Shown one piece after another: positions 1 through 64,000 of a DNA stretch of 64,000 nucleotides; position 1 is the first letter of the stretch; each line of letters starts with the position of its first letter. The notes beneath the pieces are model-generated. The model saw nothing but the letters and a program-made list of their open reading frames with translations, made no database searches and was not told the origin of the DNA. Made by a program: the position numbers and the translations under genes. The DNA comes from Deltaproteobacteria bacterium. GTDB lineage: Bacteria; Desulfobacterota; Desulfobaccia; Desulfobaccales; 0-14-0-80-60-11. Location: contig JASEFS010000002.1 of NCBI GenBank assembly GCA_030018495.1, forward strand, positions 1-64,000. Direction: 5' to 3'.

Positions 1-1
1 C

Positions 2-61
2 CTCTACGACATGGCCATGCGCCGTGAACTGGAAGCCGCCGCCGCCGGGGAAGAGGCGTAA
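2..61 (+). CDS. C-terminal end of an unidentified protein (partial)
   Basis: Only the last 19 codons and a TAA stop at 59-61 lie in the window. The visible tail is acidic and alanine-rich, ending in GEEA. It is read in the same direction as acsB and ends about 80 bases before it, so it is probably the preceding gene of the CODH/ACS cluster. The tail is too short and too poorly conserved to decide between a CODH subunit, the small CFeSP subunit AcsD or another protein. Confidence 0.5.
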   Translation, partial: LYDMAMRRELEAAAAGEEA

Positions 62-70
62 AGGCTGAGC

Positions 71-97
71 AGGGGCTGTCTTTGGGCGGCAGCCCCT
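71..97 (+). other. Intercistronic hairpin upstream of acsB
   Basis: A perfect 8-bp inverted repeat (AGGGGCTG / CAGCCCCT) encloses an 11-base loop. It sits between the stop of the preceding gene and the acsB ribosome binding site. There is no T-run after it, so it looks like an mRNA-processing or stability hairpin, or a weak attenuator, rather than a full terminator. Confidence 0.5.
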
Positions 98-142
98 TCT
101 AAATAATTTCCTTTATGAAAAAGGAATAAGGAGGAAGCAACC

Positions 143-2374
143 GTGTCGAAAATCATTATCTCCGCCGCCATCCGCGGGGCTCATAAAATTGTCAATAACG
201 CCGCGGCCAAGTTGGACGAGGCCATAGCAAAGCACGGGGAAAACCAGGAAATCGGCTTTCCCAGTACCGCTTATTATCTACCCATCATTTACTCTTTGAT
301 GGGCGTCAAAATCGAAAAGCTCAAAGACGCCGTGCCGGTTATGAATCGCTGCAAACAGCTCCTGCCGCCGGTCCCGGCGGAAAAGTTCCACTTGCCCTAC
401 CTGGGCCCCGGCCTGGATGCAGGTTTGGCCACCCTCTTCGCCGAGGAGATCGCCGAAGCTATCCGCATCCTGGAGAACCCGGATTTTTACGTGGGTGGCG
501 AAGAGGTTATCGAAAAAGGCGCCAAGAACATTTGGCTGGGTCCTGCAGATGACACCATCATGCGGAAGCGGGGCATCGAATTTGTGGACGGCTCGGCCCC
601 CGGGTTTGCCGCCATCGTCGGCTCAGCTCCTTCGGTTCAGGAGGCCGTGGACCTGGTTTTGGAATACCAGAAAAAGAACCTTTACATCTTCTGCGCCGCC
701 CGGGACATTGAAGGCAAAACCTCGGTGCCCGAACAGCTTCTGGAAGCCGGCGTGCAGATCGGCTGGCCCACCCGCATCGTGCCCTTCAGCCCGGATATTT
801 CCGGTGCGGTCTTCGCTCTGGGCTTCGCCAACCGGGCCGCCATGGCCTTCGGCGGCGTCAAACCCGGGGCCGCTCTGAAGAACCTGATTTACAACAAGGA
901 TCGTATCTTCGCTTTCGTGAACGCAGTGAGCACGATTCCCGATGAGTGGTATGCCAACGCGGCCGGCGCCATCAACTACGGGTTCCCCACCATTACCAAC
1001 CAGGATATTCCTCAGGTGCTGCCCACCGGCATTTGCACCTACGAACACGTGGTCAGCAATGTGCCGATGAAGGAGCTCGGCGACAAATCCATCGAAGTGC
1101 GGGGCCTCAAAGTCAGCGTGACCCACATCGACATCCCGGTGAATTTCGGCGCCGCGTTTGAAGGCGAGCGGGTCCGCAAGGACGATCTCTACCTGGAATG
1201 CGGCGGCGGCAAGACCCAGGCCGTAGAGCTGGTTACCAGCAAACGCATGGACGAAGTGGAAGACGGGCATGTCGAGGTCATCGGCCCGGATATCCCGGAC
1301 CTGCCCACGGACAAGATTCCGGCGCGCCTGCCTATGGCCGTGGTGGTGGAAGTGGCCGGCCGCAACTTCCAGCCCGACTTTGAGCCCATCCTCGAGAGAC
1401 AGATTCATCACCTGGTGAACTACGCCCAGGGCATCATGCACATCGGGCAGCGAGACATCGCCTGGTACCGCATCGGCAAAGCCGCGGTTGAAAAGGGCTT
1501 CAACCTGAAGCACATCGGGGTGCTCTTGCACGCCAAATTCCACCAGGATTTCGGCGCCATTTTCGACAAATGCCAGGTCAAGATCTATACCGAGAAGGAC
1601 AAGGTTGACGAAATCACCGCCAAAGCCAGGGCGATTTACCATGAACGTGACGCCCGCGTGGAAGGCATGACCGACGAAACCACCGAAACCTATTACTCCT
1701 GCACCTTGTGCCAGTCCTTCGCGCCCAACCACGTCTGCGTGGTCAGCCCTGAAAGGACCGGCTTGTGCGGCGCCTATAACTGGATGGATTGCAAGGCTTC
1801 TTATGAAATCAACCCCACCGGTCCCAACCAGCCCATTCAAAAGGGCGAGACCCTGGATGAAAAATTGGGGAACTGGGCCGGCGTCAACGAGTTCGTGTTC
1901 AAGGCCTCCCGCCAGGCGGTCAGCTCGTACAACTTCTACAGCCTGGTGTACGACCCCATGACCACCTGCGGCTGCTGCGAGTGCATCTCGGCCATCCTGC
2001 CTATGTGCAACGGCGTGATGACCGTAAACCGTGACTACACCGGTGAAACTCCCTGCGGCATGAAGTTCACCACCCTGGCGGGCGTCATCGGCGGCGGCCA
2101 GGTGACTCCGGGGTTTGTGGGTCACAGCAAGTATAATGTCACCCAGCGCAAATTCATCATCGGGGACGGCGGCTTGGCCCGAGTGGTCTGGATGCCCACC
2201 AGCCTCAAAGACGAGCTGCGCGAGCGGCTCATCAAACGGGGTGAGGAGTTGGGCATACCTGACCTCATCGACCGCATCGCCGATGAAACAGTGGGGGTCA
2301 CGGAAGATGAAATCCTGCCGTGGCTGACGGAGAAGCAACATCCGGCCCTGTCTATGGACCCGATTATCGGGTAA
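143..2374 (+). CDS. acsB: Acetyl-CoA synthase, catalytic subunit of CODH/ACS
   Basis: This 743-aa protein joins CO, the CFeSP-bound methyl group and CoA into acetyl-CoA (or cleaves it in reverse). Its length is close to that of the Moorella enzyme. The A-cluster ligands are visible: C520, C523, C532 and C542 for the Fe4S4 cubane, and the C609-G610-C611 motif that holds the distal nickel. All are shifted by 14 residues from the Moorella numbering. Translation starts at GTG 143, chosen because a strong AAGGAGG lies at 128-134. acsC and acsE follow on the same strand, so it is part of a Wood-Ljungdahl carbonyl-branch operon. The direction of flux in this organism cannot be read from the sequence. 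Confidence 0.97.
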   Translation: MSKIIISAAIRGAHKIVNNAAAKLDEAIAKHGENQEIGFPSTAYYLPIIYSLMGVKIEKLKDAVPVMNRCKQLLPPVPAEKFHLPYLGPGLDAGLATLFAEEIAEAIRILENPDFYVGGEEVIEKGAKNIWLGPADDTIMRKRGIEFVDGSAPGFAAIVGSAPSVQEAVDLVLEYQKKNLYIFCAARDIEGKTSVPEQLLEAGVQIGWPTRIVPFSPDISGAVFALGFANRAAMAFGGVKPGAALKNLIYNKDRIFAFVNAVSTIPDEWYANAAGAINYGFPTITNQDIPQVLPTGICTYEHVVSNVPMKELGDKSIEVRGLKVSVTHIDIPVNFGAAFEGERVRKDDLYLECGGGKTQAVELVTSKRMDEVEDGHVEVIGPDIPDLPTDKIPARLPMAVVVEVAGRNFQPDFEPILERQIHHLVNYAQGIMHIGQRDIAWYRIGKAAVEKGFNLKHIGVLLHAKFHQDFGAIFDKCQVKIYTEKDKVDEITAKARAIYHERDARVEGMTDETTETYYSCTLCQSFAPNHVCVVSPERTGLCGAYNWMDCKASYEINPTGPNQPIQKGETLDEKLGNWAGVNEFVFKASRQAVSSYNFYSLVYDPMTTCGCCECISAILPMCNGVMTVNRDYTGETPCGMKFTTLAGVIGGGQVTPGFVGHSKYNVTQRKFIIGDGGLARVVWMPTSLKDELRERLIKRGEELGIPDLIDRIADETVGVTEDEILPWLTEKQHPALSMDPIIG

Positions 2375-2382
2375 GACTAACC

Positions 2383-2411
2383 AAGGCCAGGAGGGTCGCC
2401 CTCCTGGCCTT
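2383..2411 (+). other. Strong intercistronic hairpin between acsB and acsC
   Basis: A 13-bp perfect stem (AAGGCCAGGAGGG / CCCTCCTGGCCTT) has a 3-base TCG loop and begins nine bases after the acsB stop. The following bases are T-rich but interrupted (TTCTCCTGATTTTT). It could act as a partial terminator or a 3'-end stabiliser that lets acsB be made in excess of acsC. Confidence 0.65.
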
Positions 2412-2518
2412 TCTCCTGATTTTTGTAGTAGTAGTGAATCTAAGAAAGACCCACTGGGCTGGCGCAGGGAAAAATGCCACCCAAGCGGCCGAACTGCCAT
2501 GGATAAGGAGAGTTAACG

Positions 2519-3859
2519 ATGGCTTTAACTGGAATTGAAATTTTTAAACTTTTGGCCAAAACCAATTGCAAGGAGTGCGGCTATCCCACTTGTTTGGCCT
2601 TTGCCATGGCCTTGGCCAGCGGCAAGGCGGAATTGGATGCCTGTCCCTACGTATCGGAGGACGTAAGGGAGAAACTGGCCGAGGCCTCTGCTCCGCCTAT
2701 CCGGCCGGTAAAAATCGGCATGAAGGATCAAATGAAGACCATCGGCGGCGAAACGGTGATGTTCCGCCACGAAAAGACCTTTTTTAATCCGACCCTCATC
2801 GCCGGTCTGCTAACCACTGCCATGTCCGATGCGGATGTGGACGCCAAAATCGAAACTTTCAACAAGATGCAGTTTGAGCGCGTGGGCCTGAACCTGCGTC
2901 CGGAAATGTTTGCCATCAAAGACGCGGACGGCGACGCGGCCAAGTTTGCCGCGTTGGTCAAAAAGGTCATGGACAAGAGCGACGCCGCCATCATGCTGAT
3001 GAGCGACAAGGCGGAGGTGCTCAAAGCCGGGGCGGAAGTGGCCAAAGAGCGCCGGCCGGTGCTCTATGCCGCCACTGCTGACAATGCTGACGCCATGGGC
3101 GCTCTGGCCAAAGAACTGGATCTGCCTCTGGTAGCCAAAGCCAAGGACTATGACGCATTGGCGGACCTGACCTCCAAGCTCACCGGCATGGGGCTCAAGG
3201 ACCTCCTCCTGGACTGCGAGCACCGCTCCATAAAAGAGGCATTCCAGGACCAGGTCGTTTTTCGCCGGGCTGCCTTGGTGCCCAAGTTCCGGCCTTTCGG
3301 GTTCCCCACCGTGACCTTCCCGTGTGAAATGACTGATGACCCGATGAAAGAAACTCTTTACGCCGCCACCTTCATTGCCAAATACGGCGGCATCGTGGTG
3401 CTTTCCGACTTGGTCCCCCACACGGTCTTTCCCCTTCTCCTGGAGCGGTTAAATATTTACACCGATCCGCAGAAGCCCATGATCGTCACCCAGGGAATCT
3501 ACCCCATCAACAATCCGGACGAAAATTCGCCCATAGCCATCACCACCAACTTTGCGCTTACCTACTTCATCGTGTCCGGCGAAATCGAAGGCAGCAAGGT
3601 GCCCACCTGGCTTTTGATCATGGACACCGAGGGTCTGTCGGTCATGACTGCCTGGGCCGCGGGCAAGTTCGTAGGCGACGCGGTGGGCATGTTCGTCAAA
3701 AAGAGCGGCATCGAAGAAAAGGCCAAAACCCGCACCTTGATCATCCCTGGCTATGCCGCGGCCATCAGCGGTGATTTGGAAGAGGAATTGCCTAACTGGA
3801 AGATCCTGATCGGCCCTCGGGAGGCTTCCCATATCCCGGCCTTCCTGAAGTCCCTGTAA
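2519..3859 (+). CDS. acsC: Corrinoid iron-sulfur protein, large subunit
   Basis: This 446-aa protein is the large subunit of the CFeSP, which carries the methyl group from methyl-tetrahydrofolate to acetyl-CoA synthase. The N-terminal Fe4S4 motif is clear: C17-x2-C20-x4-C25-x16-C42. The remainder fits the TIM-barrel and C-terminal corrinoid-binding regions of the family. The ATG at 2519 has AAGGAG at 2505-2510. The small subunit gene acsD is not between acsC and acsE. Either it lies outside the window or the order is rearranged; the partial gene at the left edge is one candidate. Confidence 0.95.
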   Translation: MALTGIEIFKLLAKTNCKECGYPTCLAFAMALASGKAELDACPYVSEDVREKLAEASAPPIRPVKIGMKDQMKTIGGETVMFRHEKTFFNPTLIAGLLTTAMSDADVDAKIETFNKMQFERVGLNLRPEMFAIKDADGDAAKFAALVKKVMDKSDAAIMLMSDKAEVLKAGAEVAKERRPVLYAATADNADAMGALAKELDLPLVAKAKDYDALADLTSKLTGMGLKDLLLDCEHRSIKEAFQDQVVFRRAALVPKFRPFGFPTVTFPCEMTDDPMKETLYAATFIAKYGGIVVLSDLVPHTVFPLLLERLNIYTDPQKPMIVTQGIYPINNPDENSPIAITTNFALTYFIVSGEIEGSKVPTWLLIMDTEGLSVMTAWAAGKFVGDAVGMFVKKSGIEEKAKTRTLIIPGYAAAISGDLEEELPNWKILIGPREASHIPAFLKSL

Positions 3860-3888
3860 CAACGGGATAAGGCAGCTAGGCAGAACGA

Positions 3889-3913
3889 CAGGAGGCCGGC
3901 TCATGGCCTCCTG
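3889..3913 (+). other. Intercistronic hairpin between acsC and acsE
   Basis: A 9-bp perfect stem (CAGGAGGCC / GGCCTCCTG) has a 7-base loop and no T-run. It resembles the acsB-acsC hairpin in base content (GGCC/AGGAGG core), which suggests a shared role in processing or stabilising the transcript. Confidence 0.5.
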
Positions 3914-3943
3914 CCACCTATACTAGAGAGAGGGAGTCACCTG

Positions 3944-4837
3944 ATGAGTGAAAAATTTTACCGCATCGGCGAAAACCTGAATGTGGTGACCAAGGTGTAC
4001 GGTCAGGCTATGAAGGACCGGAACCCAAAGCCCCTTCAGGAACTAGCAGTGAAAGAAGCTGAAAAAGGGGTGGATTTTATCGACGTCAACATCGGCCCGG
4101 CTCGCAAAGGCGGGGAAGAGTTGATGGAATGGATTGTTAAGATCATCCAGGAAGTGGTCCCCAACGTGCCTTTGGCCCTGGACACTTCAAATATCGCGGC
4201 CATGGAAGCGGGGCTGAAGGTTCACAAAGGCAAGGCGCTGATCAACTCCATCATGGCCCGGCCGGAGCGCATGGACGGCATGATGCCCCTGGTGCGCAAG
4301 TATGACGCCGATATGATCGGCCTCCTGTGGGGACCGGAGGGGATGCCCCGGGACGAGCACGAACGGGGCATGCTCACCGCGGAAATCCTGGCCAAGGCTG
4401 CGGAATACGACATTCCCAATGAGTCCATCTGGTTCGACCCCATCATCGCGCCGCTGAACATTCAACAGCAGCAGCTTATGTCGGTGCTGGAGTACATGAA
4501 AATGCTCGGAGATATGGCCCCGGGCTCCAAGTCCACCTGCGGTCTGTCCAACTCCAGCAACGGTGTGCCCGAGCACCTGCGGCCTATTATCAACCGTACC
4601 TACGTCATCATGCTGCAGCGCTACGGCATGGTAAGCGCCATCGTGGACGCGTTTGACGATGAGCTGGCGGATGTGGTGGCCGGCAGAAAGCCTGAGGCCG
4701 TGAAAGTCGTTTATGACGTCATGGACGGCAAACCGGTGGATATCGGCTCTCTTCCCAAGGACCTCCAGAACTATGCCAAAACGGCCCGGGTCATTATGGG
4801 CCAGGTGTTGTTCTCGGACTCCTGGCTGGAGGTTTAA
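3944..4837 (+). CDS. acsE: 5-methyltetrahydrofolate:corrinoid/iron-sulfur protein methyltransferase
   Basis: AcsE moves the methyl group from methyl-tetrahydrofolate to the cobalt of the CFeSP. The 297-aa sequence has the pterin-binding TIM-barrel signature, with an early GENLNV segment and FIDVNIGPARKGGEE. Mid-protein blocks (LLWGPEG, WFDPIIAPL, STCGLSNSSNG) are typical of AcsE. It is about 35 residues longer than the Moorella protein, mainly at the C-terminus. The ATG at 3944 is preceded by GAGGGAG. It is the last gene of the cluster and is followed by a strong terminator. Confidence 0.94.
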   Translation: MSEKFYRIGENLNVVTKVYGQAMKDRNPKPLQELAVKEAEKGVDFIDVNIGPARKGGEELMEWIVKIIQEVVPNVPLALDTSNIAAMEAGLKVHKGKALINSIMARPERMDGMMPLVRKYDADMIGLLWGPEGMPRDEHERGMLTAEILAKAAEYDIPNESIWFDPIIAPLNIQQQQLMSVLEYMKMLGDMAPGSKSTCGLSNSSNGVPEHLRPIINRTYVIMLQRYGMVSAIVDAFDDELADVVAGRKPEAVKVVYDVMDGKPVDIGSLPKDLQNYAKTARVIMGQVLFSDSWLEV

Positions 4838-4900
4838 CAGGATTTAGAAGATTTGCGGATGGCAGGGAGCTGTCTTCTTTTGCCTTGCGGCGGTCAGAGT

Positions 4901-4926
4901 GCGGCCATGCTCTGGCCGCTTTTTTT
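4901..4926 (+). terminator. Rho-independent terminator after acsE
   Basis: A GCGGCCA / TGGCCGC stem with a 5-base loop is followed directly by seven T residues (4920-4926). It ends the acsB-acsC-acsE transcript before the convergent LOG-like gene. Confidence 0.9.
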
Positions 4927-4940
4927 GGTAATTTTCAATT

Positions 4941-5411
4941 TTATGCTTTAAAGAAAGACAGAGCCAAATCAACTGCCTCACGTGCACCGTCGGCCCGGTT
5001 TAAGCCGGGCAGGTCCCAATCCGCCTTCAGGGCCGCCACCGGCTTCCCCAGTTTCAAGGCGATGGCCGCCTCGGAAATGGTGCCGTAGCTGCCGTCCACC
5101 GCAATGAGTGCGTCCGCCGAGTGCGCGATGATGATGTTGCGGGCGTGGCCCAGGTTGGTGGCGATGCTGAAAGTCAGAAAAGGATTGGCGCGGCTGCGGT
5201 CGGCATCCGGTAGGATGCCGATGGCCACGCCGCCCGCCTCCGCGGCCCCCCGGGCCGCCGCGGCCATCACGCCCCCTAAGCCGCCGCACAGCAGCACCGC
5301 TCCCCGCCGGGCGATTTCCCGCCCCACTTCGCGGGCCGCCTCCAGGCTGGCCGGGTCAGCCTCGCCGCCGCCGATCACCGCAATATAGCAAGGTTTCCCC
5401 ACCTCTTGCAT
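4941..5411 (-). CDS. LOG/SLOG-fold protein of the TIGR00725 type
   Basis: This 156-aa Rossmann-fold protein has an N-terminal AVIGGGEA, then a GGLGGVM nucleotide-site motif and GSYGTISEAA, the GxxGTxxE signature of the LOG (lysine decarboxylase-like) superfamily. Cytokinin-type LOG enzymes remove ribose 5-phosphate from nucleotides. This shorter subgroup has no established substrate, so only a nucleotide-binding or hydrolase role is supported. It is convergent with acsE and divergent from the M48 peptidase. Confidence 0.85.
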   Translation of the reverse strand: MQEVGKPCYIAVIGGGEADPASLEAAREVGREIARRGAVLLCGGLGGVMAAAARGAAEAGGVAIGILPDADRSRANPFLTFSIATNLGHARNIIIAHSADALIAVDGSYGTISEAAIALKLGKPVAALKADWDLPGLNRADGAREAVDLALSFFKA

Positions 5412-5540
5412 TCGCCGCCTCCCCCCTAAATTTATGTTAAACTATTTTAGCACCGGGATTAACAAAAGTCCTTGCCGGAGTTTCTGAAGTAATAAAGGCA
5501 AGCACATAGTTTGCCCTAATCTTCCCAGTGAGGCGGCGGT

Positions 5541-6464
5541 ATGAGGCAGGACAGGGACAACGGCGGCAACCGGGGAAGGAAATCTCAGGAGGGGGCGCCC
5601 TTTGCTTTTGACGGGGACTTTTGGGCTCTTTGCCTGGTGGTCGGCATCGTGGTGTGGCTCTCGGGGTGCAGCACTGTGCCTTACACCGGCCGGCAACAAC
5701 TCCTCATGGTCTCGCAAGGGCAGGAGATTTCTTTAGGATATCAGGCTTTTGAGCAGGTGAAGCGGCAATCACGGCCCGCCCGGGACCCAAGACTTCATGA
5801 AGTAACTCAGCGGGTGGGGGAGCGCCTGGCCAGAGCCGCGGACCGGCCCGATTTCCGCTGGGAGTTTGTGGTCCTGGAACACCCACAGGCCAACGCCTTT
5901 TGCCTGCCGGGCGGCAAGGTGGGCGTTTACAGCGGCTTGTTTAAACACATACAGAGCGACACGGACCTGGCCACGGTGATCAGCCATGAGACGGCCCACG
6001 TGCTGGCCCGCCACGCCGGCGAGCGCTTGAGCCAATCCCAACTGGCCCAACTGGGCGGCCTGGGCCTGGGCATGGCCATGATGGGGGCCGGCCCGGCCGC
6101 CGGGCAAACCGCCATGCTGGGCTACAATCTGGGGACGCAGTACGGCGTCCTGCTGCCTTACAACCGCAAACAGGAGTACGAAGCGGATAGAATCGGCATG
6201 ATTTTGATGGCCAAAGCCGGCTACGACCCGGCCCAGGCCGTGGACTTCTGGCGGCGCTTCGCCTATGCCAAGCGGGACAAGATGGCCATGCCCGCGTTCC
6301 TCTCCTCCCACCCCTCCGACGGCGACCGCATCCGGGCCATGGAGGCTTCGCTGGTGGAGGCGCGGCGGTACTTCCAGCCTCAGCTTGCCAATCAAACCCG
6401 CCCCGAAATGCCGCAACCCGCCTCGCGTTGGCAGAGGCATGAGAACAGGCCGGTCAAGCCATAA
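5541..6464 (+). CDS. M48-family metallopeptidase lipoprotein (BepA/LoiP-like)
   Basis: A 307-aa zinc peptidase. The N-terminus has about 27 polar residues, then a hydrophobic helix ending in a lipobox (L40-S41-G42-C43), so it is probably a lipoprotein facing the periplasm. The zinc motif is H149-E150-x2-H153 in ISHETAHVLARH, and the third ligand is likely the glutamate of YEADRIG near residue 216. Relatives degrade misassembled outer-membrane proteins. The long polar leader before the hydrophobic stretch is unusual, and the true start could be further in, but no better start with a ribosome site is obvious. It is monocistronic between divergent and convergent neighbours. Confidence 0.9.
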   Translation: MRQDRDNGGNRGRKSQEGAPFAFDGDFWALCLVVGIVVWLSGCSTVPYTGRQQLLMVSQGQEISLGYQAFEQVKRQSRPARDPRLHEVTQRVGERLARAADRPDFRWEFVVLEHPQANAFCLPGGKVGVYSGLFKHIQSDTDLATVISHETAHVLARHAGERLSQSQLAQLGGLGLGMAMMGAGPAAGQTAMLGYNLGTQYGVLLPYNRKQEYEADRIGMILMAKAGYDPAQAVDFWRRFAYAKRDKMAMPAFLSSHPSDGDRIRAMEASLVEARRYFQPQLANQTRPEMPQPASRWQRHENRPVKP

Positions 6465-6516
6465 CTCTTCTTGTGGCGTCTCATCAGAAGGCTGGGAATG
6501 CTGCTTTATGGGTCTT

Positions 6517-6549
6517 AGCTGAAAGCTGAAGGCTGAGCGCTGACAGCTG
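6517..6549. repeat. 7-base tandem repeat array, AGCTGAA type
   Basis: Consecutive 7-base units read AGCTGAA, AGCTGAA, GGCTGAG, CGCTGAC and a partial AGCTG, followed by a T-run. It lies in the gap between the convergent M48 and selB genes. The internal complementarity of GCTGA/CAGC may also let it fold. It belongs to a set of period-7 arrays seen at several gene ends in this window. Confidence 0.75.
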
Positions 6550-6553
6550 TTTT

Positions 6554-8473
6554 TTACACCGCCTCCCGCAGCCGCCGGGCCTCGCCCACCCTGACCGTCA
6601 CCCGGTTCGTATCGAAATACTCCAAAAGCGGGATGGTGAACTTGCGGGTGGTGTTGGTCAGGTCCTTGAACTGGGGCACCGTGATTTCGCCGTGTTTCTT
6701 CAGGAAGGCCACCAGGTCGGCTTTCAATTTTTCCATGGCGTCGGCGTGGAAGTAGAAATCTTCCTTCACTTTGATGAGTTTCCCCTGGTTCACCAAAACG
6801 GGAAGAAGCTGCTGGATTTTAGGGAGAGGGGCCTTCAGCGCGGCTTCCGCTTCCTTCAAGGTGGGCGGCGTGAGCTGACCCCGCCGGTAAAGGGCTTCCA
6901 GACCTTTGAGGAGCTCCTCCTGCTCCCCGGCCACTTGCACCTTGTGGGCGCTCAGGCGCACCAAGTCGCGCTCCGCGACGATTTTCCCTTGTCGGCTCAA
7001 GCGGCTTAATAAAAAGTTGAACAGCCTGGTCTCCACCCCGCGAGGCAGTTGGGTGCGCAGCTCCTCCTTTGAGAGCCCCGGCTTCAGAGGATGCTTCTGA
7101 TGGTAGGCTTTAAGATGTTGAATGATCCGCTCTTCCAAATTATCGGCCACCGCGGTCAGGACGTAGCGCTCGTTCTCCGGGTCGAACTTGAGGATTTCGC
7201 CCTTGCCGGACAGACTTGCCAACTCCTGCTGCAGCGCGGCGGCCTCCCAATTCACCAGCGCGGCCAACTCTTTCCGGGAGCGCCCCGCGGGTCCGGCCTC
7301 TTCAAGATACACCCGCAACTGGCTGGCCGGGTCCCCGGCCATCAGGGTTTCCAGATCGTGCGCCACCTTTTCCTGGAAACGTTTATGGCGCATGGGCTTG
7401 ATATGGAGTATCCGGCCGCCGCCCCAGGTGATGGCCGGAGAAAGGTTGCGGATGACGAAGCGATCTCCGGGCTTCAGGGCCAGCGGCTCCCGGAGCAGAA
7501 ACTGCACGAACCCCGCGTCTCCCGGCGCCAGTTCCTCGGCGTTTAACAGCAGTCCCACCGCCACGGTTTCGCTGGTACCCGTGTGGAAACGGACCAGATG
7601 CCGGTGTTTTATGGGACGGGGAGCGGTGTCCAACACTTCCAAAAAGGTGTCCAGGCGGCGGGTGGAGATGAGGGCTCCAGGGGTGGCCACCACCATGCCG
7701 CGCTCTACGTCCTCCTTCTCCAACCCCTGGAGATTCACCGCGGCGCGGCTCCCGGCCACGATTTCTTCTACCGATTTGCCGTGCATTTGCAGAGTCCGCA
7801 CCCGGGCCTTGAACTCGGGAGGATAAATGACTACCGCGTCGCCTACCTTGAGGCTCCCGGAAATGGCCGTGCCGGTGACCACGGTGCCGAACCCCTTGAT
7901 AGTGAAAACCCGGTCGACAGGGAGGCGAAAGATGCCGGTGGCCGGCTTGCGCGGCACCCGGGAGGCCAATTCAGCCAAGACGGCAAGCAGTTCCTCCGTT
8001 CCCGCTCCTGTAACCGCCGAGAAGCGCACCATAGGCGCGTTCTCCAGAAAAGTGCCTCGGAGCGCGTCGCGCACTTCCTCTTCCACCAATTCCAGCCATT
8101 CCTCCTCCACCAAATCTGTTTTAGTGAGGACAACCAGCCCCGTTTTTACCTGCAGGAGCTGACAGATCTCCATGTGCTCCCGGGTCTGGGGCATCACGCC
8201 TTCGTCCGCGGCAATAACCAGCGCCACCAGGTCCATGCCTGTGGCCCCGGCCACCATATGCCGCACGAACCGCTCGTGGCCGGGCACATCCACGATGCCC
8301 AGAAGCTGGCCGGTGGGCAGAGTAAGGTAGGCGAAGCCCAACTCGATGGTGATGCCCCGGAGCTTCTCCTCTTTCAGGCGGTCCGGGTCGATCCCGGTGA
8401 GTCTCTTGATCAGGGAGCTTTTGCCGTGGTCGATATGGCCCGCAGTTCCTAAAATAATGGGTGCCGTGGTCAT
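6554..8473 (-). CDS. selB: Selenocysteine-specific elongation factor SelB
   Basis: SelB is the GTPase that brings Sec-tRNA to UGA codons marked by a SECIS hairpin. This 639-aa protein opens with the GTPase motif GHIDHGKSS (residues 12-20), has DVPGHERF and TKTD motifs in domain I, two beta-barrel domains to about residue 360, and a C-terminal run of winged-helix domains that bind SECIS RNA. The ATG at 8473 is used; no strong ribosome site is visible. It follows rng on the same strand with a 71-base gap. selA, selC and any recognisable selenoprotein gene are outside the window. Confidence 0.96.
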
Positions 8474-8544
8474 AATAGAAACCCTGAGAGTTGTATTCGA
8501 GTCAAATGGGTTTATTCTATATACAAGGCTTTGCAGACACTTGG

Positions 8545-10053
8545 CTATGAACCCAAATCTCTGACTATCTCATACTTACCACTGAGGGGAAAATATTCTT
8601 CTTTGACTTCGATATGGCAGTGTTGTTCCTGCTCCAGGCGGCTTAAAATTTCCTGCCCCTCTGACAGTACCAGCGCCGCGACTTCGGGGTGAGCCCGGAT
8701 GGTGAAGCGGCAACCGGGAAACTCCCTGGCTTCGGACAGCAGTTGCCGCAATATATCATGGGCGCCCACCAGGGGGGAGAAACGCCGGCCGCTGCCGCCG
8801 CAACACTCACAAGGTTCGGTTAATTGCTCGGCAAGGGATTCCCGCAGCCGTTCCCTGGTCATTTCCACCAAGCCCAATGGGGAAATCGGCACCACCGTGA
8901 TCTTGGCCCGGTCCGCCTTCAAACTCTCTATAAAGGCCCGATATACCTCCTCCCGGTGGGCGGCTTGTTTCATATCGATGAAATCAATCACAATCAGACC
9001 CGCAATGTTCCTCAACCTCAGCTGTCTGGCAATCTCCTGGGAGGCTTCGAGATTGGTCTTGACAATGGTGTTCTCCAGCTGATGGGAGCCGATGAAACGG
9101 CCGGTGTTCACGTCAATGGCCGTCAGGGCCTCGGTGGCGTTGATGATTAAATAACCGCCGCTTTTGAGCCAGACTTTGGGGCTCAAAAGCCGCGGCCAGG
9201 ACGCTTCCAGGCCGAAGTGGGCAAAGAGGGGCTCGGTCCCGTCATAAAATTCCACCCGGTTTTTCAGCCTGGGATCAAACCGGGAAACATATTCCAGCAC
9301 TTTTTCATAAGCCGGCGCATCATCTATCACCACCCGGTCCAGATCAGGCCCGCACAACTCACGCACCATGCGGCGGACAAAATCCAGGTCTTCCCGGAGA
9401 AGCGCCGGCCCCCGAACCGTTGCTTGCTTTTTGCTGATTTTTTGCCAGAGGCTTGCCAGGCTGTCCCGTTCCTGCTTTAAAACGGCTTCACTTTGGCCAA
9501 AACTGGCCGTGCGGGCAATGAGACCGCCTTCCTGGGGCTTTAATCGCGCCAATAACTTTTGGAGGCGCTCCCGTTCTGATTGGTCGGTAATCCGGCGGGA
9601 TATCCCGCTATGGGTCAGCGTCGGGGCATATACCAGGTAATGTCCGGGCAGGGTTATGTGCGTGGTGAGGCGCGCCCCTTTGCTGCCCAGAGGCGGTCGG
9701 CTGACCTGGACCAGCAGTTCCTGCCCCTCGCGCAGCAGGTCGCTGATGGGCGGCGCCGGGGACGCCATGGGATAAGCGGGCTGTGAGGCTTCATTTTCCA
9801 GCCAAAGGTCATAAAAGCCGCCCTGCTGCCCGGAAATCTCCTCAACATTCAGATAGCCGGGACGGTTGAGGCCGATATCCACAAAGGCTGCGTCCATTCC
9901 AGGCAGAACCCGCACCACCACGCCTTTATAAATGTTGCCCGTCAGGTCCGGAGCGCGGCGCTGCTCTAAATAAAATTCCACCAAGCGGCCCTGTTCGGTC
10001 AGGGCCACCCGGTCATCCCAGGGTGAAACGCTGATGAGAAGTTGACTTCCCAT
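8545..10053 (-). CDS. rng: Ribonuclease G/E family endoribonuclease
   Basis: RNase G trims 16S rRNA and cleaves mRNA at AU-rich single-stranded sites. The protein has an N-terminal S1 domain ([16 protein letters not shown]), the catalytic DNase I-like region with AIDVNTGRF and DFIDMK, and the zinc-link region CECCGGSGR. From the ATG at 10053 it is 502 aa and begins MGSQLLISV, which matches the family N-terminus. A TTG seven codons upstream (10074) is an alternative. The length fits RNase G rather than RNase E. It is transcribed after the radical SAM fusion gene, a pairing common in Desulfobacterota. Confidence 0.93.
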
Positions 10054-10146
10054 ATAGTAGCTGAGTGTCAGCAATCAAAGACGGTATATAGTAAAGACGA
10101 GAGGATAAATCCGCGGCTGGCGCACACCTTGGAATGTTCCCCCCGA

Positions 10147-12702
10147 TTACCGAGATGCCTGAATTTTGCCGGCAGGCCGCGGGCCCAAGCCGCCGGCTTC
10201 CGGGTTCTGCGGCTGGATTGAGCCCAGCTTGAGAATCTCCAAACTGCCGGTTTGCTCGTCAGTGAGGCCGAATATGGCTTCGAGAATTTCCGTTATTTTA
10301 AGATTATCATTTTCCATGATATTCAGGGTAAGGTGAACTTCCCGGGGGGTGGCCGCGGCCAGCGCGGCTACCAGCCGCCGCATCTCCACCGTCTTGGCTT
10401 GTCTCGGCCTGTGACGCGTGACCCAAACCTCTGCCTGGGCCAGGAACCGGTCCGCGGCTGCCCTAGAAAAAACAGGCTCCGGACTTGTCACCCGATACTT
10501 GGCGGCTTCAACCCGAGGCGGCCGGCGTTTGCCGAACAAACGCTGCACCTCCAGGATTTTCAACCCTGGAGGCAATACCCCGTTGAGTTGCTCTGCTATG
10601 GTGCTCTCCCCGAGGGGAGCTGTAAGGGCCAAATCCAGCATTTCGGCCAGGCTTTCCACTCCGACCGGCAGCGCCCCGTGCAGAGCCAGCCGGGGGAGGG
10701 GATGAAAGCCGGAGGAAAGCGCCAAGGGCAGCCCGGAGCGGCGCAAACTCCGATAAAATGCGGTAATCAACTCCAGATGACTGAGCCATTTGGCTTCGTC
10801 CAGCTTGGCGAAAGTGAGGCGGTACCATACCGCGGGCGGGGCATTGCAGGCCTCGGGCGATGGTGTCCGGAACACCGCGGGTTCTATGGCTTCAGCTAAT
10901 CGCAAAGAAATCTGCTCATGGTCGCACACGCCGCAGTTTTGGCACCCCGCGGTGCGGCAATCCGGGGTCGATATTCCCTGATAAGCCCGGCGGCGCTCTT
11001 CTAAAAGAAAATCCCGACTCACCCCGGCATCCAGGTGTGACCAGGGAAGAACCTCTTCGAGCTCCCGTGCGCGCAGATAAAATTCAGGGTCGACGCGGGC
11101 CTCCTGAAAGGCCTGAAGCCAAGGCTCCAGGCGGAGATGCTCGCTCCAGGCGTCCAGGCGGCAGCCCCGCCGATGCGCGGCCAGAAGCACGGCGGCCAAG
11201 CGGCGGTCTCCCCGGGAGAAGACGCCTTCCAACCAGCTCTGAGCCACAGCGTTCCATTTTACCTGAATGCCCGGCTGATTGAGCCGGTCTTTCACTTCGT
11301 GCAGCCGCCGGCGGCTTTCCTCCAAGCCAGCTTGACCTTCCCACTGGAAGGGGGTATGCGGTTTCGGGATGAAAGTCGAAAGGCTGATATTTAAGCGAAC
11401 CCGGCGCTTCTTGCCGCCCGATTGGAGAATTCTTTGTGCCAAATGGGCGATAGCTTCCCGATCCTCCGGAGTTTCGCCGGGCAGGCCCAGCATAAAATAA
11501 AGTTTGAGAAGCTGCCACCCGCCTGCAAAGGCCCGGTGGGCGGCCGCCAGGATTTCTTCTTCCGGCAGGTTCTTGTTTATCACTTTCCTGAGGCGGTCGC
11601 TGCCGGCCTCAGGAGCGATGGTCAGCCCGGTGCGGCGCACCCGTCGAATCTGAGCCATTATGTCCGGGGTCAGGGTGTCGGCCCGCAGGGACGGCAGCGA
11701 CAGGGCCACACCCTGAGGCGACATCTGATCCATGAGGCGGTTTAACAGCCAGGGCAAGGCCTGGTAATCACCGGGGCTCAGACTGAGGAGCGACACCTCT
11801 TCATAGCCGGTGGCGGGCAGAGTGGTCTCCACCCAATTCCCCACCACCTCAGGGGCCCGCTCCCGCACCGGCCGATAGATGATGCCGGCCTGGCAGTACC
11901 GGCAGCCCCGGGTGCAGCCCCGGCCGATTTCCACATTGAGGCGGTCATGGACGGTCTGACAGTAGGGCACCAACGGGCGGGGGCTGGCCGGGAATAAGTT
12001 AAGGTCCGCAAGAATTCGCTTGCGGACAACCTCCCGACGTCCCCGAGGCATGATTTCCCGAACGCGGCCCTCCTTGTCATAGGCCACTTCAAAGAAGGCC
12101 GGCACATAGACGCCGTCCACCCCCTCCAGGGCCTGCCACAACTCCTGACGGGTGCCGCGGGCTGCTTTCCACTCTTTGACCACCGCGGCCATTTCCGTGA
12201 CAGCTTCTTCGCCATCTCCCAGCAGGATGGCGTCAAAAAAAGGTGCCACCGGCTCGGGATTGAACGCGGCCGGACCGCCGCCGATCACCACCGGGTCGCC
12301 GGGGCCGCGGCCCGAGGCCAACAGGGGGACTCCCCCCAGGTCCAGCATATTCAGGAGATTGGTGTAACACAGTTCGTACTGGAGACTCGCGCCCAGGAGA
12401 TCAAAATCCCGCAAAGGGGTGCCCGATTCCAGACTGGCGAGATGGCGCCTCCGAAGGCGCAAATAAGCCTCCAGGTCCGGAGCCGGCGCGTAGGCGCGCT
12501 CGGCCCAGACGTCCTCCGCCTGATTGAGGATATCGTAAAGCAGACCAAGGCCCAGGTGGGACATGCCCACTTCATACAGATCGGGGAAAAGCAAGGCCAC
12601 CCGCAGGTTCACCGCCCGGGGGTCTTTATGGACGGCATTGACCTCACGGCCCAGATAACGGGTGGGACGCTGGATGCGGCTTAAAAAAGAATGATCAGCC
12701 AA
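10147..12702 (-). CDS. Radical SAM protein fused to a DUF2344 domain (TIGR03960/TIGR03936 type)
   Basis: An 851-aa two-part protein. Residues up to about 250 resemble a cobalamin-binding-like N-terminal domain. The radical SAM core follows with C263-x3-C267-x2-C270 (GRGCTRGCRYCQ), and a small cysteine cluster (CRTAGCQNCGVC) lies near residue 585. From about residue 625 the DUF2344 domain starts (WYRLTFAKLDEAKWLSHLE). The reaction is unknown; its frequent link to RNase G and ribosomal genes suggests RNA or ribosome modification. The apparent start is TTG at 12702 without a clear ribosome site, so the N-terminus is uncertain. It lies between hisA and rng. Confidence 0.9.
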   Translation of the reverse strand: MADHSFLSRIQRPTRYLGREVNAVHKDPRAVNLRVALLFPDLYEVGMSHLGLGLLYDILNQAEDVWAERAYAPAPDLEAYLRLRRRHLASLESGTPLRDFDLLGASLQYELCYTNLLNMLDLGGVPLLASGRGPGDPVVIGGGPAAFNPEPVAPFFDAILLGDGEEAVTEMAAVVKEWKAARGTRQELWQALEGVDGVYVPAFFEVAYDKEGRVREIMPRGRREVVRKRILADLNLFPASPRPLVPYCQTVHDRLNVEIGRGCTRGCRYCQAGIIYRPVRERAPEVVGNWVETTLPATGYEEVSLLSLSPGDYQALPWLLNRLMDQMSPQGVALSLPSLRADTLTPDIMAQIRRVRRTGLTIAPEAGSDRLRKVINKNLPEEEILAAAHRAFAGGWQLLKLYFMLGLPGETPEDREAIAHLAQRILQSGGKKRRVRLNISLSTFIPKPHTPFQWEGQAGLEESRRRLHEVKDRLNQPGIQVKWNAVAQSWLEGVFSRGDRRLAAVLLAAHRRGCRLDAWSEHLRLEPWLQAFQEARVDPEFYLRARELEEVLPWSHLDAGVSRDFLLEERRRAYQGISTPDCRTAGCQNCGVCDHEQISLRLAEAIEPAVFRTPSPEACNAPPAVWYRLTFAKLDEAKWLSHLELITAFYRSLRRSGLPLALSSGFHPLPRLALHGALPVGVESLAEMLDLALTAPLGESTIAEQLNGVLPPGLKILEVQRLFGKRRPPRVEAAKYRVTSPEPVFSRAAADRFLAQAEVWVTRHRPRQAKTVEMRRLVAALAAATPREVHLTLNIMENDNLKITEILEAIFGLTDEQTGSLEILKLGSIQPQNPEAGGLGPRPAGKIQASR

Positions 12703-12773
12703 GGGTTTGCGCAGGTCATGAAAAATGAGATGGGGGATTTCACCTGACGGCGGCCCGTGCCGGAAATCGACCC

Positions 12774-13502
12774 TTATTCCTCTCGGGCCAGGCGTATGGC
12801 TTCGGCCAGGTCGATGTTCCCGTCATAGAGGGCCCGGCCGATGATAACGCCGATTACCCCGAAAGGTTTCAGCGGTTTCAGGGCCTCGATATCCTTCAGG
12901 GAACTCACGCCGCCGGAGGCGATGACCGGCACCGGCACTGCCTGAGCCAGGTCCCGGGTGGCGTCGACATTGACCCCTTTTTTCACGCCGTCCCGGGAAA
13001 TATCAGTATAAATAATGGCGGCAGGTTTGAGGGCCGCCAATTCTTTGGCAACCGCAAGCACCGGACGGGTACTTATTTCCGTCCAGCCTTCCACCGCAAC
13101 CAGGCCGTCCCTGGCATCCAGGCCGATGGCGATCCTGCCGGGGTAGCTCTCGCAGGCGCGCCCCACGAAATCAGGATCTTTGAGGACCGCGGTGCCCAGA
13201 ATCAGGCGATCGACCCCGAGATCGACATAGCGGGCCACCGCGTCCAGGGTGCGGATGCCGCCTCCCAACTGCATGGGGATGGTCAAGGCCCGGCGCAGCC
13301 CGCGGACGCTCTCCAGGTTTTGGGGCGTGCTGCTGAAGGCCCCGTCCAGGTCCACCACGTGCAGCCACTCGGCCCCGGCCTCCTGCCAGCGGCGGCCCAT
13401 GGCCGCGGGGTCGTCGCTGAACACGGTTTCCTGGTCGGCCCGCCCTTGCTTCAGGCGCACACATTTGCCGTTGCGGATGTCAACTGCCGGAAAAATTATC
13501 AT
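12774..13502 (-). CDS. hisA: Phosphoribosylformimino-5-aminoimidazole carboxamide ribotide isomerase
   Basis: HisA performs the Amadori isomerisation of ProFAR to PRFAR in histidine synthesis. This 242-aa TIM-barrel protein has the paired phosphate-binding segments and the catalytic aspartates (PAVDIRNG at the N-terminus, YTDISRDG in the second half). The ATG is at 13502. It stands apart from the other histidine genes, none of which is in the window, and leads a minus-strand series with the radical SAM fusion, rng and selB. Confidence 0.95.
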   Translation of the reverse strand: MIIFPAVDIRNGKCVRLKQGRADQETVFSDDPAAMGRRWQEAGAEWLHVVDLDGAFSSTPQNLESVRGLRRALTIPMQLGGGIRTLDAVARYVDLGVDRLILGTAVLKDPDFVGRACESYPGRIAIGLDARDGLVAVEGWTEISTRPVLAVAKELAALKPAAIIYTDISRDGVKKGVNVDATRDLAQAVPVPVIASGGVSSLKDIEALKPLKPFGVIGVIIGRALYDGNIDLAEAIRLAREE

Positions 13503-13587
13503 AATATCAATAGCGAATCATACCTGAGATTGACGCCGGAGGCAACTCCGGGCGCCAGTCCGGCACCCGTTGTTAATCTTAAAATCC

Positions 13588-13599
13588 AATGATATCATT
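13588..13599. promoter_or_regulatory. Palindrome in the hisA/DUF2905 divergent gap
   Basis: AATGATATCATT is a perfect 12-bp palindrome in the AT-rich 156-base region between two divergent genes. It could be an operator or simply part of AT-rich promoter DNA; no regulator is known. Confidence 0.3.
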
Positions 13600-13658
13600 A
13601 TATTAGTATTTTTCTGAAACTGTTCAGGTTTATAAATTAGCCGGTAGAGGGAGTCGTC

Positions 13659-13871
13659 ATGGCGGAAATAGGACGGTTCTTGATATTTGTCGGGGTGATT
13701 TTGGCGGTCATCGGCCTGATTCTCTGGGTGTCTCCCAGGGTTCCCTGGCTGGGAAAACTCCCGGGAGATTTTGTCTGGCAGAGGGGAAACTGGAAATTCT
13801 ACTTCCCTCTGGGAACCTCCATCCTGATAAGCATCATCCTTAGCCTGCTTCTCTATTTATTCCGCCGGTAA
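13659..13871 (+). CDS. DUF2905 small membrane protein
   Basis: A 70-aa protein with two hydrophobic helices (about residues 5-25 and 48-67) joined by a conserved segment, PWLGKLPGDF, which marks the DUF2905 family. AGAGGGAG lies a few bases upstream of the ATG. The function is unknown. It is divergent from hisA and about 200 bases upstream of galT, behind its own probable promoter. Confidence 0.85.
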   Translation: MAEIGRFLIFVGVILAVIGLILWVSPRVPWLGKLPGDFVWQRGNWKFYFPLGTSILISIILSLLLYLFRR

Positions 13872-13960
13872 AGAAAGTGAATTCGTAAAAAGCGGGGCAG
13901 GCAAACTCTGATAAGGCTTTTTCTGATGAACTAATGTTCGCAGCCGGGACAGCCTTGCAG

Positions 13961-13978
13961 TTGGCAAATGCCTTGCAT
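13961..13978 (+). promoter_or_regulatory. Candidate sigma-54 (-24/-12) promoter for galT-glgA
   Basis: TTGGCA-N6-TTGCAT places GG (13963-13964) and GC (13975-13976) exactly ten bases apart, matching the TGGCAC-N5-TTGCA consensus with one weak position. The predicted start would leave about 80 bases of leader before galT. An alternative sigma-70 reading (TTGCAG-N17-TAATTT) overlaps it and is a poorer match. Confidence 0.6.
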
Positions 13979-14067
13979 AATTTACCTAGGAAAGTATACT
14001 GACTTGATAAATCCTGCATGTTCCAGAATTCTCGAATAGCTGTGGAACATCCAAGTGAGGCCCGCTA

Positions 14068-15066
14068 ATGCCGGAGTTACGCAAGGACCCCATCATTGGA
14101 CGCTGGGTGATCATCGCCACCGAGAGAGGCAAACGCCCGCATGACTTCGTGATCGAAGAAGATGTGGTCAAAGGCGGTTTTTGTCCGTTTTGCCCCGGGA
14201 ATGAACATACCACGCCGCCGGAAATCTTTGCCATTCGAGAGCCCGGCACCCAACCGAACACGCCGGGCTGGCACCTGCGGGTGGTGAATAATAAGTTCCC
14301 GGCCCTGATAAACCAGGGCGAGCCGGACCGAGAGGGTGAGGGCATGTTCGACAAAATGAACGGCATCGGCACCCATGAAGTCATAATCGAAAATCCCGAC
14401 CACCGGGTCACTCTGGCCAGTATTGATATAAAGGGCTTCGTGGAAGTCCTGTCCGCCTACCGGGAACGCATCAGATCCCTGGCCCAGGACCCCCGGTTCA
14501 AGTATGTGCTGATTTTTAAGAACCAGGGTCGGTCTGCCGGGGCTTCCCTGGAACACAGCCACAGCCAACTCATCGGCCTGCCCATCGTGCCGGAGTTGGT
14601 CATGGAGGAATTAAACGGCAGCAAATTTTACTACAACTGGAAAGAACGCTGCGTTTTTTGTGATATGATTCGTCAAGAGATTCAGCAGGACAAGCGGATT
14701 GTTTTGGAAAATAAAGAATTTATCGCCACCTGTCCGTTTGCGCCGCGTTCTCCTTTTGAGGTTTGGATTTTGCCCAAGACCCATTATTCCTCCTTTATTG
14801 ACCTAAGAGATGAATCATACGTCCTGCTGGCCGAAATTTTTTCGGAGACTCTGAAGCGTCTGGAGAAGTCCCTGGGGAAAGCGCCTTATAATTTCATCTT
14901 GCATACCGCTCCGATCAGGGAGCCGGAAATTCCTTATTATCACTGGCATTTTGAAATCATGCCCAAACTGACTCTGATGGCCGGATTTGAATGGGGCTCC
15001 GGATTTTTTATCAATCCCACCCCGCCGGAAGATGCGGCTCAATATTTGAAAGAGGTGCAAATTTAA
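14068..15066 (+). CDS. galT: Galactose-1-phosphate uridylyltransferase
   Basis: GalT swaps UMP between UDP-glucose and galactose 1-phosphate (Leloir pathway); some homologues act as sugar-phosphate nucleotidyltransferases. The 332-aa HIT-fold protein has the zinc motif CPFCPG near the N-terminus and the catalytic H163-x-H165-x-Q167 (HSHSQ), with the nucleophile at H165. A second CVFCDM motif lies mid-protein. The ATG at 14068 follows a GAGGCC. It is the first gene of a set with glgA, a histidine kinase and a response regulator, so it may feed nucleotide sugar to glycogen synthesis. Confidence 0.92.
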   Translation: MPELRKDPIIGRWVIIATERGKRPHDFVIEEDVVKGGFCPFCPGNEHTTPPEIFAIREPGTQPNTPGWHLRVVNNKFPALINQGEPDREGEGMFDKMNGIGTHEVIIENPDHRVTLASIDIKGFVEVLSAYRERIRSLAQDPRFKYVLIFKNQGRSAGASLEHSHSQLIGLPIVPELVMEELNGSKFYYNWKERCVFCDMIRQEIQQDKRIVLENKEFIATCPFAPRSPFEVWILPKTHYSSFIDLRDESYVLLAEIFSETLKRLEKSLGKAPYNFILHTAPIREPEIPYYHWHFEIMPKLTLMAGFEWGSGFFINPTPPEDAAQYLKEVQI

Positions 15067-15083
15067 CCGATAAAGGAACTCAT

Positions 15084-16553
15084 ATGCGCATCCTCATGGT
15101 AACTCCGGAAGCCAATCCTTTTGCCCGGAGCGGCGGTTTAGCTGAAGTTATTGCCTCCCTGGCTGCCGCGCTGACAAAATTAGGGCATCAGGTGAATGTG
15201 GTAATGCCCTTATATCGCCAGGTGCGGGAAGCAGGCTATCCCCTTGAGTTTACAGGCCACACCCTGTCCATCCCTCTGTCATGGAAAGCTTTGTCCGCGG
15301 AAATCTACCACGTTGAGCTGAGCCCCGGGCTTGACTACTACTTTGTCGGTCAGGATGCGCTTTTTAACCGAGAGGGCCTTTACGGTACGGAATACGGCGA
15401 TTTTGAGGACAATGCCGAAAGATTTATCTTCTTCAGCCGGGCGGTACTGGAAATGATGCTCGCCCTGGAAATGGAGCTGGATGTTTGCCATTGCCAGGAG
15501 TGGCAGACCGGTTTGGTGCCCGTTTATCTCAGGACCCTTTATCACGACCGGCCGCAATTCCAGCAGTTGGCGGTGCTCTATACCGTGCACAACGTCGGCT
15601 ACCAGGGGGTCTTCTCTTCTTATGATCTGCCCCTGACGGGCTTGGGCTGGGAATTGTTCTCCCCCAAGGCCCTTGAATTTTATGGTAAAATTAATTTTAT
15701 GAAAGGCGGTCTGATCTTTGCGGATCTGCTGAACACCGTGAGCAACAAGTACCGCGAAGAGATACTCACCTCGGAGCACGGCTTCGGATTGGAGGGTGTC
15801 TTGCGCGAACGGGCTGAAGAGCTTTACGGCATTGTGGAAGGCGTTGATTACCAGCGCTGGGACCCGGCCCGGGACCCTCATATAGCCGCACCTTATGGAC
15901 CAGCAGACTTGAGCGGCAAGAAAATTTGCAAGGAGGCCCTGATACGGCATTTTAACCTGGGCCTGCCGGTCGATCGCCCTCTCATAGGCATGACCACGCG
16001 TCTTTACGAGCGCAAGGGCATCGACTTGGTGGAAAACATTCTTGACGACCTGATGCGGTTGGAAGTGGGCTTTGTGCTTCAGGGCACCGGCGAAGAGCGC
16101 CATCACTTCCTCTTGCAAGAGATAAGTCATAGACACCCCGGCCGCATCGGCTTGTTTATCGGCTTCAGCGAGGAGTTGGCTCACCAGATTATCGCCGGAT
16201 CCGATCTCTTCCTGATGCCTTCCCACTATGAACCTTGTGGCCTTGACCAGCTTTATTGTTTGAGGTACGGTACTATTCCGGTGGTGCGGGCCACCGGCGG
16301 TTTGGACGAAACCATTCAAGCCTATGATTTCCAAACCGGTGAAGGCAGCGGCTTTAAATTCAACGGCTATACGCCGGCGGAATTTTTGGGAACCGTACAA
16401 CAAGCCTTGAAACTTTATGAGGACCAAACAGCCTGGCAGAAGCTGATGCAGCACAATATGAAACTGAATTTTTCCTGGGACTTGGTGGCCCCCAAATATG
16501 TGGACCTCTACCTGAAAGCCCAGGATAAGCGTCGGCAACTTGCGGGTGGATGA
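15084..16553 (+). CDS. glgA: Glycogen (starch) synthase
   Basis: This GT5-family enzyme extends alpha-1,4-glucan from ADP- or UDP-glucose. I place the start at ATG 15084 (AAAGGA at 15073-15078), giving 489 aa; a longer reading upstream overlaps galT. The C-terminal donor-site signature EPCGLDQLYCLRYG is intact. The N-terminal K-x-G-G-L signature reads R15-S-G-G-L, so the lysine that contacts the nucleotide sugar is an arginine here. It sits 17 bases after galT and 6 bases before the kinase gene, so it is clearly in an operon. Confidence 0.93.
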   Translation: MRILMVTPEANPFARSGGLAEVIASLAAALTKLGHQVNVVMPLYRQVREAGYPLEFTGHTLSIPLSWKALSAEIYHVELSPGLDYYFVGQDALFNREGLYGTEYGDFEDNAERFIFFSRAVLEMMLALEMELDVCHCQEWQTGLVPVYLRTLYHDRPQFQQLAVLYTVHNVGYQGVFSSYDLPLTGLGWELFSPKALEFYGKINFMKGGLIFADLLNTVSNKYREEILTSEHGFGLEGVLRERAEELYGIVEGVDYQRWDPARDPHIAAPYGPADLSGKKICKEALIRHFNLGLPVDRPLIGMTTRLYERKGIDLVENILDDLMRLEVGFVLQGTGEERHHFLLQEISHRHPGRIGLFIGFSEELAHQIIAGSDLFLMPSHYEPCGLDQLYCLRYGTIPVVRATGGLDETIQAYDFQTGEGSGFKFNGYTPAEFLGTVQQALKLYEDQTAWQKLMQHNMKLNFSWDLVAPKYVDLYLKAQDKRRQLAGG

Positions 16554-16559
16554 GCGTAT

Positions 16560-18920
16560 ATGGCGTCGGAGCGTGACAACTTGTTAACCCAGATGGTGGA
16601 AGTAATCACTTCCACCATCAGCTTTGGGGAACGCCTGAGCAACCTGGTACACCTTTTGGGGCGCTATCTCAAAGTTGATCTGGCATTATATTTCGGGCTT
16701 GATAAGACCAAGGAAATCCTGACTCTGCAAATCAGCAGCAAGGGGGCTATTCCGCCCCACCTGCGCCTCGAATTTCATCGCGGCCAGGGAGTGGTGGGTG
16801 AAGTAGCCCAGACCCGTAAACCCAAAGTGGTTTATCGGCGCCAGGAAGGTGTGCTGGCCCTTAATGCCCCGCTGGAAAAGATTCACCCTGCCTTTAACAC
16901 CTTGGGCGCTTTCCCGGTGGCTGATGATAACTTCCTTTACGGGGTCCTGCTGCTCGTAGATCGAGAAGAACGCTCTTTCTCCAGCCCCGAACGGCACATG
17001 GTGCATTTGGCCTGCCTGATGCTGGCCGGCACGGTGCGCCAAGCCCTGCTGCAGGAAGAAGCCAAAAAGCGCATTGCCGAACTTTCCGTGCTGTTTGAGG
17101 TAGGCAAAGCCTTAAGCTCCACGGTGGAGTTGGATGAACTTCTGGAACGGGTGGTGAGCACCACCGCCAAGGTGATCAACGCCCGGGGCGCGGCCTTGCA
17201 GATTATTGACCGCATAACCGGCGAAATCCGCGTATCCTCCCAGTACGGCCAGATTCCCACCATGCACGCCCCCAATTTGGCTGAAACCCCGCAGCGCTTC
17301 CAAATGGCTGAAGTCCCTTTTCTGGAGGGGCAGACCAGGGACAGCGAAGGCCGGGTGCACTACCATTTGATCGTCCCCCTGACCTTCAAGGGCCAGCTCC
17401 AGGGAACTTTGTGCGTCTTTGACAAGCGCACCCCGAACGGCGATTACCAGGAATTCGACCCTGAGAACCGGCAACTGCTCTTCACCATGGCCGGTCTGAT
17501 CGTCAACGCCCTGGAAAATGCCCTCACCTACCAGCAAGTGGAGACCCTGGCGGAGAGAAATGAAAGAATGGTGCGCAATCTCACCGCGTTGCAGGAAATC
17601 TCCCGGGCCATGCTGACCACGGTTCAGGAGGACCGCTTGCTGGAGATCATCCTCCAGGGGCTGGTCCAGGAGCGGGGCTTGGGCTTCGACCGGGCGGTGG
17701 TCCTGATGGTGGACGAACCCCTCCAGCTTTTGCGGGGGGTGAAAGGAGCCCTGCGGCCTCGCCCTGCCGAGCCCCTGCCTTTATCCGAAGCCCTCTTGCT
17801 GCCGCTGGATAACGAGTTGAATGTATCCGACTGGCAGATTCCGTTGCGGCCCGACTTGGGGGCCCTGCCGCTGGCCGCTCTCCAGATGCGCCCCTATCAT
17901 ATTCACCAGCGGGAGCCGGAAACTCTGGCAACCTTAGACAAGATTTTTGACGCTCAGGAATTTTTCGTCGTACCTCTGGTGGTAAAGGATCGGGTGACCG
18001 GGGTCATCGTGGTGGATAACCAGGCTTCCGCCCGGCCCCTGGAGGCCGAGCCCCTCCACGCCCTGCAAATGCTGGCCACCCAAGCGGCCCTGGTCCTGGA
18101 AAATGCTCACCTTTACACCACCATTGAAGCCAATAACCGTGAATTGATGCTCATCAGGGAGCGCATGCTCGAATCTGACCGCCTGGCCGCTCTCAGCAGC
18201 CTGGCCTCCGGTATGGCCCATGAAATCAGAAATCCCCTGGTGTCCATCGGCGGCTTCGCCCGGCGCATCGCCAAACTGGTGGATAAGGATTCCCCCTTGC
18301 GGGGCTATGTAGAAGTCATCCAAGAGGAAGTTTCCAGACTGGAAAAGCTGCTGCGGGAAATTCTCGACTTCACCGGGGAAAATCTAAGCTATTTCGGGGA
18401 CCATAACCTGGAGGAGCTTATCGAAGACACGCTTCTCCTGGTTCAGCGCGATCTGGAGGCCAGTCATATCAAGGTAGTCAAAGAATTAGGCGAATTGCCC
18501 CGCCTGCATTGTGATGACCGCCAGATCAAGCAGGTCTTTTACAATCTTTTTCAAAATGCCCGGCAGGCCATGCCGAACGGTGGCACCCTTACCATAAAGA
18601 CGTACCCCGTCGAAAAAGAGGACGGCCTTTATGCCGCAGCCGCCATCGCCGATACGGGCGGCGGCATTCCCTTGGAAGTGCTTCACAATATTTTCAACCC
18701 TTTCTTTTCCACCAAGGATTACGGCACCGGTCTGGGCCTTTCAATCGCCCAGCGCATTGTGTCACGCCACTATGGCCAGATTGAAGTGAAAAATGAACTG
18801 GGCAAAGGTGTAACTTTTATTGTTACCCTGCCCGTAGCCAAATACTGTCTGGTGAAAGATGCCGACCGCGGTACGGCCGCGGCCAGTGCCATCAACGTTC
18901 AATCGGGAGGAAGGCGATGA
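16560..18920 (+). CDS. GAF-domain sensor histidine kinase
   Basis: A 786-aa soluble kinase with no transmembrane segment. Three GAF-like modules occupy roughly residues 18-155, 178-325 and 345-525. They are followed by a HisKA domain with the phospho-acceptor H554 (GMAHEIRNPL) and a HATPase domain (N box FYNLFQNARQA, G1 DTGGGIP, G2 GTGLGLS). The signal it senses is unknown; cytoplasmic GAF domains suggest a small ligand or redox cue. Its start is 6 bases after glgA, and its end overlaps the response regulator by 4 bases, so the two are very likely partners. Confidence 0.92.
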   Translation: MASERDNLLTQMVEVITSTISFGERLSNLVHLLGRYLKVDLALYFGLDKTKEILTLQISSKGAIPPHLRLEFHRGQGVVGEVAQTRKPKVVYRRQEGVLALNAPLEKIHPAFNTLGAFPVADDNFLYGVLLLVDREERSFSSPERHMVHLACLMLAGTVRQALLQEEAKKRIAELSVLFEVGKALSSTVELDELLERVVSTTAKVINARGAALQIIDRITGEIRVSSQYGQIPTMHAPNLAETPQRFQMAEVPFLEGQTRDSEGRVHYHLIVPLTFKGQLQGTLCVFDKRTPNGDYQEFDPENRQLLFTMAGLIVNALENALTYQQVETLAERNERMVRNLTALQEISRAMLTTVQEDRLLEIILQGLVQERGLGFDRAVVLMVDEPLQLLRGVKGALRPRPAEPLPLSEALLLPLDNELNVSDWQIPLRPDLGALPLAALQMRPYHIHQREPETLATLDKIFDAQEFFVVPLVVKDRVTGVIVVDNQASARPLEAEPLHALQMLATQAALVLENAHLYTTIEANNRELMLIRERMLESDRLAALSSLASGMAHEIRNPLVSIGGFARRIAKLVDKDSPLRGYVEVIQEEVSRLEKLLREILDFTGENLSYFGDHNLEELIEDTLLLVQRDLEASHIKVVKELGELPRLHCDDRQIKQVFYNLFQNARQAMPNGGTLTIKTYPVEKEDGLYAAAAIADTGGGIPLEVLHNIFNPFFSTKDYGTGLGLSIAQRIVSRHYGQIEVKNELGKGVTFIVTLPVAKYCLVKDADRGTAAASAINVQSGGRR

Positions 18921-19270
18921 AAAAAATTCTTGTGGCTGACGATGAGATGAGTATTCGCCTCCTTTACAGTGAAGAGCTTAAAGAGGAAGGATACGAGGTC
19001 TACCTGGCTTCAAACGGTAAAGAAGCGCTGGAGATCGTGGACAAAATACCCTTGGACCTGGTGATTCTGGACATCAAGATGCCGGAGATGGACGGAATTG
19101 AAGCGTTGCGCCAAATTAAGGAGCGGAAGCCGAATCTGCCCGTTCTCCTGAGTACTGCCTATGGGGAATACAAGCAGGACTTCGCCACCTGGGCCTCAGA
19201 TGAATATCTCGTCAAATCATCCGACCTGGAGGATCTTAGAGCAACGGTAAAGCGGTATTTAAAGGACTAA
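18917..19270 (+). CDS. Single-domain response regulator (CheY-like)
   Basis: A 117-aa receiver domain with the acidic pair D8-D9, phospho-acceptor D52, a conserved Ser/Thr in LLSTAY and the lysine of YLVKSS. It has no output domain, so it acts by protein contact or as a phosphorelay step. The ATGA overlap with the upstream kinase gene points to translational coupling. It is the likely target of that kinase; its downstream partner is not visible. Confidence 0.93.
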   Translation: MKKILVADDEMSIRLLYSEELKEEGYEVYLASNGKEALEIVDKIPLDLVILDIKMPEMDGIEALRQIKERKPNLPVLLSTAYGEYKQDFATWASDEYLVKSSDLEDLRATVKRYLKD

Positions 19271-19284
19271 TGCGGAGGGTTTTT

Positions 19285-19530
19285 ATGGCCAAGGCTAAAG
19301 CCATAGGTTTCGCCCTGATATTTGCCTCATTGGTGCTGTTCGCCTACCAGAATTGGATTTATCCGGCGCCGCCTATTAAATTTTTATTCTATACTTTGCC
19401 CCTTATACCCCATTCTTTACTCATATTCAGCTGTCTGCTCATCGGATTTGTATTCGGCTGGGTGACCCATTTCCTCAAAGCCAGGAGAGCTGAAAGGGGC
19501 ACAGCCTCTAACTTGGGTGATAGGTCTTAA
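19285..19530 (+). CDS. LapA/DUF1049-like small membrane protein
   Basis: About 81 aa with two transmembrane helices (roughly residues 5-22 and 40-62) and a basic cytoplasmic tail (KARRAERG), the plan of LapA-domain proteins involved in envelope and LPS assembly. The ATG at 19285 is preferred because GGAGGG lies six bases upstream; an in-frame ATG at 19270 overlaps the response-regulator stop. It is the last gene of the galT-glgA-kinase series. The family assignment rests on topology and short motifs. Confidence 0.7.
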   Translation: MAKAKAIGFALIFASLVLFAYQNWIYPAPPIKFLFYTLPLIPHSLLIFSCLLIGFVFGWVTHFLKARRAERGTASNLGDRS

Positions 19531-19720
19531 GGTCACCTGTTGCGGGACAATTCCCGCGCCCGCCGAAACTCGCGATTACAAGCTTTTCAAGGACGGCGGC
19601 AGCAATGCCGTGTTCAGACTTGCTGCGGAGACAAGCCGGAGCGCCTGCCCTCGAATTTCAGGCAAGAAGTAAAAGTATTTGGTGGAAACCAGGCGAAAGC
19701 CTATACCATGCCAAACTTGA

Positions 19721-20149
19721 TCAGGGCCGGCTTCTCTCGATAAGATCTTTCACTTCCTTGGGATTTGGCAGACCGAACCAGAACATTTCCGGACCTTCGC
19801 CCCTGGGCAGAATCCTGACATTGCCCACCCGGAGCATGGTCTGAGTGAACCCCCTTGTCACCTGGATTTCGCCGATATCCTTCCAGGCCATATCCTGTCG
19901 GCGATCTGGCCAACGCCAGACTTTGCTGAGGCCCTGATCCGTGAGATGATACTCCTGATTCCATTGATAAATCACGGCGCCAGCGACAATCACCCCCAGG
20001 ATAAACCCCAGCCAGGGGGGTAGACCCAACTCAGGATTGATCAGGGGCCCCAGGAAAAAAACAGCCATAGCCACATAATATACGAAAAAAGCCCGTGGGG
20101 TCGGCCGCCAGATGCGCGCCTCCAGATAAATCTCAGTGGATGAAGACAT
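19721..20149 (-). CDS. Membrane protein with a bacterial PH-like domain
   Basis: From the ATG at 20149 (GGGAGTG just upstream) the protein has 142 aa. Two hydrophobic segments (about residues 20-40 and 45-63) are followed by a beta-rich domain (YHLTDQGLS, DIGEIQVTRG) of the bPH_2 type. Such proteins sit at the membrane with the domain in the cytoplasm; no specific role is known. It lies 56 bases after acyP and may be cotranscribed with ligA and acyP. Confidence 0.7.
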   Translation of the reverse strand: MSSSTEIYLEARIWRPTPRAFFVYYVAMAVFFLGPLINPELGLPPWLGFILGVIVAGAVIYQWNQEYHLTDQGLSKVWRWPDRRQDMAWKDIGEIQVTRGFTQTMLRVGNVRILPRGEGPEMFWFGLPNPKEVKDLIERSRP

Positions 20150-20205
20150 CACAGACACTCCCTTAGTGCAGAAAAAGCCAAACCACGCGGCTCTTCCAAT
20201 CTCCA

Positions 20206-20486
20206 TTAATAAGCGATTCTGAAATCATCCAGGTCACCCTGATAAGGCTGCCAGTTTACCAGGACCTCATCCACCGAAGCATACGGCGGGCCCTTGTGGC
20301 ACCAGCCGATCATGTCTTCGATGGCGGACCGCTTGCCTTCGAACACCGCGGCCACCCGCCCGTCCGGCAGGTTTTTGACCCAGCCTTTCAATCCCCGGGC
20401 GCGGGCCTGGTCCCGGGTGTGAGCGCGGAAAAACACCCCCTGAACCCTGCCGCTGATCAACACCTGGGCTCTCGCCTGTTCCGACA

Positions 20487-20487
<1 letters not shown>
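20206..20487 (-). CDS. acyP: Acylphosphatase
   Basis: A 93-aa enzyme that hydrolyses acyl phosphates. The signature GRVQGVFFR contains the phosphate-binding R21, and GWVKN gives the catalytic N39. The ATG at 20487 shares one base with the ligA stop (TGATG), with AAGGAG six bases before it, so translation is coupled to ligA. Confidence 0.94.
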
Positions 20488-22815
<2,328 letters not shown>

Positions 22816-22944
22816 TTAACTAAGACGCCTCAGGATCAAATTTCGCAACCGCTGCTGTCTCTTAGTCCTGATGCCGTTAATGATCAGCAAAGCCAGACCG
22901 GCAACTCCGAAGAAAATCATCAACCACAACGGTTCCACCTTCAT
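22816..22944 (-). CDS. 42-aa single-span membrane peptide
   Basis: A short gene with an excellent ribosome site (GAGGAGG, then AAAA before the ATG at 22942-22944). The product starts MKVEPLWLMIFFGV, has one hydrophobic helix (about residues 6-23) and a strongly basic tail with a possible amphipathic helix (RTKRQQRLRNLILRRLS). The topology would put the tail in the cytoplasm. It lies 51 bases after the small DHp-domain gene on the same strand, so the two are probably one operon. No family is recognised. Confidence 0.65.
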   Translation of the reverse strand: MKVEPLWLMIFFGVAGLALLIINGIRTKRQQRLRNLILRRLS

Positions 22945-22995
22945 TTTTTCCTCCTCGTTGGCACTGAATCAAAGCGATGCCGGTTGGGTCGCTGG

Positions 22996-23262
22996 TTAAT
23001 TACAACGGGGACAAATTAAGTCCCTGTCAGGAAAATCATTTTCGGCTTTCTGCGAGGCTTCCCGGGCTATTTCCCGGATGTGGGCGATAATCTCGAGAAC
23101 CTGCTCGAGCTTATCGCTGATGGTCTGAATCTCTTCATAAAGCGGGTCCTGGGGCTGCTGTTCGATTAACAGCAGGTCTATCAGGCCGGTGACCGTAGCC
23201 AGGGGTTGGGCCAGTTCGTGGAGGGAGCGCCGAATATTCTTGAGAGCGTCGGAATTCTGCAT
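22996..23262 (-). CDS. Stand-alone histidine-kinase dimerisation (DHp-like) protein
   Basis: An 88-aa, all-helical protein. Residues 8-70 look like a HisKA/DHp hairpin with an H-box (SLHELAQPLATVTGLIDLL, His15) and a second long helix, but no ATPase domain follows in this gene or beside it. It ends in CPRCN, a C-x2-C pair that could bind metal. It may be a phosphotransfer or anti-kinase protein that pairs with a separate kinase. The His is followed by Glu and then Pro five residues on, as in true H-boxes. Function is inference. Confidence 0.65.
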   Translation of the reverse strand: MQNSDALKNIRRSLHELAQPLATVTGLIDLLLIEQQPQDPLYEEIQTISDKLEQVLEIIAHIREIAREASQKAENDFPDRDLICPRCN

Positions 23263-23466
23263 ATCTGCACCTGAGCATGGGTTTTATATCGGCTTCGGGC
23301 TCTTAAAGAGCAAAAACCAGGCCAAAGCGGAAAAAATGGAAAAATAGTTATGACAGAAGGCAGGTGGGCGGCAGGGAACTCGAGGGGAGGGCAGGGGGCC
23401 TGTGGTTTCCCGGAGCTCTCCTCGAAACCAGGCTATTTCATGTGATGAATGGAGGATAGGATAATG

Positions 23467-24381
23467 CTAATCTCTCGGCACGGCCAGCATGCGCTCCACC
23501 GCCTTGCGAGCCTTGAGGCGGATGTCATCCGGCAGCGTGATCTGATAGCGATTTTCCTTCAAGGCGAGCACAATATCGTCCAGACTGATGCGTTTCATGT
23601 CCGGACAGAGAAGGTTTCTGGAGGGAGAATAAAAGATCTTTTCCGGATTTTGCTTTTGTAAGGTATGGAGGATGCCCATTTCGGTGCCGATAATGAATTC
23701 CATGGCCGGGGACTGGCGCACGTAAGCCAGCATCCCGCTGGTGCTGCGGATCGCGTCCGCCAGGGCCAGGACTTCGGGACGGCATTCCGGATGCGCCAGA
23801 AACAGCGCCTCCGGGTGCGCGGCCCGGCAGTCCTGGACTTCCCTGGCAGTCAGGGCATCGTGGATATTGCAGCAGCCCTCCCAATAAAGAACTTCCTTAT
23901 CGGTACGGGCGGCGGTGTAAAGGGCCAGGTTGCGGTCCGGCACCATCAAAACCCTGGATTCCGTCAGGGAATTGACAACCTTGACCGCGTTGGCCGAGGT
24001 GCAGCAGATGTCGCTTTCCGCCTTGACCGCGGCGCTGGAATTCACGTAGGTGACCACCGGCACTCCCGGCAGCTGCGCTTTCCGTGCTTTCAGGGCCTCC
24101 GGGGTAATGGTATCGGCCATAAAGCAGCCGGCATCCAGGCGCGGCAGCAGTACGGTTTTGTCAGGGCACAGGATGGCCGCGGTCTCGGCCATGAAATGAA
24201 CCCCGGCGAAGACGATTACTTCCGCCGGGGTCTTGGCCGCGGTGATGGAAAGGGCCAGCGAATCCCCTAAAAAATCAGCAATATCCTGGATTTCCGGGGG
24301 CTGGTAATTGTGGGCCAAAAGGATGGCGTTGCGCCTGGCCAGCCAGTCTCGCACCAGCTGTTGTTGGTCGGTCAAGGTCAT
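23467..24381 (-). CDS. nadA: Quinolinate synthase
   Basis: NadA condenses iminoaspartate with dihydroxyacetone phosphate to quinolinate in NAD synthesis, using a Fe4S4 cluster. The 304-aa protein shows the three cluster cysteines at C86 (DAGCFMAD), C170 or C171 (EGCCNIH) and C259 (NLLCPDMK), with AHNYQPPE near the N-terminus. The ATG at 24381 has no clear Shine-Dalgarno; a 16-bp palindrome lies just upstream. Its partner nadB is 17 kb away in this window, so the two are not in one operon. Confidence 0.96.
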   Translation of the reverse strand: MTLTDQQQLVRDWLARRNAILLAHNYQPPEIQDIADFLGDSLALSITAAKTPAEVIVFAGVHFMAETAAILCPDKTVLLPRLDAGCFMADTITPEALKARKAQLPGVPVVTYVNSSAAVKAESDICCTSANAVKVVNSLTESRVLMVPDRNLALYTAARTDKEVLYWEGCCNIHDALTAREVQDCRAAHPEALFLAHPECRPEVLALADAIRSTSGMLAYVRQSPAMEFIIGTEMGILHTLQKQNPEKIFYSPSRNLLCPDMKRISLDDIVLALKENRYQITLPDDIRLKARKAVERMLAVPRD

Positions 24382-24389
24382 GGACAGCT

Positions 24390-24405
24390 TAAAGTATATA
24401 CTTTA
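24390..24405. promoter_or_regulatory. 16-bp perfect palindrome at the nadA promoter
   Basis: TAAAGTATATACTTTA reads the same on both strands and ends eight bases before the nadA start codon. On the minus strand it contains a -10-like TATACT. Transcription from it would give a nearly leaderless nadA mRNA, which agrees with the absence of a ribosome site. It could also be an operator; it does not match the NrtR box I know. Confidence 0.45.
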
Positions 24406-24453
24406 TTAAGCAAGGAAAGTCATCACCCCAAAGCTTTGGCCTGGAAAAATCCG

Positions 24454-25131
24454 TTAACCCGGAGTCTCCTTTACCACCTGTACCCCTGGGGGCGGCGTGA
24501 AGGTGTAAAAGCCGGGCGAAGCCTTGAAGTCCATCTGAATGCCGGAAAAGGTGAAACGAGTCTCTTCCCCCAGCGCATTGGAAAAAGCAAGTCCCTCCAC
24601 CCGGTAAGTTATCGGGTCAACCGTCAGAGTCAGGTCCTTCAATTCCATCTGGGGCTTGACAGGCTTCAGATTGAGGCTGTAGGGAGACCCTTCCCCGGGG
24701 GGTCTGTGCCACGATATTTTAAATTCCTGGCTGAGTTGGCCCATGCCGGAGAAAAAACGCATCACCAAATCGGAGCGCAGCACCTGTTTCAACGGGTAAA
24801 CCATGACTATCCGGTCCTGGGGCTGATATATCCATACCTGGGAGCCGTCCGAGATTACATCTTTCCTTTGGGCGGGAGGGGTCTTGTACTCCCAGCGCAT
24901 CTTGAGGGGCTTTTGAAAATGCACCAGGCCCTCCGCCATATCCCCCTGGCTGGAACCCTTCAGGCGGGTTTCCTGTTTGAACCAGGCTTTGAAGCCGCCG
25001 GATTTATCATATTGCGCCTGAACCTTGGCGATGACTTCCTGGGGAGTCTGGGCGGCGGCCGGCAGGACAGCGGCGGCCAGATAAAGTATGGTTGCCCACA
25101 GGATAAGGCCGGCGCGGCAAATATTTATCAT
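24454..25131 (-). CDS. lolA: Outer-membrane lipoprotein carrier protein
   Basis: LolA ferries lipoproteins across the periplasm from LolCDE to the outer membrane. I prefer ATG 25131 because GGAG lies six bases upstream; it gives 225 aa with a signal peptide ending in AAAQ. The beta-sheet core is recognisable (VHFQKPLKMRWEYKTP, VWIYQPQ, LTLTVDP), as is a LolA-type C-terminal region. No lolB or lolCDE gene is beside it. It is 72 bases upstream of nadA on the same strand. Confidence 0.9.
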   Translation of the reverse strand: MINICRAGLILWATILYLAAAVLPAAAQTPQEVIAKVQAQYDKSGGFKAWFKQETRLKGSSQGDMAEGLVHFQKPLKMRWEYKTPPAQRKDVISDGSQVWIYQPQDRIVMVYPLKQVLRSDLVMRFFSGMGQLSQEFKISWHRPPGEGSPYSLNLKPVKPQMELKDLTLTVDPITYRVEGLAFSNALGEETRFTFSGIQMDFKASPGFYTFTPPPGVQVVKETPG

Positions 25132-25307
25132 AAGTTTCTCCATATATGGGTGGTAGGGTGGTGCAGCTTGTTGGTCCGAGAAAAAGGAGCAAGGCCCGAA
25201 TTGCAGCCCGCTTTTTTTCTGCGGTATTTATTATACTATTATAACTTGGCATTTGGCCAAATCATCATTGACTTTGTGCCGGGATTAGGATTAATTCAGG
25301 AAGGCTG

Positions 25308-26366
25308 ATGAAAGCGTGTATCGACGATTTCGACTACCCTTTGCCTCCCGAACTGGTGGCCCAATACCCCGTCGAGCCGCGGGACGCCTCGCGACTGTTG
25401 GTCCTCGACCGCCAAACCGGGGAGGTGCACCACGCCGGGTTTGGGGACTTGCCTCAATGGTTAGACGCCGGCGACCTCCTGGTGGTTAACGACACCCAGG
25501 TTTTCCCGGCCAGGCTCACGGGGTTCAAGGACACCGGGGGCAAAGTGGAATTGCTCTTGCATGGCCTTCCCCAACCGGAGGGTAACGGGGGGGTGCCGAA
25601 AAAGGCCCGGGCCCTGGCCGGGTATCGGGCTCGACGCCGTTTGCGCCCCGGCCAGGTGATAACATTCGGAAAGGGTCTGTCCGCGGAAATTACGGCCCTG
25701 CCCCAGCCCGGGACGATGGAGGTGCGCTTCCGGTGTGACGCGGGCGATGTCGGCCAAAAAATACTGGCATCAGGAGAAGTGCCGCTGCCGCCTTACATCC
25801 GGCGGAAGGCGGAACCTTCCGACCAGAACCGTTATCAGACTATATTTGCCCGCCGTCCCGGGGCGGTGGCCTGCCCCACCGCGGGACTGCATTTCACCGA
25901 TGAAATACTTGAAAAATTAGCGCGACAGGGCATCAAGACGGTCAATATCACCCTGCACGTGGGGCCGGGCACCTTCACGCCGGTGCGCCTCTCCAACTAC
26001 ACCGAACACCGGCTGGCGCCGGAATATTTCAGCCTGTCCGCCGAAGCCGCGGCTCGTCTTAATGAGGCCCGCCGGCAGGGCAAGCGCCTGTTGGCCGTGG
26101 GAACCACCACGGTGCGGGTCCTGGAATCCTGCCTGACCTCTCAAGGCTTCGCGGCTGGAGAGGGCTGGTGCGACCTCTTTATTTATCCCGGCTACCGGTT
26201 TAAGGCCGTTGACCGGCTCATTACCAATTTCCACCTGCCCCGCTCCACTCTGCTTCTTCTGGTAAGCGCGTTCGCAGGCCGGGAGCTGATCATGCAGGCT
26301 TATGAAAAGGCCGTCAAGGCGCGCTACCGCTTTTACAGTTACGGTGACTGCATGCTGATTCTCTAA
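25308..26366 (+). CDS. queA: S-adenosylmethionine:tRNA ribosyltransferase-isomerase
   Basis: QueA adds the cyclopentene ring of queuosine to preQ1-modified tRNA. The 352-aa sequence shows YPLPPELVAQYP at the start, VNDTQVFPARL, TAGLHFT and LITNFHLPRSTLL, all family hallmarks. AGGAAGG precedes the ATG at 25308. tgt follows one base after the stop, as expected for consecutive queuosine steps (Tgt acts first, then QueA). Confidence 0.97.
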   Translation: MKACIDDFDYPLPPELVAQYPVEPRDASRLLVLDRQTGEVHHAGFGDLPQWLDAGDLLVVNDTQVFPARLTGFKDTGGKVELLLHGLPQPEGNGGVPKKARALAGYRARRRLRPGQVITFGKGLSAEITALPQPGTMEVRFRCDAGDVGQKILASGEVPLPPYIRRKAEPSDQNRYQTIFARRPGAVACPTAGLHFTDEILEKLARQGIKTVNITLHVGPGTFTPVRLSNYTEHRLAPEYFSLSAEAAARLNEARRQGKRLLAVGTTTVRVLESCLTSQGFAAGEGWCDLFIYPGYRFKAVDRLITNFHLPRSTLLLLVSAFAGRELIMQAYEKAVKARYRFYSYGDCMLIL

Positions 26367-26367
26367 A

Positions 26368-27492
26368 ATGTTTAGGTTTGTTCTCAAAAAATCCGCCGGC
26401 CCGGCCGGGCCGCGCCTGGGGGAACTCCACACCGCCCACGGAATAGTGGAAACTCCGGCCTTCATGCCGGTTGGCACCTACGGCACCGTCAAGACCATGA
26501 CCCCGGAAGAGCTTATGGAGCTGGGAGCCCAAATTATTCTGGGCAACGTGTACCACCTCTTCCTCCGGCCCGGGGTCGAACTCATCGCCGGGCTCGGGGG
26601 CCTGGGCCGGTTCATGAATTGGCCCGGTCCCATTCTTACGGACTCCGGCGGCTATCAAATTTTCAGCCTGGCCCAATTCCGGCAAATATCGGAAGAAGGG
26701 GTGCTGTTCCGCTCTCATTTGAACGGCGATAAGCATTTCCTGACTCCTGAGAAAGTGGTGGCCTTGCAGGAGGCCCTGGGTGTGGATATCATGATGTGCC
26801 TGGACGAGTGCCCGCCTTTTCCCAGCCCGGAGAAGGAGGTCCGGCGCGCCGCAGACCTGACGTACCGCTGGGCGGCCCGTTCCCTGGCGGTCTGGAACCG
26901 GGACCGGGCCGCGCTCTTCGCCATAGTCCAGGGCGGCATGCTCCCTGAGTGGCGCCGGGAGCAGGCCCAAGCCCTGCGGGAACTGGACTTCTCCGGCTAC
27001 GCCTTGGGCGGCCTGAGCGTGGGCGAAGACAAGGACACCACCTTCGCCATGGCCGAGGCCGCAGTGTCGGAGCTGCCCCAGGACAAGCCCCGCTACCTCA
27101 TGGGCATGGGCCTGCCCGAAGATTTGGTGGAAGGCGCGGCCCGGGGGGTGGATATGTTCGACTGCGTCATCCCCACCCGGAATGCCCGAAACGGCCAGGT
27201 GTTCACCGAGGCCGGGGCGCTCATGCTGAGAAACGCCGAATTTGCCCGGGACCCTGAGCCGATTTCCTCAACTTGCGGCTGTTACACCTGCCGTCATTAC
27301 TCCCGGGCCTACCTGAGGCATCTTTTCATGTGCCGGGAGATTCTAGCCTATCGCCTTTTGACCCTGCATAATTTATATTATTATTTTAACCTGATGGCTC
27401 AAATTCGGGATGCGTCGGCTGCCGGCCGGTTTGCCGCGTTCCGCCAGGAGTTCTACCGAAAACGCCAGAATGGAGGAAAATCGAGTGGTTAA
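26368..27492 (+). CDS. tgt: tRNA-guanine transglycosylase
   Basis: Tgt swaps guanine 34 for preQ1 in GUN-anticodon tRNAs. The 374-aa TIM-barrel protein has PAFMPVGTYGTVK, the catalytic aspartate in LTDSGGYQIFSL, FDCVIPTRNARNG, and the zinc site C-x-C-x2-C near residue 302 (CGCYTCRHYSRAYL) with a downstream histidine. Its end overlaps the probable yajC start by 8 bases. Confidence 0.97.
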   Translation: MFRFVLKKSAGPAGPRLGELHTAHGIVETPAFMPVGTYGTVKTMTPEELMELGAQIILGNVYHLFLRPGVELIAGLGGLGRFMNWPGPILTDSGGYQIFSLAQFRQISEEGVLFRSHLNGDKHFLTPEKVVALQEALGVDIMMCLDECPPFPSPEKEVRRAADLTYRWAARSLAVWNRDRAALFAIVQGGMLPEWRREQAQALRELDFSGYALGGLSVGEDKDTTFAMAEAAVSELPQDKPRYLMGMGLPEDLVEGAARGVDMFDCVIPTRNARNGQVFTEAGALMLRNAEFARDPEPISSTCGCYTCRHYSRAYLRHLFMCREILAYRLLTLHNLYYYFNLMAQIRDASAAGRFAAFRQEFYRKRQNGGKSSG

Positions 27493-27793
27493 TTGGGCTT
27501 ATGCCGCCCAGGGCGGCGGCGCCGAGGCCAGCCCCATGTGGACCTTCGTGGTCCCCATGATTTTTATGGTGGCCATTTTCTACTTCCTATTGATCCGGCC
27601 TCAGCAGCGAAAGGCCAAAGAGCACAAGCAGATGCTGGACAACCTGAAGCGTGGCGACCGCGTCGTCACCGCAGGCGGTCTCATCGGCGAAATCACGTCC
27701 ATCAGTGACCAGACCGTCACCATCGAAATTGCCGACAAGGTCAGAGTCGACGTAGGACGCCCCTATATCGCCGGCTTTGCGCCCAAAAAATGA
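27485..27793 (+). CDS. yajC: YajC, accessory subunit of the Sec translocase
   Basis: YajC binds the SecDF complex at the inner membrane. The 102-aa form from GTG 27485 is preferred (GGAGG eight bases upstream, inside the tgt end); ATG 27470 would add five residues. One transmembrane helix (VVPMIFMVAIFYFLLI) is followed by the family motif RPQQRKAKEHKQM and GDRVVTAGGLIG. In many relatives secD and secF come next, but here a dynamin-like GTPase does. Confidence 0.93.
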   Translation: MVNWAYAAQGGGAEASPMWTFVVPMIFMVAIFYFLLIRPQQRKAKEHKQMLDNLKRGDRVVTAGGLIGEITSISDQTVTIEIADKVRVDVGRPYIAGFAPKK

Positions 27794-27923
27794 TAGGATC
27801 TGACCAAAAACGGCTTCATTTGATAAGGGCAATTCTTCTTAAGAAGGCCAGGGCGGGCGCTTCTTTCTGCTGTGCCTCGGAAGCTCTTGACCAGGGAGAC
27901 AATGCCGCCTAAGGAATTTCACG

Positions 27924-30152
27924 TTGCCGGAAACCGCTCCGACTTTGGATCTTAATCAGGAAATCGACCGCCTTGACTCGCTGGCCCAGGAGTGGATAGA
28001 GCTTTTTCCCCAGGCGGCGCCCCAAGCCGAGCGCTGGCGCACCGTCCTCTCCCAGGTGCGGACGCACCTGGCGGAGGATATCATCAGGGTGGCCGTGGTA
28101 GGCACGGTGAAATCGGGCAAAAGCACCCTGATAAACGCCTTGGTGGGCCGTGATCTCCTCAAGCGGGGGGCGGGCATTCTGACTGCGATGATCACCCGGG
28201 TGCGGCCTGACCGGCAGCTCAAAGCTGTCCTTGCCTTCAAAAGCTGGTCTGAAATCGATGAAGAAATTCACCGGGCCCTGGGACTTCTTCCCAACGACCG
28301 GCTCGTCCAGCATGCTGCGCCTTTGAGTATCAAGCACCAGGCCGACCGCGAGCTCCTGGCTCAGATTCTTATCAAGGGGCAGGAAGACGAGCTGTGGTCC
28401 AAGGGGCGTCTGAGCCAGAATTACTACCTGCTAAAGTCCTATCTGGAAGGCTACGATCGTTTAAGAGATTATCTGGACTACGGCCGGGACCTGGCGCTCA
28501 CCGGCCCGGATTTGGCCCGCCACCAGGAAATGGTGACTGAGGAGTCCCGCGCCGTCTATCTGAAGGACGCGCTCCTGACCGTCCCCGTCCCCTGGCTGCC
28601 GGACGGGGTGGAGCTGGGAGACTGCCAGGGGAGCGATTCACCCATCCCCCAGCACCTGGCCCAGGTTCTGGCATACCTCCTGAAAACCGACCTGGTGCTC
28701 TACGTCATCAGTTCCAGGATCGGCTTGAGACGGGCGGATTTTCAGTTCCTTGGCGAACTCAAGCGCATGGGATTGGGAGAACATCTCTTTTTCATCCTCA
28801 ATGTCGATCTTACCGAACACCAGGGGATGGCGGAAATAGAGCAGCTCCGGGAGCGGGTCCGGGAAGAACTTTCCCCCTGGATTGAGGCCCCCCGACTCGC
28901 GGCGTTTTCGGCTTTGAAGATTCTGCTGGAGCGCCGGCAAAGCCAGGGGGAGGTTTTGGAGGACAAGGAAAAAGCCCTGCTGTCGGTATGGGCCGCAGAC
29001 CAGGAGACGGTGGCGTTTATCGAATCAGGGTTCGCAAAATTTGCCGAAGACTTGCAAAATGAATTGCGCCGCCTTAAAAAAGAGCGCGTGTTGGGAGGGA
29101 GCCTTTCCCAGGTGCATATGGTGGCTCGGGGCTTGCGCGAGCAGCTGGAACTGGCGCAGGGACTTTTACGGAAAGATTTGGGCGGGTTCAAGGAATTGGC
29201 AGACCGGCTGAAGGCAAGACGCCAGCCCTTGGAGGGCGCCAAAAATACTCTGAAGCAGGCCCTGGCGGGGACCGGGGAGCGCCTCAAGAAAACCTTAAAA
29301 GGACGGGTAAGCTCTTATTTGGACTTGCACCTGGGCAAAGGGGAGTCGCTGCCGCAGTTTATCTGGAACTATCAGCCCGATTGGGACCAACTGGTGCCGC
29401 CGGAGGGTTCCGTCCCGCCCTTAAAAGCTGTGCTGTACCGGCTGTTTCAAGATTTCCAGGAAGAGCTGAGGCGCTTTGCCGCAGGGGAGTTCAACCTCCA
29501 GGTTTTGGAATTCATCCGCCGCCAGGAAGAGTGGGTGCAAGAGGAGCTGCAAAAGACGATTTCGCCGCTTTTTGTATCCCTCAAGGAGGCTTTGAGCCTC
29601 TATTATCATGAGATGGAAGATTTGGGTTTTCCTGCTGCGCCGCCCCGGGTTAACTTCCAGGTTCCCGGCTTTTCCAAGAATATCGACGTGCCGCTGCTCA
29701 GTCTGCCCCTGGAACTGGACTGGCGCTGGACCGGCGATGTCTGGATGCGCTCGGGGACCGGGGCGCTGCGGAAGGCCTGGCATGCCCTTAAGAGCAAACT
29801 GGGCTGGAAAGTGGAGGCCGACCCGCGGGCCCAGTTGATCCGCGACCTGGAAAAAGCCCTCAAGACCATCAAGTCCTTTCTGACGGAGCAGGTGCGGGTG
29901 CAGCTCATTGACTATGGAGAGCGCCTGAAGTTTCAGTATTTTTTCCGTCTGATAGATGATTTGATTGCCAAACAGGAAGAGAATGTCGAGGCTCTGATCG
30001 GGTCTCTGACCTCGGACCTGGAAGGGCTGGCCGACGCGGTGCGCCAAGTGGAAGTCGACCGTGGCGCCCGGCAGAGCCGTTTGCAGGAACTGGCTCCCCA
30101 AGTCCGCAGCCTGGAAGAGCGCCTGGCCGCGGCGGCCGGCCGGGCGGGTTGA
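27924..30152 (+). CDS. Dynamin-like GTPase
   Basis: A 742-aa protein with the P-loop GTVKSGKST at residues 60-68, a G3-like LGDCQGSD and a G4-like LNVD, which fits the bacterial dynamin-like superfamily. The second half is mostly long coiled-coil helices with a hydrophobic patch (about residues 590-620, PLLSLPLELDW) that might touch membrane. Translation starts at TTG 27924 with AAGGAA upstream. Such proteins remodel or repair membranes, often in pairs; only one copy is seen here. It follows yajC by 130 bases and precedes a small NTF2-fold gene. Confidence 0.8.
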   Translation: MPETAPTLDLNQEIDRLDSLAQEWIELFPQAAPQAERWRTVLSQVRTHLAEDIIRVAVVGTVKSGKSTLINALVGRDLLKRGAGILTAMITRVRPDRQLKAVLAFKSWSEIDEEIHRALGLLPNDRLVQHAAPLSIKHQADRELLAQILIKGQEDELWSKGRLSQNYYLLKSYLEGYDRLRDYLDYGRDLALTGPDLARHQEMVTEESRAVYLKDALLTVPVPWLPDGVELGDCQGSDSPIPQHLAQVLAYLLKTDLVLYVISSRIGLRRADFQFLGELKRMGLGEHLFFILNVDLTEHQGMAEIEQLRERVREELSPWIEAPRLAAFSALKILLERRQSQGEVLEDKEKALLSVWAADQETVAFIESGFAKFAEDLQNELRRLKKERVLGGSLSQVHMVARGLREQLELAQGLLRKDLGGFKELADRLKARRQPLEGAKNTLKQALAGTGERLKKTLKGRVSSYLDLHLGKGESLPQFIWNYQPDWDQLVPPEGSVPPLKAVLYRLFQDFQEELRRFAAGEFNLQVLEFIRRQEEWVQEELQKTISPLFVSLKEALSLYYHEMEDLGFPAAPPRVNFQVPGFSKNIDVPLLSLPLELDWRWTGDVWMRSGTGALRKAWHALKSKLGWKVEADPRAQLIRDLEKALKTIKSFLTEQVRVQLIDYGERLKFQYFFRLIDDLIAKQEENVEALIGSLTSDLEGLADAVRQVEVDRGARQSRLQELAPQVRSLEERLAAAAGRAG

Positions 30153-30176
30153 ATCGAGTTTATGGCGGCATGACGC

Positions 30177-30539
30177 ATGATTGCTCCCACCGAAGCTGAG
30201 CACTTCGCCCATGAGTGGGTGAAGGCCTGGAACAGCCATGATCTGGAGGCCGTTCTGGCCCACTACGCGGATGACGTGGAATTAACCTCACCCTTTGTGG
30301 TACAGGTTTTGGGAGAACCCTCCGGCACCATCAAAGGCAAAAATAACCTGAGAATGTATTTCGGCATGGGGCTCTCCATGTTTCCGGACCTGGAGTTCGA
30401 GATGCTCCGGGTGTTTGTCGGGGTCTCAAGCCTGGTGCTTTACTACAAGAGTGTCAACGACACCCTGGCCGCCGAAGTGATGGTCTTGAATTCCCAAGGA
30501 AAAGTCGCTAAAGTGCTGGCTCATTACTTGCCCGCATAA
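30177..30539 (+). CDS. SnoaL/NTF2-fold small protein
   Basis: A 120-aa protein with the NTF2-like cone pattern: an N-terminal helix (FAHEWVKAWNSHDLEAVLAHYADDVEL), a KGK segment and three C-terminal strands. The family includes small-molecule isomerases and hydrolases and ligand-binding proteins, so no reaction can be given. It starts 24 bases after the dynamin-like gene and may be cotranscribed with it. Confidence 0.75.
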   Translation: MIAPTEAEHFAHEWVKAWNSHDLEAVLAHYADDVELTSPFVVQVLGEPSGTIKGKNNLRMYFGMGLSMFPDLEFEMLRVFVGVSSLVLYYKSVNDTLAAEVMVLNSQGKVAKVLAHYLPA

Positions 30540-30588
30540 CCGAAACCAGGGAGGAACAATTCAAAGGGCCGCGGATTCAGGATTGAAG

Positions 30589-31701
30589 ATGGTGGACAAG
30601 CTGCCCTGGCTGGCCTTGCGCTCCATCCCGGGGGTGGGGGTGGTGCTGTTTCAGCGCTTGCTGCGGGCTTTCAGCTCACCGGCCGAGGTGTTTAAAACAC
30701 CGGAAGCGGAACTCCGGCGAGTGCGGGGGATGACTCCGGCCATTGCCCAAGCCATCCGGGATTTTCGAGACTGGGACCGCGTGGAGATCCAGATTTCCCG
30801 CCTGACGGCCCAGGGTATCGCCATTTTAACCCAGGATGAGCCGAACTTTCCGTCGCGTCTCAAGGAAATTCCCTATCCGCCGCCCTTTTTGTTCATCAGG
30901 GGCCGCTTGCATGCGCCTGAGGGCCCGGTTGTGGCCCTGGTGGGCACCAGGGCCGCAAGTTATTATGGCCTCAAAGCCGCCCGGCGGCTGGCCCATGAAC
31001 TGGCGGCCCGAGGGGTGGCGGTGGTCAGCGGCCTGGCCAGGGGCATCGACACCGCCGCGCACCAGGGAGCGCTGGACGCCAGAGGCCGCACCTGGGCGGT
31101 GCTGGGCTGCGGCCTGGACGTGGTTTATCCTCCGGAAAACCGGGAGCTGTACCGGCAAATTGCCGAGCGCGGCGCGCTGGTGAGCGAATTCCCCCTGGGG
31201 ACCCTGCCTGAGGGCAAAAATTTTCCCAGACGCAACCGCATCATCAGCGGCCTGTCCCAGGCCGTGGTGGTAGTGGAGGCCGGGGAGAAAAGCGGCACCA
31301 ATTGGACAGTTCGATTCGCCCTGGAACAGGGCCGGGAAGTTATGGCAGTGCCCGGGCCAGTAGAAGCACCCACCAGCGCCGGACCGCATCGGCTCATCCA
31401 AACAGGGGCCAAACTGGTGCGGGATGCCGAGGATATTCTGGCGGAGCTGCCGCCGGCTTCCCTCAAAGCTCCGGCCGGCGGCGCGGACGGTCCGGCTGAA
31501 CCTGCAAGAGCGGCGCGTCCGGGACACTTCGAACTGGACGACCCCATTATGCCCTTCTTGGGCGCCGAGCCCCTGCAACTGGAAGAACTGGTGCAGCTCT
31601 CGCACCTGCCGGCCCAGGAGGTCATGAGCCGCCTCACCATCCTGGAACTCCAGGGCCTGGTGCGGGAACTGCCGGGGAAATGTTTCGTCCTGGAGCACTG
31701 A
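30589..31701 (+). CDS. dprA: DNA-processing protein DprA
   Basis: DprA protects incoming single-stranded DNA and loads RecA in transformation. The protein has an N-terminal helix-hairpin-helix-like region (IPGVG), the Rossmann domain with GTRAASYYG, VVSGLARGIDTAAHQGAL and SEFPLGTLPEGKNFPRRNR, and a C-terminal winged helix. ATG 30589 gives 370 aa (AGGA six bases upstream); TTG 30583 is also possible. topA and trmFO, its usual neighbours, come 3 kb later after three inserted genes. Confidence 0.95.
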   Translation: MVDKLPWLALRSIPGVGVVLFQRLLRAFSSPAEVFKTPEAELRRVRGMTPAIAQAIRDFRDWDRVEIQISRLTAQGIAILTQDEPNFPSRLKEIPYPPPFLFIRGRLHAPEGPVVALVGTRAASYYGLKAARRLAHELAARGVAVVSGLARGIDTAAHQGALDARGRTWAVLGCGLDVVYPPENRELYRQIAERGALVSEFPLGTLPEGKNFPRRNRIISGLSQAVVVVEAGEKSGTNWTVRFALEQGREVMAVPGPVEAPTSAGPHRLIQTGAKLVRDAEDILAELPPASLKAPAGGADGPAEPARAARPGHFELDDPIMPFLGAEPLQLEELVQLSHLPAQEVMSRLTILELQGLVRELPGKCFVLEH

Positions 31702-31721
31702 GGCTTTTTAGGCAATTTTTC

Positions 31722-31880
31722 TTATTATCGTTTACGAAATATGCTGGAGGCTATTATCGGATACAGGCATAAACCGATAGTAAACCAGTTCCCGTGGCGG
31801 TCGACGCCAATCTTATTATCGGCTTCGATAATATTAAAATTTATATTATCGTAGAAAGCCAGTTTGCGATAATATAAATT
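31722..31880. promoter_or_regulatory. Array of TATTATCG half-sites upstream of fic
   Basis: Seven copies of TATTATCG or its complement lie in 160 bases: 31723-31730, 31752-31759, 31775-31782 (one mismatch, minus), 31814-31821, 31826-31833 (minus), 31844-31851 and 31867-31874 (minus). They form three inverted pairs. The best is a perfect 14-bp repeat, AATTTATATTATCG / CGATAATATAAATT at 31838-31851 and 31867-31880. A second is 8 bp with a 4-base spacer. The array abuts the Fic ribosome site and looks like an operator cluster. Confidence 0.7.
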
Positions 31881-31895
31881 AGGGAACATTCTTTC

Positions 31896-33053
31896 ATGAA
31901 GGGCAAATTCATAAACCGCGCAGGGCAGTATGTCCAGCAGCCACAAGGATATCGGGCATTTATACCCAAAGGTTTGCCGCCACACCCTCAGATCCGTATG
32001 GATCATGAAATGTGGACACTTTTATCTCAAGCAGATCGCGCCCTTGGTCGACTGGACGGTTCCACCGAAATCCTGCCCAATCCAGACCTCTTTGTCTTCA
32101 TGTATGTTCGTCGGGAAGCCGTGCTGTCAAGTCAAATAGAAGGCACCCAGGCTTCCTTAATTGATGTCCTTGAGTTTGAAGAAAAAGCTTTGGAGCCAGA
32201 TCACCCCCGAGATGTGGAAGAGGTCGTAAATTATGTGAATGCCATGAATTTTGGTATTGAACGCTTAAAAAATTTGCCGCTCTCGCTTAGACTGATTTGT
32301 GAAATCCACGACAAACTGTTGGCCGGGGTGCGGGGCAGTGAAAGGAACAGAGGGGAATTTCGTCGCACTCAGAATTGGATAGGCCCTCCCGGATGCACCT
32401 TGGCGGAGGCGCAGTTTGTGCCACCTCCTCCGCATGAAATGGAGGAATCCCTCGGCAATCTGGAAAGATTCTTTTATGATCAAACACCAATGCCTATGCT
32501 AATTAAGGTAGGTTTAGTTCATGCTCAATTCGAAACTATTCACCCCTTTTTAGACGGAAATGGACGTATGGGGCGGCTGCTTATCACTTTTTTACTTTGT
32601 GAAAAGGGGATTCTTCAAAGGCCCTTGCTTTATCTATCCTATTTCTTTAAGCGTCATCGGGCGGAGTATTATGACCGTCTGCAAGCAACAAGAGACAAGG
32701 GCGATTGGGAAGGATGGCTGAAATTTTTCCTGCGGGGGGTTTATGAAGTAGCCCAGGAGGCCACGGACACGGCAAGAAAAATCGTTAATTTGCGGGAAGA
32801 GCATCGTCAGTTAATCACGGAGCGTTTAGGACGAGGGGCTCCCAAGGCTCATGCACTTTTAGAGAGCCTGTATTTCAGACCCATTGTTTCGGTGGCTCTG
32901 GTTACGAAGATCACCGGGTTAACTTATCCTAATGCTAATTCTCTGGTGAAGCAGTTTACTCAGATCGGCCTTTTGCATGAAATTACCGGCCAGAAAAAAT
33001 ATCGTCGCTTCTCTTACGATCCCTATTTAGAACTCCTTAGAGACGACTCTTAA
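31896..33053 (+). CDS. Fic-family AMP transferase with C-terminal winged helix
   Basis: A 385-aa class II Fic protein that moves AMP (or another nucleotide part) onto target proteins. It has an N-terminal Fic_N domain with the inhibitory motif S78-x3-E82-G83 (SSQIEG), the Fic core H216-PFLDGNGRMGR-227 with all catalytic residues, and a C-terminal winged-helix-like domain (about residues 300-380). The base composition is clearly richer in A+T than the neighbours, which suggests transfer. It splits the usual dprA-topA neighbourhood and carries its own operator-like array upstream, so the winged helix may autoregulate. Confidence 0.92.
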   Translation: MKGKFINRAGQYVQQPQGYRAFIPKGLPPHPQIRMDHEMWTLLSQADRALGRLDGSTEILPNPDLFVFMYVRREAVLSSQIEGTQASLIDVLEFEEKALEPDHPRDVEEVVNYVNAMNFGIERLKNLPLSLRLICEIHDKLLAGVRGSERNRGEFRRTQNWIGPPGCTLAEAQFVPPPPHEMEESLGNLERFFYDQTPMPMLIKVGLVHAQFETIHPFLDGNGRMGRLLITFLLCEKGILQRPLLYLSYFFKRHRAEYYDRLQATRDKGDWEGWLKFFLRGVYEVAQEATDTARKIVNLREEHRQLITERLGRGAPKAHALLESLYFRPIVSVALVTKITGLTYPNANSLVKQFTQIGLLHEITGQKKYRRFSYDPYLELLRDDS

Positions 33054-33098
33054 TTATGACCGCCGAATAAAAATGGGACAAATCTTAAGGCAGGTCCA

Positions 33099-33791
33099 AT
33101 GACCCTTATTGTAGCCATTCCCGCCAGCGACGGCATTGTCATGGCTTCGGACGGCCAGATCACCACGGGTCTGGTGCGGGCCCCCGGAAAAAAGATTTAC
33201 CCCTTAAGCGACCATGCCGCTTGGGCGGCCTCCGGGGAACTGGCCCTGGTTCAGCGGGTGGCGGAACGCCTGGAGGGCCTGCCCGCGGACCGGCCCCTGG
33301 TGCGGCTCAGGGACGATATCGGGCAGGTTATCAAGCAGTGTATCACCGAGTTGATCCAGTTGGATTTTCGGGCCAGCTTTTTCGCCCAGGACCCTGAGAC
33401 CCTGCTCAAGCTGCACCCGGCTGATTTCGTGTTTGCCGAATTCAGTGAGAGTCCGCACATCCTCCATATCACGGTGGACGGCGTGCCCGAATGGGTTCAC
33501 GAGGCCTCCTTCGCCACCGGCAGCGGCGATCTGTTCGCCTATGCCCTGCTGCGCAAATATCAGGGCAGGTCCCTGAACCTGAAGCGGGCCGGGGTTCTGG
33601 CCTATAAGGTGATGGAGGAGGCCATCGCGGTAGACGCCTATGGTTTGGGGCCGCCTATAGATGTCTGGCAGCTTACCGGGAAAGGAGTCAAAAATCTGGA
33701 CGAGGCGGAAATCGCCGCGCTGGCGGCGGCAGCCGGGAAAGTTCGGGAAAAAGAGATTCGCGTGCTGCTGGACGGGGATGTCATAAGTTGA
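33099..33791 (+). CDS. Orphan proteasome/HslV-like Ntn hydrolase
   Basis: A 230-aa protein with the beta-subunit fold pattern. After loss of Met1 the N-terminus would be Thr1 (TLIVAIPASDGIVMASDGQ) with D17 in place and K31 aligning with the catalytic Lys33, then AASGELALVQRV and TGSGDLFAYALL as in HslV and proteasome beta subunits. It is longer than HslV (about 175 aa), and no HslU, ARC/Mpa or alpha subunit is nearby. It could be a self-compartmentalised protease or a degenerate relative. GC content returns to the local norm here, unlike the Fic gene. Confidence 0.75.
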   Translation: MTLIVAIPASDGIVMASDGQITTGLVRAPGKKIYPLSDHAAWAASGELALVQRVAERLEGLPADRPLVRLRDDIGQVIKQCITELIQLDFRASFFAQDPETLLKLHPADFVFAEFSESPHILHITVDGVPEWVHEASFATGSGDLFAYALLRKYQGRSLNLKRAGVLAYKVMEEAIAVDAYGLGPPIDVWQLTGKGVKNLDEAEIAALAAAAGKVREKEIRVLLDGDVIS

Positions 33792-33833
33792 AAAGTTTGC
33801 AATTTCTCACGGCAGAGTTATTTTTCTCTGAGT

Positions 33834-34568
33834 ATGGAATTGAAGGACAAGACTCTCATCCTCACCGGCGCCTCCGGGGGCATCGGCTGGGCCCTGGCCC
33901 TGGAGTTGGCCCGGGCCGGGGTGAATCTGGTCCTCAATGCCCGGCGCGCCGGTCCCCTGGCTGAGGCGGCCCGGGACTGTGAGGGTTTGGGGGCCAAAGT
34001 ATCCCAGGTGGCAGGGGATGCCTCGCAAAACCGCATTGCCGACACTTTGGTGACAGAGGCCGTGAACCTGGGCGATTTTTACGGCTTTATCCATGCCGCA
34101 GGCGTGCTCCACCCCGGCCCCTTGCTCTGGGAGTTGCCGTCAGCGCATTTCCGGGAAGTCCTGGATTCGCACCTGACCGCGGGCTATGAACTGCTGCGCG
34201 CCGCTTTGCCCGAATTGCTTGGAAGGGGCGAGGGCCTGGCGGTTTTTTTCGGGTCCTATGCCGCGGAAAGCAATCTGCCGGGCATCGGCGCCTACAATGT
34301 CGCCAAGGCCGCGGAAGAGCACCTGGCCCGGCAATTGGCCGCGGAAGCGCCTCAGATCGTCAGTTTCGTGTTCCGGCCCGGGGCCACCGAGACCCGGATG
34401 CAGGAGCAGGCCCGGGAGGCCAAGGGGGGTGGGGCCCTTGTCCTGCACAGAGTGTTTCGGGGCTATCATCTCCGGGGAGAGTTGGACTCCCCGGCGCAAG
34501 CGGCCAAAAACCTGATGCGCCTCCTGAAGAAAGATACCCATCGCCTTCACGGCAAAATTGTCTCATAA
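33834..34568 (+). CDS. Short-chain dehydrogenase/reductase
   Basis: A 244-aa classical SDR with the NAD(P) motif TGASGGIG near residue 12, NARR after beta-2 that hints at NADP preference, HAAG (an NNAG variant) and the catalytic Y154-x3-K158. The substrate cannot be read from sequence. It starts 42 bases after the Ntn hydrolase gene, possibly in one unit with it. Confidence 0.9.
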   Translation: MELKDKTLILTGASGGIGWALALELARAGVNLVLNARRAGPLAEAARDCEGLGAKVSQVAGDASQNRIADTLVTEAVNLGDFYGFIHAAGVLHPGPLLWELPSAHFREVLDSHLTAGYELLRAALPELLGRGEGLAVFFGSYAAESNLPGIGAYNVAKAAEEHLARQLAAEAPQIVSFVFRPGATETRMQEQAREAKGGGALVLHRVFRGYHLRGELDSPAQAAKNLMRLLKKDTHRLHGKIVS

Positions 34569-34704
34569 ATTATGTGGCCAGGACTTGCTATCCTCCGCCG
34601 CCGCGGGATAGAGTCAGAAACATTTGACTACTCGCCGAAAGTTCTTACATTAAAAAAATTCTTGATATTTTAAAGAGGCTCAAACGCAATACATCGACGG
34701 CAAC

Positions 34705-36831
34705 ATGGAAAAATCGCTGCTTATCGTGGAATCGCCGACAAAGGCCAAGACCCTGCAAAAATATCTGGGACCGGAGTTTATCGTCCGCTCCACCAAGGGC
34801 CATATTAAGGACTTGCCAAGAAACGAGTTGGGCGTGGACCTGGAACATGACTTTCAGCCCAAGTACGTCACTATACTGGGGAAGGCCAAGGTCATCCAGG
34901 AGTTGAAAAAGGCCGCGTCGGGCATTGACGAAGTGTACCTGGGCCCGGACCCGGATAGGGAAGGAGAGGCCATTGCCTGGCATATCGCCGAGGCTTTGGG
35001 CGACAAAAACCGGAAGTTCCACCGCATCCTGCTCATGGAGCTGACCCCGAAGGGGATTAAAGAGGCGTTGTCCAAACCCACCGCCTTGGACCGGGCCCGG
35101 TATGAGTCCCAGCAGGCCCGGCGCATCCTTGACCGCCTGGTGGGCTACCAGATCAGCCCTCTTTTATGGCAAAAGGTGAAGACGGGCCTGAGTGCCGGGC
35201 GGGTTCAGTCGGTGGCCCTGCGCCTGATCTGCGACCGGGAGCGGGCCATCATGGCTTTTGTGCCGGAAGAATACTGGTCGCTCATCGCCTGCCTGAGTGG
35301 CCGGCAGCCGCCGCCTTTGGAGGCTCGCCTGGTCAAAATCCGGGGCCAGGAGGCCAAAATCGCGGACGTGGAAGCCATGGACCGCCTGCTGGAGGAGCTG
35401 GATGAGGCGGTCTTCAAGGTGGCCAGGGTGGACAAAAAGCCGCAAAAGCGCAATCCTTCGCCGCCTTTTATCACCAGCACCCTGCAGATAGAGGCCAGCC
35501 GGCGGCTCCGTTTCCCGCCGCGCAAGACCATGCTCATCGCACAGCGCCTGTATGAAGGCATCGACTTGGGCGACGAAGGCCCGGTGGGCCTCATCACCTA
35601 TATGCGTACGGATTCCACCCGGGTGTCAGGCGAGGCCTTGGAGGCCGTGCGCCGGTTTATCAATGAGACCTACGGCCCCGACTATCTCCCCAAGGCGCCC
35701 CACCGGTACAAAAGCCCCAAGGCGGCCCAGGAGGCCCATGAAGCCATCCGGCCAACCGCGGTGGTCCGGCGCCCCCCGGATTTGAAAAACTTCCTGGAAA
35801 AAGATGAGTATGCTCTTTACGAACTTATTTGGCGGCGGTTTGTGGCCTCACAAATGAGTCCCGCCATCTTCCAGGTGACCACCGTGGACGTCACCGCGGG
35901 GGACTGCCTGTTTCGGGCTACGGCTTCGGTTCTGCAATTTCCCGGTTTTACCGCGCTTTACCAGGAGGTCAGGGAAAACGAGGAAGAAGCCCCGGCCAAG
36001 CTGCCGCCCCTTGAGGTAGGGGAGGTGCTGGCCTTGCGGGACCTTGACCCCCAGCAGCACTTTACCAAGCCGCCGCCCCGCTTCACGGAAGCGAGCCTCA
36101 TCCGGGAATTGGAAGTCCAGGGCATCGGCCGTCCCAGCACCTATGCCACGATTTTGAGCAACCTGCAGGACCGCATTTATGTGGCCAAGGAAAAGTACGG
36201 CCTGAGGCCCACGGAGTTGGGTCTGGTGGTAAACGATCTTCTCGTGGAAAGTTTCCCGGGCATCATGGACTTGAAATTCACCGCGCACCTGGAAACCGAC
36301 CTGGACCGCATTGCTGAAGGGCAGGTCCCCTGGCAGAAGGTGTTGCGGGAATTTCACAGCCCCTTCAGCCAGGCCTTAAAGGCAGCCAAGGAGAAGATGC
36401 CCAGGGTGAAGCAGGTTCCCTCTGGACTGGTCTGCCCGGAGTGCGGCCAGCCGCTGGTGGTGCGTTGGGGGAAAAACGGCGAGTTTCTGGGGTGCTCGGC
36501 CTTTCCCGAATGCAAGTTCACCGGCAATTTCACCAGAGATCAACAAGGCAAGTTAATGCTTATGGAAAAGGCGCCGGAGACCGAAGCCGTTCCCTGCCCG
36601 CAGGAAGGCTGCACCGGCAGCCTGGTGCGGCGCCGGTCGCGGCGCGGCTTTTTCTACGGCTGCAGCCGTTATCCGGATTGCAAATACATCCAGAACAAAC
36701 CTCCGGTGAAAACCTCCTGTCCCCAATGCGGCTTTCCCTGGCTGGCCCAGAAGGGCAAAAAGCTGGTTTGTCCCAGGGAAGGCTGCGGCTATGAAGAAGC
36801 CGCGGCTGCCAATGAGGCCGCCAATTCCTGA
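34705..36831 (+). CDS. topA: DNA topoisomerase I
   Basis: A type IA topoisomerase that relaxes negative supercoils. The 708-aa protein has the Toprim domain ([25 protein letters not shown]), the catalytic Y299 in [11 protein letters not shown], and three C-terminal zinc-finger modules (CPECGQPL...[15 protein letters not shown]...[15 protein letters not shown]...CPREGC). It is probably transcribed with trmFO, whose start lies just after its stop. A candidate promoter (TTGACT near 34625) and AT-rich leader lie upstream. Confidence 0.98.
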
Positions 36832-36844
36832 AGAGACCAAGGCC

Positions 36845-38212
36845 ATGAGCAATGGAGCAGGGCAGGGGGGAGCTTCTGCATCAGGGTCCACCCAAATCCC
36901 TGCCGAAATCTGCATCATCGGGGGCGGGCTGGCCGGCAGCGAAGCGGCTTGGCAGGCGGCCCGCCGGGGCGTCAGGGTGCGCCTTTATGAAATGAAGCCC
37001 CAAAAATTCTCCCCCGCGCACCACTCCCCCCTCCTGGCCGAGCTGGTATGCAGCAATTCCTTGCGGGCCGCAGGCACGGAAACCGCGGTGGGTCTGTTGA
37101 AGGAGGAGATGCGCCGCCTGGGCTCCCTGATCATGACTGCGGCGGAGGCCACCCGGGTGCCCGCGGGCAGGTCCCTGGCAGTGGACCGGGGGGCCTTTGC
37201 CGCGTTTATCACCGCAAAACTGGAGCAGGAGCCCCGCATCTCCATTCTCCGGGAGGAAGTGGAGGATTTTGAGCCGGACCGTTTGACCATAATCGCCACC
37301 GGCCCGCTCACGTCCGACGCTCTGGCTGCGGCTCTGGGCCGGCTTACCGGCCAGGAGCACCTGCACTTCTATGACGCCATCGCGCCCATCGTCTTTGCCG
37401 ATTCCCTGGACCTGAACAAGATTTTCCGGGCCTCCCGCTACGGCGCCGGGCATGATTATCTCAACTGCCCCTTGGATGAAGCCGAATATGAGCGCTTTTA
37501 CCGGGCCCTCATGAGCGCCCGCCAGGTTCCCTTGCGGGACTTCGAAGAGCCCCGCTATTTTGAAGGATGCCTGCCCATCGAGGTGATGGCCGCCCGAGGC
37601 TATCAAACTTTATTGTACGGACCCATGAAGCCGGTGGGGCTGACCGATCCCCGCACCGGGAAGCAGCCCTTCGCGGTGGTCCAGCTTAGGGCCGAAAACC
37701 GGGAGGGCACTTTGTACAACCTGGTGGGGTTTCAAACCAAGCTGGCCCACCCGGAGCAAAAGCGGGTGTTCCGGCTCATTCCGGGCCTCGAGCAGGCCGA
37801 GTTCGCCCGGCTGGGAAGCATCCATCGCAATACCTTCATCCGTTCCCCGGGGCTGTTGAGCCCGTATCTCAACTTCTACCGCTGCCCCCGGCTTTTCCTG
37901 GCCGGGCAGATCTCCGGAGTGGAAGGCTATGTGGAGTCCGCGGCCATGGGCCTGCTGGCCGGCCTCAACGCCGCCCGGTTAGGGCGGGGCGAACCCCTGG
38001 TCACGCCGCCTTCCGCCACCGCCATGGGCGCGCTCATCCATCATCTCACCAACACCGCGGCCAAAGACTTCCAGCCCATGAACGTCAACTTCGGCCTGTT
38101 CCCCCCCCTTGAGCAGCGCCTGGCCAAAAAGCAACGGGGCGCGGCCTATGCGGCTCGGGCGTTAAAAGCCCTGGATGAATGGACGGATAAATTGACGGAG
38201 CGGGCGGCCTGA
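36845..38212 (+). CDS. trmFO: Methylenetetrahydrofolate-tRNA-(uracil-5-)-methyltransferase
   Basis: TrmFO makes m5U54 in the T-loop of tRNA using methylene-tetrahydrofolate and FADH2. ATG 36845 gives 455 aa and lies 13 bases after topA; in-frame upstream starts at 36791 and 36812 fall inside topA. The FAD motif [12 protein letters not shown], the conserved cysteine of ELVCSNSLR, the second cysteine in FEGCLPIE and the C-terminal [13 protein letters not shown] are all present. An Ala/Gly-rich leader precedes the FAD motif. The topA-trmFO order is conserved widely. Confidence 0.96.
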
Positions 38213-38214
38213 AA

Positions 38215-38256
38215 GGGTCCAGGGGTCAGGATTCAGGGGCCAGGGTTCAGGGGTCA
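38215..38256. repeat. 7-base tandem repeat array, GGGGTCA type
   Basis: Six exact 7-base units in a row: GGGTCCA, GGGGTCA, GGATTCA, GGGGCCA, GGGTTCA, GGGGTCA (consensus GGRKYCA). It fills the gap between the convergent trmFO and deaminase genes and supplies the last codons and stop of the deaminase. The same unit recurs at 56587-56614 on the other strand. Confidence 0.8.
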
Positions 38257-39623
38257 AAAAAAGGTCTCTTTTGGCAAAATGCCGCCAGGTCGCGGCTCTC
38301 GGCCTGGATTCGGCTTCTGACGGCGGGCCAGTCAAGGGTGGTGAACTGCCGGTTTTGCAACAGCCAGCGCCCCCCAACCATGACATGCAGCACATCATGA
38401 GGCCCCCCGGCGTATACCAGATGCGAGAACGGGTCAAACATGGGCGTGAGATGGGGCCGGTGCAGGTCCACCACAATCAAGTCCGCGTCCTTGCCGGGGG
38501 CAAGCGTGCCGATCTTTTCTTCCAGGCCCAGAACTCTGGCTCCTTCCCGGGTGGCCAGGGCTGCGGCTTGCGCTGCCGGAAGCACCGTGGGGTCCCGGCG
38601 CCAGACCTTGTGAAGCCGGGCCGCCAGGCTCATTTCTCCCCAGAGGTCCAGGTTGTTGTTGGACGCGGCCCCGTCCGTGCCCAGGCCCACCGCGACCCCG
38701 CGCCCCAGAAGCTCCGGCACCGGCGCCACGCCCGCGGCCAGCTTGAGGTTGCTCTCCGGGCAGTGGCTTACCTTGACGCCGCGGTCCGCCAGGAGGTCTT
38801 GCTCATCCGGCTCCAGCCAGACGCCGTGGACAATCACGGTGCGCTCATCCAAAAGCCCCAGCCGGTCCAGGTAAAAGGCAGGCTTAAGCCCGGTCTTGTC
38901 GCGAAGCTCTCGAACTTCCCGGCGCGTTTCGGCCAAGTGGATGAAAAAAGGCAGATTTCGCCTGCGGGTCAGGTCTTTGGCCTGCTCCAGCGTCTCAGGC
39001 CCGCACGTATAGGCGGAATGACAAAACAGGGTGGAAGTGATGAGATCAAAGGGTGGAGCGCCGCCGGAGTCGATAAACTCCGCGGCCGCCTTGAGGTTGT
39101 CCCGGGGATCGGGCACCCCCGGCGCCGGAAAATCGACCACACCCTGGGCCGCCACCGCTCTTAAACCAGCCGCGGCCAGGGCCCGGCGCACCTCGTTCTC
39201 ATAAAAGTAGCCGTCGGCCACAGTGGTGATGCCGGCCCGGATCATCTCAGCCGCGGCCAAAAGCGTCCCCCAATAGACCCGTTCCGGGTTCAGCCAGCTC
39301 GCTTCGGCAGGGAAAATGAATTTTGTCAGCCACTCCTGCAAGGCCAAGTCGTCGGCCAGCCCCCTGAACCAGACCATGGCCGCGTGGCAGTGGGTGTTGA
39401 CCAGGCCGGGCATGACCACGCTGCCCCCGGCGTCCAGCCGCGTCAAGGACGGGGGCAGCTCTTCCGGGGCTTTTGCCTGGCCCACCGCCGCGATTTTGCC
39501 CCCGGCCACCGCCACATAGCCATCGGAAATGGGCGCTCTCCCAGGTTCCAGAGTGAGCACCAGAGAGTTATGGATCAGCCAGTCAGCCTGAGGTGGCGAG
39601 GACATGAATAGAGGCGCAGGCAT
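38247..39623 (-). CDS. Amidohydrolase, S-adenosylhomocysteine/methylthioadenosine deaminase-like
   Basis: A 458-aa metal-dependent deaminase of the MtaD/SsnA/TrzN group. Metal residues are visible: H78-x-H80 (NTHCHAAM), the histidines of FIHLAETR and IVHGVWL, and the aspartate of GLGTDGAASNN. These fit deamination of adenosine-type compounds, but other aromatic amines are possible. A second in-frame ATG at 39605 could be the start. Its 3' end lies inside a 7-base tandem repeat array. Confidence 0.88.
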   Translation of the reverse strand: MPAPLFMSSPPQADWLIHNSLVLTLEPGRAPISDGYVAVAGGKIAAVGQAKAPEELPPSLTRLDAGGSVVMPGLVNTHCHAAMVWFRGLADDLALQEWLTKFIFPAEASWLNPERVYWGTLLAAAEMIRAGITTVADGYFYENEVRRALAAAGLRAVAAQGVVDFPAPGVPDPRDNLKAAAEFIDSGGAPPFDLITSTLFCHSAYTCGPETLEQAKDLTRRRNLPFFIHLAETRREVRELRDKTGLKPAFYLDRLGLLDERTVIVHGVWLEPDEQDLLADRGVKVSHCPESNLKLAAGVAPVPELLGRGVAVGLGTDGAASNNNLDLWGEMSLAARLHKVWRRDPTVLPAAQAAALATREGARVLGLEEKIGTLAPGKDADLIVVDLHRPHLTPMFDPFSHLVYAGGPHDVLHVMVGGRWLLQNRQFTTLDWPAVRSRIQAESRDLAAFCQKRPFFDP

Positions 39624-39750
39624 TGATTGATGAGGGTCTGAGAAGAAGGAGTCTCACAATTAAAGGAACACAATTATTTTTTCCCTGAATCTTTCAAAGA
39701 AAATGCTGCCTTCTGAAATTTTAAAATTCGCATAGTCATTATTAATGTAG

Positions 39751-39770
39751 CGCCGGTTCCCTCGCCGGCG
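39751..39770. repeat. REP-like palindrome
   Basis: CGCCGG-N8-CCGGCG follows TGTAG in the gap between the deaminase and transpeptidase genes. The GTAG-plus-GC-rich-palindrome layout is that of bacterial REP elements. It is a single short copy, so the call is tentative. Confidence 0.45.
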
Positions 39771-39809
39771 ATTTCACCCAGGATGCAAGAACGGGTTTAC
39801 AGATATAAC

Positions 39810-40724
39810 TTAACGGGTGATATCCACGGGCGCACCGGTGCGCTCTTCCACGGCCCTGATGAATTTGGTCCAGTTGATGCGGTGGCCGAGCCCCTTGCCC
39901 TCCAGTTTCTGAAGGGAATAATTGAACAAGTCGGGAATCTTGAAATAGATGTCCTCGTGCACCTCCACGAAGACGCGGCCGCGCAGGTACCCGAATTTCA
40001 CCGGCTCATAGATAACCTCCACCGTCGTGCCCACCGGGGTGATGTCGTAAAGTTCCTTGATATCCTCCGGGTAGTGGCGGATGCAGCCGTGGCTCACCAG
40101 GCGGCCCACCCCCATGGGCATATGGGTGCCGTGCAGGCCGTATTTTGAGAGTCCCAGCCAGTGGTCGCCCACGGGATTGTCCGGCCCGGGCGGCAGAAAT
40201 GCCCTGCCCTCGTACTTCCACCTGAGGCTCGGGGGGATGCGCCAGCCGGGATTCGCCACCCGGCTTTGCACCCGGAATTTCTTGCCGATGGGGGTTTTGT
40301 AGTCCAACACGCCCAAGCCCAGGGGATAGGTGCGCACTTCGCTTTTGTCGGGGAAATAGCGATAGCCCCGCAGTTCAGCCACATTGATGAGATAACCCGG
40401 CGGGTTGGGGTTCTCCGGCAGAATCCATTGAGTAGGGATGGCGATATCGTTGTCCCAGGGGAGGTAGAAGTGGTCCAACTGCCGGTGGTAGCGGGCCAAC
40501 TCCCAAAAGCCCAGATCGTATTTCCGGGCGATGTCGTACATATTTTCATAGCGTACCAGGTGATGCGTCTGAGGCTCGCCCACCACCGTGACGGCTTGGG
40601 GATCAAAGCCTTGGCCCTGGGGGAGACGGTAATGAAAAGGCCCGGCCGCAGAAGCCGGACCGGCGAACACCCAGCAGCAGGAAAGGACGGCCAAGAAGCC
40701 CCGTAAGTTCCGGAGTATTGACAT
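39810..40724 (-). CDS. L,D-transpeptidase with LysM-like domain
   Basis: A 304-aa exported YkuD-fold enzyme that forms 3-3 peptidoglycan crosslinks or anchors proteins to the wall. A signal peptide (residues 1-26, ending ASAAG) precedes a LysM-like segment (about 52-102) and the catalytic domain with H198-G-T and S211-H212-G213-C214 (C214 nucleophile). A C-terminal extension of about 60 residues follows the domain. It resembles the YcfS/ErfK/YbiS enzymes. The ATG is at 40724; it is divergent from the next amidohydrolase. Confidence 0.92.
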   Translation of the reverse strand: MSILRNLRGFLAVLSCCWVFAGPASAAGPFHYRLPQGQGFDPQAVTVVGEPQTHHLVRYENMYDIARKYDLGFWELARYHRQLDHFYLPWDNDIAIPTQWILPENPNPPGYLINVAELRGYRYFPDKSEVRTYPLGLGVLDYKTPIGKKFRVQSRVANPGWRIPPSLRWKYEGRAFLPPGPDNPVGDHWLGLSKYGLHGTHMPMGVGRLVSHGCIRHYPEDIKELYDITPVGTTVEVIYEPVKFGYLRGRVFVEVHEDIYFKIPDLFNYSLQKLEGKGLGHRINWTKFIRAVEERTGAPVDITR

Positions 40725-40799
40725 GGGGGTAATTTTATATGAAAACAGAAGTCTAACAAGAGAAATGAATTTTTAGAAACAATAGATTATCGGCAGCTT

Positions 40800-41636
40800 A
40801 TGATTTTTGACGCGCATACCCATATTTTTCCGGAGGAAGTTTGCCGCGGCCGGGAAAATTTTTTTGCGGATGAGCCGGCCTTTCGCCTGCTGTATGGCGA
40901 TCCCAAAAGCAGGCTCATCAGCCCCGCGGAAATGATCGCGGCCCTGGCGGAGGAAGGGGTGGATGCCGCAGTGGTTTCCGGCTTTCCCTGGCGCACCGAG
41001 CGCCTCTTGCGCCGGCACCACGAAGTGCTCCTGGAGGCCATGCGGCGCTGGCCTGACAAGCTTATCGCCTTCTGCACCGTCAATCCTTTGGAGCCGGGCG
41101 CGGCCCGGGAAGTGGAGCGCTGCTTGGCGGCAGGGTTCCGGGGGGTGGGCGAGCTGGCTTGGTACGCCGATGTCCCCAGTGAAAAACTGGAGGAACTTGC
41201 TCCCATTGCCGAGCTCTGCCAGCACTTCAAGGTCCCTCTCATGCTCCACACCAACGACCCGGTGGGCGCTCAATATCCCGGCAAAGCCGCCATGAGCCTG
41301 CCGGCTGTCTATAATCTCATCCGCCAGTTTCCGGAGGTCACCTGGATTCTGGCCCATTGGGGCGGGGGGCTGCCGTTTTACGGGCTGCAGAAAAAAGAAA
41401 CGCCGCAGGTCTATAAAAACGTCTATTTCGATACCGCCGCGTCCCCCTATCTCTATCGGCCGGCCATTTACCGGCTGGCTGCGGAAATGGTGGGGCCGGA
41501 GAAAATCCTGTTCGGCAGCGATTATCCCCTGCTACCACCGTCACGTTATGTTAAAGAAATGGATGAAGCAGACCTGCCGACAGACTGGCGGGAGATGATA
41601 TTGGGAAAAAACCTGACCCGCGTTCTTAATTTATAA
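40800..41636 (+). CDS. Amidohydrolase-2 family metal-dependent hydrolase
   Basis: A 278-aa TIM-barrel protein of the ACMSD/aminocarboxymuconate type. It has the N-terminal metal motif DAHTHIFP, a histidine in LMLHTND, HWGGG and the C-terminal FGSDYPLLPP aspartate. Family members are decarboxylases or hydrolases; the substrate here is unknown. It lies 81 bases upstream of nadB. Confidence 0.88.
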   Translation: MIFDAHTHIFPEEVCRGRENFFADEPAFRLLYGDPKSRLISPAEMIAALAEEGVDAAVVSGFPWRTERLLRRHHEVLLEAMRRWPDKLIAFCTVNPLEPGAAREVERCLAAGFRGVGELAWYADVPSEKLEELAPIAELCQHFKVPLMLHTNDPVGAQYPGKAAMSLPAVYNLIRQFPEVTWILAHWGGGLPFYGLQKKETPQVYKNVYFDTAASPYLYRPAIYRLAAEMVGPEKILFGSDYPLLPPSRYVKEMDEADLPTDWREMILGKNLTRVLNL

Positions 41637-41717
41637 ATTTTACCTGATCCTTTTCCTGGATGTTTATAGATGCTACTCTATTAAAAAAATGTTTCCGCCG
41701 AGTAAGAGGGGCTCACA

Positions 41718-43337
41718 TTGCATCGCATTTCCGATATCCTGGTAATGGGTTCCGGGTTGGCCGGGCTTAGCTATGCTTTGAAAGTGGCGGATGTAGCCAC
41801 GGTTCACCTGGTGACCAAACGGGACCTGATGGAAACTTCCACACGCATGGCCCAGGGCGGCATCGCCGCGGTCCTGGGTGCGGACGACAAATTCGAATAT
41901 CACATTCAAGATACGCTGACGGTGGGGGAGGGCTTGTGCCACCCCGACATTGTGGAACTCGTGGTGCGGCAGGGGCCGGAGCGCATCGCCGAACTGGTTT
42001 CCATGGGCGCCCATTTCGATGTCGGCCCTTACAACGGTTTCGACCTGGCCCGGGAAGGGGGCCATTCCCACCGGCGCATCATTCACGCCCATGATATGAC
42101 CGGCGCGGAAGTGGAACGCATCATGGTGGAAAAGGTCCTGGCCCATCCCAATATCCAGGTGTTTGAGCACCATATGGGGGTGGATTTAATCACCCGCCAG
42201 AAACTGATGCGCCGCGGCGCGGTGATCACCAACACCGAAGAATCCTGCATAGGAGCGTATGTGCTCAACACCAAGACCGGCGAGGTGGACACTTTTCTGG
42301 CTTCCAGCACTTTGCTGGCCACCGGCGGGGCCGGCAAGGTTTATCTGTACACCAGCAATCCGGATATCGCCACGGGCGACGGGGTGGCCATGGCCTACCG
42401 GGCCGGGGCCTGGATCGGCAATATGGAATTTGTGCAGTTCCATCCCACCTGCCTCTTTCATCCCGCGGCCAAGAACTTTCTCATTTCCGAAGCCCTGCGA
42501 GGGGAAGGGGCTATTTTGCGCGACCACCAGGGGCGCGCCTTTATGGAACAGTACCATCCGCTCAAAGACCTGGCCCCTCGGGATACCGTGGCCCAAGCCA
42601 TCGACCACGAATTAAAGACCAGCGGCGCGGATTGCGTCTTCTTGGACATCAGCCACCGTCCCGAAGATTTTGTCAAAAACCGCTTCCCCAATATCTATCA
42701 AAAATGCCTGGAATTCGGCTATGACATAACCAAGCAGCCCATACCCGTCGTTCCCGCGGCTCATTACATGTGCGGCGGGGTGGTCACCGACGCGTTCGGC
42801 CGCACCACCATAACCAACCTCTACGCGGTGGGGGAGGTGAGCATGACCGGCCTGCACGGCGCCAATCGCCTGGCCAGCAACTCCCTTTTGGAGGCTCTGG
42901 TTTTTTCACATCAGGCTGCCATGGCCACCCGGGAGGCCCTGCCAAGCCTTCGAACTCCGGAGACTTCCTGGGTTCCCGAATGGAATCCCATGGGCGCCAC
43001 CGACAGCGATGAAAATGTCGTGGTCACCCACAACTGGGATGAAATCCGCCGCATGATGTGGAACTATGTCGGCATCGTCCGCACCGACCGCCGTCTCCAC
43101 CGGGCCCAGCACCGCATCGATCTTATCCAGCAAGAGATCAATGAATACTACTGGAATTTTTTGATTACCAGCGACCTTCTGGAGCTCAGGAATATCGCCA
43201 CGGTGGCCGAATTGATCATTAAAATGGCCATGCATCGCAAAGAAAGCCGGGGTCTGCATTACAACCTGGATTACCCGCAAAAGGACGATGAGAACTTTCG
43301 CCGTGACACCCTGATCTCCTCTGAAGGCTGGCACTGA
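41718..43337 (+). CDS. nadB: L-aspartate oxidase
   Basis: NadB oxidises L-aspartate to iminoaspartate, the substrate of NadA. The 539-aa flavoprotein has the FAD motif MGSGLAGLSYA, TRMAQGGIAA, HPTCLFHP, HYMCGGVVTDAFGRT and GLHGANRLASNSLLEALVF. It starts at TTG 41718 with GAGGGG upstream. In anaerobes fumarate is the likely electron acceptor. Its stop shares one base with the start of the next response regulator. Confidence 0.95.
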   Translation: MHRISDILVMGSGLAGLSYALKVADVATVHLVTKRDLMETSTRMAQGGIAAVLGADDKFEYHIQDTLTVGEGLCHPDIVELVVRQGPERIAELVSMGAHFDVGPYNGFDLAREGGHSHRRIIHAHDMTGAEVERIMVEKVLAHPNIQVFEHHMGVDLITRQKLMRRGAVITNTEESCIGAYVLNTKTGEVDTFLASSTLLATGGAGKVYLYTSNPDIATGDGVAMAYRAGAWIGNMEFVQFHPTCLFHPAAKNFLISEALRGEGAILRDHQGRAFMEQYHPLKDLAPRDTVAQAIDHELKTSGADCVFLDISHRPEDFVKNRFPNIYQKCLEFGYDITKQPIPVVPAAHYMCGGVVTDAFGRTTITNLYAVGEVSMTGLHGANRLASNSLLEALVFSHQAAMATREALPSLRTPETSWVPEWNPMGATDSDENVVVTHNWDEIRRMMWNYVGIVRTDRRLHRAQHRIDLIQQEINEYYWNFLITSDLLELRNIATVAELIIKMAMHRKESRGLHYNLDYPQKDDENFRRDTLISSEGWH

Positions 43338-44746
43338 TGCCCCATGAGCGCATTCTCCTGGTAGACGATGACCCTGACATCGTGCATGTGCTCAGCCGAT
43401 TTCTGGCTCATCAGGGCTATTCGGTCATCGGCGCGGCTACCGGCCGGGAAGCCCTGAAATCCCTGCAATCTGAAATTTTTTCCCTGGTCATTCTGGACCT
43501 TAAACTTCCGGACGTGCCGGGGATAAACATCCTGGAGCAGCTCAAGTCCCTGTCCCCGGACACGGAAGTGATCCTGTTCACCGGCTTGGGCGGCCTGGAG
43601 AGCGCGGTACAGGCCCTCAGGCTGGGAGCCTATGATTACATCGTCAAGTCGGAGCTGCGTCTGCCCGATCTCCAGGCTGTGGTGGAGCGGGCCCTGGAGA
43701 GGCGGCGCTTAAACCGGGCCAATCAGGAGCTTCTGCGCCATCTCCAGCAGGCCCGGGAGGAATTAGCGGCCCGTCGGAAAGCCGAGCTGGCTCAAATCCG
43801 GCGGATCGGCGAATCTCTGGCGCAGCCGCTTGCCCCCGAACAACTGACCACAGGCCTTCTCAACCTCCTTTGGGAGAGCCTGCCTCTGGCCATCCTGGGG
43901 CTCAAGTTTTCAAATCGGCTGAGCGGTGAGTCCTGGGGCGGCAACCGTTGTCAGACTGACCTGTCTCCGGAGGCTTGTCAGACCTTTAATGAGTGGTTGG
44001 AGGAAATCCTGCATCAGGCCCAAAGCGGCGGCAATCCGGCCGGCCCGACCTCTCTCGAAATACCGGATTTCCCCCAGCCCGCGATTCTCTGGGAAATCGT
44101 CCGGATCGACAATCTGATCGGCCTGGTCGCAGCGGCGCGGCAGGAGCCCTTCTCCCCGGAGGAGGCCGAGCTCTTTCGGATATTTATCCTGCAGGGCGAA
44201 GCGGCTTTCAAAAATCTTTTGCTGTTTGAAGAGGTGAAAAGCCTGGCCATCCGGGACGGCCTCACCGGTTTGTACAATTACCGTTATTTCTGGGAGATGC
44301 TCAACCAGCAGGTTCTGCAGAGCCGGCGGTATGGCTGGCCCTTGTCCCTGCTTTTCCTGGACATTGATGACTTCAAGGGGGTAAACGACGCCTTGGGCCA
44401 TACGCAGGGCGATTTGGTGCTAAAGAATTTGGCCGGATACCTGGCGCAGGAAGTACGTCAGGCCGACCTCCTGTGCCGCTACGGGGGCGAGGAATTCGTC
44501 CTGCTCCTGCCCCAAACTCCGGCGGAGCAGGCGGCGATCATGGCCGAGCGCCTGCGGGAGGGCATCACCCGCCTGCCTTCAAGCCTGGCAGGCCGGGAGG
44601 TTTATATTACGGTAAGCATCGGGCTGGCCGGCCTTACCCCCGATATGGACGGGGCCGCCCTGGTGAAAGCCGCGGATGCCGCCCTCTATAAGGCCAAAAA
44701 GGAAGGCAAGAATCGCATTGCCATGTTCTACGGCCCGCGTGATTGA
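43337..44746 (+). CDS. Response regulator with GGDEF diguanylate cyclase domain
   Basis: A 469-aa protein that should make cyclic di-GMP on phosphorylation. The receiver domain has DDD near residue 10 and phospho-acceptor D54. A coiled linker and a GAF-like region (about residues 160-300) follow. The GGDEF domain has the active site G383-G-E-E-F387 and, five residues before it, the inhibitory site R374-x2-D377. So it is probably active and product-inhibited. It overlaps nadB by one base (TGATG). Confidence 0.94.
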   Translation: MPHERILLVDDDPDIVHVLSRFLAHQGYSVIGAATGREALKSLQSEIFSLVILDLKLPDVPGINILEQLKSLSPDTEVILFTGLGGLESAVQALRLGAYDYIVKSELRLPDLQAVVERALERRRLNRANQELLRHLQQAREELAARRKAELAQIRRIGESLAQPLAPEQLTTGLLNLLWESLPLAILGLKFSNRLSGESWGGNRCQTDLSPEACQTFNEWLEEILHQAQSGGNPAGPTSLEIPDFPQPAILWEIVRIDNLIGLVAAARQEPFSPEEAELFRIFILQGEAAFKNLLLFEEVKSLAIRDGLTGLYNYRYFWEMLNQQVLQSRRYGWPLSLLFLDIDDFKGVNDALGHTQGDLVLKNLAGYLAQEVRQADLLCRYGGEEFVLLLPQTPAEQAAIMAERLREGITRLPSSLAGREVYITVSIGLAGLTPDMDGAALVKAADAALYKAKKEGKNRIAMFYGPRD

Positions 44747-44784
44747 AAGGTCCTGATCCGGCCTCGCGGTCTCTCACCTCTCCC

Positions 44785-44812
44785 AAAAAAAAGACGCCGG
44801 CGGGGCGGCGTC
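44785..44812 (-). terminator. Rho-independent terminator of the CBS-ACT gene
   Basis: On the minus strand a GACGCCG / CGGCGTC stem with a 6-base loop is followed by eight T residues (A-run at 44785-44792 on the plus strand). It ends transcription of the gene at 44838-45440. Confidence 0.88.
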
Positions 44813-44837
44813 CTTCGGCTGTCGTATCAAATCATCC

Positions 44838-45440
44838 TTAAGGAATAAAATCGGTCACTTCATGTCCCTCCTGCTTAAGGCGGGCGATGATGGGGGCGAG
44901 ATCGCATTTGTTCAGGCGCACCAGGTAGCTCCGTTTGTCGCCTTTTGAGGGCCCCAGCGCGATGTTGATGATATTCCCGCCGGCCTCCCTGATAAGGCGG
45001 GCCACATTTTCCAGCACCTGGGGATTTTTGTCCAGCAGCAGGTCCAGGCGCGAACTGCTCCTGAGCAGGCCCAGCATGGATAAAAACGCGGCCAGCAGGT
45101 CCATGGTGGTGATTACCCCGGCCAGTTTGTCGCCTTCCAGCACCGGCATGCCGCCGATTTTGTTCTCGTACATAAGGCGGGCGGCTTCTTCCACACTGGT
45201 GTCAGGGGACACCGTTATAGGCGCCTCGATCATCACGTCCCCCACGGTGATCACCTCAAGCATGGAGGCCAGGAGCACTTCGCGCAGTATCCGCGAGGTT
45301 ATCCAGCCCACCATTTCGTGGTCCTTGACCACCGGCAGGTGGCGGATGTTGTGTTTCTGCATCAGTTTCAATGCCTGGCCCACCCGCTTGTCCGGGGTGA
45401 TGGTGACGGCATCTTTGCGCATGATTTGGCCGACCCGCAT
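44838..45440 (-). CDS. Tandem CBS-ACT domain protein (AcuB-like)
   Basis: A 200-aa cytoplasmic protein with two CBS repeats (about residues 7-60 and 70-123) and a C-terminal ACT-like domain (135-200). CBS pairs bind adenosine nucleotides and ACT domains bind amino acids, so it is probably a metabolic sensor. The family is called AcuB by similarity to a Bacillus acetoin gene, but its job in anaerobes is not known. It stands alone, with its own terminator. Confidence 0.85.
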   Translation of the reverse strand: MRVGQIMRKDAVTITPDKRVGQALKLMQKHNIRHLPVVKDHEMVGWITSRILREVLLASMLEVITVGDVMIEAPITVSPDTSVEEAARLMYENKIGGMPVLEGDKLAGVITTMDLLAAFLSMLGLLRSSSRLDLLLDKNPQVLENVARLIREAGGNIINIALGPSKGDKRSYLVRLNKCDLAPIIARLKQEGHEVTDFIP

Positions 45441-45514
45441 CAGGCGTTTCCTCCTAATAGGCTACTCGGAATCACACCCCACCTTAAAACAAAAGAGGAG
45501 AAATTTCAAGGAAA

Positions 45515-45542
45515 GTGAGCAGTAAGCAGTGAGCCGCAAGCA
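45515..45542. repeat. 7-base tandem repeat array, GTGAGCA type
   Basis: Four consecutive 7-base units: GTGAGCA, GTAAGCA, GTGAGCC, GCAAGCA. They lie in the 218-base gap upstream of the CBS-ACT gene. A related but separate array lies 90 bases away. Confidence 0.7.
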
Positions 45543-45631
45543 GGGGCGGCAAGCAAAGTTGGCAAATGGTGGAACAGAAAAGGGGCGGGCTGCTGTCCTC
45601 ACCCCTTCTGCTCAAATTTATACAGATTTAC

Positions 45632-45659
45632 GACTACTGACTACTGACTACTGGCCACT
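45632..45659. repeat. 7-base tandem repeat array, GACTACT type
   Basis: Three perfect GACTACT units and a fourth, GGCCACT, run into the 3' end of the DUF2333 gene. The gap around it (45543-45631) holds no gene that I can see. Confidence 0.75.
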
Positions 45660-46849
45660 TAGTTAGTGGCCAGCACTGTCTGCATGATGGCCACCACGTG
45701 CTCCGCTTCGCCGATGTAAGTGGACATATTGGCGCGATGGTTGGCCAGTATGCCGTCTTTGGCGCCGTTGGTCACCAGCCAGGGAGACAGTTGCGAGGCC
45801 TCATGCAGGGCGTGAATGGCGTCTTCCAGCAATTTATGAGTATTCTTCCTGGCCAATTCCTGATCGAAGTCTTCCCGGACCGCTTCCAGCATATGAGTCA
45901 TACCTATGGCCACGCCCTTGGAAAAATAGAAATAATCGTCACACCTGAAATAAGAAACAGGAGAGCCGTCGGCCTCGACGTCCTTCACCAGGTTGTGATA
46001 GCTGCTTCCCAAAATGTCCTTGTAATTGGCCAGTAAAGCGATCAGATTGTCCACCCGGGAGTAGAAGCGGGCCCGCCCCGAGGCCAGGTCATCACTATAC
46101 TGGCGCAGATCGGCTATGGCCTCCCGGTATTTGCCGGAAGCGGAAGGAAACCAGTATTTATCCGGGCTCACCATAAGGAAGTTCATCGCCTCATTTACCC
46201 TGGGATTATATGCCTCGGTAATGGCAAAGCGGGTCATGTTCTCGTTCAATACCACAATAGTGCGCCTTGCCACCTCCAGCACTCCCAATTGCAGGTTGTT
46301 GACGTTGTCAGTCAAGCCGGACTTCCCGAAGATAATGGTATTGGGGCGCCAGCCGAACAGCCGGTTGTTTACCTGATCATCAATGATGCCGGCTAGAGCG
46401 TGGGTAAAAGCCGAACCTTTAACCGCCGCTTTGGGGACGGCAGGAGGCGGGGGAGGTTGCAGGGGAGCCGGAGCATGCTCGCCAGGGGCAGGAGGCGCGG
46501 CTTCGGGAGGCCTGACCGGAGCTTCGGCGGCCGGAGCCTCCCCGGTAACCTCACCGGCCGGCCCTTCTCCCCGCCTCACCGGCGCGGGGAGCCCATGAAC
46601 CGGCTCGCCGGGCTTTTCAGCTTTCTGAAGGACTTCCGGCGCCGGAGTTAACTGGGAAGTCGCCAAATTTTTATCTTTCCGGAAATAGCCGTGCACAAAC
46701 AGGGCCACGAAAAAAATCAGAATAATAAGCACTATCAGAAAGAAGCGGTGCTTGAGCAGGCTCTGGAGCCAGGAGGGAGGCGGCGGCCCGCCTTCCGGGG
46801 GCCCCGGCACCGGTAAGTATTCTGGAGAGCGATTTACATCTTCGGTCAT
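45659..46849 (-). CDS. DUF2333-like membrane-anchored protein
   Basis: A 396-aa protein with a cytoplasmic start, one transmembrane helix (about residues 33-52), a Pro/Ala-rich linker (about 66-140) and a helical domain. Motifs in that domain (FPSASGKYREAI, FYSRVDNL, FYFSKGVAIGMTHMLEAVREDF) resemble DUF2333. No function is known. The bulk of it should lie in the periplasm. The start overlaps the AMMECR1 gene stop by four bases (ATGA), so the two are translated together. Confidence 0.72.
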   Translation of the reverse strand: MTEDVNRSPEYLPVPGPPEGGPPPPSWLQSLLKHRFFLIVLIILIFFVALFVHGYFRKDKNLATSQLTPAPEVLQKAEKPGEPVHGLPAPVRRGEGPAGEVTGEAPAAEAPVRPPEAAPPAPGEHAPAPLQPPPPPAVPKAAVKGSAFTHALAGIIDDQVNNRLFGWRPNTIIFGKSGLTDNVNNLQLGVLEVARRTIVVLNENMTRFAITEAYNPRVNEAMNFLMVSPDKYWFPSASGKYREAIADLRQYSDDLASGRARFYSRVDNLIALLANYKDILGSSYHNLVKDVEADGSPVSYFRCDDYFYFSKGVAIGMTHMLEAVREDFDQELARKNTHKLLEDAIHALHEASQLSPWLVTNGAKDGILANHRANMSTYIGEAEHVVAIMQTVLATN

Positions 46850-47508
46850 CTGGGTTGCGGCTCCTGTTCAGTTTGTGGTGCTGGTGCGCGCTGTGAAAAT
46901 ATTTCGGCGGTAAACACATAAATCCGGGTATCAGGGTCTTTCCAGGCATCGGGAGGCAGACCGGCCTTGCAGCAGGTTTGTTCAAGAAAAGTGATCCGGT
47001 CCCACTTACACTCTGTGGCCACCTGAGGCAGGAGCAAACCCCGGGCCCAGCCCCGTTCGATAAAAAGCCCGTGTTTGCCCACCTCGATTTCCTCCGCCTT
47101 AAAAATTCGTTGCATGGGACTGAGGACGGAAATTTCCAGGTCCAGGTCGGCCAGTTCTTCCTCTTGCAAGGGAGGAAAACGGGGATCGTGAAAGGCCGCG
47201 GCCGCAGCCATTTCCTGGACCGCAGCCAACAAGGGTTTGACGGCCTCCAGATAGCCGATGCAGCCTCGCAGGCGACCCTTGCGGTGGAGAGTTACAAATA
47301 CCCCGCGAGGCTCGCACAACGCCGGAGAAGCATCTTCGGGCGGTGCAGGCGTCTGGTTTTTGAGGTGAGCCCGGATGCTTTCTCGAGCCACCTTGAATAA
47401 GGTTTCTTTGTCAGCCGCATTGAAACCCACAGGCGCCTGTCCTCCCCAACCGACTGCGGCCATGAAGAGTCCTAGGAGGGTACATGCCGCCAGAGCAGGG
47501 AAATTCAT
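46846..47508 (-). CDS. AMMECR1-domain protein with a probable signal peptide
   Basis: A 220-aa protein whose residues 50-210 match the AMMECR1 family (RLRGCIGYLE, FHDPRFPPL, LDLEISVLSP, KCxxD-type segment CKWDRITFLEQ), the A protein of the AmmeMemoRadiSam system. Unlike most relatives it opens with a hydrophobic segment (LAACTLLGLFMAAVGWGG), which suggests export or membrane attachment. The Memo and radical SAM partners are not in the window. It is coupled to the DUF2333 gene by a 4-base overlap. Confidence 0.82.
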   Translation of the reverse strand: MNFPALAACTLLGLFMAAVGWGGQAPVGFNAADKETLFKVARESIRAHLKNQTPAPPEDASPALCEPRGVFVTLHRKGRLRGCIGYLEAVKPLLAAVQEMAAAAAFHDPRFPPLQEEELADLDLEISVLSPMQRIFKAEEIEVGKHGLFIERGWARGLLLPQVATECKWDRITFLEQTCCKAGLPPDAWKDPDTRIYVFTAEIFSQRAPAPQTEQEPQPR

Positions 47509-47633
47509 GAAATATTGGCCGGTTGCTTATTGGAAATCTGCGCCAATATTAACCAGGAATGCCGCTTTATGTCAATGGGAAACGGGAAATCTTCAAGTTT
47601 GTTCCCTGATTGCGTGCTGCTTTGTTAAATTAG

Positions 47634-47639
47634 TATAAT
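47634..47639 (+). promoter_or_regulatory. -10 element for the sirC-ccsA-hemA operon
   Basis: A perfect TATAAT (within TAGTATAATAA) lies 35 bases upstream of the sirC start. The -35 is weak (TTGCGT at an 18-base spacing). No other promoter is seen before hemA. Confidence 0.5.
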
Positions 47640-47674
47640 AACTTTTGTGCTTGGAAAAAACAGGAGCTAATAAA

Positions 47675-48379
47675 GTGAAAGTTTACCCGGTCTTTGCCTT
47701 GATCGAAGACCGCGCCTGCCTGGTGGTGGGAGGCGGCGCGGTAGGCGAGCGCAAGGTTAGAGACCTTCTTGAAGCCGGTGCCCGGGTGAGCGTGGTAAGC
47801 CGTGAACTCACCCCGTATCTGGCGGAGTTGGCGGATCAGGGCGCCATCAGGTATCTGGGCAAGGATTTTACTCCAGAGCATCTGGAAGGCATGGTTTTGG
47901 CGGTTGGCGCCACGGATGACCCGGAAGTCAATGTCCGGGTGAGCGCCGCGGCCCGAGAGCGGGGCATTTGGGTGAACATCGCCGACGCCCCTGACCTTTG
48001 CACCTTTATTGTGCCGGCTCAGATTAAGCGGGGGCCTCTCACTGTAGCCATCAGCACCGGCGGGGCCTCGCCGGCCCTGGCCCGGCGCCTGCGGGAAGAG
48101 CTGGAAGAGCTCTTCGGCCCGGAGTACGGCCCTTATGTGGATTTATTAAGGATGGTGCGGGAGAAAATTTTGGCAAGCCGCCGGGGCCATCCTGACAATC
48201 ACGCCCTCTTCCAACGCCTGGCGGCCGGTCCGCTGAAACAGGCGGTGGCCGAGCGGGATAAGGAATGGGTGCTCCAGGTGCTGATGGACTCAGTGGGAAC
48301 TGTTCTTTCCCGTGAAACGGTGGAGGAACTGGTGAATAAGGCCATGGACGAGCAACCGCTGCCGTTGATAGTTGATTAA
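47675..48379 (+). CDS. sirC: Precorrin-2 dehydrogenase/sirohydrochlorin ferrochelatase
   Basis: This protein oxidises precorrin-2 and may insert iron to make sirohaem, as in Met8p and the N-terminal part of CysG. The GTG at 47675 (AGGAG eight bases upstream) gives 234 aa. The NAD motif VVGGGAVGERKV and TDDPEVN, NIADAPDLCTF and STGGASPALARRLR are hallmarks. It heads a three-gene unit with ccsA and hemA. Sirohaem is needed by dissimilatory sulfite reductase, which suits a sulfate reducer. Confidence 0.93.
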   Translation: MKVYPVFALIEDRACLVVGGGAVGERKVRDLLEAGARVSVVSRELTPYLAELADQGAIRYLGKDFTPEHLEGMVLAVGATDDPEVNVRVSAAARERGIWVNIADAPDLCTFIVPAQIKRGPLTVAISTGGASPALARRLREELEELFGPEYGPYVDLLRMVREKILASRRGHPDNHALFQRLAAGPLKQAVAERDKEWVLQVLMDSVGTVLSRETVEELVNKAMDEQPLPLIVD

Positions 48380-48382
48380 GTT

Positions 48383-49216
48383 ATGGCTGTCTTCTTCTCT
48401 TATCTGGCCCTGATTGCTTATTATGTGGCCAGCGGTTTGTTCGTGGCGTTTTTCCTGGCCCAGCGGGAGGGCCTCTGTCGGGGCGGTGCCTGGGTGATGA
48501 CGCTGGGGTTGGGATTTCATACGCTGGCCCTGCTGGCCGTCATCTGGCCCCTGGGGCTTTTGGCCATTGCCACTTTCGCCGGCGCGCTCTCCGCCTCCGC
48601 CTGGGCTCTGGTGGCGGCCTTCCTTCTCCTTTACTGGCGCCATCCCATCAAAGTGCTGGGTGCCTTGGCCGCCCCGTTGGCGGCCTTGATTCTCTCCGGC
48701 AGCCTGATTCTGCCGGGCGGGCCTCCCGCGGTTTCGCCGGCCTTGCGGAGTTTTTGGGTTTATCTCCACGTTGCTTTGGCCTTGCTGGGGAATGCCTCCC
48801 TCACTCTGGCGGGTTTGGGCGGAATCATTTATCTGGTGCAGGAGCGGCAGCTCAAGGCCAAAAAATTCGGCTTTTTGTACCGCCGACTGCCTTCTCTGGA
48901 GCAATTGGACGCTCTCAACTATTGGTGCCTCACCATCGGTTTTCCCCTGCTGACCGGCGCCATTGTCACCGGCTCCCTCTATGCCCAATGGACTATGGGA
49001 CGCTTTTGGAACTGGGACCCCAAAGAGATCTTCACCCTCATCGCCTGGCTGATTTATGCCGTGCTGCTTCATGAGCGCCTGGCCGCGGGCTGGCGCGGGC
49101 GCCGGGCCGCCCTTTTGGCCATTTACGGCTTTGTGGTTCTTATCATCGCTTTTGTGGGGGCGAACGTGTGGCTGTCCAGCTACCACAGCTTCGCCGCGTT
49201 TACTCGGCAACCATGA
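48383..49216 (+). CDS. Cytochrome c assembly protein (CcsA/HemX type)
   Basis: A 277-aa integral membrane protein with about eight helices and the tryptophan-rich haem-handling motif FWNWDPKEIFTLIAWLIYA. Two conserved histidines lie in the helices around it. It belongs to PF01578. CcsA homologues next to hemA are often called HemX, and influence GluTR levels or haem export; either job is possible. It starts three bases after sirC and overlaps hemA by four bases. Confidence 0.88.
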   Translation: MAVFFSYLALIAYYVASGLFVAFFLAQREGLCRGGAWVMTLGLGFHTLALLAVIWPLGLLAIATFAGALSASAWALVAAFLLLYWRHPIKVLGALAAPLAALILSGSLILPGGPPAVSPALRSFWVYLHVALALLGNASLTLAGLGGIIYLVQERQLKAKKFGFLYRRLPSLEQLDALNYWCLTIGFPLLTGAIVTGSLYAQWTMGRFWNWDPKEIFTLIAWLIYAVLLHERLAAGWRGRRAALLAIYGFVVLIIAFVGANVWLSSYHSFAAFTRQP

Positions 49217-50496
49217 ACCTCCTCCTGGTGGGCGTGAACCACAAGACCGCACCGGTTGAGATGCGGGAGAAGTTATGCAGCCTGATGCCCGAGGCCGGGG
49301 AGGCGTATCGCCGCCTGCAGGCGCTGCCGGGCGTCCAGGAGGTGCTCTGCTACCGGACCTGTAACCGGGTGGAAGTAGTCTGCGTCACAGAGGATGCCGA
49401 TACCGCGGCCCGGGAAATCAAATCCTTTTTTGCCGAAGCCCCGGAATTGCCGGCCCATATCCTGGATAACGCCCTTTACTTCTACCGTGATGCGGACGCG
49501 GTGCAGCACCTCTTTCGGGTGGCCGCCAGTCTGGATGCCCTGGTGGTGGGCGAGCCCCAAATCCTGGGGCAAGTCAAGGAGGCCTACCGTCAGGCCACCC
49601 AGAACCGGGCCACCGGCGCGGTCTTAAACCGCCTTCTCCACAAGACTTTTTCCGTGGCCAAAAGGGTGCGCACCGAAACCGGCATCGGTGACCATGCCGT
49701 CAGCGTGAGCTACTCCGCGGTTAATCTGGGAAAGAAAATCTTCGGAGACCTGGCCGGCAAGACCGCCCTCTTGGTAGGAGCCGGAGAAATGGCGGAACTT
49801 GCCCTGGAACACTTAAAAAGACAGGGAGTGGCAAGGTTCATCATCGCCAACCGCACCCTGGAGCGGGCTGTCAGGCTGGCCCGGCGCTTTCAGGGCGTTC
49901 CTGTCGCTCTGGAGGAGCTGGAGGAGCAATTGGCCGCGGCGGACATTCTCATAAGCTCCACCGGCTCGGACTCCTACCTGCTCACCGCCGGCCAGGTCAA
50001 GGCCGCTATGAAACGCCGCAAGCAGAGGCCGTTGTTCCTCATCGACATCGCGGTGCCCCGGGATTTGGACCCGGCTATAAACGAACTGGACAATGTCTAC
50101 CTGTACAACATCGATGATTTAAAAGAAGTGGTGGAACACAATGTGGAGCGCCGCAAGGAGGAGGCGGTCAAGGCCGAACGCCTGGTGGCTGAGGAAACCC
50201 TGAAATTTATGGACTGGCTGGCAACCCTGGCCGTCTTCCCCACCATTATTTCCCTCCGGGAAAAGGCGGCAGGCATCGTGCAGGCCGAGCTCAAAAAATC
50301 TCTGGGCCACCTGGGGCCCTTGAGCCCGGAGCAGCAGCAGGCCCTGGACCTGCTCACCCAATCAATTGCCAACAAGCTTCTGCACGACCCCATCATGTAC
50401 CTTAAAAACAATCACCACCGCAAGCGTTCCCGCCAGGAATTGGATCTCATCAGGCGGATTTTTAACCTTGACCCCGACCGGGTGGAAACCTCTTAG
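49213..50496 (+). CDS. hemA: Glutamyl-tRNA reductase
   Basis: HemA reduces glutamyl-tRNA to glutamate-1-semialdehyde, the first step of tetrapyrrole synthesis. ATG 49213 (ATGA overlap with ccsA) gives 427 aa. It has NHKTAPVEMRE, the nucleophile C50 in CYRTCNR, GEPQILGQVKEAYR, the NADPH domain (LLVGAGEMAEL) and a C-terminal dimerisation helix. An in-frame start at 49168 would read through ccsA and is unlikely. hemL and others are not in the window. Confidence 0.97.
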   Translation: MNLLLVGVNHKTAPVEMREKLCSLMPEAGEAYRRLQALPGVQEVLCYRTCNRVEVVCVTEDADTAAREIKSFFAEAPELPAHILDNALYFYRDADAVQHLFRVAASLDALVVGEPQILGQVKEAYRQATQNRATGAVLNRLLHKTFSVAKRVRTETGIGDHAVSVSYSAVNLGKKIFGDLAGKTALLVGAGEMAELALEHLKRQGVARFIIANRTLERAVRLARRFQGVPVALEELEEQLAAADILISSTGSDSYLLTAGQVKAAMKRRKQRPLFLIDIAVPRDLDPAINELDNVYLYNIDDLKEVVEHNVERRKEEAVKAERLVAEETLKFMDWLATLAVFPTIISLREKAAGIVQAELKKSLGHLGPLSPEQQQALDLLTQSIANKLLHDPIMYLKNNHHRKRSRQELDLIRRIFNLDPDRVETS

Positions 50497-50618
50497 AAAC
50501 AGCGCTGGCTTTTCGGGAACGCGCCCAAACCATTAAGAGCCAACGTGCCGTCAGTTGACCAGCCCCTGCTTTGTTGTTATCTTATGCCATAAGAGGCTAG
50601 ATATAAGAGGTTTTTTAC

Positions 50619-51008
50619 ATGCCGAAAATTATTGATATCGAGGACCGGCTCAAATTAGAGCAGAAGAAAAAGGCCAAAGTGGAAAAGGCCAAGAAGTTGG
50701 AGGCCGTGCGCAAGACCTTGCAGTGCACCCGCTGCCTGGCCCGCTGCTTAAAGTGCGGGATGCAGTTTGAAACCCACGAGATGTACAAGCGCTACAAAGG
50801 CCCTTTCCGTCTTTGCAACAGTTGTCAGGAAGAATACGACGAGTATTACCTCATCAAAAAACAGGGGGGTGAGAGCCCCTATTACTGGCATAACAAGGAG
50901 TGGCTCAAAGTCTGGCAAACGTGGCTTGACTATCAGCAGGCCCTCAAAGAATATGGGGAATCGCCGGAGTTTCTGGATTTGGTAAGAGAAGTTGAGTGGG
51001 AAAGATAG
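50619..51008 (+). CDS. Zinc-ribbon protein of unknown function
   Basis: A 129-aa protein. A lysine-rich N-terminal helix (residues 9-32, KKKAKVEKAKK) leads into six cysteines: C36-x2-C39-x3-C43-x2-C46 and C66-x2-C69, which should bind one or two zinc ions. The C-terminal half is aromatic and charged (YYWHNKEWLKVWQTWLDY). The basic helix plus zinc site suggests contact with nucleic acid. I do not recognise the family. It is followed by a bidirectional terminator. Confidence 0.75.
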   Translation: MPKIIDIEDRLKLEQKKKAKVEKAKKLEAVRKTLQCTRCLARCLKCGMQFETHEMYKRYKGPFRLCNSCQEEYDEYYLIKKQGGESPYYWHNKEWLKVWQTWLDYQQALKEYGESPEFLDLVREVEWER

Positions 51009-51014
51009 GCGGAG

Positions 51015-51055
51015 TGGGGGAAAACCGGATTACGCCTGCCGCCGGCTTTCCCCCA
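51015..51055. terminator. Hairpin between convergent genes, likely bidirectional terminator
   Basis: TGGGGGAAAACCGG (51015-51028) pairs with CCGGCTTTCCCCCA (51042-51055) in 13 of 14 positions, with a 13-base loop. It sits between the two convergent genes ending at 51008 and 51061. There is no long T-run, so its strength is uncertain. Confidence 0.65.
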
Positions 51056-51060
51056 AAGGA

Positions 51061-51294
51061 TTATTCTGCCCCCACCCCCAGGCGGTAAGCGTGTTGCAGG
51101 ATTTCCATGGCCAAATTGAAGGCGTTGTTCCCATCCAGGGTAAATTCAAAATGGGTGACCTTGCCGGTATAGATCATGATTTTAATCACGCCTTCGGGTT
51201 TTTGGGCCACCGCCACTTCCCCCTCGGGATCCAGAGTCTTATAAGTGCGGTGGGGAATCTTTTCGGGTGATTCAACATGAGTGGGATGAACCAT
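51061..51294 (-). CDS. Small conserved-looking protein of unknown function
   Basis: A 77-aa acidic cytoplasmic protein. The N-terminus is polar (HPTHVESPEK); the rest shows strands (VIKIMIYTGKVTHFEF) and a helix (NNAFNLAMEILQHAYRLG). No motif is recognised. It is convergent with the zinc-ribbon gene and divergent from mnmG. Confidence 0.65.
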   Translation of the reverse strand: MVHPTHVESPEKIPHRTYKTLDPEGEVAVAQKPEGVIKIMIYTGKVTHFEFTLDGNNAFNLAMEILQHAYRLGVGAE

Positions 51295-51377
51295 AGCTTT
51301 CCTCCGCGGCTCTAAGATTGCCTGATATCAAACCATAAACAAAAAGCAGCGCAAATTCAACCCTGCAATTGCTCTCC

Positions 51378-53363
<1,986 letters not shown>

Positions 53364-53370
53364 GCGTTCT

Positions 53371-53550
53371 TTAAAACCGCCCCTTGGGCTTCTCGCAGCG
53401 GGTGAGCAGATAACTTCCCAACAGCCCCGCCCCGCCGTCGGCTGCGCCGATGGCGTCGCCGGAGAGCACCCGCTGCCCGGCATACGACAAGCCGGGGCAA
53501 CCCGTGAACATAAAGGCCCTTCAGGCCGCCGCTGTGAGCGCCTTATTCAT
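53371..53550 (-). pseudogene. Broken paralogue of the glycine-zipper lipoprotein gene
   Basis: The frame from ATG 53550 reads MNKALTAAA, then an in-frame TGA (53521-53523), then continues to FTGCPGLSYAGQRVLSGDA and ends CEKPKGRF before a TAA at 53371-53373. It parallels the intact neighbour (GGCAGMSYTEQRVLSGG...YEKSQGRQ) but has lost a central glycine-zipper block. A lipobox-like FTGC remains. A nonsense codon in the signal peptide makes it most likely dead; restart at ATG 53511 would give a 46-aa product without a signal peptide. Confidence 0.65.
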
Positions 53551-53635
53551 GGATGCTGAGCCTGTAAAGAATGGCTAAACCTGGTCCGGCTGGCAGGTCA
53601 AGTCAGCCCCGGCCAGCCGGGTTGGGCGGGACTCC

Positions 53636-53869
53636 TCACTGACGCCCTTGACTTTTTTCATAGCGGTCATAAATATAGCCGCCCGCCATGCCTGCGGCGC
53701 CCCCCACGGCCGCGCCCACCGCGGGCGAGCCCGCGGCCCAGCCGATGAGCGCCCCCGCGGAAGCGCCGGCCGCGCCGCCGGAAAGAACCCGCTGTTCGGT
53801 GTAGGACATGCCGGCGCAGCCCCCTAACAACAGAGCGCAGACCACCACCAGAGCAACCGTTTTCTGCAT
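53636..53869 (-). CDS. Glycine-zipper lipoprotein
   Basis: From ATG 53869 (GGGGGAGAA upstream) a 77-aa protein: signal peptide with lipobox L-L-G-G-C (Cys near residue 18), then a glycine-zipper helix pair (GGAAGASAGALIGWAAG, AAVGGAAGMAGG) and a short polar tail (YIYDRYEKSQGRQ). Such proteins sit in the outer membrane of many Gram-negatives, and their role is structural or stress-related. A longer reading from 53935 lacks support. Confidence 0.82.
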   Translation of the reverse strand: MQKTVALVVVCALLLGGCAGMSYTEQRVLSGGAAGASAGALIGWAAGSPAVGAAVGGAAGMAGGYIYDRYEKSQGRQ

Positions 53870-53911
53870 CGTTCTCCCCCTTTCAAGTCTCCCCCAGGGA
53901 GATTGATTCAA

Positions 53912-53931
53912 CCTGTGGACGGGACCACAGG
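53912..53931. other. Hairpin upstream of the glycine-zipper gene
   Basis: A perfect 7-bp stem, CCTGTGG / CCACAGG, has a 6-base loop. It lies between two minus-strand genes and may end transcription of the upstream one or shape the leader of the downstream one; no T-run is attached. Confidence 0.35.
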
Positions 53932-54107
53932 ACATGAACGGTTATATGTTTAATCTGAGGTTAACAAATCCCCTTTTGCATTGCAGGCAAAGGACATTAA
54001 TCACCCCCGCCGGAACTGATTCCGGCCAGGGGAGGTCAAAATACATGGAAGGTTGACGGCAGCTTCTCCCCCAAGAAAATCTGTGCTGCCCCCGGTGTGA
54101 AATCCAA

Positions 54108-54491
54108 TTACTTCTTTCCAGCCGGCTTGCCTTCCGGCGGGCACAGGGCAGTGCTGGCCCTAAGCACTACTTCAATAACCGACTTGTTCATTTTGTCTGG
54201 ATTTTGTTTATAGTAGCCATCCACTTCCTGAACAATCTGGGCCACTGTCTTGGTTTTGAGTTCATTGACAAAGGCTTGGGAAATGCAGCCCGCTCGCCCG
54301 TGGCCGCCTGCAGCTACTTCAAAATCGGCCATGTTGCCGATCCCTTTGATGTAGGCGACTTTGATTTCCTGGGTCAAGTCCTTCCAGTGGGTGCCGTCCC
54401 ACATAAATCCCTTGGACTCAGCCAGAGCCAGATTGGAACCGGCAAACATGATTATGAGACCGATGATCCACATCTTTCTGACAATACTCAT
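54108..54491 (-). CDS. Small secreted protein of unknown function
   Basis: A 127-aa protein with a signal peptide (residues 1-24, cleaved after ALA) and a helical mature part with two cysteines (AGCISQ and TALCPP) that could form a disulfide. The layout (trp/aromatic N-terminal helix, YIKGI, C-terminal conserved Cys-Pro) is reminiscent of small periplasmic Rap1a/Tai-like proteins, but the match is not good enough to assign. It is one of a row of small envelope genes. Confidence 0.65.
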   Translation of the reverse strand: MSIVRKMWIIGLIIMFAGSNLALAESKGFMWDGTHWKDLTQEIKVAYIKGIGNMADFEVAAGGHGRAGCISQAFVNELKTKTVAQIVQEVDGYYKQNPDKMNKSVIEVVLRASTALCPPEGKPAGKK

Positions 54492-54527
54492 AGGCTGGTT
54501 CCCTCCAGGTGGTTAAAGATAAGTATT

Positions 54528-54890
54528 TCAAGTGCTGTCATTCGTACGCGCAGGTTTTACTGTTGCACCTTTCTTTTTCTTCATGATGTTGTTTGTCTTC
54601 GTGTTATTGGTCTTCTTTTTACTTACTACTGTTTTGGTAGTTTTCTTTTTTAAATTCGCCTTTCCCGGGTTTTTCTTCTTACTTGCCGCAGTTTTGGCAG
54701 AAATTTTGGCTTTCGGCTGCTGGGCCTTAAGCGGGGAGTTGGTCTCCTTGGCTTCCGGCAAGGCCAGGGGCGGTCTGTCTTCTAACATGGGAGGAATGGC
54801 GGGGGGCTCCACTTCCTGTTGAGCTTGAACCGGCGCTTGAACGGCGAATATTATAATTCCGGCTATTACTGAACTTATGAACCTGTTCAT
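54528..54890 (-). CDS. Exported lysine-rich protein
   Basis: A 120-aa protein with a signal peptide (ending VQAQ near residue 24), a Pro/Glu-rich stretch (to about residue 45) and a lysine-rich, low-complexity tail (KKKNPGKANLKKKTTK, IMKKKKG). The layout matches the next gene upstream, so they are paralogues. The tail should bind anions such as LPS, teichoic-like polymers, nucleic acid or minerals, but there is no enzyme signature. Confidence 0.7.
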   Translation of the reverse strand: MNRFISSVIAGIIIFAVQAPVQAQQEVEPPAIPPMLEDRPPLALPEAKETNSPLKAQQPKAKISAKTAASKKKNPGKANLKKKTTKTVVSKKKTNNTKTNNIMKKKKGATVKPARTNDST

Positions 54891-54921
54891 CGATGATTCC
54901 TTTAAGTTATTCGCTTAGGAA

Positions 54922-54960
54922 GTGTTGGGGATGCGCTTTTTGGGAGCGCATCCCTAACAC
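54922..54960. other. Long hairpin between the two lysine-rich genes
   Basis: A 16-bp stem (GTGTTGGGGATGCGCT / AGCGCATCCCTAACAC, one G-T pair) has a 7-base loop. Coming from the minus strand there is no clear T-run, so it may be a processing or stability hairpin, or a weak terminator, between the two genes. Confidence 0.6.
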
Positions 54961-54974
54961 GATGAATTTGCTGG

Positions 54975-55238
54975 TTACTGGGCCTTCTGCTCGGCCGGTG
55001 CGGGTTGGGCGGCTTTTTGGCCTTTGGCCTTTTTCTTGGACTTCTTGGCTTTTGTTGTTTTCTTTTTTGAGGCCTTCTTTTTGGCTTTAGCAGGTTGGGC
55101 CATCGGCTCAGCCGGCTGGGCCGGCGCTTCCATAGTCGGAGCAGCAGGCGCAGCCTTTTCTTCCTGCTGAGCCAGAGCGCCGCCCTGGAGGCTCAGCAAG
55201 AAGGCCCCACCAACAATTAAGGTGGTGAGCTTTTTCAT
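54975..55238 (-). CDS. Exported lysine-rich protein, first gene after tRNA-Met
   Basis: ATG 55238 gives 87 aa (ATG 55247 would add three residues); GGGAGGGG lies just upstream of 55247. A signal peptide (ending ALAQ) is followed by an Ala/Pro/Glu-rich part and a tail of lysine clusters (KAKKKASKKKTTKAKK). It is a paralogue of the gene at 54528-54890. The start is only 20-30 bases after the 3' end of the tRNA-Met gene on the same strand, leaving little room for a separate promoter. Confidence 0.75.
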   Translation of the reverse strand: MKKLTTLIVGGAFLLSLQGGALAQQEEKAAPAAPTMEAPAQPAEPMAQPAKAKKKASKKKTTKAKKSKKKAKGQKAAQPAPAEQKAQ

Positions 55239-55267
55239 AAGGTTCATCCCCTCCCGAAAAGGTGGTT

Positions 55268-55344
55268 TGGTGGCGGTGCAGGGATTCGAACCCCGGACAC
55301 TGCGGATATGAGCCGCATGCTCTAACCGACTGAGCTACACCGCC
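55268..55344 (-). tRNA. tRNA-Met (anticodon CAT)
   Basis: A complete 77-base cloverleaf on the minus strand with encoded CCA. The acceptor stem is GGCGGTG/CACCGCC, the D arm GCTC...GAGC, the anticodon stem TGCGG/CCGCA with loop CTCATAT, and the T loop TTCGAAT. The Watson-Crick first acceptor pair points to the elongator rather than the initiator form. A CAT anticodon could also mark tRNA-Ile2, but the sequence resembles elongator Met. Confidence 0.95.
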
Positions 55345-55355
55345 GATAATCTGAA

Positions 55356-55384
55356 AATATATTAAGCCCCGCCGGTTCTGTCAA
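55356..55384 (-). promoter_or_regulatory. Sigma-70 promoter of tRNA-Met
   Basis: On the minus strand, TTGACA (55379-55384) and TATATT (55356-55361) are 17 bases apart, the ideal spacing. The -10 ends 11 bases before the tRNA 5' end. Confidence 0.82.
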
Positions 55385-55410
55385 TCAATTTGCGGCTTCT
55401 ATAACCCTAA

Positions 55411-55660
55411 GAGGCCGCCCGACGCGAAAATGTTAAACAGCAGATTGTGAAGAATCGTGAGATTGCGCGGCAAGCTTATTAACGCATTACACCGCCTCGC
55501 TCTTGGAACAGCAGCGGCCCGATGTCTTTCAGATGAACGTCGCCAATATCCTGCCGGGAGACGAAATCAAGGTAGAGCTGAAGTAGGTGGAACTCCTGGA
55601 CGCGGAAGACCAAGTCTACGAATTCGCCTTTCCCGCCGTGGTGGGGCCGCGGAAAAGGAT
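55411..55660 (+). pseudogene. Relic of a VIT-domain protein gene
   Basis: Two frames together read like part of a VIT (inter-alpha-trypsin inhibitor heavy chain-like) domain. Frame one (from 55432) gives VKQQIVKNREIARQAY and then a stop; after a shift near 55482-55490 frame two gives TASLLEQQRPDVFQMNVANI, LPGDEIKVELK, an in-frame TAG at 55584-55586, then VELL...VYEFAFPAVVGPR. Upstream and downstream parts of the gene are missing. So this is a truncated, frameshifted remnant. It lies beside the tRNA gene, a common integration point. Confidence 0.68.
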
Positions 55661-55713
55661 GGTCCTGCCGATTGACGGTGGGGGCGAGTTCCCGAACCGC
55701 GCCTGCGGGTTTA

Positions 55714-56367
55714 TTAATTTACCAATAAATATTCGGCAAGCTGCGGGAAGGCATCGATAATTGCCTCAGGCGCCGCGGCTCGCAGGGCCTCAACTTCGCC
55801 ATAGCCGTAAGTCACCGCCAGGGTGTGGGCCCCGACGCCCCGACCGGAGATGATGTCGCCCGGCTTGTCTCCCACCATGAGGGTGCGTTCAGGCCTTTCT
55901 CCCAATTCTTTGATGAGCGCGGCCAAGCCGTCCGGCTCGGGTTTGAGGACGCCGTAACTATCGCCGCCTTTCACTGCCTCGAAAAAGTGGGCGATTCCCA
56001 GCGCCTCCACCACTTTGCGGGTATGCCGCTCCATTTTGTTGGATAGCACCGCCAGTCTTTTAGCCGACAGAACCGCCAGAGTTTCCTTGACTCCCGGATA
56101 CAAACTGGTGTGATCCGCGCAATGCCTGGAGTAGTACTCCAGGTAAAGGCGGAAGGCCTCGTCAAACAACTCCCGGTGTTCCTGGCCGATGAAGCGTCTG
56201 ACAAAAGTCCTTTCTCCCCCGCCGATCATCTGCTTAATGGCATTGGCGGGGTGCTCCGGCAGGCCGAGGGTGCGGCAGACGAAATTGGCCGCGGCGGTCA
56301 GGTCCGGCAGGGAATCGGCCAGCGTGCCGTCTAGGTCAAAGACAATGAGGTCGGCCGTGAATTTCAT
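55714..56367 (-). CDS. gph: HAD-family phosphatase, phosphoglycolate phosphatase-like
   Basis: A 217-aa (from ATG 56367) HAD hydrolase. Motif I is DLDGTLADS, motif II lies in LAVLSNK, the lysine follows in GGDSYGVLKPEP, and motif IV is VGDKPGDIISG. It matches phosphoglycolate phosphatase best, but related phosphatases cannot be excluded. An in-frame start nine codons upstream (56394) lacks support. It has its own upstream region with REP-like palindromes. Confidence 0.85.
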   Translation of the reverse strand: MKFTADLIVFDLDGTLADSLPDLTAAANFVCRTLGLPEHPANAIKQMIGGGERTFVRRFIGQEHRELFDEAFRLYLEYYSRHCADHTSLYPGVKETLAVLSAKRLAVLSNKMERHTRKVVEALGIAHFFEAVKGGDSYGVLKPEPDGLAALIKELGERPERTLMVGDKPGDIISGRGVGAHTLAVTYGYGEVEALRAAAPEAIIDAFPQLAEYLLVN

Positions 56368-56413
56368 AGCAGCCGCTGAGCCTTCGGCTCTCAAAAACCA
56401 TGAAAGGGGGTGG

Positions 56414-56473
56414 TGGCACAGGCTTTCCAGCCTGTGCCATGCTCAAGGCGGGATGCGCTTCGGCTTTCCCGCC
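56414..56473. repeat. Two adjacent REP-like palindromes
   Basis: The first is an 11-bp perfect stem, TGGCACAGGCT-TTCC-AGCCTGTGCCA (56414-56439). The second is GGCGGGA (56447-56453) with TCCCGCC (56467-56473), framed by a GTAGGGCGGGAAAGCCGAAGC-like reading on the minus strand. Both resemble the GC-rich palindromes that recur across Gram-negative genomes and may be moved by a REP-associated transposase. They fill the gap upstream of gph. Confidence 0.65.
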
Positions 56474-56586
56474 CTACGACGTTTAGGGTATAAGGTGACC
56501 CTCAAGGCCCGCCTGAGGAACTTTTAGTAATAATATCGCCAAGCCAGGAGCTTGGGAAACGAGGTTAATGGTGGCCCTATCAGTTT

Positions 56587-56614
56587 CCTGGCCCCTGGCC
56601 CCTGGCCACCAGCC
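56587..56614. repeat. 7-base tandem repeat array, CCTGGCC type
   Basis: Three perfect CCTGGCC units and a variant, ACCAGCC, run towards the 3' end of the P1 peptidase gene. The reverse complement is GGCCAGG, a rotation of the GGGGCCA unit found at 38236-38242. Confidence 0.78.
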
Positions 56615-56622
56615 ACCGCTCC

Positions 56623-57582
56623 TCATTCCCCCCGCAGGTCCTGATAACTGGGCAGGACCCCCAGGCCGTGGGCGTTTTTTACCGCGGAAATTATGGCTTC
56701 CTCCAGGGCCTTTTCCCCCAGCAGCCCTAACAGATGCATGTCCGTCTTGACCTCGGGGCGGGCCAGCACAAAAACTATATCGCCGTCGAACAGCGTATGC
56801 ACCGGGCGGATGGTGCGGGCCAGGGCATTATGGCCGATCTGGGCGATCTTCTGGGCTTCCTCCCGGGTGAGGCGGGCATTGGTGGCAATCACGCCGATGG
56901 TGGTGTTGGGCTCCCCGAACCGCTTGCGCACCACGCCCTGGCGGATGAGCCTCACGGCATCGGCGAACTCTTTGCTGTCCGGGGCGGTGCGGGCGCCGGC
57001 GATGATTTCCCCGGTAGCCGGGTCCACCACGTCGCCGAACGCGTTCACTACGGTCAAGGCTCCTACCTTGAGGCCGTTGGGGCCTGTCTGAAAACTGGTG
57101 CCCAAGCCGCCTTTGGTGGCGTTTTTGATCCCCAGGAGCTTGCCGACGCTGGCCCCGGTGCCGGCGCCGATGCTGCCGTCGCCGTGGGGCTCGGTATGGG
57201 CCGCCTGGCAGGCGGCGTAGCCGCTGGCTTTGTCGGGCCGGGCCCGGCAGTTTCCCACGCTCAGGTCGTAAATCACCGCGGTGGGCACGATGGGCACCCG
57301 GGTGACGGCCACGTCAAAGCCCCGCCCTTGCTCTTCCAGGTATTCCATCACGCCGCCCGAGGCGTCCAGGCCGAAGGCGCTGCCGCCTGAAATGACCACC
57401 GCATGCACTTCGTTGACGATGTGCAACCCCAAGAGGGCATCGATCTGCCTGGTGCCTGCAGCGGAGCCGCGCACGTCGATGCTGCCGATGGTTTCAGGAG
57501 GGCAGAGGATTACCGTGCATCCGGTGACGTTCTTATAATCGCTGGCATGACCTACGGCAAAACCGGGAACCTGGGTGATCAT
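56623..57582 (-). CDS. P1-family (S58) aminopeptidase/amidase, DmpA/NylC-like
   Basis: A 319-aa Ntn-type hydrolase that cleaves itself into two chains. The likely cut is between N226 and T227 (GEPN-TTIGVIATNA), with Thr227 as nucleophile as in NylC. GGSAFGLDASGGV and AGTGASVGK are family motifs. The substrates may be D-amino-acid peptides, beta-peptides or amides. It overlaps the LppC-like gene by four bases. Confidence 0.9.
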   Translation of the reverse strand: MITQVPGFAVGHASDYKNVTGCTVILCPPETIGSIDVRGSAAGTRQIDALLGLHIVNEVHAVVISGGSAFGLDASGGVMEYLEEQGRGFDVAVTRVPIVPTAVIYDLSVGNCRARPDKASGYAACQAAHTEPHGDGSIGAGTGASVGKLLGIKNATKGGLGTSFQTGPNGLKVGALTVVNAFGDVVDPATGEIIAGARTAPDSKEFADAVRLIRQGVVRKRFGEPNTTIGVIATNARLTREEAQKIAQIGHNALARTIRPVHTLFDGDIVFVLARPEVKTDMHLLGLLGEKALEEAIISAVKNAHGLGVLPSYQDLRGE

Positions 57583-59435
57583 CTGGGACTCTGGATTGCC
57601 GGGGCTGCTGCCGCTTGCTGCACCTGGCCATTCTTAATGGTGAGCAGATACAGGGCCAGGTCCGCCTGGCGATCCGGGGAAAAGCCCAGAAACCAGGGGA
57701 GTTCGGGAACGGCAGCCAGGGACTGCAGTTTCCGGGAAAAGTCGGCGCGGCTGAGCGACGGCTCGGATTCCAATACCTTGATGATGAGGCGCACCGCCAC
57801 ATAGCCCTGAGTTGACAGGTAATCCGGCGGGCCGCCGTAGCGCCGCCTGAACGCGGCGACATAGCTCTGCACCGCGGGGTTGGGGTCGTCGGCGAAGAAA
57901 GCATCGGTGAAGATGACGCCCTCCAGGTCTTGAGCCAGTTTTTTCTGATCCACAGTGGGACGCATCAGGTTGGTCCCCAAAACCTTGACCTGGCGCAGGG
58001 GATGGTCCGCCAATTGGCGCAGAATGGCGGCTACGGTAGGGGCATCATCCGGGATAAAGAGGGCCTCGAAACTGGGAGAACCTTCGGTCCCAGGCTGAAA
58101 TTTGGCCAAGAGAGGCGACAGGGCCAGGGTGAAATCCCGAGTCCCCGGGGGGTAAACTTCCTGGGCGGCCAGGATCGCTCCCCTTAAAGAGATTTCCTCC
58201 TGGAAAAGCTTGGAAAAAGTATGGCCGTACCCGGAATTGGGGGCAAAACTGGCATAGCGGTTCACGCCCGAATTCGAGGTATAGCCTACCAGGCGCTGGA
58301 CTTGCGGCTTGGCCATTAGGGAGATTTGGAATATCTTGTCCCCTGCCTGGGTCAGCCCGGGTTTCTGGGACAGGGCGATCAAAGGGATTCCCAGGTTTTG
58401 GGCAGACTGGGCGGCGCTCTCGGCTTCCGCAGAGGACAACGGCCCCACAAAGGTCAGGAGGTTGGGATTATCGGCCAGTCCCCGCAGACCCTGGACACAA
58501 ATATCGCGGTCACCCGGGCAGTCTTTAAAAACCAGTTCCACCGGCGCCCCCTGGGCCGCCAGTTCCATGCCCTGGCGGATCCGGAGGCCGATTACCGAAA
58601 CATCCCCCGACAAAGGCAGGAGACAGCCGATAGCCGCCCGGCGCGGGGCCAGGTGCTTCTCGGCGTAGCGCGCCTCCTGGCTTTGAGGGAAGCGCTCCTT
58701 TAAAAGTTGCAGCCATTTTCGGGATTCTTTATTCCGGCCTTGCTCTTGGGCCAGTTGCGCCAGCCGCAGGAGCAGGGGCGCGGTTAAAGGGGAATCCCGG
58801 TAGAGGCTGACCAGTTGTTCCAATTCTTCAGCAGTGGCCTGTTCCACCAGCCTGGTTTTCAGATAATTGAACCATTCCTGATCCCCGGCAGAGAGGTCCG
58901 GGTCTGCCAGGCGCAAGTGCGCAAAAGCCTGCTGCACCCGCCCCTGTTTCAAATAGATTTCCGTAAGCAGGGCATTGCCTGAAAACCGCAGACTGGCCGG
59001 CGGGTTGGCAGCCAGGAGGCCCTCCAAAACTCGGGAGGCCTGCTGATGCTGGTCCAGCTTGAAGTAGGCCCTGCCGATGCCGTAACGCGCCTGGAGGGCG
59101 GCATCGCGGTCCAAATCCTCGGACAGGAGAGCTTCATATTGGGCCAGGGAGCCGCTCCAGTCGCCCATAAGGCCCAGAATCTCGGCTTTCCGCAGTCGGG
59201 CCCGCTGGGCATACCTGCCCTTGGGGTCGCTTTGCAGATACGCCTCATAGCGCTGCCAGGCCTGCTGGTAGTCCTGACGGCGATAAAGCGCTTCCGCCTC
59301 CATAAACAAGGCATCGCCGCGCTGAACCGCAGCCCCCCTTGGCGCTGCTGACGGGGCCAGAGTGCAGGAGGGAATGACAGCAAGGGCGAGTAAAATTAAC
59401 CAAAACCAGCGGAGCACAGTCCGTTTGCCATCCAT
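57579..59435 (-). CDS. LppC/LpoA-like lipoprotein with TPR and periplasmic-binding fold
   Basis: A 618-aa outer-membrane lipoprotein: signal peptide with lipobox IPSC (Cys24), a TPR solenoid (about residues 40-265) and a type 1 periplasmic-binding fold (about residues 270-600). This is the plan of LpoA, which activates class A penicillin-binding proteins, but the same fold occurs in branched-chain amino acid binding proteins. Its stop overlaps the P1 peptidase start by four bases. Confidence 0.85.
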   Translation of the reverse strand: MDGKRTVLRWFWLILLALAVIPSCTLAPSAAPRGAAVQRGDALFMEAEALYRRQDYQQAWQRYEAYLQSDPKGRYAQRARLRKAEILGLMGDWSGSLAQYEALLSEDLDRDAALQARYGIGRAYFKLDQHQQASRVLEGLLAANPPASLRFSGNALLTEIYLKQGRVQQAFAHLRLADPDLSAGDQEWFNYLKTRLVEQATAEELEQLVSLYRDSPLTAPLLLRLAQLAQEQGRNKESRKWLQLLKERFPQSQEARYAEKHLAPRRAAIGCLLPLSGDVSVIGLRIRQGMELAAQGAPVELVFKDCPGDRDICVQGLRGLADNPNLLTFVGPLSSAEAESAAQSAQNLGIPLIALSQKPGLTQAGDKIFQISLMAKPQVQRLVGYTSNSGVNRYASFAPNSGYGHTFSKLFQEEISLRGAILAAQEVYPPGTRDFTLALSPLLAKFQPGTEGSPSFEALFIPDDAPTVAAILRQLADHPLRQVKVLGTNLMRPTVDQKKLAQDLEGVIFTDAFFADDPNPAVQSYVAAFRRRYGGPPDYLSTQGYVAVRLIIKVLESEPSLSRADFSRKLQSLAAVPELPWFLGFSPDRQADLALYLLTIKNGQVQQAAAAPAIQSPR

Positions 59436-59560
59436 AGTCTCTTCAGTCCAGGCTCTGGAACTTGCCTAAGAATTAGCAGATTATCGGTCCGAAGACCAGA
59501 AAGAATGTGACCGCCCAATTATGAAAGGCGCTCATTTCCTGGGTTTTAAGCTTCCCTGAG

Positions 59561-59598
59561 AAAAAAGAGGTGAGAAAGACGAAGCTCCTCACCTCTTT
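59561..59598 (-). terminator. Rho-independent terminator of the hrcA-grpE-dnaK operon
   Basis: On the minus strand AAAGAGGTGAG pairs with CTCACCTCTTT around a 13-base loop, and a T-run (six A on the plus strand, 59561-59566) follows. It lies 23 bases after the dnaK stop. Confidence 0.88.
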
Positions 59599-59620
59599 CG
59601 GGTCAATGATGTGAAAGGAA

Positions 59621-61540
59621 TTATTGTTCCTTCACTTCCTCAAACTCGGCCTCCACCACGTCTTCCTCGGGCTTCTTTGCTTCGGCCCCGGGTCCCGGGC
59701 CGGCGCCTGCGGCGCCCGCTCCGGCCCCGGCGGTGCCGGCCTGAGCATACATAGTCTCGGCCAATTTATGGGAGGCCCGCATCAATTCCTCGCTGGCCGT
59801 TTTGATGGCCTGAGTGTCGGAGCCCTCCATGGCCTGCCTCAGCTTGGCAATACGGGACTCGATATCGCTGCGGGTGGTGGCGTCCACCTTGTCGCCCAAG
59901 TCCTTCAGGCTCTTTTCCGTGGTGTAGATCAAGGTGTCGGCCTGGTTCCTGGCTTCGGCCAGCTCTTTCTTGCGCTTGTCTTCCTCCGCGTGCAGCTCAG
60001 CCTCTTTGACCAGTTTCTTGATCTCCTCCTCGGAAAGGCCGCTGGATGCCGTTATGCGAATGGATTGTTCCCGGCCGGTGCCCAGGTCTTTGGCGGACAC
60101 ATGCACGATGCCGTTGGCATCGATATCGAAGGTAACCTCAATCTGGGGCACGCCCCTGGGGGCCGGGGGGATGCCGAAAAGTTCAAATCGCCCCAGTGTC
60201 TTGTTGTCAGAGGCCATCTCCCGCTCACCCTGGAGCACGTGAATGGTCACCGCGGTCTGGTTGTCCGCCGCGGTCGAAAAGATCTGGCTCTTCCGGGTGG
60301 GGATGGTGGTGTTCCTGTCAATGATGCGGGTGAACACCCCTCCCAGGGTCTCGATGCCCAGGGAAAGCGGCGTGACGTCCAGAAGCAGGATATCCTTGAC
60401 TTCGCCCTTGAGAACGCCGGCCTGGATGGCCGCGCCGATGGCCACTACCTCGTCCGGGTTGACACCCTTGTGGGGTTCTTTGCCGAAAATTTCCTTCACC
60501 TTTTCCTGCACCTTGGGCATACGGGTCATGCCGCCCACCAGGATCACTTCGTCGATGTCCTGGGGTGACAGGTTGGCATCTTTCAGAGCCTGCCGCACCG
60601 GTCCTTCCACTTTGTCGATGAGGTCGGCCACCAGGGACTCCAGCTTGGCCCGGGTAAGTTTGATCAGCAGATGTTTGGGGCCGGAGGCGTCCGCGGTGAT
60701 AAAGGGCAGATTGACTTCCGTCTCCAGCGACGTGGACAGCTCCATCTTGGCCTTCTCCGCAGCCTCTTTGAGGCGTTGGAGGGCCATCTTGTCCTTCCTC
60801 AAATCAATGCCCTGGTCCTTCATGAATTCGTCGGCCAGGTAGTCCATGACCCGCAGGTCGAAATCCTCGCCGCCCAAGTGGGTGTCGCCGTTGGTGGATT
60901 TTACTTCGAAAACGCCTTCGCCGATTTCTAAAATGGAGATATCGTAGGTGCCGCCCCCCAAGTCAAAGACCGCGATGCGCTCATCCTTTTTCTTGTCAAG
61001 GCCGTAGGCCAGAGACGCGGCCGTGGGCTCGTTGATGATCCGCAGCACGTTCAGACCGGCAATGCGGCCCGCATCTTTGGTGGCTTGGCGCTGGGCGTCG
61101 TTGAAATAAGCCGGAACCGTAACCACGGCGTCGTTCACCTTTTCCCCTAAATATTCCTCCGCGGTCTGCCGCATTTTGGTAAGAATCATAGAGGAGATTT
61201 CCGCGGGGCTGTACACCCGGCCTCTGATTTCGATATGAGCGTCGCCGTTTTCAGCGCGCACGATTTTATACGGCAGGATTTTGATGTCCTTCTGCACCTC
61301 GGGGTCTTCAAACTTGCGCCCGATGAGGCGTTTGACCGCGAACACCGTATTCAAGGGATTGGTGATGGCCTGGCGTTTGGCGATCTGCCCCACCAGGCGC
61401 TCCCCGCTTTCGGTGAAGGCCACTACTGAGGGGGTGGTACGGCCCCCTTCCACGTTGGGTATAACCTTGGGCTCACCGCCTTCCATGATGGCCACGCAGG
61501 AATTGGTGGTTCCCAAGTCAATGCCGATGACTTTAGACAT
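59621..61540 (-). CDS. dnaK: Molecular chaperone DnaK (Hsp70)
   Basis: An Hsp70 of 639 aa. The N-terminal ATPase domain has [13 protein letters not shown], the phosphate loops and GGGTYDISI; the linker [11 protein letters not shown] and the substrate-binding domain follow; the tail is Gly/Ala-rich and acidic ([14 protein letters not shown]). AGGAGG precedes the ATG at 61540 by nine bases. It is the last gene of hrcA-grpE-dnaK; dnaJ is not next to it. Confidence 0.98.
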
Positions 61541-61553
61541 CGAGTATTTCCTC

Positions 61554-62165
61554 CTAAACTTTCAAGTCTACTTTTTCTTGAGACGATTGCGTCTCTTTAT
61601 TGCGGGATACCACCACCATGGCGGGCCTCAGCAAACGGGTGTGCATGAGATAGCCTTTCTGCAGTTCTTTGGCGACGGTTTGGTCCGCCAACTCCGGCGC
61701 TTCCTCCTCCATGACGGCGTGATGGAAGGCCGGGTCGAATTGCTGGCCCACACTTTCCAGGGGGGTGACCCCGTATTTTTCCAAAGTTTTTAAAAAATTC
61801 TGGTGCACCAGTTCCAGGCCCTCGATCATGGCCGCCGGGGCCTCAAACTGGCGGCCGTGTTCCAGGGCCCGCTCTAAATTATCCAGGACCGGCAGGAGAT
61901 CCTTGCACAGGTTCTCATTGGCGAACTGCACCAATTCGGCCCGCTCCTTTTCCTGGCGCTTTTTAAGATTCTCCATCTCCGCGGCGCAGCGCAGCAGGCG
62001 GTCATAATATTCCTGAGCCTCTTTGGTTTTTTCGGCTAGTTTATTTTGCAGAGCCGCCAAATCGGTTACTTCGCCGGGCCCTATTTCCGGTGCGGCTTCC
62101 TCGGTGCTTGCCAAATCTTCGTCTGTCTGGTTGGGCGGCCCTCCCGGATTATCGGTTAAAGCCAT
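61554..62165 (-). CDS. grpE: Nucleotide exchange factor GrpE
   Basis: GrpE releases ADP from DnaK. The 203-aa protein has an acidic N-terminus, a long coiled coil (about residues 35-95) and the C-terminal beta-domain ([38 protein letters not shown]). It starts at ATG 62165 with AGGAGG upstream and ends 14 bases before dnaK. Confidence 0.96.
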
Positions 62166-62238
62166 GAAAACTAAAGCCTCCTGTCTCCAAATAATTCCTA
62201 TTAATCAAAGTAATCCCCAAATAGTAAACGTCCAGTAT

Positions 62239-63291
62239 TCAATTGGGCTTTTTTTTGAGCCAGTTGCTGACCGCTGAGGCGGTGTAGCGCACGATGGGGA
62301 CCACTTTGGCATAATCCATGCGCATGGGGCCGATGACGCCCAGGCTGCCCAGAGGCGCCTGGTCGGAGCTGTAGGCCGAGGCCACCAGACTCAGTTGCAT
62401 CTCCGGAAAGTGCTCTTCAGGGCTGATAATGATCTGGACGCCTTCGGAGACCATGGTCTGGTCGAGCAAGGTGATCAAATGATGCTTTTCTTCAAAGGCC
62501 TTGACCAAAGTCCGGATTTTTTCCACATCTTCCCGGAATTCCGGGTAATCAAGGATATGGCTGGTGCCCTCGATATAGAGCTCCTCTTCATCGGCCTCGC
62601 TTTGCAAAGCCTCGCGGCTCAGGCTCAAAGCCTGGGACACCATCCGGTCAAACAGGTTTTTTTCCTCTTGCATCTGAGACAATATGCGCAGCCGAGCTTC
62701 CCTGAGCGTCAGGTTCTGGCAGATGTCATTCAGGAAGCGGCTGAAGCGGTCCAACTGCTCCTGGCTGTAATTGACGCCGCTCCGCACAAATCGGGTCTGC
62801 ACCTGCTGGTCCTGAACGACCAGGAGGGTCAGCACCATGTCCCCTCCCACGCTGATGAACTGGATGTGCTTCAGGCACAAGGCCTCAGGGCGAGGGGTTA
62901 GCACCAAGGCCGGATGCCCTGTCATGGTGGACAGGGCTCGGGAAGCCTGGCGGAATAATTCCTGGGGTTCCTTGGCCGCAGGGTGAAACGCCTGCTGCAG
63001 CCGCCGCTTGGCTCCGGAGGCCAGCTCCACGTCCGGGAGAATGTGGTCCACATAGAACCTGAATCCCAAGGCGGTGGGCATCCGGCCGGCTGAGGTGTGG
63101 GGTTGTCTTAGATAACCCGCCTCCTCCAGATCCAGCATGATGTTCCTGATGCTTGCCGAACTGAGATTAAGGCCTGAGAACTTGGCCACGGTGCGGGAGC
63201 CCACCGGCTCTCCCGTCGCAATGTAGCGGTCCAGAACCGTTTTGAGTACCAGGATCTCCCGTTCTTTAAAGAGTTCCTTAGACTTAGCCAT
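62239..63291 (-). CDS. hrcA: Heat-inducible transcription repressor HrcA
   Basis: HrcA binds CIRCE and represses chaperone genes when GroEL is available. The 350-aa protein has a winged helix (ATGEPVGSRTVAKFSGLNLS, SSASIRNIMLDLEEAGYL), a GAF-like domain, and the conserved end GSLGVIGPMRMDYAKVVPIV. It starts at ATG 63291. It leads the operon with grpE and dnaK. No CIRCE (TTAGCACTC-N9-GAGTGCTAA) is visible upstream. Confidence 0.95.
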   Translation of the reverse strand: MAKSKELFKEREILVLKTVLDRYIATGEPVGSRTVAKFSGLNLSSASIRNIMLDLEEAGYLRQPHTSAGRMPTALGFRFYVDHILPDVELASGAKRRLQQAFHPAAKEPQELFRQASRALSTMTGHPALVLTPRPEALCLKHIQFISVGGDMVLTLLVVQDQQVQTRFVRSGVNYSQEQLDRFSRFLNDICQNLTLREARLRILSQMQEEKNLFDRMVSQALSLSREALQSEADEEELYIEGTSHILDYPEFREDVEKIRTLVKAFEEKHHLITLLDQTMVSEGVQIIISPEEHFPEMQLSLVASAYSSDQAPLGSLGVIGPMRMDYAKVVPIVRYTASAVSNWLKKKPN

Positions 63292-63314
63292 AGCCGATCA
63301 GTCAACCGTCCCTT

Positions 63315-63349
63315 AAATTAATTATCCCTGTCTAATTTGTCAAGGGATA
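63315..63349 (-). promoter_or_regulatory. hrcA promoter with overlapping inverted repeat
   Basis: A consensus -35 (TTGACA, 63338-63343 on the minus strand) is followed at 17 bases by a weak -10 (TAATTT). A perfect inverted repeat TATCCCT-N13-AGGGATA (63323-63329 and 63343-63349) covers the -35 and spacer, an operator-like position. It is not a CIRCE sequence. Confidence 0.6.
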
Positions 63350-63361
63350 TTAGGAGTTTTT

Positions 63362-63382
63362 GGAGTCAGGGGTTAGGTGGCC
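63362..63382. repeat. Short 7-base tandem repeat, GGAGTCA type
   Basis: Three 7-base units, GGAGTCA, GGGGTTA and GGTGGCC, fit the GGRKYCA family loosely. It lies upstream of the hrcA promoter, between hrcA and phoU. Confidence 0.45.
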
Positions 63383-63453
63383 GGGCAAAGCAAATCGTTT
63401 CGGAATAATTGCCAGGCTGCTGAATTGCCCTGGTCACAACCCTTAATTCTTCA

Positions 63454-64000
63454 CTACCCCTGGCAGCGGTGGCGCACGCTTTCGCCCTCCATCATGTAAA
63501 CCACCTGCTCGGCGATATTGGTGGCGTGATCGCCGGCCCGCTCCAGATTCCGCACCACCATGATCTGGCTGAAGCCGAAGGGGATGATTTCATCAGTGAC
63601 CATGATGCTTGCTAAATCCTGAATGATGCTGCGGTCCAGGGCGTCTACCTCGTCATCCGACCGGCAGACCTCCCGGGCCAATTTGACATCCTGATTGATA
63701 AAGGCCGTGAGGCTGCGCCGCAGCATATCGAGCACCATGCCGGCCATGCGGGGCAGATCCGGATGGAAATCATGGGGAGGCATATGACTGACGGTTAAAG
63801 CCTCTTCCGCGATATTCACGGCCAGATCGCCGATGCGCTCCAACTCGGCGATGAGGTGGTCCACCGCCATTATCCGGCGCAGGTCCACGGCCACCGGCTG
63901 GTAGAGGGCGATGATCCGGACGCAGTCGATGTCAATCTCTTCTTCCAAATCATTGATGGCCTTGTCTCCGGCAATGATCTCCCGGGCCTTTACGGCGTCG
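63454..64000 (-). CDS. phoU: Phosphate transport system regulatory protein PhoU (partial)
   Basis: PhoU links the Pst transporter to the PhoR kinase in phosphate control. About 182 codons are visible and the reading frame runs off the right edge without a start; the upstream part reads DAVKAREIIAGDKAINDLEEEI. The two three-helix PhoU motifs are seen, ELERIGDLAVNIAEEA and NLERAGDHATNIAEQVVYM, which bind metal clusters. The tail ends RHRCQG. pst genes are presumably to the right. Confidence 0.94.
   Translation of the reverse strand, partial: DAVKAREIIAGDKAINDLEEEIDIDCVRIIALYQPVAVDLRRIMAVDHLIAELERIGDLAVNIAEEALTVSHMPPHDFHPDLPRMAGMVLDMLRRSLTAFINQDVKLAREVCRSDDEVDALDRSIIQDLASIMVTDEIIPFGFSQIMVVRNLERAGDHATNIAEQVVYMMEGESVRHRCQG

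Follow-up and report, generated by a model that had tools for sequence, protein, structure and literature searches.

A stand-alone DHp hairpin protein conserved behind nadA across a bacterial order is a candidate minimal phosphotransfer module

The locus raises the question of what a gene could do that encodes only the DHp hairpin of a histidine kinase, and whether the small membrane peptide encoded after it belongs to the same system. The window (the whole stretch of DNA that was analysed, 64,000 nucleotides) contains both open reading frames, as the first-pass annotation had described, and places them on the minus strand, which that annotation had not specified. They are separated by 51 bases:

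22996..23262, minus strand: 88-aa stand-alone DHp (HisKA) hairpin protein, assigned by Pfam match, alignment, dN/dS and predicted structure
22816..22944, minus strand: open reading frame (ORF) for a 42-aa single-span peptide with a strong Shine-Dalgarno sequence, which may or may not be expressed, assigned by ORF and motif

The 88-aa protein has two helices (residues 2-34 and 40-75), with H15 at the phospho-acceptor position followed by Q19-P20. It matches Pfam HisKA (PF00512) with an E value of 9e-6 and 26.1 bits, just below the curated cut-off of 26.9. The Pfam search revealed no HATPase domain in it, and none of the five further families in the output, all with E values of 0.019 or more, is an ATPase; at the DHp loci that were read, the reading frame closes shortly past the hairpin. 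No HPt family is listed either, for this protein (Pfam, E<=1) or for the tandem forms described below (E<=0.05). AlphaFold2 predicts a confident hairpin (pLDDT 85.4). Foldseek returned no match to the hairpin at E <= 0.001 and scored unrelated helical hairpins equally high, the fold search thus being uninformative, and a sequence search of solved structures gave a single spurious match. Regarding other signals, Rfam has no match at 22400-23600, and a promoter/terminator scan found no more signals than in shuffled sequence. The codon score of the gene is 0.20 per codon. The C-terminus, ...LICPRCN, does contain the C-x2-C that the first reading had pointed out; this pair is confined to the window copy among 25 aligned DHp copies and was dropped as a feature of the family.

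Relatives of the protein with 49-61% identity were identified as short frames in 18 of the 21 other genomes of its family, within a search of 59 related genomes. A profile of the 25 DHp copies (A1), which excludes the first copies of the tandem proteins, these having no His, matches 26 of the 29 genomes of the order at 1e-6 or better. In genome G028 the match is only a PAS-DHp protein, so that strong orthologue matches are found in 25 of the 29; the nadA contig of G028 ends inside a tandem DHp gene, and when this gene is counted the orthologues again reach 26 of 29 genomes. The three genomes with no DHp match (G001, G007 and G021) have neither nadA nor ligA, and for this reason the region is probably unassembled in them. 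All 25 members of A1 match HisKA at E<=0.01, and two tandem forms exceed its curated cut-off.

Twelve positions are invariant in the 25 copies of A1: R11, L14, H15, L17, Q19, P20, L21, G26, D29, L30, S49 and L52. The residue after the His (H+1) is acidic (D or E) in 22 of 25 copies, A in two and S in one, and H+4 is Q in all 25, which departs from the HE/DxxN/T phosphatase motif with its N or T at H+4; the copies in this count were picked by an H/Q/P motif, so that H, Q and P are there by construction, A1 itself having been built by homology. In 25 of 27 within-genus pairs dN/dS lies between 0.02 and 0.33 over 59 core codons, dS not being computable in the other two, and by this measure the gene is under purifying selection. 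As judged by comparison across genomes, the 88-aa DHp is an intact, real and conserved stand-alone gene, far above chance. The HisKA match, the missing HATPase and the order-wide orthologue bear out the description of a lone DHp with no ATPase, and the family shows a DHp maintained alone by selection throughout an order.

The gene also has a fixed place. It is found behind nadA, on the same strand, in all 20 loci mapped, and is flanked in the window by:

23467..24381, minus strand: nadA (quinolinate synthase), the gene conserved upstream of the DHp, assigned by synteny
20487..22517, minus strand: ligA (NAD-dependent DNA ligase), lying downstream of the DHp, assigned by synteny

We take these two genes to be nadA and ligA, the former from sequence resemblance. 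Three loci of the second family have a presumably NUDIX-like gene on the opposite strand between nadA and the DHp gene, of which only remnants are found in a fourth. The gene that comes after the DHp gene is ligA in 13 of 16 first-family loci. In these 13 the DHp gene thus sits between a gene for NAD synthesis and one for a ligase that uses NAD, which may be coincidence.

One genus of the order, g11, has a different form of the gene. There it encodes two fused DHp units (DHp-DHp), with 217 aa in G023 and 187 aa in G025, and the start of a third such gene, cut by the contig end, is present in G028. The first copies of these three have N, K and K at the His position, and both second copies that were read retain HELAQPL. 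A tree of 57 rows, built on few columns and including just five true kinases, each of them from the window's genome, places the first copies of G023 and G025 within the nadA-linked clade, which has a branch support of 100/100. For one tandem protein AlphaFold2 predicts four long helices (pLDDT 84.6, pTM 0.72). On this model the tandem form fits a fused four-helix bundle with a single acceptor His, as an HPt-like function predicts; the fit is not proof. Like a monomeric HPt, it would be a one-chain, one-His bundle, but its sequence matches HisKA and no HPt family. Such a natural transition, in which a homodimeric DHp gave way to a single chain with one His, would make the origin of HPt-like relays from kinases testable.

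Conserved catalytic residues, purifying selection, the order-wide orthologue and the one-His tandem form are the reasons why, on balance, we favour the reading of the 88-aa DHp as a minimal module like Spo0B or ChpT, acting as a phosphotransfer node or as a receiver phosphatase; the first of these roles had been among those suggested at the outset, and the comparative data fit it. Dimerisation of two copies would form a four-helix bundle that exposes the phospho-acceptor His15. Having no ATPase, the protein would be unable to phosphorylate itself, and may instead take phosphate from the Asp of receiver domains or strip it off. The Q at H+4, outside the HE/DxxN/T motif, and the A or S at H+1 in three of 25 copies count against this reading.

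There are precedents for such a role. Spo0B keeps an ATPase-like or degenerate ATPase domain, and the isolated DHp of EnvZ is reportedly, alongside that of HK853, an example of a DHp that is a phosphatase on its own. Spo0B and ChpT are described as phosphotransferases whose bundles are DHp-like, with an ATPase-like domain still present in ChpT (PMC3433190), PhyT as receiving phosphate from a single-domain regulator and handing it on to PhyR (PMC5898713), and the isolated DHp of HK853 as having phosphatase activity and binding its regulator (PMC5727384). Spo0B, ChpT and PhyT resemble the 88-aa protein in having a DHp-type hairpin, a phospho-acceptor His and no autokinase; in ChpT and PhyT an ATPase-like or degenerate ATPase domain is retained, whereas all that follows the hairpin in the 88-aa protein is a short tail with no conservation. 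The isolated DHp of HK853 or EnvZ is a laboratory fragment, in contrast to the 88-aa DHp, which is a natural gene.

A different explanation, which we consider unlikely, is a split histidine kinase, in which the lone DHp would receive its phosphate in trans, from an ATPase domain on another protein, before donating it to a regulator. EnvZ can be split with its activity kept, and 1556 of 42417 HisKA proteins in SMART have no HATPase, 711 of them with HE/DxxN/T (PMC3591291). HisKA proteins with no ATPase are therefore already known, and the nadA-linked order-wide family is a variant of these, differing in its orthologue of 80-90 aa throughout an order, its fixed synteny and its Q at H+4. The acidic H+1 residue retained in 22 of 25 copies agrees with a split kinase; its loss in the remaining three does not, nor does the observation that no ATPase gene adjoins the DHp gene in the loci mapped with the window proteins. 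Still less probable is the kinase decoy that the first-pass annotation had proposed, a hairpin that would damp a complete kinase by forming a heterodimer with it. Structures of one kinase in contact with the DHp of another have been solved (RetS with the DHp of GacS, 7n0e, which is in the Foldseek list), but among the kinase DHps of the genome the nearest have only E=0.07 and 30% identity, the catalytic His and Gln are invariant, and the tandem form has two hairpins of its own with one His. These points weaken the idea, to which we still give a small probability. That the protein is a structural or binding hairpin no longer using phosphate is improbable: one paralogue in G025 does have no His, as such a role would allow, yet His, Gln and Pro are invariant in all 25 single or second copies.

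The 42-aa peptide had been read as the second member of a mini-operon and as a possible membrane tether for the DHp. Its ORF encodes one hydrophobic span and a basic tail, and GAGGAGG stands five bases upstream of its ATG. The ribosome site is thus present as described, and GAGGAGG-N4-8-ATG is unique to the peptide within the window. The looser AGGAGG-N4-9-ATG occurs eight times in the window, and five of the seven other occurrences open frames of 57 aa or less. With a codon score of 0.09 per codon, the peptide lies close to the 75th percentile (0.08) for the window's 233 small ORFs. Of the 59 genomes searched, the one containing the window is alone in giving a peptide match better than 0.01, the next (0.0137) lying inside a 418-aa frame of another family. 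At 25 other DHp loci no hydrophobic same-strand ORF of at least about 25 aa is found within 700 bases after the DHp gene, and among 29 genomes the 478-base intergenic stretch matches only itself; the sole other genome of the window's genus has no nadA/ligA/DHp region and is therefore uninformative on the peptide. From these searches the peptide is not shown to exceed a chance ORF and is not part of the DHp system, although it may be a genus-specific gene. As a DHp partner it was rejected, having no relative in the family, at the 25 other DHp loci or in the intergenic DNA, a lack of conservation that the first-pass annotation had itself named as evidence against its idea. A functional pair of DHp and peptide, forming a tethered regulator, is accordingly very improbable despite the strong ribosome site, the short spacing and the span with its basic tail. 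The mini-operon is likewise unsupported, the DHp gene following nadA on the same strand with no peptide gene conserved after it, and we gave up both the conserved pairing and the membrane tether. A decayed kinase fragment, which the missing ATPase might suggest, is refuted by the order-wide orthology, the constant size and place and a dN/dS well under 1.

If the 88-aa DHp acts as a phosphotransfer node or receiver phosphatase, a candidate partner lies in the same window, 4 kb from the DHp gene:

18917..19270, plus strand: 117-aa single-domain receiver (REC), candidate partner, assigned by PF00072 (1.3e-26)
16560..18920, plus strand: intact GAF histidine kinase, its gene immediately preceding that of REC, assigned by Pfam

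Our guess is that this receiver, at 18917-19270, would be the partner and would be charged by the adjacent GAF kinase. Copies with 79-96% identity to REC are present in 23 further genomes of the order; five others hold only copies of 54-57%, and in those five the GAF kinase was found in two and a glgA match in four. Some of these absences may be assembly gaps. The kinase core is retained in all 21 GAF kinase sequences read, and a block that we take to be glgA, kinase and receiver is common to both families. REC and DHp lie on one contig within 20 kb in seven of the 21 genomes having both, including the single-contig G024 (8.3 kb); in the other 14 REC is on a different contig, and the linkage is thus not universal. 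Directly behind the receiver gene, at 19270-19530 on the plus strand, is an 86-aa protein with two spans by eye, kept in several relatives and with a weak match to LapA_dom (1.4e-4, below the cut-off).

A broader proposal, possible but tentative, is a kinase-free relay in which a Spo0B-like DHp would work with the order-wide GAF kinase and the nearby REC. The DHp would be the smallest of a phylum-wide set of ATPase-less DHp sensors that remove or reroute phosphate, its homodimer having been fused in one genus into an HPt-like bundle with one His.

The A1 profile was also searched against 395 genomes drawn from the phylum. Scores above 100 bits are confined to the order (17 genomes), with weak matches of 51.4 bits or less in 11 genomes outside it. 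All 11 weak matches were read, and none continues into an ATPase in frame; their architectures are REC-DHp, PAS-DHp and REC-PAS-DHp, with one short protein and, from a single genus, five proteins ending 85-86 residues past the His. A second profile (A4), made from four weak-match proteins including their tail, matches 122 of the 395 sampled phylum genomes at 1e-12. Among 20 A4 matches picked down the list, the protein ends no more than 102 residues past the match start in 18 and extends in the other two into PAS or REC-GGDEF (domains by eye); none runs into an ATPase. These profile comparisons make the window protein the smallest member of a larger set of ATPase-less DHp proteins, which would be a large class in the phylum that annotation may call kinases. 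Within the largely open-access literature searched, no description was found of a nadA-linked DHp protein or of a tailed ATPase-less class.

Many of the ATPase-less DHp proteins (L074, L075, L077, L085-L109) carry a tail like YxxKxYxGGxxIIDIxxAS. This motif is absent from the nadA-linked family (A1). A second tandem DHp protein, L078 (G025:C63), has N for His in its motif-bearing copy, and not every DHp relative is therefore catalytic; its gene lies upstream of what is presumably a polysaccharide export gene. Genus g11 also contains ATPase-less PAS-DHp proteins, L079 and L080 (G023, G028).
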